Shown here in pieces: positions 1 to 64,000 of a DNA stretch of 64,000 nt. The notes below the pieces were generated by a model, which had not been told where the DNA came from, made no database searches, and was given only the letters and a program-made list of their open reading frames with translations. How positions within the stretch are numbered: position 1 is the stretch's first letter; each line of letters starts with the position of its first letter. The stretch covers positions 1 through 64,000 of the IMG/VR virus record IMGVR_UViG_3300047557_003310; one strand, written 5' to 3'. Both the position numbers and the translations under genes were made by a program. This DNA is from a virus.

Positions 1-22
1 CTTTACATGAAATAATAAACAT

Positions 23-43
23 AAGGATCGAAAGATCCTTTTT
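23..43 (+). terminator. Intrinsic terminator at left edge
   Basis: AAGGATC, loop GAAA, GATCCTT, followed by a short T run. It closes a transcription unit that lies outside the window and sits just before leader copy A. Confidence 0.75.
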
Positions 44-68
44 ATTGTTTATACTTTATTATTTTGTG

Positions 69-221
69 ACAGGGTTAGCGTGGCTCACTGATCGTCATAG
101 AGCTTCTTGCTCTCCCCTTGTTGTTGATACAACTATAGGGCATCCAGGGTCTCATGGGGTGATGAGTGGACAGTTGTTTAACTGGCTGACATGTGGTTTT
201 TCTGAGTGATTTTGGTTTAAT
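69..221 (+). repeat. Structured leader, copy A
   Basis: The 5' block begins CAGGGTTAGCGTGGCTCAC at 70. The first hairpin is GAGC-TTCTT-GCTC (100-112). A second hairpin, CAGTT-GTTT-AACTG at 171-184, is followed by GCTGACA, a degraded form of the CACTGGCACAA box of the other copies. The copy lies between a terminator and the gene at 222. In the frame of the GTG inside the block it has in-frame stops (TGA and TAG), so it is not a conserved coding leader. Confidence 0.75.
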
Positions 222-617
222 ATGAACAAGTCGGAAATCCGTTTTCTTCTCATGACTGAACAGTATCATGGTCTCGGTGGTATCGAACTGATCGGAACTG
301 ATACCTTTAGGTATAAGGATCAAACGGCATTTCGTTATTGTTTCCAAACCTGGAAAGTCTTTAACATTGAGGAGAATGTGATTGATACTGATCGATTCTA
401 TGTGTGGGCTGATGCAGTAGATACAGCCTACAAGATTGCAGTGGAACATGTTTATCGTCCACTGAATGCACCTTATCATGAGGCAGTAGATTCAGGTGAA
501 GGTGGTGGTCGTTATGAAGTGAATCTCAATGAACAACATCGTGAAGTAGAGGTTGAAACTGATGAACAGTGGCACACTCTAATGTACGGTCATCGTGATG
601 ATTTTTACCTAGGTTAA
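222..617 (+). CDS. Hypothetical protein (131 aa), first accessory gene
   Basis: I do not recognise this protein. It starts MNKSEIRF and is acidic and soluble-looking, with many aromatic residues and no membrane segment or signal peptide. The middle part (VWADAVDTAYKIAVEHVYRP, about residues 67-86) looks like an alpha-helical segment. The ATG at 222 is the first in frame after leader copy A, and a terminator-like hairpin follows the stop at 628. The gene is thus a self-contained unit of leader, gene and terminator like its neighbours, which suggests an early accessory function. The function is unknown. Confidence 0.7.
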   Translation: MNKSEIRFLLMTEQYHGLGGIELIGTDTFRYKDQTAFRYCFQTWKVFNIEENVIDTDRFYVWADAVDTAYKIAVEHVYRPLNAPYHEAVDSGEGGGRYEVNLNEQHREVEVETDEQWHTLMYGHRDDFYLG

Positions 618-627
618 TAGTATTGCT

Positions 628-654
628 GGGAGTCTGACAGTATCACAGGCTCCC
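628..654 (+). terminator. Terminator-like hairpin after the first gene
   Basis: GGGAGTCTG pairs with CAGGCTCCC (9 bp with one G-U) around a 9-nt loop. The T-rich stretch starts about 7 nt later (ATTTTTATATTTTTTT), so the U tract is displaced. Confidence 0.6.
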
Positions 655-712
655 ACAAGATTTTTATATTTTTTTCGTATTTTTTCGTTTTAATTTAGTA
701 TTTCGTATTTTT

Positions 713-907
713 TGGCAGGGTGATTGTGGCTTACTGATCGTCATCGAGCTTCTTGCTCTCCCTTGGTTGTTGAATACAGTCTACCATGCCATGAGACGCA
801 CAGACCACCTGATGACCATAAGGTGTGCCACTTTTTTTCTGGCACAAGACGCTTGACCAGTTCCACAGGGGGATGAGAGACTATAGAAGTCGAAAGGGAT
901 TCCACCC
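713..907 (+). repeat. Structured leader, copy B
   Basis: The 5' block (GGCAGGGTGATTGTGGCTTA at 714) is followed by hairpin GAGC-TTCTT-GCTC (746-758). The second hairpin is GTGCCA, a T-rich loop, then TGGCAC (825-845), ending in CTGGCACAA at 839-847. The next start codon is 60 nt further on, as in copy C. The frame from the internal GTG is stopped by TGA after three codons. Confidence 0.8.
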
Positions 908-1075
908 ATGGCAGTCGATTCGCTCTCCAAGACCATCTACCGTCAGCTGTTCACTGAAGAGCAATGGCTGATGATCTACATGATGATCGAAAATGCCTAC
1001 GATGATGATGTGTGGAGTCATGGCGATGCTGATGTCATTCGCAGAAAGATTCGCCTCTTATGTGATTTCATTTGA
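908..1075 (+). CDS. Small hypothetical protein (55 aa)
   Basis: The reading frame runs from ATG 908 (MAVDSLSKTIYRQL) to TGA 1073-1075. The peptide looks like one or two amphipathic helices (TEEQWLMIYMMIENAYDDD) with a C-terminal RRKIRLLCDFI. I do not recognise it. It is supported by its place between leader copy B and a strong terminator (1099-1121), the same layout as the neighbouring genes. AAGGGATT just upstream may act as a weak ribosome binding site. Confidence 0.65.
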   Translation: MAVDSLSKTIYRQLFTEEQWLMIYMMIENAYDDDVWSHGDADVIRRKIRLLCDFI

Positions 1076-1098
1076 TAATTATTAATAATAATTATCAT

Positions 1099-1121
1099 AA
1101 GGATCTTATGATCCTTTTTTT
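1099..1121 (+). terminator. Intrinsic terminator
   Basis: AAGGATC, loop TTAT, GATCCTT, then an uninterrupted T run. The stem is identical to that of the terminator at 23-43, so the terminators in this island also look duplicated. Confidence 0.85.
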
Positions 1122-1145
1122 ATTCTTTATACTTAACTATTTCAT

Positions 1146-1340
1146 GGCAGGGTTAGCGTGGCTTACTTATCGTCAACGAGCTTCGTGCTCTCCTCTTCTC
1201 TTGTTGCTAACAGTCTAGCAGGTCGTGGGGTCGTTTCAACCGATTCTGGTCAAATTGGGACAGTTCGACCACTGGCACAAGCTGGTTGGATCTGGTCGGC
1301 ATCTGGACCCATACTAGGTGAGTCCCAAGCAATCCGAGCC
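1146..1340 (+). repeat. Structured leader, copy C
   Basis: The block starts GGCAGGGTTAGCGTGGC at 1146. The hairpin is GAGC-TTCGT-GCTC (1178-1190). The second hairpin, CAGT-TCGACC-ACTG with box CACTGGCACAA, lies at 1261-1280, exactly 60 nt before ATG 1341. The leader ends with CAATCCGAGCC directly before the ATG, like the ends before 2063 and 4557. Here the frame happens to be open from GTG 1158 into the downstream gene, which would add 61 residues; that extension is leader sequence, not protein homology. Confidence 0.85.
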
Positions 1341-1820
1341 ATGCTCACCGGATCCGAACTCATCTCCAAGGTCACCGAGCTGCAGCAGCAGAACGCCACA
1401 CGTACTGACATTGTGCTTGGCTGCGGCTATGTCAAGCCTGACGGCAAGGCTGCCTATGTGGCCTTCTACGAAGCTCTGATCGAGGCTAAGACGCCACAAT
1501 GGCAAAAGCAAAAGGAAGAGATCGAGACAGAGATCGAGTTCGATGATGAGGAGCAAGAGGAGCAATTCCTGGAGCTTTGTGTCAATTATCCCCAGAAAGC
1601 TCTGGAGATTTACTATGAAAACATCGGCAACTTCGATGAGTTCGAAGAAGCTTACCAAGGAGAATACGATAGCGAGGCGCACTTTACTGAGGAAATTATC
1701 GCTGACATCTCTGAGCGTCAACTTCCCAGCTGGATTGTTGTAGATTATCAGGCAACATGGGATAGTTCAATGCGCTTTGATTACTGGGAGGAGGATAACT
1801 ACTTCTTCCAGAACATGTGA
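1341..1820 (+). CDS. ardA: ArdA-like antirestriction protein
   Basis: A protein of 159 aa, very acidic in the middle. The C-terminal half shows the ArdA pattern: a helix with YYENIGNFDEFEEAYQGEYD (about residues 90-109), then LPSWIVVDYQATWDSSMRFD and a final NYFFQNM, matching the usual ending of ArdA-family proteins (conserved W/D, ATA-like helix, Y/F-F-x-N terminus). Known ArdA proteins are dimeric DNA mimics that bind and inhibit type I restriction enzymes; the acidic run EEIETEIEFDDEEQEEQ fits DNA mimicry. The N-terminal GYVKPDGKAAYVAFYEAL is a short module often seen in cyanophage proteins of this class. I chose ATG 1341 because the leader family ends there; a GTG at 1158 is in frame but lies in the repeat. 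Inferred role: protection of incoming phage DNA. Confidence 0.78.
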   Translation: MLTGSELISKVTELQQQNATRTDIVLGCGYVKPDGKAAYVAFYEALIEAKTPQWQKQKEEIETEIEFDDEEQEEQFLELCVNYPQKALEIYYENIGNFDEFEEAYQGEYDSEAHFTEEIIADISERQLPSWIVVDYQATWDSSMRFDYWEEDNYFFQNM

Positions 1821-1827
1821 TAGATTT

Positions 1828-1854
1828 AGAGGGGAATCTTTCCCCTCTTTTTTT
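1828..1854 (+). terminator. Intrinsic terminator after ardA
   Basis: AGAGGGGAA, loop TCT, TTCCCCTCT followed by seven T. It separates ardA from leader copy D. Confidence 0.88.
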
Positions 1855-1878
1855 ATACTTTTCTTTTTTATATTTCAT

Positions 1879-2062
1879 GGCAGGGTGACTGTGGCTTACT
1901 TTTCGTCATCGGCCTTCTTAGCCTCGGTTCGCTTGTGAGTTAATTCTAGCAGGCAGCCTCCCCAGCTATGGCCGCGGCAACCAGTTCGATCACTGGCACA
2001 AGGCGGCTAGACCGCTGGTTTTGGTGGCTGGTATCTTTAAGGAGTCGAGGCAATCAAGCCCA
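1879..2062 (+). repeat. Structured leader, copy D
   Basis: The block starts GGCAGGGTGACTGTGGCTTA at 1879. The first hairpin has changed both arms relative to copies A-C (GGC-CTTCTTA-GCC, 1911-1923). The second hairpin is CCAGT-TCGATC-ACTGG with CACTGGCACAA (1981-2001), 61 nt before ATG 2063. It ends GCAATCAAGCCCA-ATG, similar to copy C. Confidence 0.85.
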
Positions 2063-2524
2063 ATGAACACCGACCTCCAGGCCATCACTGCTCAACTCGC
2101 CACTGTAGCAGCATCGCTGAACACTCTACAAGAGGCTTTGGCATTGCTCCAGGAGCAGCAGGCATCCATCCCCACCAACAACGCTCTGGCGCCTTTCTCG
2201 GCTTTCCTGATGGTGGAGCTGACGCCTTACTTCGGTGGCACAATGGCCAAGGCAATTGTTGATAGTCTGAACCGCTGCAATCAACGCGGAGACTATCGCT
2301 ACTTCATCCCAATGTATGAAATCGCAGCTGATGATCTGCAAAAGCGTCAACTGCTGAAACTCGTTTCTGCTATTCATCGTTACAAATTCGTCTACAGTAA
2401 GCAACACAATCACCCCCAAAAGTATAGCCTCAAGTCTGACATTAAATACGCAAAAGCTTGTTCCCATTGTGGTGCACTTGCTTCTGTTCTTTATGATCGT
2501 CTCGTGAAAGAAGGTCTGTTCTGA
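2063..2524 (+). CDS. Hypothetical protein (153 aa) with N-terminal coiled coil
   Basis: Residues 1-38 (MNTDLQAITAQLATVAASL...LQEALALLQEQQ) form a heptad-like coiled coil. A helical middle follows (FLMVELTPYFGGTMAKAIVDSL), then a C-terminal region with KACSHCGALASVLYDRL. The single CSHC motif could bind a metal together with upstream histidines (KQHNHPQK), but a complete zinc site cannot be shown. I do not recognise the family. The start is ATG 2063, placed by the leader; the frame is open a little further upstream into the leader. The stop overlaps the next small gene (TGATG). Confidence 0.72.
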   Translation: MNTDLQAITAQLATVAASLNTLQEALALLQEQQASIPTNNALAPFSAFLMVELTPYFGGTMAKAIVDSLNRCNQRGDYRYFIPMYEIAADDLQKRQLLKLVSAIHRYKFVYSKQHNHPQKYSLKSDIKYAKACSHCGALASVLYDRLVKEGLF

Positions 2525-2652
2525 TGAAGATCTTTGTCTTTGCACTGGTTGCTGTTACTTTCAGCAACACACTGGTTGCATCTTTCAAGGCAGCCAAAAC
2601 CTTAGATGCTAAGGTTGCAGATCTCACTTGTCAAGTTACCGAACGATGCTGA
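2524..2652 (+). CDS. Small membrane or secreted peptide (42 aa)
   Basis: ATG 2524 overlaps the stop of the upstream gene. MKIFVFALVAVTFSNTLVAS is a typical hydrophobic N-terminus (signal peptide or single membrane anchor), followed by a short charged tail with two cysteines (TCQVTERC). The function is unknown. Translational coupling and the hydrophobic start support it; the short length keeps confidence moderate. Confidence 0.55.
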   Translation: MKIFVFALVAVTFSNTLVASFKAAKTLDAKVADLTCQVTERC

Positions 2653-2702
2653 TCTTTCTTTCGATTGTTGTTCGCTTTCACTTTCACCATATAGGCTAAC
2701 CT

Positions 2703-2837
2703 ATGGAAATCATGCAAACTTATGACATCCACACCAAAGAATTGATGTGGGCATATAATGACGGAAAAACCATTTGGTATTTTCAGTCTCATGAAGTACA
2801 ACAGTTTCTTGATGTTCGCCACAGGATTCTTCGATGA
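2703..2837 (+). CDS. Small hypothetical protein (44 aa)
   Basis: MEIMQTYDIHTKELMWAYND opens the peptide, followed by GKTIWYFQSHEVQQFLDVRH. It reads like a compact strand-strand-helix fold and has normal codon use. It is not recognised. Its stop overlaps the next start (ATGA at 2834), suggesting coupled translation in a run of three tiny genes downstream of the 2063 gene. Confidence 0.5.
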   Translation: MEIMQTYDIHTKELMWAYNDGKTIWYFQSHEVQQFLDVRHRILR

Positions 2838-2956
2838 TTGAACTACTCGCTGCTGCATTTATCATCGGTCAAGTAGAGATCGCTCCAGGTATTATCCGCA
2901 CAGAGTATCTCAATGAGGATCGTAAAGTTATCGTAGTGGAGGAAGATAGAGACTAG
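2834..2956 (+). CDS. Small hypothetical protein (40 aa)
   Basis: MIELLAAAFIIGQVEIAPGI has a hydrophobic N-terminal half; the remainder is acidic (YLNEDRKVIVVEEDRD). It starts at the ATGA overlap with the preceding gene and ends before a strong terminator (2983-3009), so it closes this transcription unit. The function is unknown. Confidence 0.5.
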   Translation: MIELLAAAFIIGQVEIAPGIIRTEYLNEDRKVIVVEEDRD

Positions 2957-2982
2957 GTTTCACGGTGCAATAGGCTCACACA

Positions 2983-3009
2983 GGGAGAGAGAAATCTCTC
3001 CCTTTTTTT
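2983..3009 (+). terminator. Intrinsic terminator
   Basis: GGGAGAGA, loop GAAA, TCTCTCCC, then seven T. It ends the 2063-2956 operon. Confidence 0.9.
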
Positions 3010-3035
3010 ATATTTTTTTTCGTTTTTTCGTATTC

Positions 3036-3130
3036 TTGTGCCAGCTGGCGAACCGGTACAGGATCTCGTGAGATGCCTCCAGAAGCCCCCACAAGGCGCT
3101 ACAATTACAGGGTCAACACAAAGACACCCC
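3036..3130 (+). repeat. Possible degenerate leader before the 72-aa gene
   Basis: The stretch lies after a terminator and the same T-rich run (TTTTTTTTCGTTTTTTCGTATT) that precedes copy B, but the CAGGGTTAGCG block is missing. TTGTGCCAGCTGGCG at 3036 contains TTGTGCCAG, the reverse complement of CTGGCACAA, in a small palindrome. This may be a truncated relative of the leader family. Confidence 0.35.
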
Positions 3131-3349
3131 ATGGCCGCCATTATCCCCGATCCCTGCCGCAAGTGGGTCAAAGGCACTCCCTACCGTACCGTGTGCAATG
3201 AGGTCTCAAAGGATGGTACAGTGATCGGTATCGGCACTATTGAGATCTGGGACTACGCTCGCGCAGTCGGTGTGTGCTATGCTTCACCACTACCTAAGCG
3301 TAAAGAACCGGACATTGGTGATCTTTTTCTCGAAATGTTCGGTGCCTGA
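3131..3349 (+). CDS. Hypothetical protein (72 aa)
   Basis: MAAIIPDPCRKWVKGTPYRT starts the protein. The middle (DGTVIGIGTIEIWDYARAVG) suggests two beta strands; the C-terminus is acidic and helical (DIGDLFLEMFGA). It is not recognised. The in-frame start at TTG 3038 lies in leader-like sequence, so ATG 3131 is preferred. A hairpin follows the stop. Confidence 0.6.
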   Translation: MAAIIPDPCRKWVKGTPYRTVCNEVSKDGTVIGIGTIEIWDYARAVGVCYASPLPKRKEPDIGDLFLEMFGA

Positions 3350-3360
3350 TTGAGTCTTAT

Positions 3361-3388
3361 GGGGATGATACCTTATGATATCATCCTC
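3361..3388 (+). terminator. Hairpin after the 72-aa gene
   Basis: GGATGATA pairs with TATCATCC, extendable by flanking G and T pairs, around a CCTTATGA loop. It is followed by ACATAAAAAA rather than a T run, so it may be a transcript-stabilising or bidirectional terminator. Confidence 0.5.
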
Positions 3389-3458
3389 ACATAAAAAACA
3401 AATTATAATTAAACAAATCTTATTATTCTTTTTTTATTCTTTATATCTTATTATTTTT

Positions 3459-3656
3459 TCGCAGGGTTAGCGTGGCTTACTTATCGTCAACGGCCTTCGT
3501 GGCCTCCTTTGCTTGTGAGATAATTCTACAGCATCGGGAGCCGATCCGCGAGACAATCCGCCAAATTAAGCCAGTTTGGCCACTGGCACAATGCGGCCAT
3601 GGCAGCTGGCGATCTGGGTTCAGAATGGCGGAGCAACCGCAACCAAGGGCGAAGCT
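3459..3656 (+). repeat. Structured leader, copy E
   Basis: The block GCAGGGTTAGCGTGGCTTAC starts at 3461 and is identical to copy C through GTCAACG. The hairpin is GGCC-TTCGT-GGCC (3492-3504): two base pairs differ from copy C and both are compensated. The second hairpin CCAGT-TTGGCC-ACTGG with CACTGGCACAA lies at 3571-3591. The following 65 nt resemble the 3' parts of C and D (GGAGCAACCGCAACCAAGGG before GTG 3657). Confidence 0.85.
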
Positions 3657-3902
3657 GTGACCTACAACCCCACACGCGATGCCGCAACCGCCGAGCACTT
3701 CAGCCGCTGGGCTGCCGAGGCTAAAACTCTCGACGCCTATTCTCTCCAGTATGTAATTAAAGACTGCAGAGAGGCTGCAGAAGCTATGGCTGGCTGGAAT
3801 CCTGTCCGTGAGGGTTTCTACATCGATCAGATGCTAACCTATGCTGCAGAGCTTAACTTGCGCAACTCTAAGTTACCTTTCGGCTTGCGCCATCGCATCT
3901 GA
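3657..3902 (+). CDS. Small conserved cyanophage-type protein (81 aa), GTG start
   Basis: The core SLQYVIKDCREAAEAMAG, followed by YIDQMLTYAAELNLR, has the pattern of a family of small helical proteins common in marine cyanophages and cyanobacteria (LxYxxKDCxxA...Y.DE...Y..EL); that family has no known function. Two starts are possible: ATG 3591, inside the conserved CACTGGCACAATG box, giving 103 aa; or GTG 3657, giving a protein beginning VTYNPTRDAATAEHF. I prefer 3657 because the 65 nt before it match the leader of the other genes and the spacing from the box (about 60 nt) is then the same. Confidence 0.62.
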   Translation: MTYNPTRDAATAEHFSRWAAEAKTLDAYSLQYVIKDCREAAEAMAGWNPVREGFYIDQMLTYAAELNLRNSKLPFGLRHRI

Positions 3903-3943
3903 ATGTAGCTAACTCTCAGGGGGCAGAGTATAAAGTCCCCATG

Positions 3944-3966
3944 CAATCCCACCGCTATTCTTTATC
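3944..3966 (+). promoter_or_regulatory. Second leader family, copy 1
   Basis: AATCCCACCGCTATTCTTTA lies immediately before ATG 3967. It matches the sequences before ATG 4186 and ATG 5324 (consensus TCCCATCGCTATT, then gATTCTC). Confidence 0.6.
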
Positions 3967-4146
3967 ATGAGAATCCAAACTCCCTACAAATTCAGCAAAT
4001 TAGCTTACTTCGGACTTGACACAAAAGCTCGCGTGGGTGATGAGTATTTGGCAGCAGGAATCGGTAGGTTTTATGTCGGAATCTATCCGACATCTAGCGG
4101 CTTTGATCTATCCTGCGGCATCCTAGATCAAAACGGTTCACTGTAA
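3967..4146 (+). CDS. Small hypothetical protein (59 aa)
   Basis: MRIQTPYKFSKLAYFGLDTK starts the peptide, which continues with glycine- and tyrosine-rich strands (GRFYVGIYPTSSGFDLSCGI). It looks like a small beta protein and is not recognised. The ATG is fixed by the conserved 23-nt leader shared with the genes at 4186 and 5324. The N-terminus resembles that of the next gene (MRIQ / MTIR), but the rest does not align. Confidence 0.6.
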   Translation: MRIQTPYKFSKLAYFGLDTKARVGDEYLAAGIGRFYVGIYPTSSGFDLSCGILDQNGSL

Positions 4147-4160
4147 CTTTAAGCCTACAT

Positions 4161-4185
4161 TCTCACCCCATCGCTTTAGATTCTC
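4161..4185 (+). promoter_or_regulatory. Second leader family, copy 2
   Basis: CACCCCATCGCTTTAGATTC then TC, directly before ATG 4186; same family as 3944-3966 and 5300-5323. Confidence 0.6.
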
Positions 4186-4347
4186 ATGACAATCCGCATC
4201 TCTTTCTTTGCACCTTACCCTCGCTTCAATGGCGAGAGAAGAACACAAGAATTCAAAACTATTTCAGAGGCTAGAAGTATGGTGAGCTTCTACAACTCTC
4301 TGGGGTTTTATGATGCAAAAGTCGAAACTTTTGCCGATAAAGTATAA
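4186..4347 (+). CDS. Small hypothetical protein (53 aa)
   Basis: MTIRISFFAPYPRFNGERRT begins the protein and EARSMVSFYNSLGFYDAKVE suggests a helix followed by a strand, the layout of small compact alpha/beta proteins. It is not recognised. The start follows copy 2 of the second leader family; the stop overlaps AGTATAATTA, which could be a -10 element. Confidence 0.58.
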   Translation: MTIRISFFAPYPRFNGERRTQEFKTISEARSMVSFYNSLGFYDAKVETFADKV

Positions 4348-4415
4348 TTAAAGTTTTATGTCAGGGGCGGCTGGCCTGGCCCCCCTGGCATGGTAGGATT
4401 GGTGAAACCGGTAGA

Positions 4416-4460
4416 GGGTCCGAAGCCCAGCGACGAAAGTGAGCCACGCTTACCCTGCCA
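4416..4460 (-). repeat. Structured leader block, copy F, inverted and orphan
   Basis: Read on the minus strand from 4460: GGCAGGGTAAGCGTGGCTCA, then a hairpin with a C(UUCG)G loop (GGGC-TTCG-G-A-CCC). The upstream CTATTTCAT (minus strand) equals the sequence before copy C. Further along the minus strand, CTACCATGCCA matches copy B. No minus-strand gene follows, so this copy is detached from any coding region and lies just upstream of the oppositely oriented gene at 4557. Confidence 0.8.
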
Positions 4461-4556
4461 TGAAATAGTAGTGTGACGGATTGTTACGGTTTGGCGATTC
4501 GAGCCACGGTGCCGCCTTCCTAGGTCCTACATTGGCGGAGCCAATGCAATCGAGCC

Positions 4557-5258
4557 ATGCAAACCCTCACCGTCACCGCAACCAACCTTGGCAGCGTCAG
4601 CCGCGCCGATGACATTGCACGCGCCGCGCGTCACGCCGCATTGAGCGATCCTCGCGTGATGACCGTCACCGCTCGTGGGGAGGTTGTAACCTTTGAAAGC
4701 CGCCTGAGCGATGACGCTGCGCAGGATCTCCTGCAGTGGTGTTCTGGCCGCTTTGCAAAGTCGCTATGGCAGCAGTCTCACGAGCGTGGCCTGTCGCCAG
4801 CTCAGATGGCCTGGGCTCACAAGCTCTCCACTGATCTTCTGCAGGCAGAATCTGCGGAGGATGATAACAACGAGCCCCAGTTTGAGCGGCTCTTCAGTGT
4901 ATTTCAGGCTGCAAAGTCTCGCGGATTGAAGCGACTCACACTGCGTTTAAGCGGTGTAAATGTAAAGCCAAACCGTGACAATACGGCATTATGGGTCACT
5001 TCTCAGACTGAGACTGAGGAAGGTAATTATGGTCCTCAGCCAAAGTATCTCGGTAAAATTACACCTAACCGTTTAGATTCTCGCCTCTCTGATGATATCA
5101 AGGCGGTGCTTTTAGAGGCCGCCAGTGATCCTCTCACCGCCGCAGTTCGCTACGGTAAAGAGACTGGCAGCTGTTCATGTTGCGGTCGTGATCTAACCAA
5201 TCCCCAATCAATCGAGCTGGGAATCGGTCCTATCTGCCGTGAAAAGTTCGGCCTCTAG
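4557..5258 (+). CDS. DUF6011-type zinc-finger protein
   Basis: A protein of 233 aa. The last 28 residues, starting CSCCGRDLTNPQSIELGIGP and continuing with ICREK, carry the DUF6011 signature: a CxCC...C zinc-ribbon-like motif with GIGPxC. This motif is common as a C-terminal module of phage and bacterial proteins with unknown or nucleic-acid-related roles. Residues 1-150 are helical; residues 120-170 (KRLTLRLSGVNVKPNRDNTALWVTS...YLGKI) look like a small beta domain that appears with DUF6011 in other phage proteins. ATG 4557 follows GCAATCGAGCC, the same 3' leader end as before 1341 and 2063. Its G+C-rich codon use contrasts with the structural genes further on. The function is unknown. Confidence 0.75.
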   Translation: MQTLTVTATNLGSVSRADDIARAARHAALSDPRVMTVTARGEVVTFESRLSDDAAQDLLQWCSGRFAKSLWQQSHERGLSPAQMAWAHKLSTDLLQAESAEDDNNEPQFERLFSVFQAAKSRGLKRLTLRLSGVNVKPNRDNTALWVTSQTETEEGNYGPQPKYLGKITPNRLDSRLSDDIKAVLLEAASDPLTAAVRYGKETGSCSCCGRDLTNPQSIELGIGPICREKFGL

Positions 5259-5299
5259 GTATAACTAACCGACCTGGGCATGTCGTTAAACTGCCCCCA

Positions 5300-5323
5300 C
5301 AATCCCATCGCTATTTGATTCTC
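5300..5323 (+). promoter_or_regulatory. Second leader family, copy 3
   Basis: AATCCCATCGCTATTTGATT then CTC, directly before ATG 5324; the best match to the consensus of the three copies. Confidence 0.6.
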
Positions 5324-5650
5324 ATGATCAACAATCGCGGCACCATTGTTTACACTCCCAACAGTGCAGATCTGGTGAAAATTTACATCGAAGTGTGCGA
5401 GATTATCGTATGCTTTGCAGTCGCAATCGTGAAAGAATTGTTTACTCTAACTGTTCGCGCAGTTAGCTTCTGTGAGAAGTGGCAAGAATGGCGTGGTTTC
5501 TATCGCATTGGACCTGTAGAAGTCGGCTTTGATCTACAGCAACAGTGGGACGATTTAGAGGTAGTTTGGTTCACTTGGGATCTTAAAGAGGTTGGTTTCA
5601 GTATCTACTGGTGCCGTCAGGATGGCTGGCAGAAGGTAAGCTGGCACTAA
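5324..5650 (+). CDS. Hypothetical protein (108 aa) with a hydrophobic helix
   Basis: MINNRGTIVYTPNSADLVKI is followed by a hydrophobic segment (YIEVCEIIVCFAVAIVKELF, about residues 20-39) that could be a membrane or buried helix. The C-terminal half is rich in tryptophan (EWRGFYRIGPVEVGFDLQQQ, then WDDLEVVWFTWDLKEVGFSIYW) and looks like a beta sheet. It is not recognised. ATG 5324 is set by the conserved leader; the earlier TTG start is inside it. A strong hairpin follows the stop. Confidence 0.62.
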   Translation: MINNRGTIVYTPNSADLVKIYIEVCEIIVCFAVAIVKELFTLTVRAVSFCEKWQEWRGFYRIGPVEVGFDLQQQWDDLEVVWFTWDLKEVGFSIYWCRQDGWQKVSWH

Positions 5651-5658
5651 GATCTTAT

Positions 5659-5687
5659 GGGGTGACAGTGTAATTAACTGTTACCCC
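5659..5687 (+). terminator. Strong hairpin after the 108-aa gene
   Basis: GGGGTGACAGT pairs with ACTGTTACCCC (11 bp, one G-U) around GTAATTA. There is no T run after it, so it could act as a 3'-end stabiliser or a terminator of unusual type. It marks the end of the G+C-rich accessory island. Confidence 0.6.
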
Positions 5688-5914
5688 ACTAAGTATACCT
5701 AACTGTGGCGTATAATAGGTATAAAAGACAGTCGAAAAAGTGTCACAGGGACAGTTGACGGATCGTCCATGCCGTGGTAGGGTTGGGCCATGCGGGTAAA
5801 AAAGAATGGGACCCCATAAGCTATAAAGCTATCCACTCGCCTCATAAGTATCAAATACATAAAAAAATCAAAAAAACCCCATTCCAAATAAAATCCGCCG
5901 CCCATAAGAATCTT
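5688..5914 (+). other. Intergenic stretch at the island border
   Basis: No convincing gene in 5688-5914. It contains CGTATAATAGGTATAAAAG at 5709, with a TATAAT that could be a -10 element but no good -35, and TGGTAGGGTTGG near 5776, which resembles TGGTAGGATTGG next to copy F. From about 5840 the base composition changes to A+T-rich. Confidence 0.4.
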
Positions 5915-6127
5915 ATGAATAGTTCGAATCTGAAATTAAATCGAAAAACCATTAGACCCCAAAAAATCGCCGCCAGAAAAAATTCCCCAAAACCCCCCAC
6001 GCCATATTGGAATTTCTGGAAGGTTGTATTTGCTGGATGGTTAATTAGGTATCCAAAAACTTTTATGAAATTAATTGGATTACCGATTGGGTTTATTTTA
6101 GTGATGATATATAATGCGTCCAGATAA
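5915..6127 (+). CDS. Small basic membrane protein (70 aa)
   Basis: ATG 5915 opens MNSSNLKLNRKTIRPQKIAA, a strongly basic N-terminus. It is followed by a proline-rich linker and a hydrophobic C-terminal half (FWKVVFAGWLIRYPKTFMKL, then IGLPIGFILVMIYN) with one membrane helix. The frame is open further upstream, but that part looks like non-coding sequence. It is not recognised; confidence is limited by its composition. Confidence 0.42.
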   Translation: MNSSNLKLNRKTIRPQKIAARKNSPKPPTPYWNFWKVVFAGWLIRYPKTFMKLIGLPIGFILVMIYNASR

Positions 6128-6137
6128 AAAAATAAGG

Positions 6138-6323
6138 ATGAATAAATCATATCACATATATGTAAAAAGTGAATGCATATATCATTCCCTATCAGAAGAA
6201 GAATTCAATAGATTATGGGACTTCGTGCAAAAGCTGTCATGGCTTACTGATATCAATATGAATGATATACAGTATGAAGAAGTGACAACAAACAAAGAAT
6301 TAGTATTAAATTCATCACATTGA
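6138..6323 (+). CDS. Conserved small cyanophage protein (61 aa)
   Basis: MNKSYHIYVKSECIYHSLSE, then EEFNRLWDFVQKL and DINMNDIQYEEV, ending LNSSH. This pattern (YxIYxKxECxYHSLxEEEFxxxWD...DLxYEEv...NSSH) is one I associate with small proteins found in almost every cyanomyovirus; no function is known. ATG 6138 follows AATAAGG, a good ribosome binding site. It lies just before a late-type promoter and the glycosyltransferase gene. Confidence 0.78.
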   Translation: MNKSYHIYVKSECIYHSLSEEEFNRLWDFVQKLSWLTDINMNDIQYEEVTTNKELVLNSSH

Positions 6324-6328
6324 CAAAT

Positions 6329-6336
6329 CATAAATA
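6329..6336 (+). promoter_or_regulatory. Candidate T4-type late promoter
   Basis: CATAAATA, one base from the T4 late -10 box TATAAATA, 35 nt before the glycosyltransferase start. Confidence 0.5.
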
Positions 6337-6371
6337 GAACGCTAAAATTGAATTGGAGTGTATTTTAATCC

Positions 6372-7142
6372 ATGGCAAAAGGTTTTACAGTAAAGGCAAA
6401 AGCGCCCATTCGTAACGAAGAACAAGAATGGGATTATGAAAAAATTAAAGAAAGAATGAAGGGCAAGAGCATTGTCTTTTGTCTACCAGGTAGAGGATGT
6501 TCATTTGCATTTCTAAAAGCATTTGTACAATTATGTTTTGATCTTGTACAAAATGGTATGAGTATTCAAATCTCACAAGACTATTCGAGTATGGTAAACT
6601 TTGCTCGTTGTAAGTGTCTTGGGGCAAATGTACTTCGTGGACCAAAGCAGATTCCCTGGGATGGAAAACTAAATTATGATTATCAACTTTGGATTGATAG
6701 TGATATTGTTTTCAATAGTGAGAAGTTTTGGCAACTTTGTGATCTTGCATTAAATGAAGAAGGTGAAGAAAAAGAAGTTGTTGCTGGTTGGTATGCAACC
6801 GAAGATGGTCGCACTACATCAGTTGCTCACTGGCTCGAAGAAGAAGAATTCCGTCAGAATGGTGGAGTCATGAATCATGAGACAGTAGAGAGCATCAGTA
6901 AGCGTCGTAAGCCATTTACAGTTGATTATACTGGATTTGGTTGGGTTCTGATTAAGAATGGTGTATTCGAAAATCTAGAGTATCCTTGGTTTGCACCTAA
7001 GATGCAAGTATTTGAATCTGGTGCTGTACAAGATATGTGTGGAGAAGATGTCTCATTCTGTCTCGATGCAAAAGAAGCAGGATTTGAGATTTGGTGTGAT
7101 CCTCGCATTCGCGTTGGTCACGAAAAGACTCGTGTGATCTGA
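6372..7142 (+). CDS. GT-A type glycosyltransferase
   Basis: A protein of 256 aa. Features of a GT-A/GT2-like sugar transferase: an N-terminal nucleotide-binding region (SIVFCLPGRGCS, residues 33-44), a DSD motif (LWIDSDIVF, DxD at 109-111) that would bind the metal-nucleotide sugar, and a C-terminal GEDVSFCLDAKEAGFEIWCD (224-243) whose acidic pair ED is the usual catalytic-base region, with a late histidine (H250). Such genes are frequent in cyanophages. The acceptor is unknown: virion protein, phage DNA or host surface are all possible. It sits in front of the baseplate operon behind a late-type promoter, which favours a virion substrate (inference). Confidence 0.78.
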   Translation: MAKGFTVKAKAPIRNEEQEWDYEKIKERMKGKSIVFCLPGRGCSFAFLKAFVQLCFDLVQNGMSIQISQDYSSMVNFARCKCLGANVLRGPKQIPWDGKLNYDYQLWIDSDIVFNSEKFWQLCDLALNEEGEEKEVVAGWYATEDGRTTSVAHWLEEEEFRQNGGVMNHETVESISKRRKPFTVDYTGFGWVLIKNGVFENLEYPWFAPKMQVFESGAVQDMCGEDVSFCLDAKEAGFEIWCDPRIRVGHEKTRVI

Positions 7143-7148
7143 TGATTT

Positions 7149-7289
7149 ATGCTTAATATTTTGTATAAAGGAAGAAAAATTTATACAAACTTAACTGAAG
7201 AAGAGTCTACAGAGATTCTTCTTGAGTTAGCAGAAAAGTCTTACAATGGCGAAATTGATGCAAATGAAATTGAATTGGAGGAAATCTAA
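7149..7289 (+). CDS. Conserved small cyanophage protein (46 aa)
   Basis: MLNILYKGRKIYTNLTEEES starts the peptide, which ends NEIELEEI. The pattern of a short basic strand (YKGRKIYT) and an acidic helix (EESTEILLELAEKSY) is one I recall from many cyanomyoviruses at this location; function unknown. The stop TAA overlaps the next ATG (TAATG), so translation is probably coupled. Confidence 0.7.
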   Translation: MLNILYKGRKIYTNLTEEESTEILLELAEKSYNGEIDANEIELEEI

Positions 7290-7432
7290 TGGCTAAAATC
7301 AAAAGTCTGAATGGATCAGATAAAATTGAATCCAAACCCAAGTCTACCCGTCAGGGTGATGGGAAACATACAAAATATTCTGCAACGAGCAGGAATAAGG
7401 CACGGAAACCATACCGAGGTCAAGGTAATTAA
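7289..7432 (+). CDS. Small basic protein (47 aa)
   Basis: MAKIKSLNGSDKIESKPKST, then RQGDGKHTKYSATSRNKARK and PYRGQGN. It is very basic, without hydrophobic residues, so it is probably unstructured and nucleic-acid binding. Small basic proteins ending in K-P-Y-R-G-Q-G are common in cyanomyoviruses next to the gp25 operon. It starts at the TAATG overlap with the upstream gene. Confidence 0.7.
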   Translation: MAKIKSLNGSDKIESKPKSTRQGDGKHTKYSATSRNKARKPYRGQGN

Positions 7433-7447
7433 ATAAAATATACACAT

Positions 7448-7470
7448 AAGAGCCATAAGGCTCTTTTTTT
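7448..7470 (+). terminator. Intrinsic terminator abutting a start codon
   Basis: AAGAGCC, loop ATAA, GGCTCTT, then T to 7470. The next gene starts at 7471, directly after the T run, with no room for a normal ribosome binding site. Confidence 0.85.
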
Positions 7471-7923
7471 ATGTCTAAAAAAGAATATATTTTACAGTGG
7501 ATAGAGAGAATATCTGAGTTAAGACCTGAATTATCTGGGTTTTCTGTGTGTCCTTATGCTAAATTGGCCCTTTATGATGTAATTGAGGTAAATATAGAAA
7601 AAATTGAACCCGTCTTAGGTTATGATGCGATCATTTATGTTGTAGGAGATGATCTAAGTCCTTCTGAATTGGATAAATGGGTGGAATATTATGACAAAAA
7701 GTATGAAAATTGGACATTTTTCAAGGATTGTGCCGCATATTCCACTTTTATAGGTGAAATTCAGACAAATAATGGTAAGTATAACCTGATTTTAGCTCAA
7801 GAAAAGGAAAAATTAAGGAAGATTAGAGAAAAATTGAGTAAAACCGGTTATTATGACCATTGGAGCGAAGAATATTTGAAAGAAATTTTAAAAAACGATC
7901 TTGATCTTATAGATAATAAGTGA
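7471..7923 (+). CDS. Conserved cyanophage hypothetical protein (150 aa)
   Basis: Contains FSVCPYAKLALYDVIEVN (residues 25-42), an alpha/beta region with DAIIYVVGDDLSPSELDKWV and a C-terminal charged helix (EKEKLRKIREKLSK), ending in an acidic tail. Proteins with the xxCPYA motif occur at this position in related phages; the function is unknown. ATG 7471 follows the terminator T run immediately, so either translation starts without a Shine-Dalgarno sequence or transcripts read through the hairpin. The next in-frame ATG is far downstream. Confidence 0.72.
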   Translation: MSKKEYILQWIERISELRPELSGFSVCPYAKLALYDVIEVNIEKIEPVLGYDAIIYVVGDDLSPSELDKWVEYYDKKYENWTFFKDCAAYSTFIGEIQTNNGKYNLILAQEKEKLRKIREKLSKTGYYDHWSEEYLKEILKNDLDLIDNK

Positions 7924-7939
7924 AATATTACAAATTTTT

Positions 7940-8116
7940 ATGTCAGAAGATAAAAATTTAATTCGTGAAATCATAACAGATGATTATAAGCCCAAAAAGC
8001 ACAATTTTGATATGCAAAACGAGTTACATGAGAAGATAAGGAATGAAGATGACTATGATGATTGGGAATATGGTACAGAACCAGTCCCTTTAACCGAGTG
8101 GAAGACCAATAAATAG
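7940..8116 (+). CDS. Small acidic hypothetical protein (58 aa)
   Basis: MSEDKNLIREIITDDYKPKK, then an acidic stretch (NELHEKIRNEDDYDDWEYGT). No known domain. It lies 16 nt after the 150-aa gene and 20 nt before gp25, so it is probably in the same unit. Its end (AATAAATAG) overlaps a sequence similar to a late promoter that could serve gp25. Confidence 0.6.
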   Translation: MSEDKNLIREIITDDYKPKKHNFDMQNELHEKIRNEDDYDDWEYGTEPVPLTEWKTNK

Positions 8117-8136
8117 GAAAAGAATCATCCAATGAG

Positions 8137-8538
8137 ATGCCACTAGAACGAGTAAGTAAGGGTTTTAAAGATATTAGCATGTCTTTTAAGGTAAATCCTT
8201 TTAATTATGATTTAATTGACATCAAAAATGAAACTGCAATTGCTCGTTCAATTCGAAATTTAGTATTAACTTCAAATGGTGAAAGATTTTTCAATCAAAA
8301 TCTTGGCTCAAGAGTAAATAAACTGTTATTCGAAAATATAGACTCAATAACTGGATCTATAATTGAAGATGAAATAAGAACTACGATTAGTAACTATGAG
8401 CCAAGGGTATCTTTAATCTCTGTCAATGCAACCCCAAATTATGATCAAAATGAATTTGAAGTAACAATAAAATATCAAATTATAGGAATTGATGTATTAC
8501 CGCAGCAATTAACATTTGCACTATTGCCAACAAGATAA
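8137..8538 (+). CDS. 25: Baseplate wedge protein gp25
   Basis: 133 aa, about the length of T4 gp25 (132 aa). It has the gp25/GPW pattern: MSFKVNPFNYDLIDIKNETA, then AIARSIRNLVLTSNGERFFN and a GSRVNKLLFE segment (gp25-family GxxxxxLLFEN). Gp25 forms part of the inner core of each baseplate wedge together with gp6 and gp53 and is conserved in all contractile injection systems. ATG 8137 is 20 nt after the previous gene. The stop is directly followed by gp6 (no spacer), so the two are translationally coupled. Confidence 0.95.
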   Translation: MPLERVSKGFKDISMSFKVNPFNYDLIDIKNETAIARSIRNLVLTSNGERFFNQNLGSRVNKLLFENIDSITGSIIEDEIRTTISNYEPRVSLISVNATPNYDQNEFEVTIKYQIIGIDVLPQQLTFALLPTR

Positions 8539-10464
8539 ATGTCGCTAGTAAATTTTACTAATTTAGATTTCGATCAAATAAAGACTTCAATTAGAGATTA
8601 TTTAAGGTCAAACTCTAATTTTAGTGATTATGATTTTGAGGGATCTAATTTATCTACAATTATTGATATTTTGGCATATAATACTTACATTACTTCATAT
8701 AATGCTAATATGATTAGTAATGAAGTTTTTATTGATTCCGCTACATTAAGAGAAAATGTGGTTTCGTTGGCAAAAAATATAGGATATTTACCGAAATCAA
8801 CAACTTCAGCAAGAGCTAGAATTAGTTTTTTTGTTAATACTATAAATGCATCTACACAATCGAACGCTTTAACATTAAAAAAAGGTGTAATTTGTACCTC
8901 TCCTAGTTCTACATCTTCTGGTTCCATTTCAAGCTATACTTTTTGTACCTTAGATGATATTACTGTACCAGTAATTGACAATATTGCACTATTTGAAGAT
9001 ATTGAAATTTATGAAGGTACATTTATTTCTACAAATTTTTTAGTAGATCCTTTAAATAAAAATCAAAAATTTATTTTAGATAATGCCAACATAGATACAT
9101 CAACAATTAAAGTTAGTGTTAAAGATACCCAACAAAGCTCAGTAAAAAGAAATTTTGCTTTTACTGACGATTTGGGTAGTGCAAAATCAACATCTAGAGT
9201 ATATTTTCTTCAAGAAATAGAAGACGAAAGATATGAAATACTTTTTGGTGATGGAATATTTGGAAGAAAATTAGAAGCTGGGAATTATATTGAAGTCTCA
9301 TATTTAATTTCCAATGGATCTAGTGCAAATAGAATTAGTAATTTTAGCTTTTTAGGTAGAATATTAGATGATAGTAATAGAATTATTCAAGGAGATTTTT
9401 CTTTAATCACTACAAATCAAATTTCAGATGGTGGTCAAGAAAAAGAATCAATAAGTTCAATTAAAAAATATGCCCCCAGAGTATATTCGGCTCAAAATAG
9501 AGCAGTAACAAATCTAGATTATGAATCAATTATAAGAAAAATTTACCCAGAAACTGATTCAGTAACTGCATATGGTGGAGAGGAGTTGGATCCACCACAG
9601 TATGGAAAAGTTTTCATTGCTATAAAGCCAAAATATGGAGAAACATTTTTATCAAATACCGTGAAAAATAATATTTTAAACGATCTAAAAAAATATAGTG
9701 TTGCTGGAATATTACCTCAAATTATAGATTTGAAATATCTTTATATTGAAACTGATTCAGATGTCTACTATGATAAAAATTTAACTCTAAATGTAAATGA
9801 CTTATCTACAACTATAAAACAAAATATTTCAAATTATTCCAAATCTAATGAATTAAATCAGTATGGTGCAAGATTTAAGTATAGTAAGTATCAAAAAATA
9901 ATCGATGATAGTAACGAGGCAATTACGTCTAATATTACAAGAATTTCAATTAGAAGAGATTTATTGATATCTATTAACCAACCAGCTACATATGAGATAT
10001 GTTTTGGTAATTCATTTTTTGTCAGAGATTGTGATGGATTTAATATTAGAAGTTCTGGCTTCAAAATAAATGACTTATCTGATACGGTTTATTTTACTGA
10101 CATCCCAAATCAAAGTGATAAATCAATTGGTGAATTAGTTTTATTTAAATTGACTGCTTCATCTGAACCAAAAATTTTAAGAAGAAATGTTGGCACAGTA
10201 AACTATGATAAAGGAGAAATTAACACATTTATATTAAACGTTGTATCAACTGATGCAACTTCTGGTGGAAATCCAATTATAGAATTGTCGGCAACACCAA
10301 AATCTAATGATGTAGTTGGACTACAAGATCTATATTTGCAACTAGATATTAATAGAGTATCAGTAAATATGGTGTCTGATGCAATCTCTTCTGGTGAATC
10401 AACATCTGGATCATCTTATACTTTTTCATCTAGCTATAAAGAAAACAACATCGTAAGAAAGTAA
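8539..10464 (+). CDS. 6: Baseplate wedge protein gp6 (baseplate J family)
   Basis: 641 aa compared with about 660 in T4. The N-terminus (NFTNLDFDQIKTSIRDYLRS, then a DYDFEGSNLSTIIDILAYNT helix) is the characteristic gp6/baseplate-J start; YFLQEIEDERYEILFGDGIF (about residues 225-244) and APRVYSAQNRAVTNLDYESI are further gp6 signatures. Gp6 dimers join neighbouring wedges into the inner ring that opens when the tail contracts. The start directly follows the gp25 stop and the end directly precedes the giant gp7-like gene. Confidence 0.95.
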   Translation: MSLVNFTNLDFDQIKTSIRDYLRSNSNFSDYDFEGSNLSTIIDILAYNTYITSYNANMISNEVFIDSATLRENVVSLAKNIGYLPKSTTSARARISFFVNTINASTQSNALTLKKGVICTSPSSTSSGSISSYTFCTLDDITVPVIDNIALFEDIEIYEGTFISTNFLVDPLNKNQKFILDNANIDTSTIKVSVKDTQQSSVKRNFAFTDDLGSAKSTSRVYFLQEIEDERYEILFGDGIFGRKLEAGNYIEVSYLISNGSSANRISNFSFLGRILDDSNRIIQGDFSLITTNQISDGGQEKESISSIKKYAPRVYSAQNRAVTNLDYESIIRKIYPETDSVTAYGGEELDPPQYGKVFIAIKPKYGETFLSNTVKNNILNDLKKYSVAGILPQIIDLKYLYIETDSDVYYDKNLTLNVNDLSTTIKQNISNYSKSNELNQYGARFKYSKYQKIIDDSNEAITSNITRISIRRDLLISINQPATYEICFGNSFFVRDCDGFNIRSSGFKINDLSDTVYFTDIPNQSDKSIGELVLFKLTASSEPKILRRNVGTVNYDKGEINTFILNVVSTDATSGGNPIIELSATPKSNDVVGLQDLYLQLDINRVSVNMVSDAISSGESTSGSSYTFSSSYKENNIVRK

Positions 10465-13400
10465 ATGATTAAGAAAAGAGTAAAAATATCATCTATTGTA
10501 GAAAATCAACTTCCTATTTTTGTTAGGGAAGAATTTCCACTGATTTCTGAATTTCTTAGTCAATATTATAAATCTTTAGATGGACAAGGATCAACTTATG
10601 ATATACTTCAAAATATAGATCAATATATTAAATTAGAAAATGTTACTAATTTAATAGAATCAACTCGTTTATCATCAGCTGTTGATTTATTTGATGCGAA
10701 TATAAATGTAGAATCTACTAGTGGATTCCCAGATAATAATGGGATAATTAGAATTGACGATGAAATTATTTTATATGAAAGTAAAACGGAATCACAATTT
10801 TTAAATTGTATTAGGGGATTCAGCGGAGTAACATCATATACTACCAGTAACAAACCAGAAGAGTTAACATTTTCCACATCTACAACTTCTAATCATTCAA
10901 ATGAATCAATTGTAGAAAATTTAAGTATTTTATTCTTAAAAGAATTTTTTGCCAAACTAAAAAAACAAATTATTCCTGGATTTGAAAATGTAAAATTTTA
11001 TTCTGATGGCGAATTAAAATTAAATGAAAACAATTTTATTATAAATTCAAAAAATTTCTATTCTACCAAAGGAACAGATACTTCATTTGAATTATTGTTT
11101 AAAGCACTATATGGCGACCCAGCAACAGTCATTAAACCTAGAGATTTTGTAATTAGACCATCAGACTCAAATTACAAAATAACAAAAAATTTAGTAGTAG
11201 AATCAATTGAAGGTGATGCAAATCAACTTTATAATAGGACTTTGTTCCAAAAACAATCTCAAGGATTGAAAGAAACTTTTGGGACTGTTACTAAAGTAGA
11301 GGAAATAATAAAAGATAATAATACTTATTATGTGTTAAGTTTAGACTTTGATTATGATAAAGACATTAGTGTTAGAGGATCAATATTTGGGGATTTTTCT
11401 ATTCACCCAAAAACTAAAGTCATAAGAAATACTAGAAGAAATTTACCTTCAATTGTAGTAGATTCGACCATAAATTTCCCTGAATCTGGCGAACTTATAG
11501 TAGAAACTGAATTTAGTACGAGTGTAGTTAAGTACAATTCAAAAAATATAAATCAATTCTTAGAATGTACGGGTGAAATAGACGATATAGATGTTGGCTC
11601 AAATGTATATCTAAATGTTTATGCATATTCTTTAGTAAATGATGCAGAAATAAAAGTCAGAATATTAGGTATTTTACAGGATATTGAAATTCCAAACAAT
11701 TCTAGATATTTTTCTAACGAACAATTTATAAAATTTAATACTTTAGGAAAATTACAAGATAATTTTAAATATAATGATTGGATAACAAATATTCCAGTCG
11801 AACATAAAGTTTCAAAATTTGAATACCTCGATAATTCAAAAATTAAAATTTATACAATAGATACAAACTTTGTTACTGTTTCTGATCAAATTTATATTGT
11901 ATTTTTTGATATTGATATTGATGATATCAATGAACAACCTTTTGAAGTTGAATCGGTTTCACAAGATAAAAAATCAATAATTGTAACAAATCCATATAGA
12001 ATTTCAAAAATATATTCAATAACAAAGTCAGTAAAAACGTATGTTAATAATTTTGGTGACGAAATTATTAGTGATGTACAAAATGTATACTCCGATAATT
12101 TAGATAATGTTTATGTGACCTCACAAGGGATTCCAGGATATGTAGATTATTCAATTGCAAAAAAGAATTTTTCAATAAATTTATTTGGCTTATTGAATTC
12201 AATAGAAGATGAAAAAATTGGAATAACAACTCAAATTAATAATTCCATTGTAGATATTGATATATCTGTAAATTCATCTCAAATACATGATTATAAAACT
12301 GGAGATTCCGTAGTTTACTTACAAAATCCAGTTACATATACTCTTGATGACGGCAGAACGATAGAGTTGAATGTATATAATCAACTTAATCACAATCAAA
12401 CTTACTATGTTGAAAGAATATCTGATAGTAAATTAAGACTATACAAAAGTAGATCCAACATATATTTTAATAGATATACTAATATTGAGTATAATAGGTT
12501 ATATTCACCAATAAACTTAAAGCAGGAATCATTTACTAATAATCAAAAAATTCAATTATTAAGTAATAATTATTTTTTACAAGATAACGACTTTGTATTA
12601 TTATTTGATGATGATAACAATATCGAAATTTGGTATTATACATACAGTCTAAATCAATGGGAACAGATAAAAGTAAATATTTCTGGCCAATTATTTAAGA
12701 GCGAGTATATAACTAATGAACAAAATAAAAAATTAAGTGGTTCAAATTTAATTAAAAAATTATCTGAGCCTAAAATTCCAGAAAAATTAGAAGAAACTAA
12801 TTTTGGTGCGACCGGAATATTAGCGAATGGTGTAGAAATATTAAATTACAAATCAAATGATTTCATTTATTATGGAGAGATTGAAAAAATAAATGTCATA
12901 TCACCAGGATCAGAATATGACGTGATCAATCTACCTTCACTTCAAATATCACCAGAAATTACTACTACGGATCCTTGTATTCCTTACCTGGAAGTAACCG
13001 GAGAATTGGTAAAAATTAATGTTTTAGATGGCGGATTTGACTTTTTAGATGAACCAAAAATAAAAATTTCTGGAGGAAATGGATCAGGAGCCGAAGTAAA
13101 AGCAAATTTAATTTCATTTAAACATGAGGTCAATTTAAATCCAACCGTAAAATTTGTAAATTTAGCAGAAAACACAATTTCATTCTCAACATATCATAAA
13201 TTTAGAGCCTATGAAGAAGTAATATATCAAACAAATAATCAGAAGGCTATAGGCGGTATATCTACTAATTCAGTATATTATGTTTCAGTTCAGGATGATC
13301 TAAAAATAAAGTTACACAATACTAAAGAAGATGCACTGGCTGGAATTGCAATTAGTTTAACTTCATATGGAGACGGATCACAAAAACTAATATCAAAAGA

Positions 13401-16400
13401 AGAAAAGAAAAAAATATCATCTGTTACGGTATTAAATTCAGGTAAAAATTATAAAAATAATACTGTTATAATAGCTTCATCTGGAATTAATACCTATGAT
13501 AGTACAATAACAGCGAATAATCATGGTTATGTTACTGGTGATATAGTTAAATATCAGTGCACCGAAACATATCCAGTAGGCTTAGGCGAAGAAAATTATT
13601 ATGTCACAAGAATAGATTACAATAATTTTAAATTATCTAATGTTGGTGTAGGAACTACAGCTAAAGATTTTTACTTTAAAACTAACCAATACGTAACTAT
13701 TTCTACATCTGGTATAGGAACACATACATTTAAACATGAACCAATAAGCTTAGAAGTATTAGGAAAAACTGGAATTTCTTCTTATTCCAGTAATTTATTT
13801 TTACCCAAATTAACTCCAGTTTTTAGAGGCTCAATCTCTAATGTTTACATTCAAAATGGTGGAATAGGGTATGGAAGTTCTGAAATATTAAACTATGAAA
13901 AACAACCATTTTTTACAATAAATTCTGGTAAAAATGCTCAATTTTTACCTAATGTTGTGGATGGAGTCATTAAAGATGTTTATGTCATAAATGGTGGAAG
14001 TGGCTACACTACCCCAGAATTAGTTATAACCGGCTCTGGTATTGGTTGCATCTTAAATCCAGTTGTGGATAATGGGGTGATTAAAAATGTAGTTGTAGTT
14101 AATGGAGGATCTGGATATCAAAAAAATAATACTTTAGTTGAGGCTATAACTTTTGGTAAGAATTCTTCATTTCAAGCGAAAATAAAATCTTGGAATGTTA
14201 ATTCTACGTTTAGAATAATTAATTCTAATAATTTGTTGTCTCCTGATGATGGAGTACTATCACCAGGGGAAAATAATAACTTAAAATATTCACATTTATA
14301 TTACCCAACCGAGCTTAGAAAAAAAGTATTTTCTAAATTTTTAGATGAAAATGGTAATCTTATATTCAGGTCTGATTATGAAAACAGTACTTCAAATATA
14401 AAATATCATTCTCCTATTGTAGGATGGGCTTATGATGGAAATCCAATATATGGACCATATGGATACTCAAATCCAATTAAGAAAAGTTCAATTAAAAAAA
14501 TAATATCTGGATATGAATTATTGCCATCTAGTAAAAGACCCCCACAAAAAAAAGGAGATAATATAATATTTCCAAATGGTTTTTTTGTAGATGATTATGT
14601 TTTTACTGGAAATGGAGATTTAGATGAAAATAATGGAAGGTATTGTGTAACACCAGAGTATCCGAATGGAACATATGCTTATTTCTGCACTGTATCTGAA
14701 AATGACGATTTTAAACCAGAATTTCCTTATATTATAGGAAAATATTTTAGATCCAAAAAAATAATAGAAAATTTCGACCCCAAGAGTAATCAAAATTCTT
14801 TTGATTACAACAATGTTCTTAGAAACACATATTTTTATTCATTAAAGGATTTAAATTCAAATTATAAATTTTTAAGCACTCCTAACCAAGATTTAAATCA
14901 AACCATAAAGATTAAATCTACATCATATGGAAAATTAAATTCAATCGGAATAATTACTGGTGGACAGAATTATTCCGTAGGAGATTATGTTAAATTTGAT
15001 AATTCATCCACTAATGGTTATGGGGCAAATGCTTCAGTAGACTATGTATTGGGTAAACCAGTAACCACATTACAAAATAATAAGTATACATTAAACAATA
15101 TAGAAATTTATTCGCAGTCAAATTATTATATTGGAATATCTACTGAAACTCATCAATTAAATGATTTGGATTTTGTCAATATTGTTGGCAAATTAAATCT
15201 TCCCGAATCTAAAAATATAAATGATTTTGTAAATGTTGGAGTAAGATCTCAATTTTTAACCCTAACAGAATCAGTTAATAGCACCAGTTCGACTGGAATT
15301 GTTACTATTTTTTCAGTTGAAGGCAATTTACAATTTCCCTTTTTACTAGAAAATGATTTTTATAAAATTGACGATGAAGTAATAAAAATACTTAAAATTG
15401 ATCAAAATGAGTCAAAAATAAAAGTTCTTAGGAATCCAACCGGATCCTCTCACACTGCAAAATCCAAATTAGTAGAACTAACTAGAAAATTCAACTTTAA
15501 TTTAAATAAACCATTCAATTCACAAACTTTAAATAGACAATATTATTTCAATCCAACCGAAAACGTTGGTTTTGGGACAACAACTGGATCAACAGTTTCA
15601 ATTAATTATACTGGAATTGGAACTACAAGCTTAAATATCCCTGCTGGTAGTTTTTATATTCCAAATAATGATTTAGATACTAATACGCCTTTAATTTATT
15701 CGCCAAATGGCGGTAATTCAATTAAAGTATCTAATGGTTCTAGTATATTTGATTTATCTAATTCAAAACAAATATATTCAATAAAATTATCTAATGATTT
15801 TATTGGTATATCTAGTAACAAGGTTTCAATTGGAACTGAAGGAAAGTATGTTGGAATTGGAACAACAACTACGTTTTTATACGTCACTGATTATGGTACA
15901 GGCAATTACCACAGTTTTAAAACTGATTATCCTAATGTAATTAAAGTTGATTTACAAAGAAATAATATTAGGGTTTCTACATCATCTACTCATGGATTAA
16001 GAGTGGGGGATTTGATATCAATTAATGTAAAATCTGGAATAACAACAACACTAAAACTAGAATATAATGAAGCAAACAGAAGATTAACCACAAATAAAAA
16101 ATATTTTTCCTCAATTAATACTGTTGATTCTACAATTGAAATAGTTGATCACAATTATTACAATGGACAACCAATAATTTATACTTCAAGTTCTCCATCA
16201 ATTGGGTTGGAAAATAATAGAATATATTATGTCATAGTTATAGACAAAGATAATTTAAATTTAGCTAGTAGCGAGTACAACTCTATCACATCAAATCAAA
16301 AAATTAATATTACATCGTCATCTTCTGGTTATCTATATGAAATAAATCCAAATATTAATATACTAAGAAATCAAAAAATTATATTTGATCTATCTGATAG

Positions 16401-18336
16401 TTCACTTTCCTTTAATGATGGGGTACAAAATTTATCTGCATTTGAATTTGATTTATATGAAGACATAAATTTCAACAAAAAATATTTTAACACTGTTAAA
16501 TTTGGTAATATTGGAATTGATGCTAATGCTAGATTGGAGTTGCAAGTAACTGATGAAACTCCACAAAAATTATATTATAATTTAAAACCAAAAACAAATA
16601 TAAATTTACCAAAAAATAAAGAACAAATTTACATTGATGAGTCAATATTTGATTACAATACGATTAATATTGTTTCTAGTGATTATTCTGGAGAGTATCC
16701 AATAGTTGGAATATCAAGCACTTCTTTTGATTATTGTTTGAGGAATACTTCAGAAACTAATTTGTATTCTTCCTTTAGTTCTGACATATCTTATTATACC
16801 AATTCAAAAACAGCTTATGGTGAAATAAAATCATTAAAAATCAATTCTCCTGGTCAATATTATGATAAGTTACCAGGAATAACATCAATAACAAGTAAAA
16901 CTGGAACTGATGCAGTTTTATATTCTATAAGTGATAGTATAGGCAAAATAAAATCCACAGATATTTTAGATTTTGGATATCAATATTCAATAGATCCGAC
17001 AGTCAAACCCACTTTAAGTCTACCTAGGATTTTAAGAATAGAACCATTTTCATCAATTGATCGAGTAGTAACCACATTTAAAGGTAGATTTTATAATTAT
17101 TCACCAAATTTAATTGTTATCGATTCTGTTACCAATCAAATTCAAGATACAGTTTTAAATTTCAACCATTTAAATGGAAAAGTTACAATAATTAAAAATT
17201 CTACTGGATTTAATAACGTCAAACCTCGTATTATACCAGTAAATAATTCAAATGGGATTGGAATAAATTCTATAACTTATGATGTTCCATTAAAAAGAGC
17301 AACTGCAACTCTTAATTATGATTTCACGGACCCAAATACTTTTCCAGTCGAAATTAATGATAAAATCATAGTAGAAAATACTTCCATATTACAACTGGAT
17401 CCAGATTTTGTACCAGATGGCACAACATATAAAGGATATAATTCTAGTGAATATAATTATTCTGAATTTAATGTTGTTGCTTTTTCTACTGCAATAAATG
17501 ATGATAGAGCATATATAACATTTTCTTTGGAGAATGTGGCAAATTCTAGTTTTGAATTAGGTACTTTCGATCCAGAAAAATCTAGAGGAAATATTGTTCC
17601 AGTAAAAAATATTCCAATTTTTGACCCAATAATAAAGAAAAATTCATATGTAATTGGAGAAAAAGTTGAATCTGATGGAAAACAAGGAGTAGTTAGTAAT
17701 TGGGATCCAAAAACAAATTATATCGAAATTGAAAGTGTAGACTCATTTAAATTAAATTCATTTTTAGTTGGAAAAACTAGTGGTTCAGTTGGAAAAATAG
17801 AAGAAACTATACAATTAGATTCTGTAGGTAAAGTCAATTATTATACAATTAAAAATGATGGATGGAAAAACCAAGTAGGATTTCTGAATGTCAATAGCCA
17901 AAGAATTCATGATAGTGATTATTATCAATATTTTTCATATTCAGTTAAATCTAGGACTCCTTTTGATCGGTGGGAAAGTGTTGTTTCATCTTTAAATCAT
18001 ACTTCTGGATTTAAAAAGTTTAGCGATTTATCTATCGAATCAGAAACTATTGGTGGAACTGGAATATCAACAGATCAAAATAATGGAAATATAGTTGCTG
18101 TAGCTGATCTAAATACCATTATAGATTTAGAAACTACCTATGATTTCGATCTTGGGTCAGAGGAAAATACATTTACTCTAAATTCCGAATTAATATCAGA
18201 TGAGATCACATTTAATTCAACTACGTTACAAGATTACTCACAATCAATTGGGAATAGAGTCTTGGTAATCGATGATATAAGTGGAGAATTTAATACAAAT
18301 AGAAAATCAACTTTTGTAACAGCAATAGACATTTAA
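10465..18336 (+). CDS. 7: Giant baseplate wedge protein, gp7-like, with YHYH-type domain
   Basis: 2623 aa, far larger than T4 gp7 (1032 aa). The N-terminal 270 residues (VENQLPIFVREEFPLISEFL...YKSLDGQ, LFLKEFFAKLKKQIIPGF, then DTSFELLFKALYGDPATVIK) are typical of the cyanophage baseplate wedge protein placed after gp6 and annotated as gp7. The rest is beta-rich. Residues about 1314-1410 hold a YHYH-type domain: GWAYDGNPIYGPYGY at 1320 and LDENNGRYCVTPEYPNGTYA followed by YFCT near 1403; the histidine of the family motif is replaced (YAYF). Several NGGSGY-type repeats (VYVINGGSGY, VVVVNGGSGY) and IDDE-type modules are shared with neighbouring virion proteins. Role inferred: wedge scaffold and outer baseplate decoration. 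Confidence 0.8.
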   Translation: MIKKRVKISSIVENQLPIFVREEFPLISEFLSQYYKSLDGQGSTYDILQNIDQYIKLENVTNLIESTRLSSAVDLFDANINVESTSGFPDNNGIIRIDDEIILYESKTESQFLNCIRGFSGVTSYTTSNKPEELTFSTSTTSNHSNESIVENLSILFLKEFFAKLKKQIIPGFENVKFYSDGELKLNENNFIINSKNFYSTKGTDTSFELLFKALYGDPATVIKPRDFVIRPSDSNYKITKNLVVESIEGDANQLYNRTLFQKQSQGLKETFGTVTKVEEIIKDNNTYYVLSLDFDYDKDISVRGSIFGDFSIHPKTKVIRNTRRNLPSIVVDSTINFPESGELIVETEFSTSVVKYNSKNINQFLECTGEIDDIDVGSNVYLNVYAYSLVNDAEIKVRILGILQDIEIPNNSRYFSNEQFIKFNTLGKLQDNFKYNDWITNIPVEHKVSKFEYLDNSKIKIYTIDTNFVTVSDQIYIVFFDIDIDDINEQPFEVESVSQDKKSIIVTNPYRISKIYSITKSVKTYVNNFGDEIISDVQNVYSDNLDNVYVTSQGIPGYVDYSIAKKNFSINLFGLLNSIEDEKIGITTQINNSIVDIDISVNSSQIHDYKTGDSVVYLQNPVTYTLDDGRTIELNVYNQLNHNQTYYVERISDSKLRLYKSRSNIYFNRYTNIEYNRLYSPINLKQESFTNNQKIQLLSNNYFLQDNDFVLLFDDDNNIEIWYYTYSLNQWEQIKVNISGQLFKSEYITNEQNKKLSGSNLIKKLSEPKIPEKLEETNFGATGILANGVEILNYKSNDFIYYGEIEKINVISPGSEYDVINLPSLQISPEITTTDPCIPYLEVTGELVKINVLDGGFDFLDEPKIKISGGNGSGAEVKANLISFKHEVNLNPTVKFVNLAENTISFSTYHKFRAYEEVIYQTNNQKAIGGISTNSVYYVSVQDDLKIKLHNTKEDALAGIAISLTSYGDGSQKLISKEEKKKISSVTVLNSGKNYKNNTVIIASSGINTYDSTITANNHGYVTGDIVKYQCTETYPVGLGEENYYVTRIDYNNFKLSNVGVGTTAKDFYFKTNQYVTISTSGIGTHTFKHEPISLEVLGKTGISSYSSNLFLPKLTPVFRGSISNVYIQNGGIGYGSSEILNYEKQPFFTINSGKNAQFLPNVVDGVIKDVYVINGGSGYTTPELVITGSGIGCILNPVVDNGVIKNVVVVNGGSGYQKNNTLVEAITFGKNSSFQAKIKSWNVNSTFRIINSNNLLSPDDGVLSPGENNNLKYSHLYYPTELRKKVFSKFLDENGNLIFRSDYENSTSNIKYHSPIVGWAYDGNPIYGPYGYSNPIKKSSIKKIISGYELLPSSKRPPQKKGDNIIFPNGFFVDDYVFTGNGDLDENNGRYCVTPEYPNGTYAYFCTVSENDDFKPEFPYIIGKYFRSKKIIENFDPKSNQNSFDYNNVLRNTYFYSLKDLNSNYKFLSTPNQDLNQTIKIKSTSYGKLNSIGIITGGQNYSVGDYVKFDNSSTNGYGANASVDYVLGKPVTTLQNNKYTLNNIEIYSQSNYYIGISTETHQLNDLDFVNIVGKLNLPESKNINDFVNVGVRSQFLTLTESVNSTSSTGIVTIFSVEGNLQFPFLLENDFYKIDDEVIKILKIDQNESKIKVLRNPTGSSHTAKSKLVELTRKFNFNLNKPFNSQTLNRQYYFNPTENVGFGTTTGSTVSINYTGIGTTSLNIPAGSFYIPNNDLDTNTPLIYSPNGGNSIKVSNGSSIFDLSNSKQIYSIKLSNDFIGISSNKVSIGTEGKYVGIGTTTTFLYVTDYGTGNYHSFKTDYPNVIKVDLQRNNIRVSTSSTHGLRVGDLISINVKSGITTTLKLEYNEANRRLTTNKKYFSSINTVDSTIEIVDHNYYNGQPIIYTSSSPSIGLENNRIYYVIVIDKDNLNLASSEYNSITSNQKINITSSSSGYLYEINPNINILRNQKIIFDLSDSSLSFNDGVQNLSAFEFDLYEDINFNKKYFNTVKFGNIGIDANARLELQVTDETPQKLYYNLKPKTNINLPKNKEQIYIDESIFDYNTINIVSSDYSGEYPIVGISSTSFDYCLRNTSETNLYSSFSSDISYYTNSKTAYGEIKSLKINSPGQYYDKLPGITSITSKTGTDAVLYSISDSIGKIKSTDILDFGYQYSIDPTVKPTLSLPRILRIEPFSSIDRVVTTFKGRFYNYSPNLIVIDSVTNQIQDTVLNFNHLNGKVTIIKNSTGFNNVKPRIIPVNNSNGIGINSITYDVPLKRATATLNYDFTDPNTFPVEINDKIIVENTSILQLDPDFVPDGTTYKGYNSSEYNYSEFNVVAFSTAINDDRAYITFSLENVANSSFELGTFDPEKSRGNIVPVKNIPIFDPIIKKNSYVIGEKVESDGKQGVVSNWDPKTNYIEIESVDSFKLNSFLVGKTSGSVGKIEETIQLDSVGKVNYYTIKNDGWKNQVGFLNVNSQRIHDSDYYQYFSYSVKSRTPFDRWESVVSSLNHTSGFKKFSDLSIESETIGGTGISTDQNNGNIVAVADLNTIIDLETTYDFDLGSEENTFTLNSELISDEITFNSTTLQDYSQSIGNRVLVIDDISGEFNTNRKSTFVTAIDI

Positions 18337-18342
18337 TACAAA

Positions 18343-21300
18343 ATGGCAAAAACGAGAGCCCTAAAATTCTTTCTAACAGTTCAAAGTGACATAGACGATT
18401 CTAATGTACAATCTTCTATAGTAACTTTAATAAACAATGGCTCACAACTTACTACAAATGACTATGCTAAGCTTTATAGCAAAGAGGACTTAGGGAATTA
18501 TTCTATATCTATAGTTGGAGATCAAGCAATTTTAGAATTTTTTCCAGTAGATGGAAAAATCAATGATTATTCTTATGGTTATGTCTACTACGACACAAAA
18601 AAATTTATAACTGAATCTTCTAGTTTTGATGTTAGTGACAGTGTAAGTATAGCATCATCAAATACTGTTGTATCAGCTGGTACAACAGGAACTATTGTAA
18701 TTTTGCCAGAAAAGTTTAGTTCTTCGAAAGTAGTATTGGAAATTTCTGGAGATGATGAGTCATTTGAGTTTAATGAAATAAATTTAACTGAAGATAAAGA
18801 TGGAAATTTATTTTTTGCAGAGTATGGAAGATTAAACATAAATTCCAATTCATTGACCGGTATTGGAACTTATTATACTTACAAAGAAGGAAATAATATT
18901 AAAATAGATTTTTCTCCTTTTGACACTAGCCAAAATTATACTTGTAATGCTGTATCTGTTTCATTGGCAAAAACTGAGTATTCCGCATCTGGACAAAAAC
19001 AATTAAAATTTGCCAATTTATCTAGTAACAAAGTTTCTTTTGCTTCTACTGATTCTCCTGTTATAACAAAAATAATAGAGCATACATTAGAGTATCAGTC
19101 TGCATACTATTTGATACAAGTTAATGATTTAACTAATAATAGAATAGATTTCTCGGAATTGTTTACTGCAAACAATTTAACTCAATCTTTAGGGGTACAG
19201 TATGGTAGAATAGTTAGTGATATAAATTTGGGAGAGTTTGAAATTAACACTTCTGGAACATTTGAAGTATTTTTTACCCCTATACCAAATGCAGATCTTG
19301 AAGTTTTAATATTTCAACAAACATTAGGGTTTACGCCATTTTCAAATGCACCAAAAGTAATCAATTTAAAAAATTCTCAAATAGTAACTTCTGTCAGTAA
19401 AGTTGGAATAAATGATGAAAACAATAATAGAACTAATTTTAATTTAGAACATAAAAATTTACCTATATTTGAAAGGGCATTTGATGGTAGTGATCCATTT
19501 AATGTTAGATTACAAGAAAATTCAATATATTTACCAAATCACTTTTTTGTTACTGGAGAAAAGGTTCTATACAGATCAGAAGAGTTTAATAGAACATCAA
19601 ATGTAAACTCAATAGGAATAGCTGCAACATTTGTTTCTGGGATTGGAATAACAAACAAATTACCACCTGAGGCATACATTTATAAATTTGACAATTCTAG
19701 GGTAGGATTATGTTCAAGTCCAGAATATGCTCTATTGACTCCACCAATATTGTTTGACTTTGTTAGTTTGGGGACAGGAGTAGATCATTATATTACAGCT
19801 ACAAATCAAAATTCTAAATGTTTAATAGCGATTGATAATGTAATTCAATCTCCAATAGTAGGATTATCCGTGACATCGAATATTATCAGTGACATTAAAG
19901 TAACTGATAATATTTTAGTTTTCTCTGGGATATCTTCTTTCTTTGGTGGGGATCTAATTAAGATTAATGACGAAATAATGTCAATTGAATCAGTTGGAGT
20001 TGGTAGCACTGGATATGTCGGTGTAAGACGATCTTTACTTGGAACTGGGATATCATCTCATTTTTCTGGAGATCTGGTTAGAAAAATGAAAGGAAATTAC
20101 AATATCGTGGATAATGTAATTCATTTTTCTGAAGCCCCATATGGTCCATTCCCAGCGGAAGATGAATTCAAAGATTCTGAATCAATTTCGTTAGAAACCC
20201 TATCAAAATCTAAATTTCAGGGTAGAACTTTTATTAGATCGGCTGATCCCTTTGTATTAGAGGATACGTATAATCGAAATTATGTTTTTGATGATATATC
20301 AGAAGATTTTAATTCATTGCAAAAAACATTTGAATTAAAACAATCATTTTCATCTTTAGTGGGTGTGTCAAATAATATTCCCTTAGTTTTAATAAATAAT
20401 ATATTACAAATCCCAACCGAAGATTTTAATGTAGAGGAAGTGGGACCTAAAACTGAAATAGAATTTACAGGAACTGCAACTTCTATTTCATATGATCCAA
20501 ATAATGCAAGTATTCCAAGAGGAGGAATTATATTATCAATAGGATCTAGTTCTGGATTTGGATATCAACCTTTAATTTCAGCTGGAGGTACGGTCACTGT
20601 ATCATCAGCTGGGACTATACAAAGTATAAGTATTGGAAATAGTGGATCTGGTTATAGAAGAGATTATCAGCTTGTAAGGGTTGGAGTACAAACTTTTGAT
20701 TCATTTTTAGCAAATATTCAATTTATAGGAACAGCAACCGTCCAAAATGGAAGTATTGTTGGAGTTTCAATTACAAACCCTGGGATTGGATACACATCAT
20801 ATCCAAAAATTTATACAACAAAAACCAATAATTTAGTTTCATCTGGATCTACAATAATATTTTTAGAAGATTTATCCAAGATTCCAATTTCAAATGGAAT
20901 TATTGAAATAAATTCAATATTAAATAATGTCCCAATAGTAGGAATAGGTAGTACATTTGTTTTAGTTTCTACCGCAAATTCTCCATCGTCTACAATTTCT
21001 GCAAATACTTTAGTGGAAATAAAAGAATATGATCCACCAAAAGTTATTTTTGATGAACCTCTTTCTTATTCTGACATACCTCTAGTGTATTCTGGGGCAA
21101 CTGGAGTTGGAACTGAAGCCACCATAGATGTGATAGTTGGACAAGGATCTAGTGTAATAGATTTTAAGATTAAAAATTTTGGATATAATTATAAATTAAA
21201 CGACAGTTTGACATTACCAATATCTGGTCCTATTGGAATCCCAACTACATCATCATATCAAAAATTTATTTTAAATGTAGTAAAGACTTATAATGATGCA

Positions 21301-22845
21301 TTTTCATCTTGGTCAGTAGGAAGTTTAAGATTATTAGATGACATTTCATATTTAATTAATAACAAAAAAAGAACTTTCCCTTTAATGTATCAAGGAAATA
21401 GATTTTCTATAACATCAAAACCAGGCTCCAACATTGATATACAATCAACATTATTGGTTTTTATTAATGAAGTTTTACAGGAACCTGGAGTTGGTTATAT
21501 TTTTAATGGTGGTAGTACTATAACGTTTTCTGAACCACTAAAAAGATATGTAAATGGAGATTCAGATAAAGTAAAATTAATATTTTACAGGGGCACTGAG
21601 GGAATAGACGTATTGGATGTAGATATATTAGAAACGGTAAAGCCGGGTGATGTTATTAAACTAGATAGTGAAACTTACTCAAACCAACAAGATGAAAGGC
21701 AAGTTGAAGATATTTTAAGCGTTGATATAGCCAGAACAAATGTATACAAAGGCAGAGGAATATCGGAAGACAGTCAATTATTGAGACCAATAAATTGGAC
21801 TAGACAAAAAAATGATCTTTTTATAGATGGAACAAAAGTAACAAAGGATAGGACAATATATGAACCTCTAGTATTCCCAACAACAGGCATAATAAAAACG
21901 GTCGGTATTGGATCAACTCAGATTTTTGTACAAAATGTGAAAACTTTTTTTGATAATAAGAAAGAAAATAATAACACGCCTTTAAAAAACACAATACAAA
22001 TTATATCATTGGATAACTTGGTGTCAGCTTCTGCAACTGCAACCATCAATTCAAATGGTGAAGTTTCATCTATAAACATAGTGAACTCTGGTAACGGTTA
22101 TTTACAAGCGCCAAAAGTAGTAATTCAAAACCCTATAGGTATAGGATCGACCGCTATTGTAACTTCAAACATATCAAATAAAAAAGTTACTTCTTTCAAT
22201 ATTACTGGAATTGGCTCTGGATATTCGACTACTAAACCTCCATTAGTTTTAATAGAACCGCCTACACCCCAAACTGAAATTATATCCGCTGTTACATATA
22301 AAGGAGATTTTGGCATAATTACTGGAATTGCCACTACATCTATAACTGGAGTGGCTCAAACTGGACTAATATTTGATTTATTAATAGAAAAAGATTCATT
22401 TTTAAGAGATTCTACTTTTGTTGATGTCCCAATTTTAACTAGTAATATAAAACAAAATTATTATTTTGAAGTAAATAATAGTAATATTGGAAATGGGTTG
22501 GAATCTTTGTCGTCGAATGGATCAACAATTGGAATAGGGACAACTGCACTTGATAATGTATATGAAGTCATGTCAGTGTCAATTGCCCAAACTAGCGCAT
22601 ATGGAATAGGTATAACCGATGTGGCTAAAGTTGTAGTTAGTGTAAAAGATTATAACGGCATATCTGGACTTGGCTTCAGTGGGTATTATGGAAATTATAA
22701 TTGGGGCTTAATAGAATTTACGTCAAATAGGAGAGTTGCTCCAAAACAATTTGATGTAGGGTCAAATTATGGAGTAACTGGACTAAATACCAGTCCAACA
22801 GTAAGAAGAAGAGCACCATTAAAATATTTTAATTACTTAACATAA
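18343..22845 (+). CDS. Large beta-rich virion protein (1500 aa)
   Basis: MAKTRALKFFLTVQSDIDDS starts the protein, which is low in charge, rich in Ser/Thr/Asn/Gly/Ile and without cysteine clusters, as expected for an extended beta-structured tail or baseplate component. Repeated units include SISIGNSGSGY, VSITNPGIGY, INIVNSGNGY and FNITGIGSGY, each followed by P-x-V/I strands, and an IDDE-type module (INDEIMSIESVGVGSTGYVG, then VRRSLLG). It lies between the gp7-like protein and gp8 in a run of baseplate genes. No T4 homologue can be assigned by eye; it could correspond to the outer wedge (gp10/gp9 position) of other myoviruses. Confidence 0.72.
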   Translation: MAKTRALKFFLTVQSDIDDSNVQSSIVTLINNGSQLTTNDYAKLYSKEDLGNYSISIVGDQAILEFFPVDGKINDYSYGYVYYDTKKFITESSSFDVSDSVSIASSNTVVSAGTTGTIVILPEKFSSSKVVLEISGDDESFEFNEINLTEDKDGNLFFAEYGRLNINSNSLTGIGTYYTYKEGNNIKIDFSPFDTSQNYTCNAVSVSLAKTEYSASGQKQLKFANLSSNKVSFASTDSPVITKIIEHTLEYQSAYYLIQVNDLTNNRIDFSELFTANNLTQSLGVQYGRIVSDINLGEFEINTSGTFEVFFTPIPNADLEVLIFQQTLGFTPFSNAPKVINLKNSQIVTSVSKVGINDENNNRTNFNLEHKNLPIFERAFDGSDPFNVRLQENSIYLPNHFFVTGEKVLYRSEEFNRTSNVNSIGIAATFVSGIGITNKLPPEAYIYKFDNSRVGLCSSPEYALLTPPILFDFVSLGTGVDHYITATNQNSKCLIAIDNVIQSPIVGLSVTSNIISDIKVTDNILVFSGISSFFGGDLIKINDEIMSIESVGVGSTGYVGVRRSLLGTGISSHFSGDLVRKMKGNYNIVDNVIHFSEAPYGPFPAEDEFKDSESISLETLSKSKFQGRTFIRSADPFVLEDTYNRNYVFDDISEDFNSLQKTFELKQSFSSLVGVSNNIPLVLINNILQIPTEDFNVEEVGPKTEIEFTGTATSISYDPNNASIPRGGIILSIGSSSGFGYQPLISAGGTVTVSSAGTIQSISIGNSGSGYRRDYQLVRVGVQTFDSFLANIQFIGTATVQNGSIVGVSITNPGIGYTSYPKIYTTKTNNLVSSGSTIIFLEDLSKIPISNGIIEINSILNNVPIVGIGSTFVLVSTANSPSSTISANTLVEIKEYDPPKVIFDEPLSYSDIPLVYSGATGVGTEATIDVIVGQGSSVIDFKIKNFGYNYKLNDSLTLPISGPIGIPTTSSYQKFILNVVKTYNDAFSSWSVGSLRLLDDISYLINNKKRTFPLMYQGNRFSITSKPGSNIDIQSTLLVFINEVLQEPGVGYIFNGGSTITFSEPLKRYVNGDSDKVKLIFYRGTEGIDVLDVDILETVKPGDVIKLDSETYSNQQDERQVEDILSVDIARTNVYKGRGISEDSQLLRPINWTRQKNDLFIDGTKVTKDRTIYEPLVFPTTGIIKTVGIGSTQIFVQNVKTFFDNKKENNNTPLKNTIQIISLDNLVSASATATINSNGEVSSINIVNSGNGYLQAPKVVIQNPIGIGSTAIVTSNISNKKVTSFNITGIGSGYSTTKPPLVLIEPPTPQTEIISAVTYKGDFGIITGIATTSITGVAQTGLIFDLLIEKDSFLRDSTFVDVPILTSNIKQNYYFEVNNSNIGNGLESLSSNGSTIGIGTTALDNVYEVMSVSIAQTSAYGIGITDVAKVVVSVKDYNGISGLGFSGYYGNYNWGLIEFTSNRRVAPKQFDVGSNYGVTGLNTSPTVRRRAPLKYFNYLT

Positions 22846-22848
22846 ATA
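22841..22848 (+). promoter_or_regulatory. Candidate late promoter before gp8
   Basis: CATAAATA overlaps the stop of the 1500-aa gene and lies 18 nt before the gp8 start; one mismatch to the T4 late box. Confidence 0.45.
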
Positions 22849-22866
22849 ATATTAAAAAATAGATAA

Positions 22867-24447
22867 ATGTCAGCAATTATAACTGATCAAATTAGAATCT
22901 TAAACTCAAAAAGTTTTATAGATTCCGCAAAATCTGGTAAAAATAATCTATATGCGTTTGTTGGGTTACCAAACGCTTCTGAATATAATCAATTTTGGGA
23001 TAGTTCTCCACCACCACCAAAAGATTCATTTGATGATGAAAATGACTATTGGGATAGTATGATTTCATTAAAAAGAATAAATCCAGATCGTGATATCAGA
23101 AGTGTAATTAATAAAGTAGTTTGGGAGTCTGGTACTACTTATGATATGTACAGACACAATATAACAAGAAACAATTTATCAAAGCCATCACAAAAAACGA
23201 GTTTATATCAATCAAATTATTATGTTTTAACTAAAGATTATAGAGTGTATATTTGTCTGAATAACGGTTCATCCCCAGACAATCCAGAGGGAATTCCATC
23301 TCTATCTGAACCTAATTTTATAGACTTGGAGCCAAAAATTACAGAAGATGGATATACTTGGAAATATTTGTACACTTTAAATATAGAAGATGTAATAAAA
23401 TTTGATTCTATAAATTTCATGCCGGTTCCTAGTGATTGGGAAACCTCTATAAATTATGAACAAATACGATTAAATGCGACAAATGGTGGTCAAATTAAAG
23501 TTGCAACCATTACCAATTTCGGTCAAAATTTGGGGTCTCCAAACGTCTATTCGGATTTACCAATTCTTGGCGATGGAAATGGGGCAAAAGTTAGTATAGT
23601 AGTAGGAAATGAAGAAAAAATTACTTCTATATTCGTAACAGATGGAGGAAATGGATATACTTATGGTAAAGTTGATTTATCTTCAATTTCATTTCCTTCT
23701 AATGCAGTCCTACCAAGATTTGACGTAATCATACCGCCAAAAGGAGGACATGGTTATGACATATATAATGAACTTGGTGCCTACAATTTGTTAATTTATT
23801 CTAGATTTGAAAATGATTCGACGAATCCAGATTTTATAACTGGAAATCAAATTGCTAGAATAGGAATAATTAATAATCCATTGAGCTTTAATTCTGATAC
23901 TATTTTGGATAAAGAAAGAGCAAGTTCGGTATATGCTTTAAAATTAATAGGAAAAAATTCAGTACAAGACTACGAAGAAGCTACAATAATACCAGATTCT
24001 ATAATAACTCAAACCGTAGGAACAGGAATTACAGCTGTAGGTAGAGTCATATCTTATGATAATAAAACTGGCGTTTTAAAATACTGGCAAGACAGGTCTT
24101 TATATGGATTTAATTTAGGAGGTGAATATAATGAAAATAGAACTAGAAAATCAGATGTAGTCTCTCTATATGGAGACGATAAAGTAGAATTTACATCTAC
24201 TATTTTATCTGGCGGTTCATTAGATATTAGTGGATTTAATTTAAGTTTAAAAATAGACAACTCTTACACTGGTATAACAACGGTAATAAATAATGTTACT
24301 TATAATTTGGGGCAAAATTTTATTTCAGGTACATCAAATCCAGAAGTAAAGCCACATTCTGGGGATATCATTTATGTTGATAATAGACCATCAATAACTA
24401 GGTCTCCAAATCAAAAAGAAGATATAAAAGTAATCTTGCAGTTCTAA
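22867..24447 (+). CDS. 8: Baseplate wedge protein gp8
   Basis: 526 aa (T4 gp8 has 334). The first 200 residues match gp8: NNLYAFVGLPNASEYNQFWD, a PPPPKDSF proline cluster, WDSMISLKRI, the sequence NKVVWESGTTYDMY, then YVLTKDYRVYICLNN and EDGYTWKYLYTLNIED, ending FMPVPSDWE. Gp8 dimers sit in the wedge next to gp7 and gp10. The C-terminal extension carries NGGNGY-type repeats (TSIFVTDGGNGYTYGKVDL) shared with gp14 and the giant proteins, a cyanophage elaboration compared with T4. Confidence 0.88.
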   Translation: MSAIITDQIRILNSKSFIDSAKSGKNNLYAFVGLPNASEYNQFWDSSPPPPKDSFDDENDYWDSMISLKRINPDRDIRSVINKVVWESGTTYDMYRHNITRNNLSKPSQKTSLYQSNYYVLTKDYRVYICLNNGSSPDNPEGIPSLSEPNFIDLEPKITEDGYTWKYLYTLNIEDVIKFDSINFMPVPSDWETSINYEQIRLNATNGGQIKVATITNFGQNLGSPNVYSDLPILGDGNGAKVSIVVGNEEKITSIFVTDGGNGYTYGKVDLSSISFPSNAVLPRFDVIIPPKGGHGYDIYNELGAYNLLIYSRFENDSTNPDFITGNQIARIGIINNPLSFNSDTILDKERASSVYALKLIGKNSVQDYEEATIIPDSIITQTVGTGITAVGRVISYDNKTGVLKYWQDRSLYGFNLGGEYNENRTRKSDVVSLYGDDKVEFTSTILSGGSLDISGFNLSLKIDNSYTGITTVINNVTYNLGQNFISGTSNPEVKPHSGDIIYVDNRPSITRSPNQKEDIKVILQF

Positions 24448-24462
24448 TAAATTAGGATAATC

Positions 24463-27400
24463 ATGCCACAAAAAACCAATTTAAATGTATTCCCATATTT
24501 TGATGACTACAATCAAGATAATATCTACCATAAGGTACTATTTAAACCTGGTTATCCAATACAGGCAAGAGAGTTAACCACTCTACAAAGCATACTTCAA
24601 ACTCAAATTGAAAGATTTGGAAATTGGGCATTCCAAGAGGGAAGTCCAGTAATACCTGGAAAAATAGTATACAATGATAGATATTATGCTGTAGAATTAA
24701 AAAATTCTTTTAATGGCATTAATATTAATCAATATTTGTCCTCTATTATTGGAACGACTATTAGAGGAGAAAAAAGCGGAGTTAGAGCTAAAGTAATATC
24801 TGCTATAAGTGATAAAATATCTGTAAGAAATAATACTACAATTTATGTCAATTTTATTGACTCCGATTTTGAAACCTCAGAATACATGGGATTTTCAGAT
24901 GGTGAAAATCTACTACTAGAACAAAATGTAACTGCTTATATTACAATAGATCCAGATTCAATTATAAACTTACAGGCAAATGAAGCATTCGCTTCCACGA
25001 TTGATGTATCATGTAATTCAGTTGGATCTACTTTATTAGTTGAGTCTGGTGTATATTTTATAAGAGGATATTTTGTAAAAAATGATAGTCAATTTATATT
25101 ATTGGATCAGTATGGAAATTTTCCTTCATATAAGGTGGGATTTTTAGTAACAGAAGACATAATTACATCTGAAGATGACAATTCATTGAATGATAATGCC
25201 AAAGGATTTTTAAATTATGCTGCTCCAGGCGCAGATAGGTTTGCAATTTCATTAGTTCTTACTAAAATAGCACCAGACGAAGAAATACCAGAAAACTTTA
25301 TACAACTTGTAGAAATAATAGATGGTATTGTAAGATCTATACAAAGAGACCCCAGATTAAATGAATTAGGTAAAGAATTAGCAAGAAGAACTTATGATGA
25401 ATCTGGAGATTATTACGTAAAACCTCCAACTATAACAGTAGAAGAATCATTAAATAATTTACTTGGAAATGATGGAATTTATAGTGGAAATCAACTAACA
25501 TTTAATGGAAATGTACCATCTGAAGATCTTGGTGTTTATAGCATTTCTCCACTAAAGGCATATGTTAAGGGTTATGAAGTTGAAACTGTTTCATCTACTC
25601 TTTTGGATTTTAAAAAAGCCAGAACTACAAAAAGATTAGAGAATCAAAGTATATTATACAACACTGGATCAACCATAAGCTTAAACAGAGTATATGGATC
25701 TCCAGTTATAGGGATTTCTACCACTTACACAATTAGTTTAAGAGATGAGAGAAAAGGAACCAATTCTGGTATATCTGTTGGAAAAGAAATAGGAGTAGCT
25801 AGAGTATACGATTTTGCATTAGAGTCTGGATCATATAATTCTAGTCTACCAGACGTAAATCAATGGGAAATAAACGTTTATGATGTACAAACATTTACAG
25901 AAATATCTGTAAATGAAACAATAACATTAAATGAATCTACTTATGTAAAAGGAAAGTCTAGTGGAGCAGTAGGATACTTAAAATATGGAGTTTCAAATTC
26001 TGGCATATTGACTGCATACAATACAAGTGGATTTTTTATAAGTGGGGAGAAAATAATTTTTAATGGTGTAGAAGACGAAAAAACAAGAGTAACAACTTCA
26101 GTTAAAAGTTACACGTTAGATCAAGTAAAATCTTTATATGGAATTGTTGGAGTCGCAAATACATTTTCTGCCGACATTGTTCAAATTAAAAAAAGACCTT
26201 TTGGAATAGCAGATATATCACCGTTAAGTTCAGGCATATCGACTATAAGTGTAACAAGTGCTCAATTTCCTGGAGTCGTAAAAATCAATGATTTGGTTTC
26301 ATATACAATACCAGGAAAATCTGATGTAACTTATTCTAAAGTTCAAACTGTAAATCCAACATCACTAGTTGTAGTAGGAGTAACCACTGTAAATGGAATT
26401 TGCGATGGAGCACTGCCAAATTCCAGTACTACAGTAACCGATCTTTCTTTATTGGGATCAAATTCGCTATCTGTTTTGGACGAAAAGCTATACACAATTT
26501 TACCAAAGTCAAATATTAGTAATGTAGATTTGAGCAATTCTTCTTTAACAATAAGAAAACAATTTGACGTAACTATCACATCAAATTCTACCGGTAATGT
26601 AGTTGCATCAGATAACGAAAAGTTTTTACCTTTTGATGAAGAAAGATATGTTTTAATTACAAGTAATGGAACAATAGAAAGACTTAGTAGTGATAAATTT
26701 GATTCCACTAGTTACAGTTCTTCTGGTGGTTCTATCATAAAATTTAATGGCTTAGAAACTACGTCAGGAAATGCGAGGTTGATTGCCACATTAACTAAAT
26801 CTAAATTAAGTCAAAAAATAAAAAATAAATCTATTGTTAAATCAATAATAATCGATAAATCTAAATTAGTTGGCTCTGGAATTGGAGAAACAACTTTAAA
26901 CAATGGGCTAGTATATGGAAATTATCCATATGGGACAAGAGTTGAAGATGAAGAATTATGTTTGTTGAGGCCAGATGTAGTTGGAATTTATGGAATATTT
27001 GAACTGAATGACACCTCTAATTTGTCATCGGATCCAAAAGCCCCCAGATTAACACTATCAAATATAAGCGGAAATTCAGCTAGTACTAATGATTTTAATG
27101 TTGGTGAAACTTTAATAGGTGAGATTAGTAGTGCGGTTGCAGTTTGTGTTGGAAAGATAAATTCAAGCACAATAGAATTTACTTATCTTAATTCTGAAAC
27201 ATTTATAATTGGAGAAAGTATAAAATTCAAAAATTCTTTAGTATCTGCTTCGGTGAATTCTATAGAAATTGGTGATAAAAATATAACTTCAAATTATGTT
27301 TTAGATGATGGCCAAAGAAATAACATGTATGACTATTCTAGAATAATTAGAAAAAGTCAATATAAAGAACCAATAAGAAAAATAAAAATATATTTTGAAT

Positions 27401-30069
27401 CATCAGAATATAGTTCATCGGACACTGGAGATATAACCACTGTAAATTCATATCAAAATTTTGATTACTCTCAAATTCCAAGTGTAAATCAAAACAGAAA
27501 TAGTGATATTATTGACATAAGACCAAAAGTATCCCCATATGTCGTTGCTGAAAATCAAAAATCTCCTTTTGAATTTTCTTCTAGAAATTTTTCAGTAGAA
27601 TATAACAATTCATCAAAATACATACTTGCATCCGATGAATCTATAATTTGTTCTTATTCATATTATTTGCCTAGAATTGACAGTATTTACTTATCTAAAG
27701 ATGGGATATTTCAAGTAAGAGTTGGAGATCCATCAGATGATCCACAATTACCAATTCCATTGGATGAATCAATTGAAATTGCAAGGGCATTTATACCAGC
27801 ATATACTTTTAATACCACTGACATTAGTATAACAAGAAATGAATATAAACGCTATACAATGTCAGATATTGGATCTCTCGAACAAAGAATAAAAAATTTA
27901 GAATATTATACATCTTTGTCTCTATTAGAAAAAGATACAGCTAGTTTAGTAATATTAGATCAAAATGGAAATACTAGATTTAAATCTGGATTTTTTGTTG
28001 ATAATTTTACTACGACAATATATCAACAAAAAGATACGATTGTAAAAAATAGTATCAATGTAAATTTATCAGAACTTAGACCTACTCATTATACTACGAA
28101 TTGTGATTTGGTTATAGGTGAAACTTCTTTGATTCTGGATAAAAATAATTCTGTTGACATAGAATATTCTGAAGATTTCATATCCACAAATATAAAAAAA
28201 ACTGGAAATGTTGTAACTTTAGATTATGATGAAGTGGTAGAAAATACGCAACAATTTTCTACAAGAGTAGTTGATGTATTTCCATATGAAACTTCTGAAT
28301 ATAATGGGAGTATAATACTTAATCCATCATCAGATGTGTGGATTAGTCAAAATAAAGTAAAACCAAATTCAATTCAATTAAATGGAGATTTGACTGAAAA
28401 TGACGCTCAAATTGAGGTGACTCAAGATAATCAAGAGACGGGATTTAACCCAGTTGAGTGGAACTCTAGTTCAAAGTATTGGAAATACAACCAAAAACCA
28501 CAAAAATCACAAACATTTAATCCAAAATCTAGTAAAAATAATACAAATAAAGGAAAATATTTTGTAGATAATGATATAAAAACATCTACAAAAAAACAAA
28601 ATATTAATGCAATAAAAACATCATCTTCATTTAATTCTTTGCCTAAAATTGGCAATTCTGAACAAATATCATCGACGACTTCTGTTATCTCTAATGAATT
28701 AATTCCATACATGAGAAGTAGAAACATTGAATTTAAAGCCGAAAGATTAAAACCATTCACTAGAATGTATCCATTTTTTGATTCAAAAAATGTCAATGAA
28801 TACATAATTCCAAAATTAATAGAAATTAGCATGGTGAATGGTAAATTTGTAGCTGGAGAAGTTGTAATTTGTAGAATTCAACCTAAATCTGGAGCATGGA
28901 TTGGTGATGGATCTAAAAAATCAGGTAGATTTAAACAAATATTTTCGAGAGATGGGAATCCAATTAATAATTTATCGGATGTTAAAAACGTAATCCCATA
29001 CCAATTAATATCTTCTGGGATATCAACTAATTCTTCATCGTATTTTAAACAATCCCAATTAATTAATAATTTTTCTAATACGATGCGTTTTTCTGGACCT
29101 TTATCTAGATTTAGGATATGTGCCCCAAATCATAAAATAGGACCATATAATAGTCCAACTAAGAAATATTATGCAAATCCGTATGATAGATCACAGGTAA
29201 TATCAGATTCATATTCAACTACTTCAACTATTTTAAATATTGATACATTTAGTTTATCTTATTCTGGACAGTCTAATTTGTATGGTTATATTAGAATTGG
29301 AATGCAGTTAGTTGGAGAAACGAGTGGTGCGATAGCAACCGTTACTGACATTAAATTAGTTACAGATGAAGTTGGTTCATTGATTGGATCTTTTAAAATA
29401 CCAAATAATGAAAAAAATAGATTTACCGCTGGAGAAAAAGTTTTTAGATTATCTAATAGTAGTGTAAATGATTTTACTCCAGGCGTAGTATTCAGTTCCG
29501 CAGAAGAAAAGTTTTATGCTCAAGGTACATTAAATTCTATACAAGAAACTGTTTTGTCAGTTAGTAAACCAAGAATTGCTCCAGAAATACCAACACCTCC
29601 ACCGCCTTCTGTTGGTCCTTCCGTATATGCACCACCACCATCAACTCCATCTCAGCCATCATCTCCTTCTGCGCCAAAACCTGTCAATGTTGCTCCAACA
29701 GCTAATCCAGTACCTTCTAGTCCACCACCTACAAAAATAAATTTTGGATCACCAGTATATGCAAATGCCGCTCAAAATAGACTGGTAAATGCAGCAAATG
29801 ATGTTCTTCCAGGAAATTATAAAAACATAGAACAAGTTGCAAAAGAATTGGGGATTAAGGTGAATTATAGTGATGGTGGAAATGTTACTCAAAAAAGTGG
29901 AGATAAAATAACTGCTGCGTTGCAATCTCAGGGTGCTAACATAGTTCCTGGACCTGGATCTAAGCCAGATAAAAATTCTAATACTGGCAGCAACGATAAG
30001 AAATCAGAAGGTAAATCAGAAAGTAAATCTGATAGTAAAGGATCCGATGGTAAACCAAGAGCACGATAG
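24463..30069 (+). CDS. Large virion structural protein with DUF4815-type N-terminus
   Basis: 1868 aa. The first 60 residues (NLNVFPYFDDYNQDNIYHKV, LFKPGYPIQARELTTLQSIL, FGNWAFQEGSPVIPG) are characteristic of the DUF4815 family of cyanophage and vibriophage virion proteins. A long beta-rich body follows. The C-terminus is unusual: a proline-rich linker (about residues 1705-1760, PPPPSVGPSVYAPPPSTPSQ) and a low-complexity basic/acidic tail rich in K, S, D, G and E ending KPRAR. It follows gp8 and precedes the 819-aa structural protein, so it probably belongs to the baseplate periphery or fibre attachment (inference). Confidence 0.78.
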   Translation: MPQKTNLNVFPYFDDYNQDNIYHKVLFKPGYPIQARELTTLQSILQTQIERFGNWAFQEGSPVIPGKIVYNDRYYAVELKNSFNGININQYLSSIIGTTIRGEKSGVRAKVISAISDKISVRNNTTIYVNFIDSDFETSEYMGFSDGENLLLEQNVTAYITIDPDSIINLQANEAFASTIDVSCNSVGSTLLVESGVYFIRGYFVKNDSQFILLDQYGNFPSYKVGFLVTEDIITSEDDNSLNDNAKGFLNYAAPGADRFAISLVLTKIAPDEEIPENFIQLVEIIDGIVRSIQRDPRLNELGKELARRTYDESGDYYVKPPTITVEESLNNLLGNDGIYSGNQLTFNGNVPSEDLGVYSISPLKAYVKGYEVETVSSTLLDFKKARTTKRLENQSILYNTGSTISLNRVYGSPVIGISTTYTISLRDERKGTNSGISVGKEIGVARVYDFALESGSYNSSLPDVNQWEINVYDVQTFTEISVNETITLNESTYVKGKSSGAVGYLKYGVSNSGILTAYNTSGFFISGEKIIFNGVEDEKTRVTTSVKSYTLDQVKSLYGIVGVANTFSADIVQIKKRPFGIADISPLSSGISTISVTSAQFPGVVKINDLVSYTIPGKSDVTYSKVQTVNPTSLVVVGVTTVNGICDGALPNSSTTVTDLSLLGSNSLSVLDEKLYTILPKSNISNVDLSNSSLTIRKQFDVTITSNSTGNVVASDNEKFLPFDEERYVLITSNGTIERLSSDKFDSTSYSSSGGSIIKFNGLETTSGNARLIATLTKSKLSQKIKNKSIVKSIIIDKSKLVGSGIGETTLNNGLVYGNYPYGTRVEDEELCLLRPDVVGIYGIFELNDTSNLSSDPKAPRLTLSNISGNSASTNDFNVGETLIGEISSAVAVCVGKINSSTIEFTYLNSETFIIGESIKFKNSLVSASVNSIEIGDKNITSNYVLDDGQRNNMYDYSRIIRKSQYKEPIRKIKIYFESSEYSSSDTGDITTVNSYQNFDYSQIPSVNQNRNSDIIDIRPKVSPYVVAENQKSPFEFSSRNFSVEYNNSSKYILASDESIICSYSYYLPRIDSIYLSKDGIFQVRVGDPSDDPQLPIPLDESIEIARAFIPAYTFNTTDISITRNEYKRYTMSDIGSLEQRIKNLEYYTSLSLLEKDTASLVILDQNGNTRFKSGFFVDNFTTTIYQQKDTIVKNSINVNLSELRPTHYTTNCDLVIGETSLILDKNNSVDIEYSEDFISTNIKKTGNVVTLDYDEVVENTQQFSTRVVDVFPYETSEYNGSIILNPSSDVWISQNKVKPNSIQLNGDLTENDAQIEVTQDNQETGFNPVEWNSSSKYWKYNQKPQKSQTFNPKSSKNNTNKGKYFVDNDIKTSTKKQNINAIKTSSSFNSLPKIGNSEQISSTTSVISNELIPYMRSRNIEFKAERLKPFTRMYPFFDSKNVNEYIIPKLIEISMVNGKFVAGEVVICRIQPKSGAWIGDGSKKSGRFKQIFSRDGNPINNLSDVKNVIPYQLISSGISTNSSSYFKQSQLINNFSNTMRFSGPLSRFRICAPNHKIGPYNSPTKKYYANPYDRSQVISDSYSTTSTILNIDTFSLSYSGQSNLYGYIRIGMQLVGETSGAIATVTDIKLVTDEVGSLIGSFKIPNNEKNRFTAGEKVFRLSNSSVNDFTPGVVFSSAEEKFYAQGTLNSIQETVLSVSKPRIAPEIPTPPPPSVGPSVYAPPPSTPSQPSSPSAPKPVNVAPTANPVPSSPPPTKINFGSPVYANAAQNRLVNAANDVLPGNYKNIEQVAKELGIKVNYSDGGNVTQKSGDKITAALQSQGANIVPGPGSKPDKNSNTGSNDKKSEGKSESKSDSKGSDGKPRAR

Positions 30070-30107
30070 ATTCTAAAACAGAAATAAATAAAAAAAAGAT
30101 CACATCA

Positions 30108-32567
30108 ATGGAAATAAAAAGTCCTTTAGCACAATCATTTTATATAGTTCCAAGTTCGGGGATATTTGCAACATCAATTGATTTATATTTTTATTCTAAA
30201 GCAGTAACTTCACAACCAGTTACTGTGCAGTTGAGACCCATGAAGTTGGGAGTGCCTGATAATATAATATACCCATATAGTGAGGTAACTTTATATCCAG
30301 ATGATGTTTCGACATCAGAGGATGCAAGTGTTGCTACTAATTTTAAATTTCCATCTCCCGTATACCTCTCCGGAGAAACTTATCATGCAGTAGTGATCAT
30401 ATCAAACTCCTCTGATTATAAAGTGTGGGCATCCAGACTTGGAGAAATAGATGTAACAAATTTAAACTCAGATAACTCTAAGGAAATTTTAACTACAAAA
30501 CAAGTTGATTTTGGATCATTATTTTTATCGCAAAGTGGATCAACTTGGACTGCAAGCCAATATGACGATTTGAAATATACTTTAAAAAGAGCACAATTTA
30601 AAATAGATAATATAGGAAATATAAATTTCTACAATTCTGATTTGGATTCTGATCAATCTGCCGCATCCTTATTAAAAGATTCGTTAGAATTCAATGCTAA
30701 AAAAATTAGAGTAGGATTATCAAAAACTGTATCTGATTTAAATTTAACTTTTGGTAATACTATAACGCAATCCATTACTAATGCGAGTGGAAATTTTGTT
30801 GGATATGGTGGTTCTTCTTTTGGCAATTTGAGTATAATAGACGACGGTGAATCATATGAAAATGGTTCATATTCTAATGTCCCATTAATTAGTTTAACTG
30901 GGAGTGGAAAAAATGCAACTGTAAATTTAACTATTTCTGGTGGATCAGTTGTTTCTTCTGGGGCAACTATTTCTTCTGGTGGAGTAGGATATAAAGTTGG
31001 GGATTTATTGACGGTCAATCCACCTGGAACCAATAAATTAGGAAGAAATATAAGATTATCAGTATCTCAAATTTCAGCCTACAATGAATTAATAATAGAC
31101 CAAGTTCAAGGTAATTTTGAAACTGGAATTGGAAAAACAATAAGATATACTAATAATTCTGGGACAACATTAGATTTGAATGGAAATGGATCAAATGTTT
31201 TATTGGATTCTGCTCCAATAGAACTAAATGATGGTAGACACATTAAAGTAAATCATTTTAATCATGGTATGCATTCCGGCAGCGATGTAGTGAAAATTTC
31301 AAATGCTATGTCTGATATAAATCCAACTACATTATCAATAGATTATGGTGCTGCTGCAACTTCAGTAATTACTTTGGAAGATGTCACTAACTTTTCTTCT
31401 TTTGAAAGTTTACCAGTTTCTGTTGATAATCCTGGATACATTTTAATTGGACAAGAAATAATTTCTTATACTTCATTATCTGGAAATAATTTATCTGGAA
31501 TAACAAGGGGAATAGATGGAACTAAATCAGAATCATATGAAGTCGGAGATTCCGTATACAAATATGAATTGAATGGGATATCATTAAGAAGAATTAATAA
31601 AATTCATCAACTTTCTGATGCTACAGTTTCTGATCCAATAGGTTTAGACTATTACACAGTAAAGTTATTGATGAATTCAAATGGAAAAGATAGAACTACT
31701 ACAAGTCCTCTTTATATAAAAGAGAGCAAATCAACTGGAGGACTAAATGTAATCGCCACAAAAAATATACAGTATAGTATAATTACTCCAAATATGGAGG
31801 TATTTTCTCCCGCTAATACTGAGGTATCCTCTACTATACGAACAATATCTGGAAAAAGTATAGATGGAAATGAGACTCCTTTTGTAGACCAAGGCTTTGA
31901 AGAAGCCTCTTTAAATGTCGCAAATTATTTGCCTTCCAACAGAATTATATGTTCGACATTAAATGAAAACTCTAAATTAACTACATTACCTGGCAATAAG
32001 TCATTTTGTTTAAATGTAACATTATCCTCTAATAATTCATATTTGTCTCCGGTTTTATCGGCAATAGAAAGATCATCTGTGATATTAACTTCAAATAGAG
32101 TAGATAACAAAATAAAAGATTTCACTACAGACGATAGAGTTGCATCCTTAACTGATGATCCATCATCATTTGTGTATGCGACGAAACCTATACTTTTAGA
32201 AAATCCTGCTCAAACTTTAAAGGTCATTTTATCTGCATATGTCAATGTAAATAGTGACATAAGATTATTATACTCAGTTTCAAATGATACAAATTTAAAT
32301 TTAAATTATTTCCCGTTTCCTGGATATTCAAATTTAAATAATGGAGTGACAATTGACGTATCGAAGAATGATGGCACACCAGATAAAAAGCCAATAAAAA
32401 CAGATATATTAATTCAAGATGGGACCGAAACTCCTTTTGTTGATTATGAATTTACTGCTGAATCAATAGGACCGTTTAAATCATTTAGTATAAAAATAAT
32501 TGGAACTTCAACTAATCAAACATATCCACCTAGAATAAGAGATCTTCGTATAATTGCAGTAGATTAA
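30108..32567 (+). CDS. Virion structural protein (819 aa)
   Basis: The N-terminus (MEIKSPLAQSFYIVPSSGIF, ATSIDLYFYSKAV, VTVQLRPMKLGVPDNIIYPY, SEVTLYPDDV, TYHAVVIISNSSDYKVWASR) is a jelly-roll-like receptor-binding or fibre-attachment module that occurs in many large T4-like baseplate proteins, often fused to a DUF4815 protein. Here the two are separate genes. An NGGSGY-like region (SIIDDGESYENG, TISSGGVGYKVGDLLTV) and an IDDE-type module (YILIGQEIISYTSLSG then ITRGIDGT) follow. The function is inferred as tail-peripheral. Confidence 0.75.
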   Translation: MEIKSPLAQSFYIVPSSGIFATSIDLYFYSKAVTSQPVTVQLRPMKLGVPDNIIYPYSEVTLYPDDVSTSEDASVATNFKFPSPVYLSGETYHAVVIISNSSDYKVWASRLGEIDVTNLNSDNSKEILTTKQVDFGSLFLSQSGSTWTASQYDDLKYTLKRAQFKIDNIGNINFYNSDLDSDQSAASLLKDSLEFNAKKIRVGLSKTVSDLNLTFGNTITQSITNASGNFVGYGGSSFGNLSIIDDGESYENGSYSNVPLISLTGSGKNATVNLTISGGSVVSSGATISSGGVGYKVGDLLTVNPPGTNKLGRNIRLSVSQISAYNELIIDQVQGNFETGIGKTIRYTNNSGTTLDLNGNGSNVLLDSAPIELNDGRHIKVNHFNHGMHSGSDVVKISNAMSDINPTTLSIDYGAAATSVITLEDVTNFSSFESLPVSVDNPGYILIGQEIISYTSLSGNNLSGITRGIDGTKSESYEVGDSVYKYELNGISLRRINKIHQLSDATVSDPIGLDYYTVKLLMNSNGKDRTTTSPLYIKESKSTGGLNVIATKNIQYSIITPNMEVFSPANTEVSSTIRTISGKSIDGNETPFVDQGFEEASLNVANYLPSNRIICSTLNENSKLTTLPGNKSFCLNVTLSSNNSYLSPVLSAIERSSVILTSNRVDNKIKDFTTDDRVASLTDDPSSFVYATKPILLENPAQTLKVILSAYVNVNSDIRLLYSVSNDTNLNLNYFPFPGYSNLNNGVTIDVSKNDGTPDKKPIKTDILIQDGTETPFVDYEFTAESIGPFKSFSIKIIGTSTNQTYPPRIRDLRIIAVD

Positions 32568-32568
32568 T

Positions 32569-32790
32569 ATGTATTATAAAGTCAGGGGCAATTCCAACTT
32601 AGTGAGAGATCCAAATACAAATGCCATATTGAATATAAATTCTACTGAATATGACAACTACAAAAAAATAAAGGAAAATAAAGATAAAGAGCAAAAAAAA
32701 CTACATCAGTTAGAATCAGATGTCAATCAAATAAAAAGCGATATTGATCTCATAAAAAAATTATTACTGGAGATTAAAAATGAATCCTGA
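32569..32790 (+). CDS. Small coiled-coil virion-operon protein (73 aa)
   Basis: MYYKVRGNSNLVRDPNTNAI (a short strand region) is followed by a lysine- and glutamate-rich coiled coil (KENKDKEQKKLHQLESDVNQ, IKSDIDLIKKLLLEIK). It begins 2 nt after the previous stop and overlaps the next gene by 11 nt. Similar proteins lie upstream of gp13 in cyanomyoviruses; probably a structural or assembly chaperone, not proven. Confidence 0.7.
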   Translation: MYYKVRGNSNLVRDPNTNAILNINSTEYDNYKKIKENKDKEQKKLHQLESDVNQIKSDIDLIKKLLLEIKNES

Positions 32791-32944
32791 AAAAATTATA
32801 TTAGAGGATTTCAATAAAATGTTTGAATACGAAAAAGTATCTAGAGATATAGATAGTATAGAAGATCTTGAAACTTTGAAAATCTTTGCTAAATCATACG
32901 TTAAATTATATCTAAAACAACAAGAAATAGTATCTAAATTTTAA
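32780..32944 (+). CDS. Small helical protein before gp13 (54 aa)
   Basis: MNPEKIILEDFNKMFEYEKV, SRDIDSIEDLETLKIFAKSY, then VKLYLKQQEIVSKF: two or three helices, acidic and hydrophobic. It overlaps the 73-aa gene by 11 nt and ends 1 nt before gp13 starts, so it is part of a tightly coupled cluster. A similar small protein is found in this place in other cyanomyoviruses; no function known. Confidence 0.65.
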   Translation: MNPEKIILEDFNKMFEYEKVSRDIDSIEDLETLKIFAKSYVKLYLKQQEIVSKF

Positions 32945-32945
32945 A

Positions 32946-33761
32946 ATGGCACAACCATCTACTAGACAAGAATTAATTGATTATTGTTTGAGAAAATTGG
33001 GTGCACCAGTATTAGAAATTAATGTCGCACAGGAACAAGTTGAAGATTTAGTAGATGATGCAGTTCAATTTTTCCAAGAACGTCATTTTGATGGTGTATC
33101 TCCAGTGTTGTTAAAGTATGAGATAACTCAAGAAGATATAGACAGAGGCAGAGGAAAGTCTGGAGTAGGGATAACAACAGTAACAGGAAATAAGACGTAT
33201 GAATATGAAGAAACTGCAAATTACCTTCAGATACCTTCTTATGTGATTGGAGTAAATAAAATATTTCAATTTGAAGGATCAAATAGCATTTCCAGTGGAA
33301 TGTTTAGTATAAAATATCAATTATTTTTGAATGATATCTATTATTGGGGATCTACTGAACTTCTTACATATTCAATGGTAAAAACTTATCTTGAAGATTT
33401 AAATTGGTTATTAACTACACAAAAACAAGTAAGATTTAATAAAAGAGAAGATAAATTATATCTAGATATTGATTGGTCGAGTTTGACAGTTGGACAAACA
33501 ATAATAATTGATTGCTATAGAGCACTAAACCCAGCAGAATCCACTAAAGTATGGAATGATTCATTTTTAAAGCAATATTTGACCGCTTTAATTAAAAGAC
33601 AATGGGGACAAAATTTAATTAAATTTAGAGGAGTCAAATTGCCTGGTGGAATTGAATTAGATGGTAGACCAATATATGACGATGCGCAAAGAGAAATAGA
33701 TATATTAATGGAAAGAATGTCTAGTACATATGAACTTCCACCACTAGACATGATAGGATAA
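32946..33761 (+). CDS. 13: Neck protein gp13
   Basis: 271 aa (T4: 309). Recognisable by TRQELIDYCLRKLGAPVLEI, NVAQEQVEDLVDDAVQFFQE RHFDG at the N-terminus and LTYSMVKTYLEDLNWLLTTQ, then LIKRQWGQNLIKFRGVKLPG near the end. Gp13 and gp14 form the neck that closes the filled head and docks the tail. It is followed 3 nt later by gp14. Confidence 0.93.
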   Translation: MAQPSTRQELIDYCLRKLGAPVLEINVAQEQVEDLVDDAVQFFQERHFDGVSPVLLKYEITQEDIDRGRGKSGVGITTVTGNKTYEYEETANYLQIPSYVIGVNKIFQFEGSNSISSGMFSIKYQLFLNDIYYWGSTELLTYSMVKTYLEDLNWLLTTQKQVRFNKREDKLYLDIDWSSLTVGQTIIIDCYRALNPAESTKVWNDSFLKQYLTALIKRQWGQNLIKFRGVKLPGGIELDGRPIYDDAQREIDILMERMSSTYELPPLDMIG

Positions 33762-33764
33762 TAT

Positions 33765-35138
33765 ATGTTAAATCCATTTTTTCTACAAGGCTCAAAAGCT
33801 GAGCAAGGTCTCATTCAAGATCTTATAAATGAACAATTAAAAATGTATGGAGTAGATGTTTATTATTTACCTAGAAAATATTTAACTAAAAATACTGTTA
33901 TTAAAGAAGTAATAGAGTCTGAATTTAATGGTGCGTATCCTATTGAAGCTTATGTTGATACTTATGATGGATATGAAGGGGCTGGAACATTATTAACTAA
34001 GTTTGGTGTTCAACCATATACTGATCTAACTTTAATAATATCAAAAGAACGCTATGAAAATTATATTTTACCTTTAATTCAAGATCAATCAAATATAGAA
34101 TTGGCAACTAGACCAAAAGAAGGAGATTTAATATATTTTCCACTTGGAGACAGATTATTTGAAATTAAATTTGTTGAACACGAAATTCCATTTTACCAAC
34201 TACAAAAAACATATGTTTACACGCTTAGATGCGAATTATTCCGATATGAAGATGAATTAATAAACACTGGAATATCTTTTATTGATGATAATGTAGAAAA
34301 CCAAGGGTATATTCAAACATTTGATATGGTTGGTACTGGAGTATCTGCGACTGCTATAGCATCAATAGTAAATGGTGGGGTTACATTTATACAAGTAACA
34401 AATAGAGGAGATGGATACAAAACAGCACCTCAGGTCAAAATAGCTCCTCCAATTTTAGGTCAAACTGCAATTGGTATTGCATCTATGATTGGTGGTATAG
34501 TAGATTTATGTGAACCAGATGCAACTTTATTGAGAGTCCAAGCAGTAGAAATATCAAATCCTGGATTTGGGTACACTAGTCCGCCTAGTGTTGGATTCTA
34601 CGGTGGTGGTGGTGATGGAGCAACAGCTGTTGCAACAATCGGTGATGGTATCGTTGGAGTGGTAACAATAACAAATGGTGGATCTGGATATTCGGATCCA
34701 CCAAATGTTCAGTTTATTGGTGCATGTACCGTACCAGCTCAAGCTAGAGCAATAATACAAGATGGAGTTGTGACAAGAATTGGAGTTACAACTTCCGGAA
34801 TTGGTTATATAGAACCACCATTGATACAAATTTCAAGTCCATATATGGTAGGTATTGGTACATATGTATACAATGAAACAGTGGTTGGTTCTATTAGTGG
34901 AAATACCGCTAGGGTGAAATCTTGGTCATCTTCTACCAATAAACTGGAGTTGTCAAATATAACTGGAGATTTTAAGCCAGGGGAAACATTAGTTGGAGCA
35001 GCATCTAGTGCAGCATATCAGATAAGAAAAATTACTGATGATAATGTATTTGATAAGTTTTCTGAAAACAAAGAAATTCAAATAGAATCAGAGCAAATTA
35101 TTGACTTTAGTGAATCAAATCCATTTGGTACACCTTAA
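33765..35138 (+). CDS. 14: Neck protein gp14, enlarged
   Basis: 457 aa, against 256 in T4. The N-terminal 190 residues are gp14-like (MLNPFFLQGSKAEQGLIQDL, INEQLKMYGVDVYYLPRKYL, PIEAYVDTYDGYEGAGTLLT, then RPKEGDLIYFPLGDRLFEIK). Residues about 195-365 are an insertion made of NGGSGY-type units (VTNRGDGYKTAPQVKIAPP, EISNPGFGYTSPPSVGF, VTITNGGSGYSDPPNVQF, VTTSGIGYIEPPLIQI). The end (GNTARVKSWSSSTNKLELSN, then FKPGETLVG) is another small beta module. The insertion probably decorates the neck surface. Confidence 0.9.
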   Translation: MLNPFFLQGSKAEQGLIQDLINEQLKMYGVDVYYLPRKYLTKNTVIKEVIESEFNGAYPIEAYVDTYDGYEGAGTLLTKFGVQPYTDLTLIISKERYENYILPLIQDQSNIELATRPKEGDLIYFPLGDRLFEIKFVEHEIPFYQLQKTYVYTLRCELFRYEDELINTGISFIDDNVENQGYIQTFDMVGTGVSATAIASIVNGGVTFIQVTNRGDGYKTAPQVKIAPPILGQTAIGIASMIGGIVDLCEPDATLLRVQAVEISNPGFGYTSPPSVGFYGGGGDGATAVATIGDGIVGVVTITNGGSGYSDPPNVQFIGACTVPAQARAIIQDGVVTRIGVTTSGIGYIEPPLIQISSPYMVGIGTYVYNETVVGSISGNTARVKSWSSSTNKLELSNITGDFKPGETLVGAASSAAYQIRKITDDNVFDKFSENKEIQIESEQIIDFSESNPFGTP

Positions 35139-35184
35139 TAAATATATAAATCGTTAAATAGTATATTATAAGGGTTTACTGACA

Positions 35185-36189
35185 ATGTTTGAATATTTTT
35201 ATCACGAAATCATAAGAAAAACTGTAGTTGCATTTGGTACACTTTTTAATGGAATAACAGTAAAGCATAAAAATAACAATGATGATGTCGTCTCAGTATT
35301 AAAAGTTCCTTTGGCATATTCGCCAACTCAAAAGTTTCTAGCTAGACTGGAACAAGTTCCAGATTTAAATAAACCAGTTCAAATTACATTACCTAGAATG
35401 TCATTTGAACTTATAGGAATGTCATATGACACTACAAGAAAATTAACAACAACTCAAACATTTTTAACAAAAGATGTAAATAACAATGAAATAAGAAAGG
35501 CATATATGCCTGTTCCATATAATTTAAATTTTGAATTGAGTATTTTTACAAAATTAAATGAAGATATGCTTCAAATTATTGAGCAAATTGTTCCATATTT
35601 TCAACCAAATTACAACTTAACTGTGGATTTAGTAAAAGAAATAGGAGAAAAAAGAGATGTTCAGATTGTTTTAGATAACATTTCGATGACAGATAATTAC
35701 GAAGGAGATTACACAGAAAGAAGAGCATTAATATATACCTTGAAATTTACTGCTAAAACTTTCCTATTTGGTCCAGTATCTTCCAATTCTGTATCTTCCG
35801 AAATTATCAAAAAGGTGTCTATTGGGTTTGCTGCTGGGGATTCATCTGGTTTGGCAAGAAGAGAAGTCGTATATAGTGTGGAACCTAAAGCGATTCAAAG
35901 TTATTCTGGAACTGTAACAACCACATTAACTAAAGACATAAGTAAAATTGATACATTAATTGAGGTTGCAAATTCAACGGGAATAACTGTTGGATCCTTC
36001 TTAGATATAAACAAAGAGGAAATTTATGTCGAATCTATTAGTGGAAATACATTGAGTGTAAGGAGAGGTCAGGATTCTACAGTAGTGTTGGATCACATTT
36101 CTGGCTCAGATGTTAAACTGATTACTTCTGCAGATGATTTACTAATAAAGCCTGGTGACGATTTTGGATTTTCCGGTTCTTTAGATTAA
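35185..36189 (+). CDS. 15: Tail sheath terminator gp15
   Basis: 334 aa (T4: 272). N-terminal motifs: MFEYFYHEIIRKTVVAFGTL, VPLAYSPTQKFLARLEQVPD, LPRMSFELIGMSYDTTRKLT, then YMPVPYNLNFELSIFTKLNE and ILEQIVPYF-like QIIEQIVPYFQPNYNLTVDL. Gp15 caps the finished tail tube and sheath and joins it to the neck. The C-terminal 90 residues are an added beta module (TLIEVANSTGITVGSFLDIN, KEEIYVESISGNTLSVRRGQ) also found in the giant baseplate proteins. Confidence 0.92.
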   Translation: MFEYFYHEIIRKTVVAFGTLFNGITVKHKNNNDDVVSVLKVPLAYSPTQKFLARLEQVPDLNKPVQITLPRMSFELIGMSYDTTRKLTTTQTFLTKDVNNNEIRKAYMPVPYNLNFELSIFTKLNEDMLQIIEQIVPYFQPNYNLTVDLVKEIGEKRDVQIVLDNISMTDNYEGDYTERRALIYTLKFTAKTFLFGPVSSNSVSSEIIKKVSIGFAAGDSSGLARREVVYSVEPKAIQSYSGTVTTTLTKDISKIDTLIEVANSTGITVGSFLDINKEEIYVESISGNTLSVRRGQDSTVVLDHISGSDVKLITSADDLLIKPGDDFGFSGSLD

Positions 36190-36198
36190 GGAGTTATC

Positions 36199-36654
36199 AT
36201 GAGAATGACTAAAAAATTCGATAAATTAAATGAAGCATTTAATATCGAAAATGGACCTTCTGAAATTAAGGCAGAAGTAGTAGAAACCGCTATTGTAGAA
36301 TCTCCAGCTAAAAATATAAATTCTGCAATGGACGATATAAAAAAAGATTATGAATATACTCGTGGGAATTTATATTCTATTATAGAAAAAGGACAAGAAG
36401 CAATTAATAATGTCCTAGAATTGGCACAGGAGACTGATGCTCCTAGAGCATATGAAGTTGTTGGACAACTAATAAAAAATGTTTCTGATGCAACTGACAA
36501 ACTCATTGATCTTCAGAAAAAAATAAAAGATCTAGATGAAGTTAAGCAACAGAAAGGTCCAACAAATGTTACTAATGCTTTATTTGTTGGATCCACTGCA
36601 GAGTTGTCAAAAATGTTGAAAAGTCAGTTAAAAGACATCGACGAAGATAAATAA
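36199..36654 (+). CDS. 16: Small terminase subunit gp16
   Basis: 151 aa (T4: 164). It has the gp16 pattern: an acidic N-terminus, DDIKKDYEYTRGNLYSIIEK (T4-like DYGVVRRN region), AYEVVGQLIKNVSDATDKLI helices, and the C-terminal NVTNALFVGSTAELSKMLKS (T4 ATVFMGSPTEL). Gp16 regulates the gp17 packaging motor. ATG 36199 or ATG 36205 could be the start; GGAGTTATC upstream is a good ribosome binding site for the first. A 532-aa gene separates it from gp17, unlike in T4, where the genes are adjacent. Confidence 0.9.
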   Translation: MRMTKKFDKLNEAFNIENGPSEIKAEVVETAIVESPAKNINSAMDDIKKDYEYTRGNLYSIIEKGQEAINNVLELAQETDAPRAYEVVGQLIKNVSDATDKLIDLQKKIKDLDEVKQQKGPTNVTNALFVGSTAELSKMLKSQLKDIDEDK

Positions 36655-36680
36655 AAATAAATGCTTAAACTGCAGTAGAA

Positions 36681-38279
36681 ATGAAAAAGATACAAGAAGA
36701 TCACAAAGAAATTGCTAGTGGCAAAAAGAAAGATGATGAAGGCTATATGGCAGGGATTGAATTGGATTCAATCGAAAGAGCTGTAAAGAATTTAAGAAAA
36801 GCAATCAAGAGTAGTGATACTCAATTACCTGCTTGGGTACAATCTAAAATTACCAGAGCAGCTGATTATATTGATACTGCAGCAGAATATCTTCAAAGTG
36901 ATGAACAATTAAATGAAATCTCATTTGAAGTCAACAGAGATACACATAAAAAAGAGACAAAAAAAACTAAAGCAACTGGCATAATAGATAAACCAGGAAC
37001 TCCTGGAGAAGAAGCAGCAGCAAAAAATATAGTAAGAAAAATGGGAGGAACTGGTGCTAAAGCAGTTCCTCAATATAATCTCTTGCCACCAAGAAATGAA
37101 GAGATTTCTTTAGTAGATAAAATATTATCTGAAATGGGTTGTGGATGCAATAAAACAAAAAAGGGAAAAAAGTGCCCTGAGCATGGATATAAAGATTGTT
37201 CATCCATGCACGAAGAAAAGGACCCAAAAGGTCCAGTTCAGGCATATAAGTCTCCTGAAGAAATTGCAAAAAAGCATGGGGTTTCATTAGATGAGATAAA
37301 TACCCAATTAAAGATGGGAATTAAAGTAGAAGGAGAACATACTTCAGACAAGACTGCTGCAAGAATTACTGCACTTCAACATTTAGATGAAGTACCAGAT
37401 TACTATACAAAGTTAAAAAAAGTAGAGACTCAAAAAGAAAGTAAGATAGTAAGAGACATGTTTGGTAATGCTTCTTATGAATTTATTGATCTGATTACTG
37501 CAGATCCATTAATCAAAGAAGCAAAAAAATCTAAGAGTGATCCTTGTTGGGATGGATACAAAAGAAAAAAGGGAACAAAAAAGTATGAAGAGGGATCATG
37601 TGTTGAAGTAGAAGAAAATGTATCCCCTCAAGTGTTAGAGGCACAAAAAAAACTAAATAACGCTCAAATTCAATTAGCTAATGCAAAAAAGAAGGAGCTA
37701 TCTAAAACTGGAACTTCTACTGAATTGTCAGAAACGACAATTCCTACTCAATATGGACACAACTTTTCTGTTACTTTAATGTGGAGAGCAAAATATTACA
37801 ATATTCAAATGTTCTTCCCACAAATAAGAATGCCTAATAGAAGAGAAATAACAGACGAAGCAAATAAAGTTTATCCAAATTGTAAAGTTATTACATATGC
37901 TCCAAGTAGAATACAACAAAATCTTCCTATAATCCAAGTACCAGATAAAAGATCAAAAAATTATCTTATGAATAACGGTACAATAGGAGAGGGGGTTGAA
38001 ATAGTAGAATCAAAAAAGTCTGAAATGGCTTGCAATAAGCCAAAGTCTGAACCACATGGATCAGGAGAAACTGGAAAATCACATGTGGTAAAGGCATGTG
38101 AAGATGGAGAAGAAAAATTGATTCGTTTTGGACAACTGGGAGTCAAAGGTTCTCCTAAGAAAAAAGGAGAGTCTAAACAATACGCAATGCGTCGTCATAT
38201 GTTCCAAACCAGACACGCCAAGAATATTGCTCAAGGAAAAATGTCTGCTGCTTATTGGGCAAATAAAGTTAAGTGGTAA
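36681..38279 (+). CDS. Multidomain cyanophage protein between terminase genes (532 aa)
   Basis: A mosaic of small domains: an N-terminal helical repeat (GIELDSIERAVKNLRKAIKS, AADYIDTAAEYLQSDEQLNE, close to a bacterial microcompartment-unrelated helical module of phage head proteins); a cysteine-rich stretch (MGCGCNKTKKGKKCPEHGYK); a DUF5661-like segment (VSLDEINTQLKMGIKVEGEH, ARITALQHLDEVPDYYTKLK); a middle beta segment (NFSVTLMWRAKYYNIQMFFP); and a C-terminal region ending GEEKLIRFGQLGVKGSPKKK, then RHAKNIAQGKMSAAYWANKV, which I associate with DUF6321. The basic C-terminus may bind DNA. Function unknown; the position between gp16 and gp17 suggests a packaged or packaging-related protein. Confidence 0.75.
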   Translation: MKKIQEDHKEIASGKKKDDEGYMAGIELDSIERAVKNLRKAIKSSDTQLPAWVQSKITRAADYIDTAAEYLQSDEQLNEISFEVNRDTHKKETKKTKATGIIDKPGTPGEEAAAKNIVRKMGGTGAKAVPQYNLLPPRNEEISLVDKILSEMGCGCNKTKKGKKCPEHGYKDCSSMHEEKDPKGPVQAYKSPEEIAKKHGVSLDEINTQLKMGIKVEGEHTSDKTAARITALQHLDEVPDYYTKLKKVETQKESKIVRDMFGNASYEFIDLITADPLIKEAKKSKSDPCWDGYKRKKGTKKYEEGSCVEVEENVSPQVLEAQKKLNNAQIQLANAKKKELSKTGTSTELSETTIPTQYGHNFSVTLMWRAKYYNIQMFFPQIRMPNRREITDEANKVYPNCKVITYAPSRIQQNLPIIQVPDKRSKNYLMNNGTIGEGVEIVESKKSEMACNKPKSEPHGSGETGKSHVVKACEDGEEKLIRFGQLGVKGSPKKKGESKQYAMRRHMFQTRHAKNIAQGKMSAAYWANKVKW

Positions 38280-38296
38280 ATTTATATTAATTTTTT

Positions 38297-39946
38297 ATGG
38301 CTGAAGAACATTATCTTGGTAATCCGCTCCTAAAAAAAGCAAATACCCAAATTGAATTTACAGAAGAACAAATCGTTGAATTTGCAAGATGTGCTCAAGA
38401 TCCAGTATATTTTGCTAACAATTATATACAAATTGTGACTCTTGATCATGGTTTACAACCGTTTGAAATGTATCCATTTCAGGAAAGGATGTTAAATTCT
38501 TTCCATAAAAATAGATTTAACATTTGTAAACTTCCTAGGCAGTCCGGTAAATCAACTACCGTAGTATCGTATCTTCTACATTATGCAATTTTTAATGACA
38601 ATGTAAATATTGCTATTCTTGCCAACAAGGCACAGACAGCAAGAGATCTACTTGGTCGTTTACAAACTGGATATGAAAATTTACCTAGATGGCTACAGCA
38701 AGGAATCTGTTCTTGGAATAAAGGTTCATTAGAACTGGAAAATGGTTCTAAAATATTTGCTGCCTCAACTTCAGCATCATCTGTCCGAGGTAGCACATAC
38801 AATATTATCTTCTTGGACGAATTTGCTTTCGTTCCAAATCAAGTTGCAGATTCTTTCTTTAGTTCAGTATATCCTACGATTACTTCTGGTAAATCATCAA
38901 AAGTTATTGTTGTTTCTACTCCTAAAGGACTTAATCACTTTTATAAATTATGGGATGATGCGAAGAAAACTAAGAATGAGTATGTCCCAATTGAAGTATT
39001 TTGGACTGATGTTCCAGGAAGAGACGAAGAATTTAAGAAAACAACAATTGCTAACACAAGCGAGAGTCAGTGGAGACAAGAATTTGAATGTGAATTCCTT
39101 GGCTCAGTTGATACACTAATATCTGGCGCAAAATTAGCAACTCTAGTTCAAGATAGACCGAAGACATCAAATGCTGGTCTTGATGTGTATGAAGATCCAA
39201 TAGAAGATCATCAATATGTAATTACTGTCGATGTAGCAAGAGGAGTTGAAATCGATTACTCAGCATTTATAGTATTTGATATAACTACTTTTCCATATAA
39301 AGTCGTGGCAAAGTATAGAAATAATGAAATAAAGCCTATGATGTTCCCATATGTCATAAAAGACGCCGGAAAGGCTTACAACAGCTCCTATGTGCTGTGT
39401 GAAGTGAATGATGTGGGGGATCAGGTAGCTGCTGCATTACATTACGATTTAGAGTATCCTAATGTATTGATGTGTTCTATGCGTGGTAGAGCTGGGCAGA
39501 TTGTTGGACAAGGTTTTTCTGGTAAGAAAACCCAGATGGGAGTCAAGATGTCAAAAACAGTCAAGAAAGTTGGCTGTTTAAATTTGAAGGCAATTATAGA
39601 AGAAGAAAAGTTATTAGTCAGTGACTATGATATTATATCAGAATTAACTACATTTGTCCAGAAATATAATTCATTTGAAGCTGAAGAAGGATGCAATGAT
39701 GACTTAGCCATGTGTCTTGTTATATTTGCATGGTTAATAGTACAAGACTATTTTAAAGAGATGACGGACAATGATGTCCGTAAAAAATTATACGAAGAAC
39801 AACAGAATCAACTAGAACAAGATATGGCACCTTTTGGATTCATAGTGGATGGTACAGAATCTGAAAATTTTGTTGATAATGAAGGAACGAGATGGTTTAC
39901 GGATGAATATGGAGATATGTCTTATATGTGGGAATACAATTTTTAA
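38297..39946 (+). CDS. 17: Large terminase subunit gp17
   Basis: 549 aa (T4: 610). ATPase domain: Walker A PRQSGKST at 80-87, Walker B IIFLDE at 170-175, motif III VVSTPKG at 205-211, preceded by the SSVRGSTY motif. Nuclease domain: RNase-H-like fold starting YVITVDVARGVEIDYSAF with D312 as first metal ligand, then VLCEVNDVGDQV and a late acidic residue in NDDLAMCLVIFAW. It pumps DNA into the prohead through the gp20 portal and cuts headful lengths. Its codon use and context are normal for the operon. Confidence 0.97.
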   Translation: MAEEHYLGNPLLKKANTQIEFTEEQIVEFARCAQDPVYFANNYIQIVTLDHGLQPFEMYPFQERMLNSFHKNRFNICKLPRQSGKSTTVVSYLLHYAIFNDNVNIAILANKAQTARDLLGRLQTGYENLPRWLQQGICSWNKGSLELENGSKIFAASTSASSVRGSTYNIIFLDEFAFVPNQVADSFFSSVYPTITSGKSSKVIVVSTPKGLNHFYKLWDDAKKTKNEYVPIEVFWTDVPGRDEEFKKTTIANTSESQWRQEFECEFLGSVDTLISGAKLATLVQDRPKTSNAGLDVYEDPIEDHQYVITVDVARGVEIDYSAFIVFDITTFPYKVVAKYRNNEIKPMMFPYVIKDAGKAYNSSYVLCEVNDVGDQVAAALHYDLEYPNVLMCSMRGRAGQIVGQGFSGKKTQMGVKMSKTVKKVGCLNLKAIIEEEKLLVSDYDIISELTTFVQKYNSFEAEEGCNDDLAMCLVIFAWLIVQDYFKEMTDNDVRKKLYEEQQNQLEQDMAPFGFIVDGTESENFVDNEGTRWFTDEYGDMSYMWEYNF

Positions 39947-39972
39947 TTCAATGTCATGTAAATAAAGTTTTT

Positions 39973-39980
39973 CATAAATA
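39973..39980 (+). promoter_or_regulatory. Candidate late promoter before gp18
   Basis: CATAAATA followed by a T run, 35 nt before the gp18 ATG and just after the gp17 stop. Confidence 0.55.
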
Positions 39981-40015
39981 TTTTTTAGAGAAACTGATTT
40001 TTTAGGGAGAAAAAT

Positions 40016-42199
40016 ATGGCGACTCCTCAATTATCTCCAGGCGTACTTGTCAGAGAGGTTGATTTAACTGTAGGAAGAGCTGACAATGTACTCGATAATA
40101 TTGGAGCAATTGCAGGGCCATTTGCAATAGGACCTGTTGATGATCCAGTTGATATTACTACAGAGCAAGAGTTAATTAATGTATTTGGTAAGCCAAGTTC
40201 AACAGATGCTCAATATGAATATTGGATGAGCGCATCTTCATTCTTGTCTTACGGTGGAGTTCTTAAAGTAGTAAGAACTTCAGGAAGCAATCTAGTAAAT
40301 GCAAATGCTGCGAGATTAGCAAGCGGTATTTCAACAGTTGGTGTACCTAGTCTGCTCATTAAAAACTTTGACGAGTATGAATCACTGTATTCTACAACAG
40401 ACAATGTGGAGTTTGTTTTTGCCGCAAAAACACCAGGAACATGGTCAAACAATCTTAAAGTTTGCGTAATTGATGATAAAGCAGACCAAATTCTCAAAGT
40501 GGGTTCAGCAGTTACAACGGCTCAAGTTGGATATGCTGTAACTACAAATTTAAGTAATATTACTGTTGCTGGCGTTGGCTCTACTTCTCAATTCACAGGT
40601 TATTTGAAGTCTATTATAACTGGAATAAACACAATAAGTCAAACTGTAGATGTAAAAATTACATCAATAGTATCAAATGGTGGGGTTGAAACTCCAGTAG
40701 ACTATGCAGAGAAAAACCAGTTAAGGTCATTCTTACTTGGAAATACAGTAGCAATTAGCAGTACTTCTTCTAGTGGTTTAGGTTCAACTACTCTTTCTGG
40801 CGCAGATGCGATTTTAGATTGGTATGACCAACAAACTTTAGGACTAACAAATAGCACAATCTATTGGAGTTCTTTGGCACCAAAGCCAACAACAAACCAA
40901 TATGTTGCTGAAAGAAAAGGAAGAAATGATGCAATTCATATTGCAATAGTGGACGATACTGGTAGTGTAACCGGAATTCAAGGTAACTTAGTAGAAAAGC
41001 ATTTATTCTTATCTAAGGCAACTGATACAATTTCTGCAGTAAATTCACCCCAAAAGCTCTGGTGGAAGGAATATCTTGCTCAAAATTCAAACTATGTTTA
41101 TGTTGGAGATAATCCTTCAGATGGCGATAACAATGAAACTACATATCAAACAGGATTTTCTAGCGGCTTTGTTGGATTAACTACAGCAAGAGGACAATGG
41201 AATTCTCCTGCTCAAGATAAAGTTTACGGCGCTATTGGTAATGTAACTTATACATTATCTGGAGGGAAGGATTATGGTCAAAATAATGGAATGGCAGCCA
41301 CTTTAGGCGATTTATCAACTTCATATAGACTTTTCTCCAATAAAGATGAAGTTGCTGTTGATTATTTGATAATGGGACCAGGTTTACTTGATAAGTCATT
41401 ATCACAAGCAAAAGCCCAAGAATTGATTTCAATTGCTTCAGCTAGAAAAGATTGTATTGCAGTAATTTCTCCACATAGAGAAGATGTTGTCAATAGAACA
41501 AATACTGAAGATCAAACAAATGAAATTATAGAGTTCTTTAGTCCTCTATCTTCTTCTTCTTATGCTGTATTTGATACTGGTTACAAGTACACATATGATA
41601 GATTCAACAATAAATTCCGTTGGATTCCATGTAACCCAGACATTGCTGGATTGATGGTTAGAACTTCTTTAAATTCTTATCCATGGTATTCACCAGCTGG
41701 ACAACAGAGAGGAGTTCTTAATAATGCAATTAAATTAGCATACAATCCCTCTAAAGCACAAAGAGATAGACTATATCCAATTAGAGTAAATTCCATTGTA
41801 AATCAACCTGGAATTGGCATAATTCTATTTGGTGATAAAACTGCTCTTGGTTATGCTTCTGCATTTGATCGAATTAATGTTCGTAGATTGTTCTTGACTG
41901 TCGAACAAGCACTAGAAAGAACTGCTCAAGCTCAGTTGTTTGAATTGAATGATTCTTTAACTCGTGCAAACTTTGTGAATATTGTGGAACCATATTTACG
42001 AGATGTACAAGCAAAAAGAGGAGTATATGATTTCAGAGTAATATGTGATGAGACTAATAACACTCCTGATGTAATTGACAACAATGAATTTAGAGCTGAT
42101 ATTTTCTTAAAACCAACCAAGTCAATTAATTATGTCACACTTACATTTGTGGCTACTCGAACTGGAGTTAGCTTCGAAGAAGTTACTGGTAGGGTTTAA
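40016..42199 (+). CDS. 18: Tail sheath protein gp18
   Basis: 727 aa (T4: 659). N-terminus PQLSPGVLVREVDLTVGRAD, then IAGPFAIGPVDDPVDITTEQ and FLSYGGVLKVVR are sheath hallmarks. The C-terminal core domain is conserved: GFTDRINVRRLFLTVEQALE-like ASAFDRINVRRLFLTVEQAL and NFVNIVEPYLRDVQAKRGVY, ending with DIFLKPTKSINYVTLTFVAT. Residues about 100-300 form the variable surface domains. It contracts to drive the tube into the cell. TTAGGGAGAA precedes the start as a strong ribosome binding site. Confidence 0.97.
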   Translation: MATPQLSPGVLVREVDLTVGRADNVLDNIGAIAGPFAIGPVDDPVDITTEQELINVFGKPSSTDAQYEYWMSASSFLSYGGVLKVVRTSGSNLVNANAARLASGISTVGVPSLLIKNFDEYESLYSTTDNVEFVFAAKTPGTWSNNLKVCVIDDKADQILKVGSAVTTAQVGYAVTTNLSNITVAGVGSTSQFTGYLKSIITGINTISQTVDVKITSIVSNGGVETPVDYAEKNQLRSFLLGNTVAISSTSSSGLGSTTLSGADAILDWYDQQTLGLTNSTIYWSSLAPKPTTNQYVAERKGRNDAIHIAIVDDTGSVTGIQGNLVEKHLFLSKATDTISAVNSPQKLWWKEYLAQNSNYVYVGDNPSDGDNNETTYQTGFSSGFVGLTTARGQWNSPAQDKVYGAIGNVTYTLSGGKDYGQNNGMAATLGDLSTSYRLFSNKDEVAVDYLIMGPGLLDKSLSQAKAQELISIASARKDCIAVISPHREDVVNRTNTEDQTNEIIEFFSPLSSSSYAVFDTGYKYTYDRFNNKFRWIPCNPDIAGLMVRTSLNSYPWYSPAGQQRGVLNNAIKLAYNPSKAQRDRLYPIRVNSIVNQPGIGIILFGDKTALGYASAFDRINVRRLFLTVEQALERTAQAQLFELNDSLTRANFVNIVEPYLRDVQAKRGVYDFRVICDETNNTPDVIDNNEFRADIFLKPTKSINYVTLTFVATRTGVSFEEVTGRV

Positions 42200-42236
42200 T
42201 TTAGATATAAATTAATTACAAAAGGAGGAATTAAAA

Positions 42237-42875
42237 ATGTCACAGTTAAGAACAATCACTCAGTTTAAAGAAAGACTAGCTGGTGGTGGCGCTCGTCCTA
42301 ATCTATTTGAAGTAAGTATTCCATCATTCCCTGCGCCAATTCAAAATTTTTGGTCTAGTGGAGCTGGTGGAGAAGCTGAAACATTTAGCTTTTTATGTAA
42401 GTCAGCAGCATTACCAGCTTCTAATGTAAATCCAATCGATGTGCCATTTAGAGGTCGTATTTTAAAAGTTGCTGGAGACAGAACTTTTGATCCATGGACA
42501 GTTACTATCATAAATGATGAGGACTTCAAATTGAGAACCGGATTTGAAAAATGGATGAATCACATCAATAAATTGGAAAATGCAACTGGCGCAACTAGCC
42601 CAGAATCTTATATGACTGATGCTTATGTATATCAACTTGGAAGAGGAAAAACTAAAAACTCTGAATCAAATTATGGAGATAGAACTGGTGGAGCACTTAC
42701 TCCACTAAGAACATATAAATTCTATAGTATTTTCCCAACTAACGTAAGTCAGATTGATTTATCATATGATACAAGTGATGACATAGAAACTTATACAGTT
42801 GAATTCCAAATTCTTTACTGGACTGCCGGTGAAGGTACTACAGATCAATCTGGATCTAGTAATATTGTTAAGTAA
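42237..42875 (+). CDS. 19: Tail tube protein gp19
   Basis: 212 aa (T4: 163). N-terminus LRTITQFKERLAGGGARPNL, FEVSIPSFP, then FLCKSAALPASNVNPIDVPF RGRILKVAGDR is the tube-protein beta barrel; C-terminal FYSIFPTNVSQIDLSYDTSD followed by IETYTVEFQILYWT closes it. An extra stretch about residues 115-160 (SPESYMTDAYVYQLGRGKTK) is the cyanophage insertion. AAAGGAGGAATT is a near-perfect Shine-Dalgarno, fitting high expression. Confidence 0.96.
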   Translation: MSQLRTITQFKERLAGGGARPNLFEVSIPSFPAPIQNFWSSGAGGEAETFSFLCKSAALPASNVNPIDVPFRGRILKVAGDRTFDPWTVTIINDEDFKLRTGFEKWMNHINKLENATGATSPESYMTDAYVYQLGRGKTKNSESNYGDRTGGALTPLRTYKFYSIFPTNVSQIDLSYDTSDDIETYTVEFQILYWTAGEGTTDQSGSSNIVK

Positions 42876-42881
42876 TAAATA
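42873..42881 (+). promoter_or_regulatory. Candidate late promoter before gp20
   Basis: TAATAAATA spans the gp19 stop, 24 nt before the gp20 start; a weak variant of the late box. Confidence 0.35.
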
Positions 42882-42904
42882 AAGGATAACTAAAAAAATA
42901 AATT

Positions 42905-44584
42905 ATGGCAAGACTATTTGGTTTTTCTATTGAAGATTCGGAAAAACTATCACCTTCTGTGGTATCCCCCGTCCCACCTAATGATGAGGATGGGGTTGAC
43001 CATTATTTAACTAGTGGTTTTTTCGGATCATATGTAGACATTGAAGGTGTATATAGAACAGAATTTGATTTAATAAAAAGATATAGAGAAATGGCACTAC
43101 ATCCAGAAGTGGACAGTGCCATTGAAGATATTGTAAACGAAGCTATTGTATCAGATACTAACGACTCACCTATTCAAATTGAATTGTCAAATTTGAATGC
43201 TAGTGATGGAATAAAGCAAAGAATAAGAGAAGAATTTAAATATATACTTGAACTATTAGATTTCAATAAAAAAGCACACGAAATTTATAGAAATTGGTAT
43301 GTTGATGGGAGACTTTATTACCATAAAGTAATAGATCTAAAAAAACCCCAGGATGGAATTCAGGAGTTGAGATATATTGACTCCATGAAAATGAGATATG
43401 TAAGGCAAGAAAAAAAATCAAAAAAAGATCAAAATCAACCTAGAACTAGTGGGTTAGTTGGCGACGAAAACCCAATGAACTTTAAGTTCCCAGAGATAGA
43501 AGAATATTTTATATATGACCCTAAAAGTTCATATCCCATTGGAGCAAGTGCCGCTAATATGGGAATGGCATCTTCTGATAAAGGAGTTAAAATTGCAAAA
43601 GATGCTATAACTTATTGTACTTCTGGGCTAGTAGATAGAAATAAAGGAACTACACTTTCTTATTTAAATAAGGCAATAAAAGCTCTCAATCAATTGAGAA
43701 TGATTGAAGATTCATTGGTAATCTATAGATTATCTCGTGCACCGGAGCGTCGTATTTTTTACATTGATGTTGGCAATCTACCAAAAATAAAGGCAGAACA
43801 ATATCTTCGTGATGTCATGATGCGCTATAGGAATAAACTAGTGTACGATGCATCAACTGGCGAAATCAGAGATGATAAAAAGTTCATGAGTATGTTGGAA
43901 GATTTTTGGTTACCTCGTCGTGAAGGTGGCAGAGGAACTCAAATTGATACTTTACCTGGTGGACAAAATCTTGGAGAGATTACTGATATAAATTACTTCC
44001 AATCTAAATTATACAAAGCATTAAATGTTCCTTCATCTAGAATTGATGGTGAAGGTGGGTTCAATCTAGGTAGATCATCAGAAATCTTAAGAGACGAATT
44101 AAAATTTAGTAAATTTGTAGGAAGATTGAGAAAAAGATTTTCTAACATGTTCAGTGATATGTTAAGGACTCAACTAATTCTAAAAAATATAATTACTCCA
44201 GAAGATTGGGATTTAATGAGTGAGCACATACAATATGATTTCTTATATGACAATCATTTTGCGGAGCTAAAAGAGTCAGAATTAATGACAGATAGATTGA
44301 ATATGCTATCAATGGCTGAGCCATATATTGGAAAGTATTATTCTCAAGACTATGTGAGAAGAAATATATTGAGACAAACTGACCAAGAAATAGTAGAGCA
44401 GGATCAAATAATAAAGAAAGAAATAGAAGACGGAATTATTCCTGATCCAAATCAACCTGTTGATCCAGCTACTGGAATGCCTTTAGATGGAGGAGACAAT
44501 ATACAAGGAGAAATGGGAAAAGTTCCAATTGAACCACAAGCAAATGAAAAAGCAGTCGAACCACCAACTGGTGGTGAAATTTAA
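42905..44584 (+). CDS. 20: Portal protein gp20
   Basis: 559 aa (T4: 524). Portal signatures: FDLIKRYREMALHPEVDSAI EDIVNEAIV, YYHKVIDLKKPQDGIQELRY IDSMKMRYVR, then SYLNKAIKALNQLRMIEDSL VIYRLSRAPERRIFYIDVGN LPKIKAEQYL and FWLPRREGGRGTQIDTLPGG. The 12-subunit portal seats at the head vertex, binds gp17 and later the neck. The C-terminus is an acidic, proline-rich tail. Confidence 0.97.
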   Translation: MARLFGFSIEDSEKLSPSVVSPVPPNDEDGVDHYLTSGFFGSYVDIEGVYRTEFDLIKRYREMALHPEVDSAIEDIVNEAIVSDTNDSPIQIELSNLNASDGIKQRIREEFKYILELLDFNKKAHEIYRNWYVDGRLYYHKVIDLKKPQDGIQELRYIDSMKMRYVRQEKKSKKDQNQPRTSGLVGDENPMNFKFPEIEEYFIYDPKSSYPIGASAANMGMASSDKGVKIAKDAITYCTSGLVDRNKGTTLSYLNKAIKALNQLRMIEDSLVIYRLSRAPERRIFYIDVGNLPKIKAEQYLRDVMMRYRNKLVYDASTGEIRDDKKFMSMLEDFWLPRREGGRGTQIDTLPGGQNLGEITDINYFQSKLYKALNVPSSRIDGEGGFNLGRSSEILRDELKFSKFVGRLRKRFSNMFSDMLRTQLILKNIITPEDWDLMSEHIQYDFLYDNHFAELKESELMTDRLNMLSMAEPYIGKYYSQDYVRRNILRQTDQEIVEQDQIIKKEIEDGIIPDPNQPVDPATGMPLDGGDNIQGEMGKVPIEPQANEKAVEPPTGGEI

Positions 44585-44622
44585 TCTCTAAATAATTAAA
44601 AATATATTAAAATTTTAAAATT

Positions 44623-44772
44623 ATGGATGAACTAATGGACATGGTTGCTTCTGATGAATCACCTTCTCAGATCAGCGACAAAATAAAGGAATTACTATTT
44701 GCAAAATCAGCAGAAAAAATAGATTCATATAGACCACAAGTAGCTGCTTCTTTATTCGGAGAAAACGAATAA
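44623..44772 (+). CDS. 67: Small prohead core protein, gp67-like (49 aa)
   Basis: MDELMDMVASDESPSQISDK, then IKELLFAKSAEKIDSYRPQV and AASLFGENE. Cyanomyoviruses carry this short acidic helical protein between portal and protease genes, the position of T4 gene 67, whose product (80 aa) is a prohead core component. The assignment rests on position and character more than sequence identity. CTAAATAA 30 nt upstream may be a late promoter. Confidence 0.7.
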   Translation: MDELMDMVASDESPSQISDKIKELLFAKSAEKIDSYRPQVAASLFGENE

Positions 44773-44806
44773 TAATAAATAACTAAATCGAATCAAAAAC
44801 AAAATA

Positions 44807-45073
44807 ATGCAAAGAACTAAAATTCTTTCTGATATAGTAACAATTCCAACTACTGCTGGTACAGCATCTAGTATTTCTTCTGCAACTTGCGTTAGATTGC
44901 ACAATAATACTAGTGGAATAGTTACAGTAAGTATATCAACATCTGTTGGTGCTGGAACAACATATAGTTTTAGTATTCCTGGTAATTCCGTTGAATTCCT
45001 AGAGAAACTACCAACTGATGTAATTTATGCAACCTCTGGAATAAAAGTAAACAAAGTAGCATTTACAAACTAA
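44807..45073 (+). CDS. Conserved cyanophage protein between core and protease genes (88 aa)
   Basis: A small all-beta protein: TASSISSATCVRLHNNTSGI, VTVSISTSVGAGTTYSFSIP, then GNSVEFLEKLPTDVIYATSG. Such strand-rich proteins lie at this point in many cyanomyoviruses and could be head decoration or core proteins. T4 has gene 68 here, but the sequence is not gp68-like. It ends 4 nt before gp21. The function is not known. Confidence 0.68.
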   Translation: MQRTKILSDIVTIPTTAGTASSISSATCVRLHNNTSGIVTVSISTSVGAGTTYSFSIPGNSVEFLEKLPTDVIYATSGIKVNKVAFTN

Positions 45074-45077
45074 AGCT

Positions 45078-45722
45078 ATGAAACTAATCACGGAAGAAAT
45101 TTCTAAAGTAAAATTTATTACTGAGGAAAAAAATGGTAAAAAATCTCTCTACATAGAGGGAATTTTTTTACAAGCAGATATAAAAAATCGTAATGGTAGA
45201 TGTTACCCAATGGAAACTCTTTCCAGGGAAGTAACAAGATATAGTGACAATTATATCCAAAAAGGTAGAGCTTTAGGTGAATTAGGACACCCAGATGGAC
45301 CAACAGTAAATCTGGATAGAGTTTCACATATGATTACCTCTCTAAGAGAAGATGGTAATAATTTTATAGGAAAAGCTAAAATCTTAGATACCCCAATGGG
45401 TAAAATTGCTTCTTCACTTATATCGGAAGGAGTAAAATTGGGAGTTTCTTCTCGTGGAATTGGATCACTAGTTGAAAGAAATGGAGTTCGTTATGTTTCA
45501 GATGACTTTATGTTAGCAACTGCTGCTGATATAGTTGCTGATCCATCTGCTCCAGATGCATTTGTAAACGGAATTATGGAAGGCGTTGAATGGATATACG
45601 ATGTATCAAGGAATTCTTGGTTATTAGAAAACACTAAGAAAAAGATAAATCATCTAGTTGACACTAGACAACTAGATGAAAGAAAAATTGAATTATTTGA
45701 TCAATTTTTAAATTCTTTGTAA
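45078..45722 (+). CDS. 21: Prohead protease gp21
   Basis: 214 aa (T4: 212). Serine protease of the herpesvirus-assemblin type: YIEGIFLQADIKNRNGRCYP, catalytic His in GRALGELGHPDGPTVNLDRV (H71), and catalytic Ser in VKLGVSSRGIGSL (S124/S125). It forms part of the prohead core and, once assembled, cleaves scaffold and capsid proteins, then itself. Confidence 0.96.
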   Translation: MKLITEEISKVKFITEEKNGKKSLYIEGIFLQADIKNRNGRCYPMETLSREVTRYSDNYIQKGRALGELGHPDGPTVNLDRVSHMITSLREDGNNFIGKAKILDTPMGKIASSLISEGVKLGVSSRGIGSLVERNGVRYVSDDFMLATAADIVADPSAPDAFVNGIMEGVEWIYDVSRNSWLLENTKKKINHLVDTRQLDERKIELFDQFLNSL

Positions 45723-45732
45723 TTTCATAAAT

Positions 45733-45740
45733 TATAAATA
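45733..45740 (+). promoter_or_regulatory. Late promoter before gp22
   Basis: TATAAATA, a perfect T4 late -10 box, 39 nt before the gp22 start. A dedicated late promoter fits the high demand for scaffold and capsid protein. Confidence 0.75.
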
Positions 45741-45778
45741 AATATAGATTTAATAAAAAGGTAAATCGGAGAGTTCAA

Positions 45779-46963
45779 ATGTCTCGTGGAAAAAACTTAC
45801 AAGAAATGGAAGTAGGCACAAAGCAATCCAAATCTGCTGTAAATGCAAGTGCTAAACCAGCAGAGCCAATGCCACATCTAACCACAGGTATTCCTGATGG
45901 CCAAAGTGCAACTGGATGGGAAGACCTTGGTGGTCCTACACCAGAAAACTATAAATCAGATGATGACTCAGCTAAGATCAAAGACCCAGCTGCTACACTC
46001 AAGAGTGTAAGTGATGTAGTAAATGCAAAGGCACATGCAGCTGATGCCATGCAAAAAATGGCTATGAAAGAAGAAGCTGATGAGGAAGATGAAGATATTC
46101 TAGATGAATCAGAAGATCTAGAAGAAGTAGAAGAAATTAATGAAGAAGATGAATCTGACGAAGAAGAGTCAGATGAAGGTGAGGACGAAGAAGAGGAAGA
46201 AGAGGAAGAAGAGCTAGAAGAAGAATTTGATGTAGAGGAAGACGTTCAAGCTCTCGTTGAGGGCGAAGAACTCTCAGAAGAATTTAAAGATAAAGCAAAG
46301 CTAATTTTTGAATCTGCACTTCGTTCTAAAGTAAATGAAATTCGTGTTGCTCTAGAAGAGCAATATGAGGAAGCATATGAGCAAAGACTCTGCGAAGAAG
46401 TAGAGTTGATGAAGGAAACTCTAGAGGATCGTATTGATTCATATCTAGAGTATGTTGCTGATGAGTGGATGCAAGAGAATACTCTTGCAATTGAATATGG
46501 AATTAAAGAGCAACTAAGTGAATCATTCTTGACTAACCTCAAGAATCTTTTTGAAGATCATTATGTACAACTCCCTGAAGAAAAATATGATGTACTTGAG
46601 AATATGGTAGAAAAACTTGATGAAATGGAGACAAAACTCAACGAGCAGATTGAAAGAAATATTCAACTCAACAAGCGTCTCTCAGAGTCGGTTGCTGATA
46701 GAATCTTTGATGAAGTATCTGGTGGTCTAGCTACTACTCAGAAAGAAAAGCTCGCTTCACTTGCCGAAAGTGTTGAGTTTGAAAGTGAAGTAAAATATCG
46801 TGAAAAATTGGAGACTTTAAAGGAATCATATTTTCCAACAAAATCAACATCTCCAGTAGCTCAACCTGAAACTCTTTCAGAAGGAGTAGTTTCATTGACT
46901 GAAGATTATTCTCCTTCAATGAACACTTATATGAAAGCCCTTTCTATGTTGGCCAAAAACTGA
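45779..46963 (+). CDS. 22: Prohead scaffold gp22
   Basis: 394 aa (T4: 269). Recognised by position between protease and capsid genes and by composition: an N-terminal low-complexity region, an extreme Glu/Asp stretch (about residues 99-160, with runs of six to eight E), and then long helices (SEEFKDKAKLIFESALRSKV, NEIRVALEEQYEEAYEQRLC, ENMVEKLDEMETKLNEQIER), as in T4-type scaffolds. The C-terminus FPTKSTSPVAQPETLSEGVV is probably processed by gp21. Codons end in C/G more often than in the upstream tail genes. Confidence 0.93.
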   Translation: MSRGKNLQEMEVGTKQSKSAVNASAKPAEPMPHLTTGIPDGQSATGWEDLGGPTPENYKSDDDSAKIKDPAATLKSVSDVVNAKAHAADAMQKMAMKEEADEEDEDILDESEDLEEVEEINEEDESDEEESDEGEDEEEEEEEEELEEEFDVEEDVQALVEGEELSEEFKDKAKLIFESALRSKVNEIRVALEEQYEEAYEQRLCEEVELMKETLEDRIDSYLEYVADEWMQENTLAIEYGIKEQLSESFLTNLKNLFEDHYVQLPEEKYDVLENMVEKLDEMETKLNEQIERNIQLNKRLSESVADRIFDEVSGGLATTQKEKLASLAESVEFESEVKYREKLETLKESYFPTKSTSPVAQPETLSEGVVSLTEDYSPSMNTYMKALSMLAKN

Positions 46964-47016
46964 TTTTAATATTAAATCAAACAAAAACAAACACATTTTT
47001 TAAGAGGTAAACGCAA

Positions 47017-48450
47017 ATGTTCCAATCCGAGCATCTGCAAGAAAAGTGGGCACCGCTTCTCAACTATGATGGTCTTGATCCAATCAAAGATTCTCATCGT
47101 AAAGCAGTAACCGCTGTCTTGCTCGAAAACCAAGAAAAATTCCTTAGAGAAGAACAAGCTTTCTCTAGTGGTGTACTAATGGAGTCACCAACCAACTCAG
47201 GCAATGCTCCTGGTGGTTATGGCGCTTACAGTAGTGTCGGTAGTGGCGCTGCTGCTGGTGGTCCTGTTGCTGGTTTCGATCCAGTTCTAATCAGCTTGAT
47301 TCGTCGTTCAATGCCCAACTTGGTGGCATACGATCTCGCTGGTGTTCAACCAATGACCGGTCCTACCGGACTTATCTTCGCAATGCGCTCTCGTTATAAT
47401 TCCCAAACTGGTGATGAAGCATTCTACAACGAAGTAAATACAGCCTTCTCTGGAACCAACGCAAATAGAAGTGCTACCAATGCTACCGATGCCGTTGCTG
47501 GTATGGGTACTACTGGTGGAACACAAACTGGTAGCAATCCTGGCATTCTAAATCCAGTTGGTACTGCTTCTTCACTTGGCTACAATGTAGGTCAAGGTAT
47601 GAAGACTGGTGACGCAGAAGGTCTAGGTTCAGGCGATTCTGGAACAGGTCAGTTCAACGAAATGGCCTTCTCAATTGAGAAGATTCTTGTTGAAGCAAAG
47701 TCAAGAGCACTAAAGGCCGAGTATAGCTTAGAGCTAGCACAAGACCTCAAGGCAATCCACGGTCTGAATGCTGAAGCGGAATTAGCAAATATTCTCTCAA
47801 CCGAGATTCTTGCTGAAATCAACCGCGAAGTAATCAGAACCATCTATAAGGTTGCTGAGCAAGGTGCTGCCACTAATACAGCAACTGCTGGTGTATTCGA
47901 CCTAGACATCGACTCCAATGGCCGTTGGTCAGTTGAGAAGTTCAAGGGTCTACTATTCCAAATCGAGCGTGATGCAAACGCAATTGCAATCAGAACTCGT
48001 AGAGGAAAGGGTAATGTAATCATGTGTTCATCTGATGTTGCATCAGCTCTAACCATGGCTGGCGTACTCGATTACACTCCTGCCCTAAATGCTAACCTAA
48101 ACGTAGATGACACCGGCAACACTTTTGCTGGCGTTCTAATGGGTAAGTATCGCGTATATATCGATCCTTATTCTGGTGGAACCAATCCTGGTGCTGATGG
48201 TGGTCAGTACTATGTTGTTGGTTATAAGGGAACCTCACCTTATGATGCAGGTCTCTTCTATTGTCCTTATGTTCCTCTCCAAATGGTTCGTGCCGTTGGT
48301 GAGAACACCTTCCAGCCTAAGATCGGCTTTAAGACTCGCTACGGAATGGTAGCAAATCCATTTGCCGAAGGTGCAGAAAAGGGTCTCGGTGCGCTAACCA
48401 TCAACGCAAACCGCTACTACAGAAGAGTACAGGTCAAAAACCTAATGTGA
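47017..48450 (+). CDS. 23: Major capsid protein gp23
   Basis: 477 aa (T4: 521). HK97-fold capsid protein with the T4 signatures LINYDGLDPIKDSHRKAVTA-like LLNYDGLDPIKDSHRKAVTA, VLLENQEKFLREE, RRSMPNLVAYDLAGVQPMTG PTGLIFAMRSRY, then FSIEKILVEAKSRALKAEYS LELAQDLKAIHGLNAEAELA and the C-terminal ENTFQPKIGFKTRYGMVANP. The N-terminal 60 residues are the likely propeptide removed by gp21. AAGAGGTAA precedes the ATG. Codon use is strongly biased to C-ending codons, unlike the A+T-rich tail genes, as expected for the most abundant virion protein. Confidence 0.98.
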   Translation: MFQSEHLQEKWAPLLNYDGLDPIKDSHRKAVTAVLLENQEKFLREEQAFSSGVLMESPTNSGNAPGGYGAYSSVGSGAAAGGPVAGFDPVLISLIRRSMPNLVAYDLAGVQPMTGPTGLIFAMRSRYNSQTGDEAFYNEVNTAFSGTNANRSATNATDAVAGMGTTGGTQTGSNPGILNPVGTASSLGYNVGQGMKTGDAEGLGSGDSGTGQFNEMAFSIEKILVEAKSRALKAEYSLELAQDLKAIHGLNAEAELANILSTEILAEINREVIRTIYKVAEQGAATNTATAGVFDLDIDSNGRWSVEKFKGLLFQIERDANAIAIRTRRGKGNVIMCSSDVASALTMAGVLDYTPALNANLNVDDTGNTFAGVLMGKYRVYIDPYSGGTNPGADGGQYYVVGYKGTSPYDAGLFYCPYVPLQMVRAVGENTFQPKIGFKTRYGMVANPFAEGAEKGLGALTINANRYYRRVQVKNLM

Positions 48451-48472
48451 TTTAGATATAAAAAATATCTCC

Positions 48473-48500
48473 AAAGGGGACCGAAAGGTCCTCTTTTTTT
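48473..48500 (+). terminator. Intrinsic terminator after gp23
   Basis: AAAGGGGACC, loop GAAA, GGTCCTCTTT (10 bp with one G-U), running into seven T. It ends the head operon. Confidence 0.9.
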
Positions 48501-48505
48501 ATGTC

Positions 48506-48513
48506 TATAAATA
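48506..48513 (+). promoter_or_regulatory. Late promoter after the gp23 terminator
   Basis: TATAAATA, perfect T4 late box, 6 nt after the terminator T run and only 10 nt upstream of the next ATG. With start of transcription about 6-7 nt past the box the mRNA would be almost leaderless. Confidence 0.65.
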
Positions 48514-48522
48514 GTTCAAAAA

Positions 48523-49095
48523 ATGACCGGAAACGCATACAGTAACCAAATACAAAATAGAAATTTTTTACTGCCAACGCAGTTTAAATTTACTATAACT
48601 AGATCTCCAAAAGTTGCATTTTTTTCCAATACAGCAAATATACCGGCATTAAGTCTGGGTATAGCAAATCAACCAAGTTATTTGAGAGACATTCCACAAC
48701 CAGGAGATAAAATAAAATTTGAAGACTTTAATCTTCGTTTTATGGTCGATGAAAGTTTAGAAAATTATATGGAAATACAAAATTGGATTAGAGGTTTAGG
48801 TTATCCGGAGTCTTTGGATCAAATATATATATTACAAAGACAAAATCAAAAAGTAGAAACAAATATAAATTCAGAACTAAATTTGTATTCAGATGGAACG
48901 TTACAAGTTTTAACTAGCAATCAAAGACCAAACTTCCAAGTAAAATTTTATGATTTATTTCCATATGATTTGACTACACTATTATTTGATGCCACCGATA
49001 ATGATGCAGAATTCTTTACGGCAGAAGTAAAATTTAAGTATACTTACTATGAAATAACTGATAACAAAGGAAATCCTCTTTATGAATATCAATGA
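48523..49095 (+). CDS. 3: Tail tube-like protein, gp3 position
   Basis: 190 aa. Contains NFLLPTQFKFTITRSPKVAF, FSNTANIPALSLGIANQPSY, a loop DIPQPGDKIKFEDFNLRFMV, DESLENYMEIQNWIRGLGYP and a C-terminal TAEVKFKYTYYEI: the fold pattern of tail tube and tube-cap proteins. Cyanomyoviruses have a gene annotated as gp3 (tail completion) directly after gp23 and before uvsY, which this matches in place and length (T4 gp3: 176 aa). It overlaps uvsY by 14 nt. A gp54-like tube initiator is an alternative. Confidence 0.72.
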   Translation: MTGNAYSNQIQNRNFLLPTQFKFTITRSPKVAFFSNTANIPALSLGIANQPSYLRDIPQPGDKIKFEDFNLRFMVDESLENYMEIQNWIRGLGYPESLDQIYILQRQNQKVETNINSELNLYSDGTLQVLTSNQRPNFQVKFYDLFPYDLTTLLFDATDNDAEFFTAEVKFKYTYYEITDNKGNPLYEYQ

Positions 49096-49510
49096 AATAC
49101 AAAGCATGTGGGATCAAGATTCTAAAATAGATATAGACAATTTACATGTAGAATCTTTAAATATACCAAAATTGCACTCAAAATATTACGAGCTCTTTAA
49201 TAATATACTTCTATTAAAGAAAAAAGCGCAAGAAGAAAAGAATAAAATAAAGCACAAAAAATACGAGTATTATACCGGCAAAGCAAATCCAGAGGAATAC
49301 CAAGAGTCATATCAAAAAAGAATAAGAGACAAAGAACATTTAAATAGCTGCCTAAGTGCAGATGAAGATATTTCAAAAGTATCTTTAAAGATAGAATACT
49401 ATGATGCAATGTTGAATTATCTTAGTGATATTTTAAAAATGATTCATAGTAGAACATATCAAATAAAAAATTCAATTGAGTACCAAAAATATATTTCTGG
49501 ATATGGCTGA
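49082..49510 (+). CDS. uvsY: Recombination mediator UvsY
   Basis: 142 aa (T4: 137). Matches UvsY: MNINEIQSMWDQDSKIDIDN, LHSKYYELFNNILLLKKKAQ, HKKYEYYTGKANPEEYQESY, then LSADEDISKVSLKIEYYDAM and SRTYQIKNSIEYQKYISGYG (T4: LSADKDVLKVDTSLQYW...IKSRGFAIKH). UvsY loads UvsX recombinase onto gp32-covered single-stranded DNA. It overlaps gp3 upstream and uvsW downstream (8 nt). Confidence 0.92.
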   Translation: MNINEIQSMWDQDSKIDIDNLHVESLNIPKLHSKYYELFNNILLLKKKAQEEKNKIKHKKYEYYTGKANPEEYQESYQKRIRDKEHLNSCLSADEDISKVSLKIEYYDAMLNYLSDILKMIHSRTYQIKNSIEYQKYISGYG

Positions 49511-50978
49511 TGTTACTATTTTAAAAAAAAATGAAGTTTTTATAAAATTACAGTGTGAACCACATGTTTTATATGAACTTCAACCATATTTCACTTTTGA
49601 AGTTGAAAGCGCAAAATTTATGCCACAGTTTAGAAAAACTGGTTGGGACGGAACTATACACTTATTATCAATATCAACTGGTGAAATATATGCTGGATTA
49701 TTAGACAAAGTAATATCTAAAATAAAATCTCTAGGATATACATATGAATTCCAAGAAAATAAGTATTATGGACTTCCATTTGAAATAAATGATGAAATAA
49801 CTTTAGATGGTGTAAAAGGATACATGTCTGCAATATGTTTTTTTACACCATATGATTATCAAATAAATGCTGTATATGAATGTCTAAGATTCAATAGAAA
49901 AACAATTATATCTCCAACTGCATCTGGAAAATCATTGATAATATATTCGATTTCTAGATACTATGCTAGCAAAGGGCTAAAAATATTAATAATATTTCCA
50001 ACTACATCATTAATTCACCAAATGTCAAAAGACTTCAATGAATATGGTTGGGAATCAGAAAAATATTGTCATATGATATATTCTGGAAAAGAAAAAAATA
50101 ATAACTTGCCAATTACATTATCTACATGGCAATCCATATACAAAATGGAAAAATCTTTTTTCGAAAAGTTTGATTGTGTGATAGTTGATGAAGGTCATCA
50201 GGCAAAATCTAAGTCCTTAATTGATATCATGAAAAAATGCCATCATGCAAAATATAGATTTGCCTTTACTGGTACATTATCTAATGGGGGAAAGGATTCC
50301 CAAACGCATGAATGGGTGATTTCTGGATTATTTGGACCAACATATAAAACAATCAATACTAAAGAGATGATAGATAAAGGTAGAGCATCTCAGTTGGATA
50401 TACATTGTTTGGTTTTAAAACATTCTCCACAAAAATTTGATCAGTATGAAGATGAAATTCAATTTATAATTGGCAACGAAAAAAGAAATAATTTTATTAA
50501 AAATTTAGCATTAGATTTAAAAGGAAATAGTTTAATTTTATTTGCCAGGGTCGAATCACATGGAGAACCTTTATATCAATTGATAAATAATCACAGTGAA
50601 AAAAATAGAAAAGTATTTTTTGTTCATGGCGGTGTCGATGTGAATGACAGAGAAGAAGTAAGAGAAATTACTGAAAGAGAAAATAATGCGATTATAGTTG
50701 CAAGTTATGGAGTTTTTAGTACTGGAATTTCTATTAGAAATTTACACAATATAATATTTGCATCTCCAAGTAAATCTAGAATTAGAAATCTACAAAGTAT
50801 TGGAAGAGTATTAAGAAAAGGGAACAATAAAGACAGAGCTACATTATATGATATATCAGATGATTGTACTTTTAATGGAAAGAAAAACTACACTCTAAAT
50901 CATTTTATAGAGAGAGTCAAGCTATATAACCAAGAAGAATTTAATTATGAAATTATACCCATAAATTTAAAAGAATAA
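49503..50978 (+). CDS. uvsW: DNA/RNA helicase UvsW
   Basis: 491 aa from ATG 49503 (T4: 503). Superfamily 2 helicase: N-terminal UvsW domain (FTFEVESAKFMPQFRKTGWD GTIHLL), Walker A SPTASGKS at 137-144, DEGH box at 229-232, FTGTLSNG motif III, and C-terminal IGRVLRKGNNKDRATLYDIS motif VI. It unwinds branched DNA and R-loops and helps shift T4 from origin- to recombination-dependent replication. The start overlaps the uvsY stop; an earlier TTG in frame lies inside uvsY. Confidence 0.95.
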   Translation: MADVTILKKNEVFIKLQCEPHVLYELQPYFTFEVESAKFMPQFRKTGWDGTIHLLSISTGEIYAGLLDKVISKIKSLGYTYEFQENKYYGLPFEINDEITLDGVKGYMSAICFFTPYDYQINAVYECLRFNRKTIISPTASGKSLIIYSISRYYASKGLKILIIFPTTSLIHQMSKDFNEYGWESEKYCHMIYSGKEKNNNLPITLSTWQSIYKMEKSFFEKFDCVIVDEGHQAKSKSLIDIMKKCHHAKYRFAFTGTLSNGGKDSQTHEWVISGLFGPTYKTINTKEMIDKGRASQLDIHCLVLKHSPQKFDQYEDEIQFIIGNEKRNNFIKNLALDLKGNSLILFARVESHGEPLYQLINNHSEKNRKVFFVHGGVDVNDREEVREITERENNAIIVASYGVFSTGISIRNLHNIIFASPSKSRIRNLQSIGRVLRKGNNKDRATLYDISDDCTFNGKKNYTLNHFIERVKLYNQEEFNYEIIPINLKE

Positions 50979-51382
50979 TGGAAGAGGATTTTTATGCTAG
51001 TATAAAATTAATCAGTGGAGAAGAGTTATTTGCGAAAGTAATTCCATCCCAAGAAAATAAAAAATCTATTTTGATAGTTTCTGATCCTGTAATTTTAACA
51101 GAAGTAAAGACGAGAGGCGGAATCGCGTATAAGATAGAACAATGGATGAAAACCTCAGATGATGATATATTTGTAATTGATATGAAAAATATAATTACAA
51201 TTAGTGAAACCTTTGATATCGATATGATTACAATGCATCAAAAATTTGTTAGACATAAACAATATGAAAAACAAAATTCAGAATTTGGTATTAATTATTT
51301 TAAAATAACAAAAGAAATGGGATATATTTCTAATGTAGATGAAGCTAAAAAGATATTAGAAAAAATATTTAATAATTTATAA
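50978..51382 (+). CDS. Conserved cyanophage protein, Sm/Hfq-like strand pattern (134 aa)
   Basis: The ATG shares its A with the uvsW stop (TAATG). The first 75 residues (ASIKLISGEELFAKVIPSQE, SILIVSDPVILTE, IEQWMKTSDDDIFVIDMKNI ITISE) form a strand pattern like the Sm/Hfq fold; the remainder is helical. The same pattern is found in the 98-aa protein before gp43. Found next to uvsW in other cyanomyoviruses; RNA binding is a guess. Confidence 0.7.
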   Translation: MEEDFYASIKLISGEELFAKVIPSQENKKSILIVSDPVILTEVKTRGGIAYKIEQWMKTSDDDIFVIDMKNIITISETFDIDMITMHQKFVRHKQYEKQNSEFGINYFKITKEMGYISNVDEAKKILEKIFNNL

Positions 51383-51385
51383 ATT

Positions 51386-51420
51386 GTTTTTCCTTCGGAA
51401 AAACATTCTCTAAAGAGAAT
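51386..51420 (+). terminator. Tandem hairpins after the uvsW operon
   Basis: GTTTTTCC-TTC-GGAAAAAC (8 bp perfect, 51386-51404) is followed directly by ATTCTC-TAAA-GAGAAT (51405-51420). There is no clean U tract after either; probably a 3'-end processing or stabilising structure that also terminates. Confidence 0.6.
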
Positions 51421-51527
51421 ATATTCTTTATTGTTATTAATAATTAATAAAGACTAATTATTCATCAAAGCCGACAAAGCAGATCCTACTCACTTTTTCT
51501 TACTTTGTCAAGTCCCCTATTTAGGTA

Positions 51528-51556
51528 TTGCCTTTTATATGATCGTATGTTATAAT
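51528..51556 (+). promoter_or_regulatory. Sigma-70-like promoter for gp55
   Basis: TTGCCT at 51528-51533, 17-nt spacer, TGT-TATAAT with TATAAT at 51551-51556 (extended -10). About 27 nt from the -10 to the gp55 ATG. It makes the late sigma factor an early/middle gene read by host polymerase. Confidence 0.75.
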
Positions 51557-51583
51557 TTCTATACATATTATTTGTAAGTATCC

Positions 51584-52081
51584 ATGATAACAACAGCCGT
51601 CATGACAAAACGAAAGCGTAGTGTTCACTATGTTAATAATAAGGAATTCTTGGCTGCTTTAGTGGAATATCGCATTTTAGTAAAATTAGCGAAAGAAAAA
51701 GACCAACCGCAGCCAAGAATTCCAAATTATATAGGAGAATGCTTTTTAAAGATTGCCACTCACTTGTCATTTAAACCAAATTTTGTCAATTATATGTTTA
51801 AAGATGATATGATTTGTGATGGAATTGAAAATTGTATTCAGTATGTTCTAAATTTTGATCCGGAAAAATCACAGAACCCATTTGCATATTTCACTCAAGT
51901 TATACATTATGCTTTTTTAAGACGAATACAAAAAGAAAAAAGACAATTAGAAATAAAGGGTAAAATATTAGAAAGATCTGGATTTGATCAGGTTTTTGTG
52001 GACGATAATACTTTGGATGTGTGTAATTATAGTGATTATAATTCAATAAAAGATAATGTTCATTCAAAATTAAGGTATTGA
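51584..52081 (+). CDS. 55: Late sigma factor gp55
   Basis: 165 aa from ATG 51584 (T4: 185); ATG 51602 (MTKRKR) is an alternative start. The sigma region-2-like helix pair is visible: CIQYVLNFDPEKSQNPFAYF, then TQVIHYAFLRRIQKEKRQLE (98-122), matching gp55 and sigma-70 region 2 (FDxxKxxNPFAYFTxxxxxxFLRRI). Gp55 directs polymerase, coupled to the gp45 clamp, to the TATAAATA late boxes seen in this window. It has its own strong promoter and is followed by gp47. Confidence 0.93.
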   Translation: MITTAVMTKRKRSVHYVNNKEFLAALVEYRILVKLAKEKDQPQPRIPNYIGECFLKIATHLSFKPNFVNYMFKDDMICDGIENCIQYVLNFDPEKSQNPFAYFTQVIHYAFLRRIQKEKRQLEIKGKILERSGFDQVFVDDNTLDVCNYSDYNSIKDNVHSKLRY

Positions 52082-52092
52082 TTTAATATACT

Positions 52093-53130
52093 ATGTTAGT
52101 TGCATTAATTACTGATACTCATTGGGGAGCAAGAAAGTCTTCTAAGTTGTTTCAAGACTATTTTGAGCAATTCTATAAAAATATTTTTTTTCCTAAATTA
52201 GAAGAACTTAATATTGAGACTGTAGTTCATCTTGGTGATGCATTTGATAACAGAAAATCAATTGATTTATTTGGTTTGGAATGGACTAAAAGAGTGGTGT
52301 TAGATCCACTTAGCAAATATAATGTACATTTAATCAGTGGAAATCATGATGTATATTTTAAATCTACTAATCGTATAAATTCACCAGATTTGCTTCTTTC
52401 GGAGTATCCAAATATAAAGGTTTATTCAAATCCAACTGAAATTGATATTCATGGACTTAATACAGTTCTCGTGCCTTGGATAAATCAAGAAAATGAGATT
52501 GAGGTTATAAATTTAATCAATCAAACTAAATCGAACATTCTTATGGGTCATTTGGAATTGAACGGTTTTGTTGCACATAAAGGACATACAATGGAAGATG
52601 GTAGAGACCCATCTATGTTCAATAAATTTAAAAAAGTTTTTTCTGGACATTACCATACTAGATCCGATAACGGAAAAATATATTATATGGGAAATCCATA
52701 CGAAATATATTTTAATGATGTTGACGAAGTTAGAGGATTTGTTATTTTAGATACAGAAACTTTAGAGCATTATTATATTGATAATCCATATAAAATGCAC
52801 TACAATTTATATTATGAAGATACACCACATCAAACTCTAAATTCTAAAAATTTTGAGAACAAAATAATTAAAGTAATAGTTAGAAAAAAAACAAAAGTAA
52901 AATTATTTGAAAGCTATATCGATAAAATTCTTAAATCTAATGTTGCTGAATTAAAAATAGTAGAAAATCATATTTCAGTAGATACGGAAGAATTTGACGT
53001 TTCATTAGAAAATGAAGACACACTATCTTTACTACAAAGATTCATTGATGAAAGTGAAATGGAATTAAATAAAGATATGATAAAAAATATCTTAAAAGAT
53101 GTTTACAGAGAGGCTTGCGAGATGGTATAA
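52093..53130 (+). CDS. 47: Recombination nuclease subunit gp47
   Basis: 345 aa (T4: 339). Mre11/SbcD-type phosphoesterase motifs: DTHWG (8-12), HLGDAFDNRK (GD at 48-49), SGNHDVYF (GNHD 83-86), MGHLELNG and SGHYHTRS, all metal-binding residues present. With gp46 it resects DNA ends for recombination-dependent replication. Its stop overlaps the next ATG by one base (TAATG). Confidence 0.95.
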   Translation: MLVALITDTHWGARKSSKLFQDYFEQFYKNIFFPKLEELNIETVVHLGDAFDNRKSIDLFGLEWTKRVVLDPLSKYNVHLISGNHDVYFKSTNRINSPDLLLSEYPNIKVYSNPTEIDIHGLNTVLVPWINQENEIEVINLINQTKSNILMGHLELNGFVAHKGHTMEDGRDPSMFNKFKKVFSGHYHTRSDNGKIYYMGNPYEIYFNDVDEVRGFVILDTETLEHYYIDNPYKMHYNLYYEDTPHQTLNSKNFENKIIKVIVRKKTKVKLFESYIDKILKSNVAELKIVENHISVDTEEFDVSLENEDTLSLLQRFIDESEMELNKDMIKNILKDVYREACEMV

Positions 53131-53390
53131 TGTTTTTGATAACACTAGACGGAAGAGAAACTGATGGAGCATATTCCGTGATGAATGAAGACGGAAAAAA
53201 AGTAGTCTTCTTTTTCCAAGAAGAAGACGATGCTGTTCGTTATGCTTTAATGCTAGAAGAGTCCGGTATGCCAGAAACTCATGTTATAGAATATGATGAT
53301 CAAATTTTAATAAAAACATGTGAGGTTACTGGAAATCTCTATACCGTTATTACACCCAATGATATTGTTATTCCACCCAAAGGTATATGA
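53130..53390 (+). CDS. DUF3110-type protein between gp47 and gp46 (86 aa)
   Basis: MFLITLDGRETDGAYSVMNE, KKVVFFFQEEDDAVRYALML, then ETHVIEYDDQILIKTCEVTG and a final NDIVIPP fit DUF3110, a small ferredoxin-like fold family typical of cyanobacteria and their phages. It overlaps both neighbours by 1 and 4 nt, so the three are made together. A role with the gp46/47 nuclease is only implied by position. Confidence 0.75.
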   Translation: MFLITLDGRETDGAYSVMNEDGKKVVFFFQEEDDAVRYALMLEESGMPETHVIEYDDQILIKTCEVTGNLYTVITPNDIVIPPKGI

Positions 53391-55111
53391 TCATATTTAA
53401 AAAAGTAAAATTTAAAAATTTTCTTTCTTTTGGTAATACTTTTACTGAAATTAATCTGGATAAAAATGGCAACACTTGCATTCTAGGTAAAAATGGAAGT
53501 GGCAAAAGTTCATTTATGGATGCAATTACTTATGGGTTATTTGGGAAATCTTATCGTTTAGTAAATAAGCCACAATTAATCAATTCAATTAACGAAAAGG
53601 AGTGTTTGGTTGAAATTGAATTTAGAATTGGCACAGTAAATTGGAAAGTAAGAAGAGGACAGAAGCCAAATATATTTGAAATATATAAAGAACAAACTTT
53701 GTTGGATCAAAACGCATCTTCAGTAGATCAACAAAAATGGTTCGAGCAAAATATATTAAAAATAAATTATAAGTCATTTACTCAAATTGTAATCTTGGGT
53801 AATAGTAACTTTACTCCGTTTATGCAACTACCAGCAGCAAGTAGGAGAGAAGTCATTGAAGAATTGTTAGATATTAAAATATTTTCTTCGATGAATTCTG
53901 TTGTTAAAGATAAAATAAAATCATTAAAAGAAGAAGTAAAGGTACTAGAAATAAAAAAAGATTTACTAGAAGATAAAGTTAAAATGCAAATCAATTTTAT
54001 TGATGATGTAGAAAAAACTGGGAAAGATGAAATTTTAAATAAATTAGACAAAATTAAAAAATTAGAATCTTATATCAACGACGTAGACTCAGAAAATAGT
54101 AATTTAATTTCACAGGTAGAAGATTTAAATTTAAAATTAAAAGATTATACTGGAGCATCAGATAAACTTAAAAAATTAGGAACAATTAAGGGAAAATTAG
54201 CACAAAAAGTTTCTACTGTAACTAGTAATCACAAATTTTTTCTTGATACTTCTACTTGTCCAACTTGTACTCAGTCTATAAATGATGATTTGAAGCAAGA
54301 AAAAATTGGAGAATGTCAAACTTCCATAGATGAATTAAAATTAGCATATGAACATATTAAACAATCTATGGAAGAAGAAGAAGTAAGAGAAAAAAATTTC
54401 TCACAAATATCCAATAATATAATTAGTTTAAATCATAGAATTTCTCAAAATAATTTAAAACAATCTCAAAGTAAAACTCAAATCAAAGATATTAGTACAG
54501 AAATTAAAGAAATAAAAGAAAGATTACAAAATAAAAATGCCGAACACCAAAAACTAAATCAACTTGAATCGGAATTAAAGCAAATAAAAAAAGAATACTT
54601 AGATAAGAAACAAAATATACATTATACTGAATATGTTTCTATTATGCTAAAAGATGGAGGAGTCAAATCTAAAATAATTAAAAAATACTTACCATTAATC
54701 AATCAACAAGTTAACAAATATTTGAAAATGATGGATTTTTACATCAATTTCAATTTAGATGAAGAATTTAATGAATCAATTTGTACTCCAATATATGAAG
54801 ATTTTAGTTACTCTTCATTCTCTGAAGGCCAAAGACAAAGAATTAATTTAGCGTTACTTTTTACTTGGAGGGATCTAGCAAAAATTAAAAATTCAACTAA
54901 TGTTAATATTTTAGTGTTGGATGAAGTATTCGATTCTTCTTTGGATTCAGCTGGAACTGATGATTTTTTAAGAATCATTAAAACAGTCATAAAAGATTCT
55001 ACGATTTTTGTTATTTCACATAAAGACGGAATACAAGATAAATTTAATAATGTGATAGAATTTGAAAAGAAAGGAAATTTTTCTACTATGAAATTGGATT
55101 GTGCCAGTTAA
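53387..55111 (+). CDS. 46: Recombination nuclease subunit gp46
   Basis: 574 aa (T4: 560). Rad50/SbcC-type ATPase: Walker A GKNGSGKSS (34-42), long coiled coils (about 160-440) with a zinc hook CPTC at 291-294, signature FSEGQRQRIN near 478, Walker B ILVLDEVFD near 508, and H-loop FVISHKDG. It partners gp47. The start overlaps the DUF3110 stop (ATGA). Confidence 0.96.
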   Translation: MIIFKKVKFKNFLSFGNTFTEINLDKNGNTCILGKNGSGKSSFMDAITYGLFGKSYRLVNKPQLINSINEKECLVEIEFRIGTVNWKVRRGQKPNIFEIYKEQTLLDQNASSVDQQKWFEQNILKINYKSFTQIVILGNSNFTPFMQLPAASRREVIEELLDIKIFSSMNSVVKDKIKSLKEEVKVLEIKKDLLEDKVKMQINFIDDVEKTGKDEILNKLDKIKKLESYINDVDSENSNLISQVEDLNLKLKDYTGASDKLKKLGTIKGKLAQKVSTVTSNHKFFLDTSTCPTCTQSINDDLKQEKIGECQTSIDELKLAYEHIKQSMEEEEVREKNFSQISNNIISLNHRISQNNLKQSQSKTQIKDISTEIKEIKERLQNKNAEHQKLNQLESELKQIKKEYLDKKQNIHYTEYVSIMLKDGGVKSKIIKKYLPLINQQVNKYLKMMDFYINFNLDEEFNESICTPIYEDFSYSSFSEGQRQRINLALLFTWRDLAKIKNSTNVNILVLDEVFDSSLDSAGTDDFLRIIKTVIKDSTIFVISHKDGIQDKFNNVIEFEKKGNFSTMKLDCAS

Positions 55112-55124
55112 ATTTGTGTCTTTC

Positions 55125-55148
55125 AAACCACCATTTGGTGGTTTTTTT
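55125..55148 (+). terminator. Intrinsic terminator after gp46
   Basis: AAACCACC, loop ATTT, GGTGGTTT then T to 55148. TATAAT follows at 55152, a likely -10 for the next gene, though no good -35 is visible. Confidence 0.9.
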
Positions 55149-55179
55149 GTGTATAATAATTCCACATTAAATTAATTTC

Positions 55180-57291
55180 ATGAAACCAAAGCACGAAATC
55201 TACGGTAATCTCGCTCGTCTTCTTGCTACTGAGAATCTTGACATTGTACACAAAAATGTAGAAACTGCATCATTTAATGTAGATAGCAGAACCCTGACTC
55301 TTCCGATTTGGGATAAAGCTTCTGATACTGTATATCAGCTTTTGCTTAGTCATGAAGCTGGTCATGCAATCTATACTTCTACAGAAGATTGGTCAAAATT
55401 GACTGATGTTCCAATGCAATTTTTGAATGTAACAGAAGATGTTAGGATTGAAAAGTTGATGAAGCGTAGATATCCTGGACTCAAAAAGACATTTTTTAAT
55501 GGATATAAAGAATTGAATGATGAAGATTTTTTTGGAATTGCAGATGATGATATTACAGAATATAATTTTGCAGATAAAGTAAATCTATATTTTAAAATTG
55601 GAAACTTCATAAATTTACAATTTACCGAAATTGAAACAAAAATTTTGGATCAAATCCAAGAGGCTGAAACTTTTACTGATGCAATTAAAGCAGCAGAAGT
55701 TCTTTACGAGTATTGCAAAAAGGAAGAAAGTAAAATTGATAATATTACAAAGGATCTAACGCAATCTGGTTCACTTTCATCTGATTATAGTGAAAATCAA
55801 CAACAAAATCAAAACGAAGAAATCAATTCAGAATCTTCATCTTCAGATGATAGTAAAAAGAGCAGTAGTAATAATGATATTCCCAACTCAAGTAAAGAAG
55901 ACTCTAACACGAATGAAAAGAAAAATAATGACTACGATTCTTCTTTGGGCTCAAACTACATTAAAACTGCCAATTCCTTCTCGAAGGCAGTGAATAATTT
56001 GCGTGATACTGATAATAAGGATATTGCATATTTGGAAGTACCAAAGTTAAATCTCGATCAAGTAGTAGTCAAGACAAAAAAAATTCATTCTTTGTGCCAA
56101 AGGTATTGGGATGAACATTCAGACTCGTGTGATTTTTCAGCTGTGGATGCTGATTATATCAAATTTAAAAATTCTGCAAAGAAAGAAGTAAATTATTTGG
56201 TAAAAGAATTTGAATGTAAAAAAGCTGCAGATGCCTACTCCAAATCATCTGAATCTAAAACCGGAGTTTTGGATTGTAGTTCTCTTTATTCCTACAAATA
56301 CAATGAAGATATTTTCAAAAAAATCATCACGGTACCAGAAGGTAAAAATCATGGATTGATTTTTATTTTAGATTGGTCTGGATCAATGGACACGGTAATC
56401 TTAGAGACATGCCGTCAACTTTTTAATTTGATTTGGTTCTGTAAGAGATCTTCAATTCCTTTTGAAGTATATGCATTTACAAATTCCTGGTCATATTCTT
56501 ATGGTAAATGTCTAGGAGCAGAGAACGATACAATTTTAGTTGATGGCAATTTTAATTTACTGAATTTTATTTCTAGTTCTGTAAATTCTACTACTTTAGA
56601 GCAACATATGAAAAATATGTATAGACTTGCTTACTACTTTAGTCATGCAACAAATTACAACATACCTTCACAATTATCTTTATCTGGGACTCCACTGAAT
56701 GAAACTATGATCGCTTTACATCAAATCATTCCAGAATTCCAGAAAAAAACCAAAGTACAAAAAGTACAATGTGTAGTTTTAACTGATGGAGAAGCTAGTG
56801 CACTTAATCGTGTCAATTTTTATGAAGGCAAAAAATGTAGCTCAATAATTGGAAATAATTGTTTTCTTCGAGATAGGAATTTAAAAACAACTTATAACTT
56901 TCCTCGTTATTCTTATTATGCAAGTCACAAATTTACTGATGTCCTCCTGAAACATTTGAAAGATGTGTTCCCTTCAGTTAACTTCATTGGAATTCGACTT
57001 CTAACCAATGGAGAAATTGTAAGTTTTGTGAAACAACATATGGAAGATTGCACACTTGAACAGCATGGTAAAATTATGTCAGATTGGAAAAAATACAAGT
57101 CATGTTCTTTGGCTTTATCTGGTTATGATTGTTACTTTGGAATTCATTCCAGTTCTTTGGGGAACAATTCTGAGTTTGAAGTGAGCGAATCTCCATCTAT
57201 CGTTGACATTAGAAATGCATTCAAAAAATCACTGCAATCCAAAAAAATGAATAAAAAGATTCTTTCTCAATTCGTAGATTTGATCGCCTAA
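55180..57291 (+). CDS. CobT-like protein: zinc peptidase motif plus VWA domain
   Basis: 703 aa. The N-terminal region has a zinc-metallopeptidase motif (LLLSHEAGHAIYTS, HEAGH at 58-62). A low-complexity Ser/Asn/Asp/Lys linker (about 195-265) follows. The C-terminal von Willebrand A domain has an intact MIDAS: FILDWSGSMD with D398, S400, S402, plus LSLSGTPLNETM (Thr ligand) and CVVLTDGEA. This is the architecture of CobT-like proteins of cyanomyoviruses, next to cobS. CobT/CobS act in cobalt chelation for cobalamin in bacteria, but VWA/MoxR pairs have many other roles, so the substrate is uncertain. It is probably driven by TATAAT at 55152. Confidence 0.82.
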   Translation: MKPKHEIYGNLARLLATENLDIVHKNVETASFNVDSRTLTLPIWDKASDTVYQLLLSHEAGHAIYTSTEDWSKLTDVPMQFLNVTEDVRIEKLMKRRYPGLKKTFFNGYKELNDEDFFGIADDDITEYNFADKVNLYFKIGNFINLQFTEIETKILDQIQEAETFTDAIKAAEVLYEYCKKEESKIDNITKDLTQSGSLSSDYSENQQQNQNEEINSESSSSDDSKKSSSNNDIPNSSKEDSNTNEKKNNDYDSSLGSNYIKTANSFSKAVNNLRDTDNKDIAYLEVPKLNLDQVVVKTKKIHSLCQRYWDEHSDSCDFSAVDADYIKFKNSAKKEVNYLVKEFECKKAADAYSKSSESKTGVLDCSSLYSYKYNEDIFKKIITVPEGKNHGLIFILDWSGSMDTVILETCRQLFNLIWFCKRSSIPFEVYAFTNSWSYSYGKCLGAENDTILVDGNFNLLNFISSSVNSTTLEQHMKNMYRLAYYFSHATNYNIPSQLSLSGTPLNETMIALHQIIPEFQKKTKVQKVQCVVLTDGEASALNRVNFYEGKKCSSIIGNNCFLRDRNLKTTYNFPRYSYYASHKFTDVLLKHLKDVFPSVNFIGIRLLTNGEIVSFVKQHMEDCTLEQHGKIMSDWKKYKSCSLALSGYDCYFGIHSSSLGNNSEFEVSESPSIVDIRNAFKKSLQSKKMNKKILSQFVDLIA

Positions 57292-57306
57292 TCCAATTTT
57301 TAAACC

Positions 57307-57337
57307 GTCCATGGGCTTACCTCTTTTTCCCATGGAC
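57307..57337 (+). terminator. Perfect 9-bp hairpin before cobS
   Basis: GTCCATGGG pairs with CCCATGGAC around a 13-nt loop containing TTTTT; the cobS promoter -10 starts 2 nt later. There is no U tract after the stem. Confidence 0.6.
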
Positions 57338-57338
57338 T

Positions 57339-57347
57339 TGCTATAAT
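57339..57347 (+). promoter_or_regulatory. Extended -10 promoter for cobS
   Basis: TGCTATAAT; no convincing -35 at 17 nt, so the extended -10 probably carries it. 22 nt upstream of ATG 57370. Confidence 0.6.
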
Positions 57348-57369
57348 TAAAAAGTTCCAAATCCAAACC

Positions 57370-58482
57370 ATGAAATTGAAAATGACTGAGAACAACATTA
57401 TTTCAGATCTCCTTGATATGTTCGGTAGTAATATTACTTCTGCAGAAATTAAAGCTTATTGTGCAATGAAAGATGTTTCATATCCTACTGTAACTCGTCG
57501 ATTGGAAAAGTATAAGTCTGGTCATGGTAAATGGAATTTAGAAGTCACATTAGAAGCTATTGATTCAATCGAAAAATCATATTCTGCTCCAGCGGTTGAA
57601 CCAGAAGTAGAAAAAAATCTTATTCCAGAACGAGATCCTAATTTTGTTTCTTTTGGTAATTTTTCTGATATTAAGAAAGTAATTTCATCTGGCATCTTTT
57701 ACCCAGTGTTTATTACTGGTCTATCTGGTAATGGTAAAACTATGGCAGTTGAGCAAGCATGTGCTCAACTTAAACGAGAATTGATTCGATTCAATGTAAC
57801 TGTAGAAACAGATTCTGATGATTTGATTGGAGGGTTTCGTCTTCAAAATGGAGATACAGTTTGGCACAATGGTCCTGTAGTTGAAGCAATGGAACGAGGT
57901 GCAATTCTACTTCTTGATGAATGTGATCTAGCCTCCAATAAGATCATGGTTCTACAGTCTGTGCTAGAAGGCAAACCACTGTTTCTTAAAAAGATTGGTA
58001 AAGTCATTCATCCTAAGCAAGGTTTTAATATTATTGCCACCGCTAACACAAAAGGTAAAGGTTCAGATGACGGAAGATTCATTGGAACTAATGTACTTAA
58101 TGAAGCGTTTCTAGAAAGGTTTAGTGTTACTTTTGAACAACAATACCCAACAACCTCAGTAGAAATTAAGATTCTCACAAAACTAGCAAAATCTATTGGT
58201 CTTGATGATCAGGATGATTTTATTCGTAAACTTGTTAATTGGAGTGATACAATCCGTAAAACATTTTTTGATGGTGGAATCGATGAAGTTATTTCCACTC
58301 GTCGTTTAATCCATCTTCTGAAAGCTTATGTGATCTTTAATAATAAAGTAAAAGCAATCAAATATAGTATTGCTCGATTTGACGAAGAAACTAAATCTTC
58401 TTTCATGGAGCTTTATGAAAAGATTGATGAAGACTTTGTGATTAATCAAACTGAAGAGGTTGACTCAGAGGAAACTATCTGA
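57370..58482 (+). CDS. cobS: CobS-like AAA+ ATPase
   Basis: 370 aa. MoxR/CobS-type AAA+: Walker A GLSGNGKT at 117-124, Walker B ILLLDECD about 179-186, FNIIATANTKGKGSDDGRFI GTNVLNEAFLERF with sensor 1 and arginine-finger region, as in cyanomyovirus CobS. CobS works with a VWA protein (here the upstream gene). The N-terminal 90 residues contain a small winged-helix-like part (TSAEIKAYCAMKDVSYPTVT RRLEKY). A promoter for the next gene lies inside its 3' end (58460-58488). Confidence 0.9.
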   Translation: MKLKMTENNIISDLLDMFGSNITSAEIKAYCAMKDVSYPTVTRRLEKYKSGHGKWNLEVTLEAIDSIEKSYSAPAVEPEVEKNLIPERDPNFVSFGNFSDIKKVISSGIFYPVFITGLSGNGKTMAVEQACAQLKRELIRFNVTVETDSDDLIGGFRLQNGDTVWHNGPVVEAMERGAILLLDECDLASNKIMVLQSVLEGKPLFLKKIGKVIHPKQGFNIIATANTKGKGSDDGRFIGTNVLNEAFLERFSVTFEQQYPTTSVEIKILTKLAKSIGLDDQDDFIRKLVNWSDTIRKTFFDGGIDEVISTRRLIHLLKAYVIFNNKVKAIKYSIARFDEETKSSFMELYEKIDEDFVINQTEEVDSEETI

Positions 58483-58488
58483 TATAAT
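58460..58488 (+). promoter_or_regulatory. Promoter inside the 3' end of cobS
   Basis: TTGACT at 58460-58465, 17-nt spacer, TGA-TATAAT with TATAAT at 58483-58488 overlapping the cobS stop. Expected transcription start near 58494-58496, inside the 5' arm of the next hairpin. Confidence 0.8.
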
Positions 58489-58490
58489 TG

Positions 58491-58515
58491 AGGGAGGTAA
58501 TATTCCTCCCTTTTT
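58491..58515 (+). terminator. Terminator overlapping the start of the next transcript
   Basis: AGGGAGG, loop TAATATT, CCTCCCT then TTTT. It would stop transcripts from cobS but not those starting at about 58495, which lack the 5' arm. Confidence 0.8.
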
Positions 58516-58518
58516 AAC

Positions 58519-58935
58519 ATGAAACAAAATGATTTTTCATTAATCCCAGCCATTAATGATCCAAATGAAAAAAGTATATTGTTTAATGTAGACGACAAAA
58601 TTATTTTTGATTTTAATGCACTAGAGGACAATAAAATGTATACATCTGAATCCACTAACAACTTTTGGAAATATAATGAAGACAAAATACTGAAACAACT
58701 AGAGGAGTATATTAAAGGTACATATCGTCAACATTATGTTGATCGAACTGGAGGTGGAACCGAACAAACCTTAGATAAGATTAAACATAATCGTCGTGAA
58801 GGATTTTGCGCAGGTAATGTCACAAAATATATTGATAGGTATGATACTAAAGGAACACCTAGAGCAGACTTATTCAAGGTACTCCACTATACTATTCTCC
58901 TAATTAATCATCTTAATCTAATTGAAAACAAATGA
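58519..58935 (+). CDS. DUF3310 (SaV-like) protein
   Basis: 138 aa. The C-terminal 75 residues hold the DUF3310 pattern: YRQHYVDRTGGGTEQTLDKI, REGFCAGNVTKYIDRYDTKG, TPRADLFKVLHYTILLIN, with the family H...R...GFCxGNxxKYxxRxxxKG. DUF3310 proteins are widespread in phages, placed near nucleotide metabolism and replication genes; a nucleotide kinase or regulator role has been proposed. It overlaps the gp45 start (ATGA), indicating coupling with the sliding clamp. Confidence 0.88.
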   Translation: MKQNDFSLIPAINDPNEKSILFNVDDKIIFDFNALEDNKMYTSESTNNFWKYNEDKILKQLEEYIKGTYRQHYVDRTGGGTEQTLDKIKHNRREGFCAGNVTKYIDRYDTKGTPRADLFKVLHYTILLINHLNLIENK

Positions 58936-59600
58936 AACTTTCTAGTGACACTCTTATTATTCTAAAGAACTTTGCTTCCATTAATCAATCGATTTTTGTT
59001 AGAAAAGGAAATAACCTTCGCACAATGTCAGTGATGAAAAATGTCTTGGCAGAGGCAGTTGTAGAGGAAGAATTTCCCAAAAATTTTGCTATTTACGATT
59101 TAAATCAATTCCTGAATGGGATTAGTCTACATGACAACCCAGAATTAGACTTCTCAAATGATTCTTATTTGAATATTTTAGAAGGAAAAAGGAAAGTGAA
59201 ATATTTCTTTGCTGATCCTTCTGTGATTGTGTCTCCACCAGAAAAGGAGATCAAATTACCAACAGATGATGTAAAATTCGAATTGGAGCATTCTCAACTA
59301 GAAAAACTACTTAAAGCATCTGCAGTATATCAACTTCCAGATCTTGCAGCAGTTGGAGAAAATGGGACAATTAGTTTAGTAGTTAGGGATAAGAAGAATG
59401 ATACTTCTAATGAGTTTTCTATTGTAGTTGGTGAGACCGAGAACGTATTTACATTCAACTTTAAAGTTGAAAATATTAAGATTCTCCCAGGTGCATATAA
59501 TGTTTGTATCTCCAATAAACTTTTATCTAGATTTGAGAGTAAATCAAGAAATGTTAAGTACCACATTGCTCTAGAGCCAGATTCGACCTACATGGATTAA
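58932..59600 (+). CDS. 45: Sliding clamp gp45
   Basis: 222 aa (T4: 228). MKLSSDTLIILKNFASINQS, IFVRKGNNLRTMSVMKNVLA, EAVVEEEFPKNFAIYDLNQF then SRFESKSRNVKYHIALEPDS match gp45. The trimeric clamp tethers DNA polymerase and also couples gp55-polymerase to replication for late transcription. It starts at the overlap with DUF3310. Confidence 0.95.
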   Translation: MKLSSDTLIILKNFASINQSIFVRKGNNLRTMSVMKNVLAEAVVEEEFPKNFAIYDLNQFLNGISLHDNPELDFSNDSYLNILEGKRKVKYFFADPSVIVSPPEKEIKLPTDDVKFELEHSQLEKLLKASAVYQLPDLAAVGENGTISLVVRDKKNDTSNEFSIVVGETENVFTFNFKVENIKILPGAYNVCISNKLLSRFESKSRNVKYHIALEPDSTYMD

Positions 59601-59617
59601 GAATAAGATATTACATC

Positions 59618-60130
59618 ATGAACATCTTTGTGACTTCTCCTTGGCCTGCCGAAAGTGCCATTTGTCTCCCAGACAAGCACATCGTCAAGATGCCCCTAGA
59701 GTGCTGCCAAATGCTCTCTATTGTTGCATCAGAAAAATGGGGACACGGGTACGGCACTCTTCCTAAGGCAGATGGAACGCCTTACAAAACCGAGAAAGGA
59801 GCATTCCGCAATCATCCCTGTACCAAGTGGGCAATGGAAAGTATCCATAATGCCTACTGGCTAATCAAGTGGGGTTTAAATTTGTCCGATGAATACTGCC
59901 TGCGGTATAATAAAACTCATTCTTGCTATAAAACTCTTGTAGATGCTTTCTACTTGTTCCCTAAAGGTAAGATTACAGAAGTAACTCCATTTGCTCGCGC
60001 AATGCCAGATGAGTATAAACTTGACACAAGCATTGACACTTTTACTGCTTACAAGATGTATATCGCATCCAAACCTTGGGTTGCATCTAATTATCTTCGT
60101 ATGCCGCAACGAAAACCTGATTGGATTTAA
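59618..60130 (+). CDS. Conserved phage protein, DKHIVKM family (170 aa)
   Basis: MNIFVTSPWPAESAICLPDK HIVKMPLECCQMLSIV is the N-terminal signature of a family widespread in phages of cyanobacteria and other hosts (D-K-H-V-V-K-M, L-E-x-x-Q-M-L), with a conserved FRNHPCTKWAMES and a C-terminal YRMPQRKPDW-like YLRMPQRKPDW. No function is established to my knowledge. Codon use is a little richer in C/G than its neighbours. It lies between gp45 and gp44, where T4 has no extra gene. Confidence 0.72.
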   Translation: MNIFVTSPWPAESAICLPDKHIVKMPLECCQMLSIVASEKWGHGYGTLPKADGTPYKTEKGAFRNHPCTKWAMESIHNAYWLIKWGLNLSDEYCLRYNKTHSCYKTLVDAFYLFPKGKITEVTPFARAMPDEYKLDTSIDTFTAYKMYIASKPWVASNYLRMPQRKPDWI

Positions 60131-60136
60131 TTAATT

Positions 60137-60292
60137 ATGGGATATTTTAAATTGTCATTTATGTTATGGAAAGAACTGATGCTTTTTGATGGTACAGTTC
60201 CTGGGTTTTATTTCTCTGATTGCTATTATGATTTCTGGGATTATTTGAATTATTCTTATGTTATCGGTGAAGTAAAGAATTATGGCAAGTGA
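60137..60292 (+). CDS. Small aromatic-rich protein (51 aa)
   Basis: MGYFKLSFMLWKELMLFDGT, then a Tyr/Phe/Trp-rich middle (FYFSDCYYDFWDYLNYSYVI). ATG 60137 is 6 nt after the previous stop. It is not recognised, and could be a small membrane-associated or packing peptide; the short length makes it tentative. Confidence 0.5.
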   Translation: MGYFKLSFMLWKELMLFDGTVPGFYFSDCYYDFWDYLNYSYVIGEVKNYGK

Positions 60293-60360
60293 ATTTGTTC
60301 TAACGGAAGAATAAAGGCCGCAAGTGACTGTAACTCTATTTAAAAAATTTTCTTAATATT

Positions 60361-61299
60361 ATGGTACGTGATTTTATTTTTGTTGAAAAATATGCTCCAC
60401 AAAAAGTTAAAGACTGTATTCTACCGGATTCTCTGAAAAAGTTTTTTACAGAAATAAGGGAATCAACCAAAGTTCCTAATATGATTCTTTCTGGTCCACC
60501 TGGAATTGGGAAGACATCTACTATTAAAGCATTGGCAAATGAATTAGAAAGAGATTTTATGGTAATAAATGGATCGGATGAACGATCTATTGATGTGATT
60601 AGAAATAAAGTTAAAAATTATGCTTCTACTTTGTCATTGTCAACTACAGGTAAAAAAATACTTTTAATAGATGAAGCAGACAATTTAACTCACGACGCTC
60701 AACTTGCATTAAGAGCTTCTATCGAAGACCTACAAAAGAATTGTACATTTATTTTTACGTGTAATTATAAAAATAAATTAATTCCACCTATTCATTCTCG
60801 TGCTGCTGCTATTGACTTTTCTATTCCACCAAAGGAAAAGCCAAAATTAGCGGCAGATTTTATGAAAAGAATTCTTCTCATTTTAGATACAGAGAAAATA
60901 GAATATGAAACTTCTGTTTTAGTTGCGATTATTAATAAGTATTTTCCAGATTTTAGGAGAACACTCAACGAAATTCAAAGATATTCTTCTAGTGGAAAAA
61001 TAGATTCTGGAATTTTAGCGCAAATTTCTGATATAAAAATTTCTAATTTAATTAAAAATTTGAAGGATAAAAATTTTACTGAAGTTAGAAAGTGGGTGAT
61101 TCAAAATATGGATAATGATCCAAATAAAATTTTGCGAAAGATTTATGATAATTTATATGAATCTGCTGTAGAATCTACTATACCATCTGCTATTTTAATT
61201 ATTTCTAAGTATCAGTATAGAAGTGCATTTGTAGCGGATAACGAGATTAATCTTCTTGCTTGTCTAACTGAAATTATGTGTGAAGTAGAATGGAAGTAA
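60361..61299 (+). CDS. 44: Clamp loader large subunit gp44
   Basis: 312 aa (T4: 319). AAA+ clamp loader: FVEKYAPQKVKDCILPDSLK, Walker A GPPGIGKT (45-52), Walker B LLIDEAD (101-107), sensor 1 FTCNYKNKL and an SRA version of the SRC arginine-finger motif (146-148). Four gp44 with one gp62 load the gp45 clamp. It overlaps gp62 by 10 nt. Confidence 0.96.
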   Translation: MVRDFIFVEKYAPQKVKDCILPDSLKKFFTEIRESTKVPNMILSGPPGIGKTSTIKALANELERDFMVINGSDERSIDVIRNKVKNYASTLSLSTTGKKILLIDEADNLTHDAQLALRASIEDLQKNCTFIFTCNYKNKLIPPIHSRAAAIDFSIPPKEKPKLAADFMKRILLILDTEKIEYETSVLVAIINKYFPDFRRTLNEIQRYSSSGKIDSGILAQISDIKISNLIKNLKDKNFTEVRKWVIQNMDNDPNKILRKIYDNLYESAVESTIPSAILIISKYQYRSAFVADNEINLLACLTEIMCEVEWK

Positions 61300-61682
61300 A
61301 TTATGAACTTAAAGATTGGATGAATTCAATTAATTTTACTAAAGAAAATTTAATTGAATCTAATCCAGAAAACATAAAATCATATCCACCTTATATTATA
61401 AATAAGTGCTTGTCCTCTCATATTGATAGCATATTATTTGCAAATGAGATGAATATTAGTAATAATCTTGATAAAGATATGCAGTATTTATTTTATCTAA
61501 ATAGTTTGAGAAAAAAGAAGAGATATTCTTCTTGGATCACTAAAAATAAGGTAGAAAATTTAGAATATATAAAAAAATATTATGGTTATAATGATGAGAA
61601 AGCTTCTCAAATTCTAAATATTTTAACTAAAGATCAAATTAATTTTATTAAAAAAAGACTTGATATCGGTGGAACGAAATGA
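61290..61682 (+). CDS. 62: Clamp loader small subunit gp62
   Basis: 130 aa, shorter than T4 gp62 (187). MEVNYELKDWMNSINFTKEN, PPYIINKCLSSHIDSILFAN EMN, then YLNSLRKKKRYSSWITKNKV is the pattern of cyanophage gp62 (NKCLS...FANEMN...RKKKRFSKW). It overlaps gp44 upstream and regA downstream (4 nt). The short length is normal for cyanophages as far as I recall. Confidence 0.9.
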   Translation: MEVNYELKDWMNSINFTKENLIESNPENIKSYPPYIINKCLSSHIDSILFANEMNISNNLDKDMQYLFYLNSLRKKKRYSSWITKNKVENLEYIKKYYGYNDEKASQILNILTKDQINFIKKRLDIGGTK

Positions 61683-62116
61683 CTACTATCAATGAACCCC
61701 AAGTAAACTGGACTCCAGATATGATGGTTGAGGTTACTTTATCTGAGCCAGATGATTTTTTGAAGGTTAGAGAAACACTTACTAGAATTGGTGTTGCATC
61801 AAGAAAAGAAAAAAAATTGTATCAATCTGTACATATTTTACACAAACAAGGTAGATACTATCTTGTTAGTTTTAAAGAATTGTTTGCTTTGGATGGTAAG
61901 CACGCAAATCTAACTGTTAATGATGTACAACGTAGAAATCGTATTATTAAACTTCTTTCTGATTGGGGTTTAGTTTCTGTAGTAAATCCAGATAAAGTAT
62001 CTGATATTGCTCCTTTAAATCAGATAAAGGTTTTACCTTACAAAGAAAAAGACGAATGGATACTAGAAGCAAAGTATTCTATTGGATCAAAAAAGAAAGT
62101 TGTAGAAACCGATTGA
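61679..62116 (+). CDS. regA: Translational repressor RegA
   Basis: 145 aa (T4: 122). MVEVTLSEPDDFLKVRETLT RIGVASRKEKKLYQSVHILH KQGRYYLVSFKELFALDGKH is clearly RegA, with the conserved DVQRRNRIIKLLSDWGLV. RegA binds early mRNAs at their start sites and lowers translation. It starts at the ATGA overlap with gp62; a terminator follows. Confidence 0.95.
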   Translation: MTTINEPQVNWTPDMMVEVTLSEPDDFLKVRETLTRIGVASRKEKKLYQSVHILHKQGRYYLVSFKELFALDGKHANLTVNDVQRRNRIIKLLSDWGLVSVVNPDKVSDIAPLNQIKVLPYKEKDEWILEAKYSIGSKKKVVETD

Positions 62117-62123
62117 TTTTTTA

Positions 62124-62148
62124 GGGAGTTCCGTACTTCCATTTTTTA
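62124..62148 (+). terminator. Intrinsic terminator after regA
   Basis: GGGAGT, loop TCCGT, ACTTCC (one G-U), then ATTTTTT. Ends the gp44-gp62-regA unit. Confidence 0.75.
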
Positions 62149-62160
62149 TGTTCTCCAATA

Positions 62161-62196
62161 TATAATTTAAGTGTTGGATGCTTCGGGTTCAACACT
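62161..62196 (+). promoter_or_regulatory. hsp20 promoter and 5' leader hairpin
   Basis: TATAAT at 62161-62166 (no good -35) is followed by AGTGTTG ... CAACACT (62170-62196), a 7-bp stem between the -10 and the ribosome binding site AAAAGGAG. The hairpin may act at the RNA level if transcription starts early enough to include it. Confidence 0.45.
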
Positions 62197-62224
62197 TTTA
62201 ACTTGCTTAAAAAGGAGAAACAAC

Positions 62225-62656
62225 ATGAACACAATAGTTAGGTACAATACTGGGAATATCCAGAAGTTCTTAAATGATATAGATAAGTATTCAATTGGAA
62301 TGGACGAATGGTTCCATAGATTTTCTGCCTTACACCAAACAGAATCAAATTATCCACCATATAATGTAATAAAGGAAAGTAATACGGAATTTAGATTAGA
62401 GGTAGCTCTTGCTGGATTTACCAAAAATCAAATTACTGTATATACTGAAAATAATAAACTTTTTGTTGAAGGAACAAAAGAAAACGACAATCAAAAGGAA
62501 TATGTCCATCAAGGATTGGCACAAAGAGCCTTTACTCGTGCCTGGACAATATCAGATGATGTCGAAGTGAAACAAGTTACTTTTGATAATGGCCTACTAA
62601 ACATTGAATTAGTAAAAGTGATTCCAGAACATCAAAAGAAAAAAGTTTGGTTTTAA
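62225..62656 (+). CDS. hsp20: Small heat shock protein Hsp20
   Basis: 143 aa from ATG 62225, preceded by a strong AAAAGGAG site. Alpha-crystallin domain: YNVIKESNTEFRLEVALAGF, TKNQITVYTENNKLFVEGTK, then LAQRAFTRAWTISDDVEVKQ VTFDNGLLNIEL (the GxLxI motif). Hsp20 is a core gene of cyanomyoviruses and lies here between regA and gp43. It probably acts as a holdase chaperone; an in-frame open stretch upstream is leader, not protein. Confidence 0.95.
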   Translation: MNTIVRYNTGNIQKFLNDIDKYSIGMDEWFHRFSALHQTESNYPPYNVIKESNTEFRLEVALAGFTKNQITVYTENNKLFVEGTKENDNQKEYVHQGLAQRAFTRAWTISDDVEVKQVTFDNGLLNIELVKVIPEHQKKKVWF

Positions 62657-62671
62657 TTGAATCAAATTTAC

Positions 62672-62702
62672 GGGAGAGGTCGGTTGACTTCTCCCTTTTT
62701 TA
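62672..62702 (+). terminator. Terminator after hsp20, containing a promoter -35
   Basis: GGGAGAGGTC, loop GGTT, GACTTCTCCC (one G-U) followed by TTTTTT. The loop and the 3' arm contain TTGACT, the -35 of the next promoter. Confidence 0.88.
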
Positions 62703-62712
62703 TTGCTATAAT
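62684..62712 (+). promoter_or_regulatory. Promoter for the 98-aa gene and gp43
   Basis: TTGACT at 62684-62689, 17-nt spacer, TGC-TATAAT with TATAAT at 62707-62712. The gene starts at 62738. Confidence 0.85.
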
Positions 62713-62737
62713 GGATTGGACAGCTGCTTATTGAATT

Positions 62738-63034
62738 ATGGATGAAGAGATTATTGAAATTTATGATACTGTATCCATTATTGTTTTGCATACAAATCAG
62801 GTACTGATATCGAAAATTGAAGAAGTGTCAGCTGATATTGGAGAACCAAACTGTAGATTGATTGATCCATATGTAATTAATTACGATAAAGTAACTCAAA
62901 GTGCAACTCTTACTCAATGGTTGATTCCATACACTAGTCAAAATGTTTTTATGATTAGCTCAGATAAAATTTTGACAATATCTGAACCCAAACAACAAAT
63001 TCTAGATAAGTATAACAATTTGGTAAATAGCTGA
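62738..63034 (+). CDS. Sm/Hfq-like conserved cyanophage protein (98 aa)
   Basis: VSIIVLHTNQVLISKIEEVS, GEPNCRLIDPYVINYDKV, then TQWLIPYTSQNVFMISSDKI LTISEP. The strand pattern and several key residues (SI, K, DP, QW, F-I, I-x-T-I-S-E) match the 134-aa protein after uvsW, so the two are probably distant paralogues. Its stop overlaps the gp43 start (TGATG). The role is unknown; one could imagine RNA binding. Confidence 0.78.
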   Translation: MDEEIIEIYDTVSIIVLHTNQVLISKIEEVSADIGEPNCRLIDPYVINYDKVTQSATLTQWLIPYTSQNVFMISSDKILTISEPKQQILDKYNNLVNS

Positions 63035-64000
63035 TGCGTTGGTATACTAATGTAAAACAACTTGGGAATCGAATCTATGTTCGTGGTTATGATAATGGAG
63101 AACACTTTAAAGATGTAGTTGAATATAAGCCAACATTCTATGTAAAGACTGATAAGAAGAGTGAATATAAAACTCTTGATGGATCATATGTTAAAATGAT
63201 CCATCCTGGTACAATCAAAGAGTCTAAAGAGTTTGTTTCCAAATATAAGAATGTAGATGGATTTGAAATATTTGGAAATGAGACTTTTATCTACCAGTAC
63301 ATCTCTGATAATTATAGCGAAGATCAAATTGACTACGACATAACCAAAATTAAGATCTTTGCAATTGATATTGAGTGTGCATCTGAAAATGGATTCCCAG
63401 ATCCAAAGACATGCGATGAAGAGATTCTGTTAATTACAATTCAAGATTATACAACTAAAAAAATCTTTACTTGGGGAACTAGAAAATTCTCAGAAAATTT
63501 AAATGACCACAAGTATTTTTATTGTCATGACGAAGCGCATCTACTTAATTCTTTTCTAAACTACTGGCAAGAGAACACACCAGAAATCGTTACTGGATGG
63601 AATTGTCTCTATTATGACTTCCCATATATTATTGGAAGAATGTATAGATTGCTTGGGACGAAGGAGACTAAAAAGATGTCTCCTTATGGTTGGATTTCAG
63701 ATAGACAAGCTGAAGTTAGAAAAGATGAATTCCAAACAGTCTATGATATTTTTGGAGTTTCAATTGTAGATTATTTTGATCTTTATAAGAAGTATTCGTT
63801 TAAAAAGCCTGAAAACTTTAGACTGGATACTATTGCATTTAATGAACTAGGTCAAAATAAACTAGATCATAGTGAGTATGAGACATTCAAAGATTTTTAC
63901 GATAAAGACTGGAATACATTTGTAAAATATAATGTAATTGATACTGAGCTCGTAAATAAGTTAGAGGACAAACTCCACATGATTGAATTGGCGATCATGC
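63034..64000 (+). CDS. 43: DNA polymerase gp43 (N-terminal part, cut by window end)
   Basis: 322 codons are visible, open to the edge; T4 gp43 has 898 residues. Family B polymerase N-terminal and 3'-5' exonuclease domains: Exo I FAIDIECASE (D112, E114), Exo II TGWNCLYYDFPYI (N190, D195), Exo III YNVIDTELV (about 299-307). All three exonuclease motifs are intact, so proofreading should be active. The ATG 63034 overlaps the stop of the 98-aa gene (TGATG). Polymerase motifs lie outside the window. Confidence 0.97.
   Translation, partial: MRWYTNVKQLGNRIYVRGYDNGEHFKDVVEYKPTFYVKTDKKSEYKTLDGSYVKMIHPGTIKESKEFVSKYKNVDGFEIFGNETFIYQYISDNYSEDQIDYDITKIKIFAIDIECASENGFPDPKTCDEEILLITIQDYTTKKIFTWGTRKFSENLNDHKYFYCHDEAHLLNSFLNYWQENTPEIVTGWNCLYYDFPYIIGRMYRLLGTKETKKMSPYGWISDRQAEVRKDEFQTVYDIFGVSIVDYFDLYKKYSFKKPENFRLDTIAFNELGQNKLDHSEYETFKDFYDKDWNTFVKYNVIDTELVNKLEDKLHMIELAIM

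Follow-up and report, generated by a model that had tools for sequence, protein, structure and literature searches.

Intergenic regions of a T4-like cyanophage contig carry a repeated unit that is likely to be a compact divergent regulatory cassette, in which one promoter (PR) would drive an accessory gene and a second promoter (PL) would drive a small RNA on the opposite strand. The conserved piece of the unit is probably a separate RNA gene on that other strand and not the leader of the gene behind it. The window analysed here is the first 64 kb of the 132,824-nt IMG/VR contig IMGVR_UViG_3300047557_003310, in which gp23 and psbA/psbD-type genes are found. The psbA-type match lies outside the window, in pieces with stop codons (112682–113383 and 113533–113763). 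A split psbA-type match is also present, in three pieces, in the cultured freshwater Synechococcus phage S-SRM01, and looks like an intron or other insertion.

The core of the conserved block, CAGGGTTAGCGTGGCTTAC, occurs on the + strand at 70, 716, 1148, 1881, and 3462 with 0–3 mismatches (copies A–E; Table 1), as a preliminary description of this DNA had reported. A sixth copy (F), overlooked there, lies on the − strand at 4457–4439. These six are all the copies in the whole contig; shuffled sequence gives no core matches, and no copies are expected by chance. A near-identical sister contig, IMGVR_UViG_3300044825_002669 (L022), reaches 4.2 kb past the left end of the window and holds one more copy, at position 3608, indicating that the array in the window is truncated by the contig end.

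Other parts of the preliminary description also hold. A 4-bp hairpin follows the core in every window copy, comparison reveals no homology among genes A–E, and the ArdA-like assignment of gene C is borne out. The leader lengths, given as 153–198 nt, need one correction. The AAGTCG block and the orthologues of gene A align at 252; gene A therefore probably starts there and not at 222. Its upstream region is then ~182 nt, like those of the other units, so that the outlier of 153 nt disappears and all five upstream regions measure ~180–200 nt.

Table 1 Predicted features of the six units in the window (positions are those of the window).
Feature	Unit	Position	Strand	Details
Predicted small RNA core	A	59–125	−	Predicted 5′ end 125; PL −10 TATAGT (− strand) 132–137; hairpin 100–112
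Predicted small RNA core	B	705–771	−	Predicted 5′ end 771; PL −10 TAGACT 778–783; hairpin 746–758
Predicted small RNA core	C	1137–1205	−	Predicted 5′ end 1205; PL TGC-TAGACT 1212–1217; hairpin 1178–1190
Predicted small RNA core	D	1870–1936	−	Predicted 5′ end 1936; PL TGC-TAGAAT 1943–1948; hairpin 1911–1923
Predicted small RNA core	E	3451–3516	−	Predicted 5′ end 3516; PL TAGAAT 3523–3528; hairpin 3492–3504
Predicted small RNA	F	4406–4468	+	PL TGG-TAGGAT 4394–4399; hairpin 4416–4428; directed at DUF6011 gene
Palindrome TGTGCCA...TGGCACA	B	824–846		Between the two promoters of the unit
Operator-like site	C	1261–1281		CAGTTCGACCACTGGCACAAG
Operator-like site	D	1982–2002		
Operator-like site	E	3572–3592		
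Predicted PR	A	216–233	+	TTTAAT, then AAGTCG start region
Predicted PR	B	882–892	+	TATAGA + AGTCG
Predicted PR	C	1310–1324	+	CATACT + GAGTC
Predicted PR	D	2032–2047	+	TATCTT + GGAGTCG
Predicted PR	E	3621–3633	+	CAGAAT + GCGGAG; weak, poor −10; orthologue L010 has TAGGAT
Gene	A	252–617	+	121 aa with the probable corrected start; no family
Gene	B	908–1075	+	55 aa
Gene	C	1341–1820	+	159 aa; resembles anti-restriction (ArdA-like) PHROG
Gene	D	2063–2524	+	153 aa
Gene	E	3657–3902	+	81 aa; GTG start
Gene after copy F	F	4557–5258	+	233 aa; DUF6011

The element is widespread among T4-like cyanophages. A pattern scan of IMG/VR finds the block as it occurs in the window (window type) in 13 further contigs, a few of them near duplicates, with up to 12 copies each, clustered within ~10 kb and in every case confined to a single region of small genes. 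A covariance model of the block gives a weak match in S-SRM01, and inspection of this locus reveals the entire architecture with a different hairpin. The pattern shared by both, TATTTYATGGCAGG-N-GTGGC, matches at least 119 IMG/VR stretches, among them the window-type loci already found and a small number of chance matches. From these, 79 copies of a distant type (1–4 per contig) were retained for analysis. A model built from the distant type alone recovers all six window copies, A–E on the − strand and F on the + strand, indicating that the two types are homologous. In IMG/VR, relatives thus occur in more than 100 stretches of T4-like cyanophages; among public phage records, S-SRM01 carries two copies, and the metagenome-assembled DSL-LC03 also has the element. 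Marine phage Syn33, Dishui Lake phage DSL-LC02, and plasmids have no copies. In GTDB genomes, the window-type pattern has no match and the wide-type pattern has six, in non-cyanobacterial records and at about chance expectation. Rfam covariance models give no match at the gathering threshold and only chance-level matches at E ≤ 1.

The hairpin covaries, and its base pairs assign it to the strand opposite to the genes. Read on that strand, 272 of 272 base-pair cells are canonical in the 68 window-type copies and 390 of 390 in the 79 distant-type copies; because the copies are related, such counts exceed the number of independent changes, but the bias points the same way throughout both types. 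Read on the gene strand, 89.3% of the window-type cells are canonical. The non-Watson–Crick cells of pairs 1–4 on the gene strand are A·C or C·A only (34 cells, 29 of the window type and 5 of the distant type) and never G·T, and pair 5 of the distant type is A·C in 60 of 79 copies. All of these exceptions become G·U on the opposite strand, and the hairpin and its strand are predicted with high confidence. In the distant type, all five pairs vary on both sides, with 13 further pair types (stems include GGGA/TCCC, GTGC/GCAC, GCGG/CCGC, and GGCAGC/GCTGCC, around a nearly constant loop); none of 500 shuffles scores as high for cells paired or for covariation, and RNAalifold, unaided, proposes the identical helix on the opposite strand. 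The sense-strand consensus fold of the window copies yields no useful helix. Whole-element folding energy (MFE) shows no excess on either strand, suggesting little secondary structure beyond the single hairpin. The loop differs between the types, reading NNGAA in window-type and RRGGUA/C in distant-type copies, while the flanks are common to both, as if a binding partner had switched between phage groups.

A predicted promoter is positioned to transcribe this strand. A −10 box, TANNNT, is present on the opposite strand in 142 of 147 copies (67 of 68 window type, 75 of 79 distant type), 25–30 nt before the hairpin and on the same strand as the RNA. Among copies with a TANNNTA anchor site, the position 7 nt downstream of the box is an A in 35 of 35 of the window type and ~97% of the distant type. 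TGn precedes the box in 77 of 139 copies and no −35 box is enriched, which fits extended −10 promoters. The predicted RNA would start near ACAA, in the stretch that separates the block from the gene, run leftward with the gene behind it, and be ~70 nt long or more (at least 65–70 nt); it has no clear terminator. The element thus appears to combine its own promoter with a conserved secondary structure, as expected of a phage small regulatory RNA.

The same strand-specific folding would be seen if the hairpin formed in single-stranded DNA, as an attC-like site of recombination or replication, since this would also favour G·T on one strand. Such a site would agree with the presence of one unit per gene cassette and with two contigs in which copies are more alike within than between contigs. 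However, the promoter geometry is conserved on the same strand, and the stems are just 4–6 bp, while the loop and the long single-stranded flanks stay constant. We consider a DNA hairpin very unlikely.

A second, sense-directed −10 box is located near each ATG; in window-type copies, GGAGTCG or a variant of it comes next. Counted from the left end of the block, a scan for the best promoter peaks at ~155–170 nt in the sense direction and at ~72–80 nt in the antisense direction; it also gave matches in the AT-rich left edge. We regard the two divergent promoters, PL and PR, as predicted with good confidence. The sequence predicts that transcription of the gene starts downstream of the block, and the gene mRNA probably begins ~20–40 nt before the ATG, so that it would not contain the conserved block. 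The start region of the DUF6011 gene (4528–4556, TGGCGGAGC.A) resembles that of unit E (3621–3656), suggesting that a PR of its own is probably located downstream of copy F.

The preliminary description had assigned the block to the mRNA of the downstream gene, as the structured 5′ portion of a sense leader, which would call for a promoter at TATTTTATGG. TATTT-TATGG is indeed conserved immediately before the block, and a start there would give a leader of 180–200 nt. However, A·C without G·T in the sense hairpins is the opposite of what a sense RNA permits. The −10 box points the same way: 37 copies retain solely the opposite-strand reading, and none retains solely the sense reading. In addition, a separate promoter adjoins each ATG, and copy F, read in the sense direction, faces away from any sense gene. 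A sense leader is therefore improbable, and covariation with its G·U statistics, together with the promoter geometry, places the structure on the opposite strand. The claim of an undescribed regulatory RNA element stands in that the element is reused, structured, and without an Rfam match, but not as part of the mRNA leader of a gene. A sense-strand leader peptide encoded by the block was rejected as well, given an in-frame TGA, indels of 1–2 nt, and a start codon that is not kept.

A palindromic site accompanies the promoters in many units. TGTGCCA...TGGCACA is found with no more than three mismatches in 49 of 78 distant-type and 32 of 68 window-type copies, versus 4% of shuffles. Related palindromic sites stand before promoters in marine phages, e.g., Syn33. 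At 3036–3111, the window also contains TTGTGCCAGCTGGCGAACCGGTACA with TACAAT ~40 nt further on, the operator-plus-promoter layout of marine cyanophages, here without an RNA unit. Since promoters flank it and a palindrome lies close by, the whole element might be a promoter and operator that functions purely as DNA, its inverted repeat being a protein-binding dyad. However, pairing is preserved across at least 18 different stem sequences, whereas a dyad-binding protein would need constant arms, making this reading highly improbable.

The favoured reading, a divergent cassette with an opposite-strand small RNA, may operate as follows. PR, of the σ70 type, would drive the accessory gene from ~20–40 nt before its ATG, and in most units TGTGCCA...TGGCACA would serve as an operator-like site upstream of PR. 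Beyond this site, PL, often an extended −10 promoter (TGn-TANNNT), would fire the opposite way. The resulting small RNA would begin near ACAA and form a hairpin of 4–6 bp with a free stem sequence and a nearly constant loop, followed by a constant single-stranded part, GACGA...GCCAC...CCUGCC. It would head for the 3′ end and terminator of the preceding gene. The RNA sequence is constant whichever gene adjoins it, so we infer that it acts in trans; its target could be a protein or an RNA of the host or the phage, and contact might be made by the loop or by the C-rich 3′ part.

Our confidence in any function of the RNA is low. Pairing of the RNA with mRNA start regions is no better than with shuffles; TCGTCA, complementary to TGACGA of the RNA, is found in 12 of 43 tested start regions. 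In contigs L009 and L019, many gene start regions read GGAGTCGTCAGGGATTCC, whose GTCGTCA complements TGACGAC in the predicted small RNA, which is suggestive but not significant overall. A pseudoknot between the loop and the 3′ part of the RNA scored no better than shuffled partners.

Second in likelihood to a trans-acting RNA is a reading in which the element acts in cis: placed at the beginning of a long leftward transcript, it would control transcription into the preceding cassette by a logic comparable to put/nut antitermination or pausing. In favour of this reading, the hairpin lies 15–35 nt past the predicted start between constant flanks, and most units face a terminator-like stem-loop. 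However, the transcript would be antisense to its neighbours in most units, and the orientation of the unit to the same gene can flip. We consider cis action unlikely.

The entire unit (terminator, RNA, operator, and promoter) may be copied and swapped between genes. In the two most copy-rich contigs, likeness is higher within than between contigs (0.85 versus 0.79 and 0.87 versus 0.82), whereas in the other four contigs compared it differs little or not at all. In addition, the RNA unit is found in either orientation relative to the same DUF6011 gene. From both observations, we infer that the unit spreads with genes by recombination. In accordance, the element behaves as a unit travelling among cyanophage accessory genes, one of the possibilities raised in the preliminary description, and the covariance-model search it proposed found relatives and RNA covariation outside this genome. 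Tentatively, the units might represent an undescribed family of phage small RNAs on a self-spreading promoter cassette, such that each new early gene brings a copy of the RNA gene, the RNA dose grows as accessory genes accumulate, and a shared target, in the host or the phage, might be silenced or sequestered by it.

If the proposed cassette is right, widespread freshwater T4-like cyanophages carry a multi-copy small RNA that existing annotation has overlooked, located between their most poorly understood genes. The main text of the S-SRM01 paper mentions neither promoters nor non-coding RNA, and the reading supplies exact 5′-end predictions for this cultured phage. From the alignment, the small RNAs of S-SRM01 (MW015081.1) would have − strand 5′ ends at ~90,205 and ~88,655, with + strand starts ~20–40 nt ahead of the downstream ATGs. 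The reading would also provide a specific entry point for studying how these phages gain and regulate accessory genes. The element further serves as a worked example of how weighing G·U against A·C cells can move an apparent leader to the other strand.

Structured cyanophage RNAs are known from comparative genomics, namely manA, wcaG, and PhotoRC-II (Weinberg 2010, PMC2864571). All three motifs are in Rfam, and manA and wcaG are mainly sense 5′-UTR elements of metabolic genes in marine phages (PMC2864571). Unlike these, the element described here matches no Rfam model, and its predicted RNA is divergent from its gene. CfrI is an antisense RNA of ~225 nt from the psbA 3′ region of marine cyanophage S-PM2 (PMC12197685). 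It and the RNA predicted here are alike as non-coding RNAs of T4-like cyanophages that run against neighbouring genes. Whereas CfrI comes from one locus, linked to psbA and to a homing endonuclease, the predicted RNA is ~70 nt or more and multi-copy, with its own covarying hairpin and promoter.

The closest parallel is the PeSL (promoter-early stem-loop) cassette, reportedly described by Arbiol in 2010 and Comeau in 2014. In a later account (PMC4503421), PeSLs are mobile cassettes of T4-type phages that consist of a promoter and a stem-loop and are thought to mediate shuffling, and cyanophage S-PM2 is without the high PeSL density of other T4-like phages. Judged by its described architecture, a PeSL resembles the units in having an intergenic terminator-like stem-loop and an early-type (σ70-like) promoter, and in occurring in several copies on unrelated genes in hypervariable small-gene regions. 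What the units described here have in addition is a predicted small RNA on the opposite strand, whose hairpin covaries, and in many cases a palindromic site. The element may thus be a variant of the PeSL cassette that carries a new RNA family, and, if so, it would add an opposite-strand RNA to the PeSL idea.
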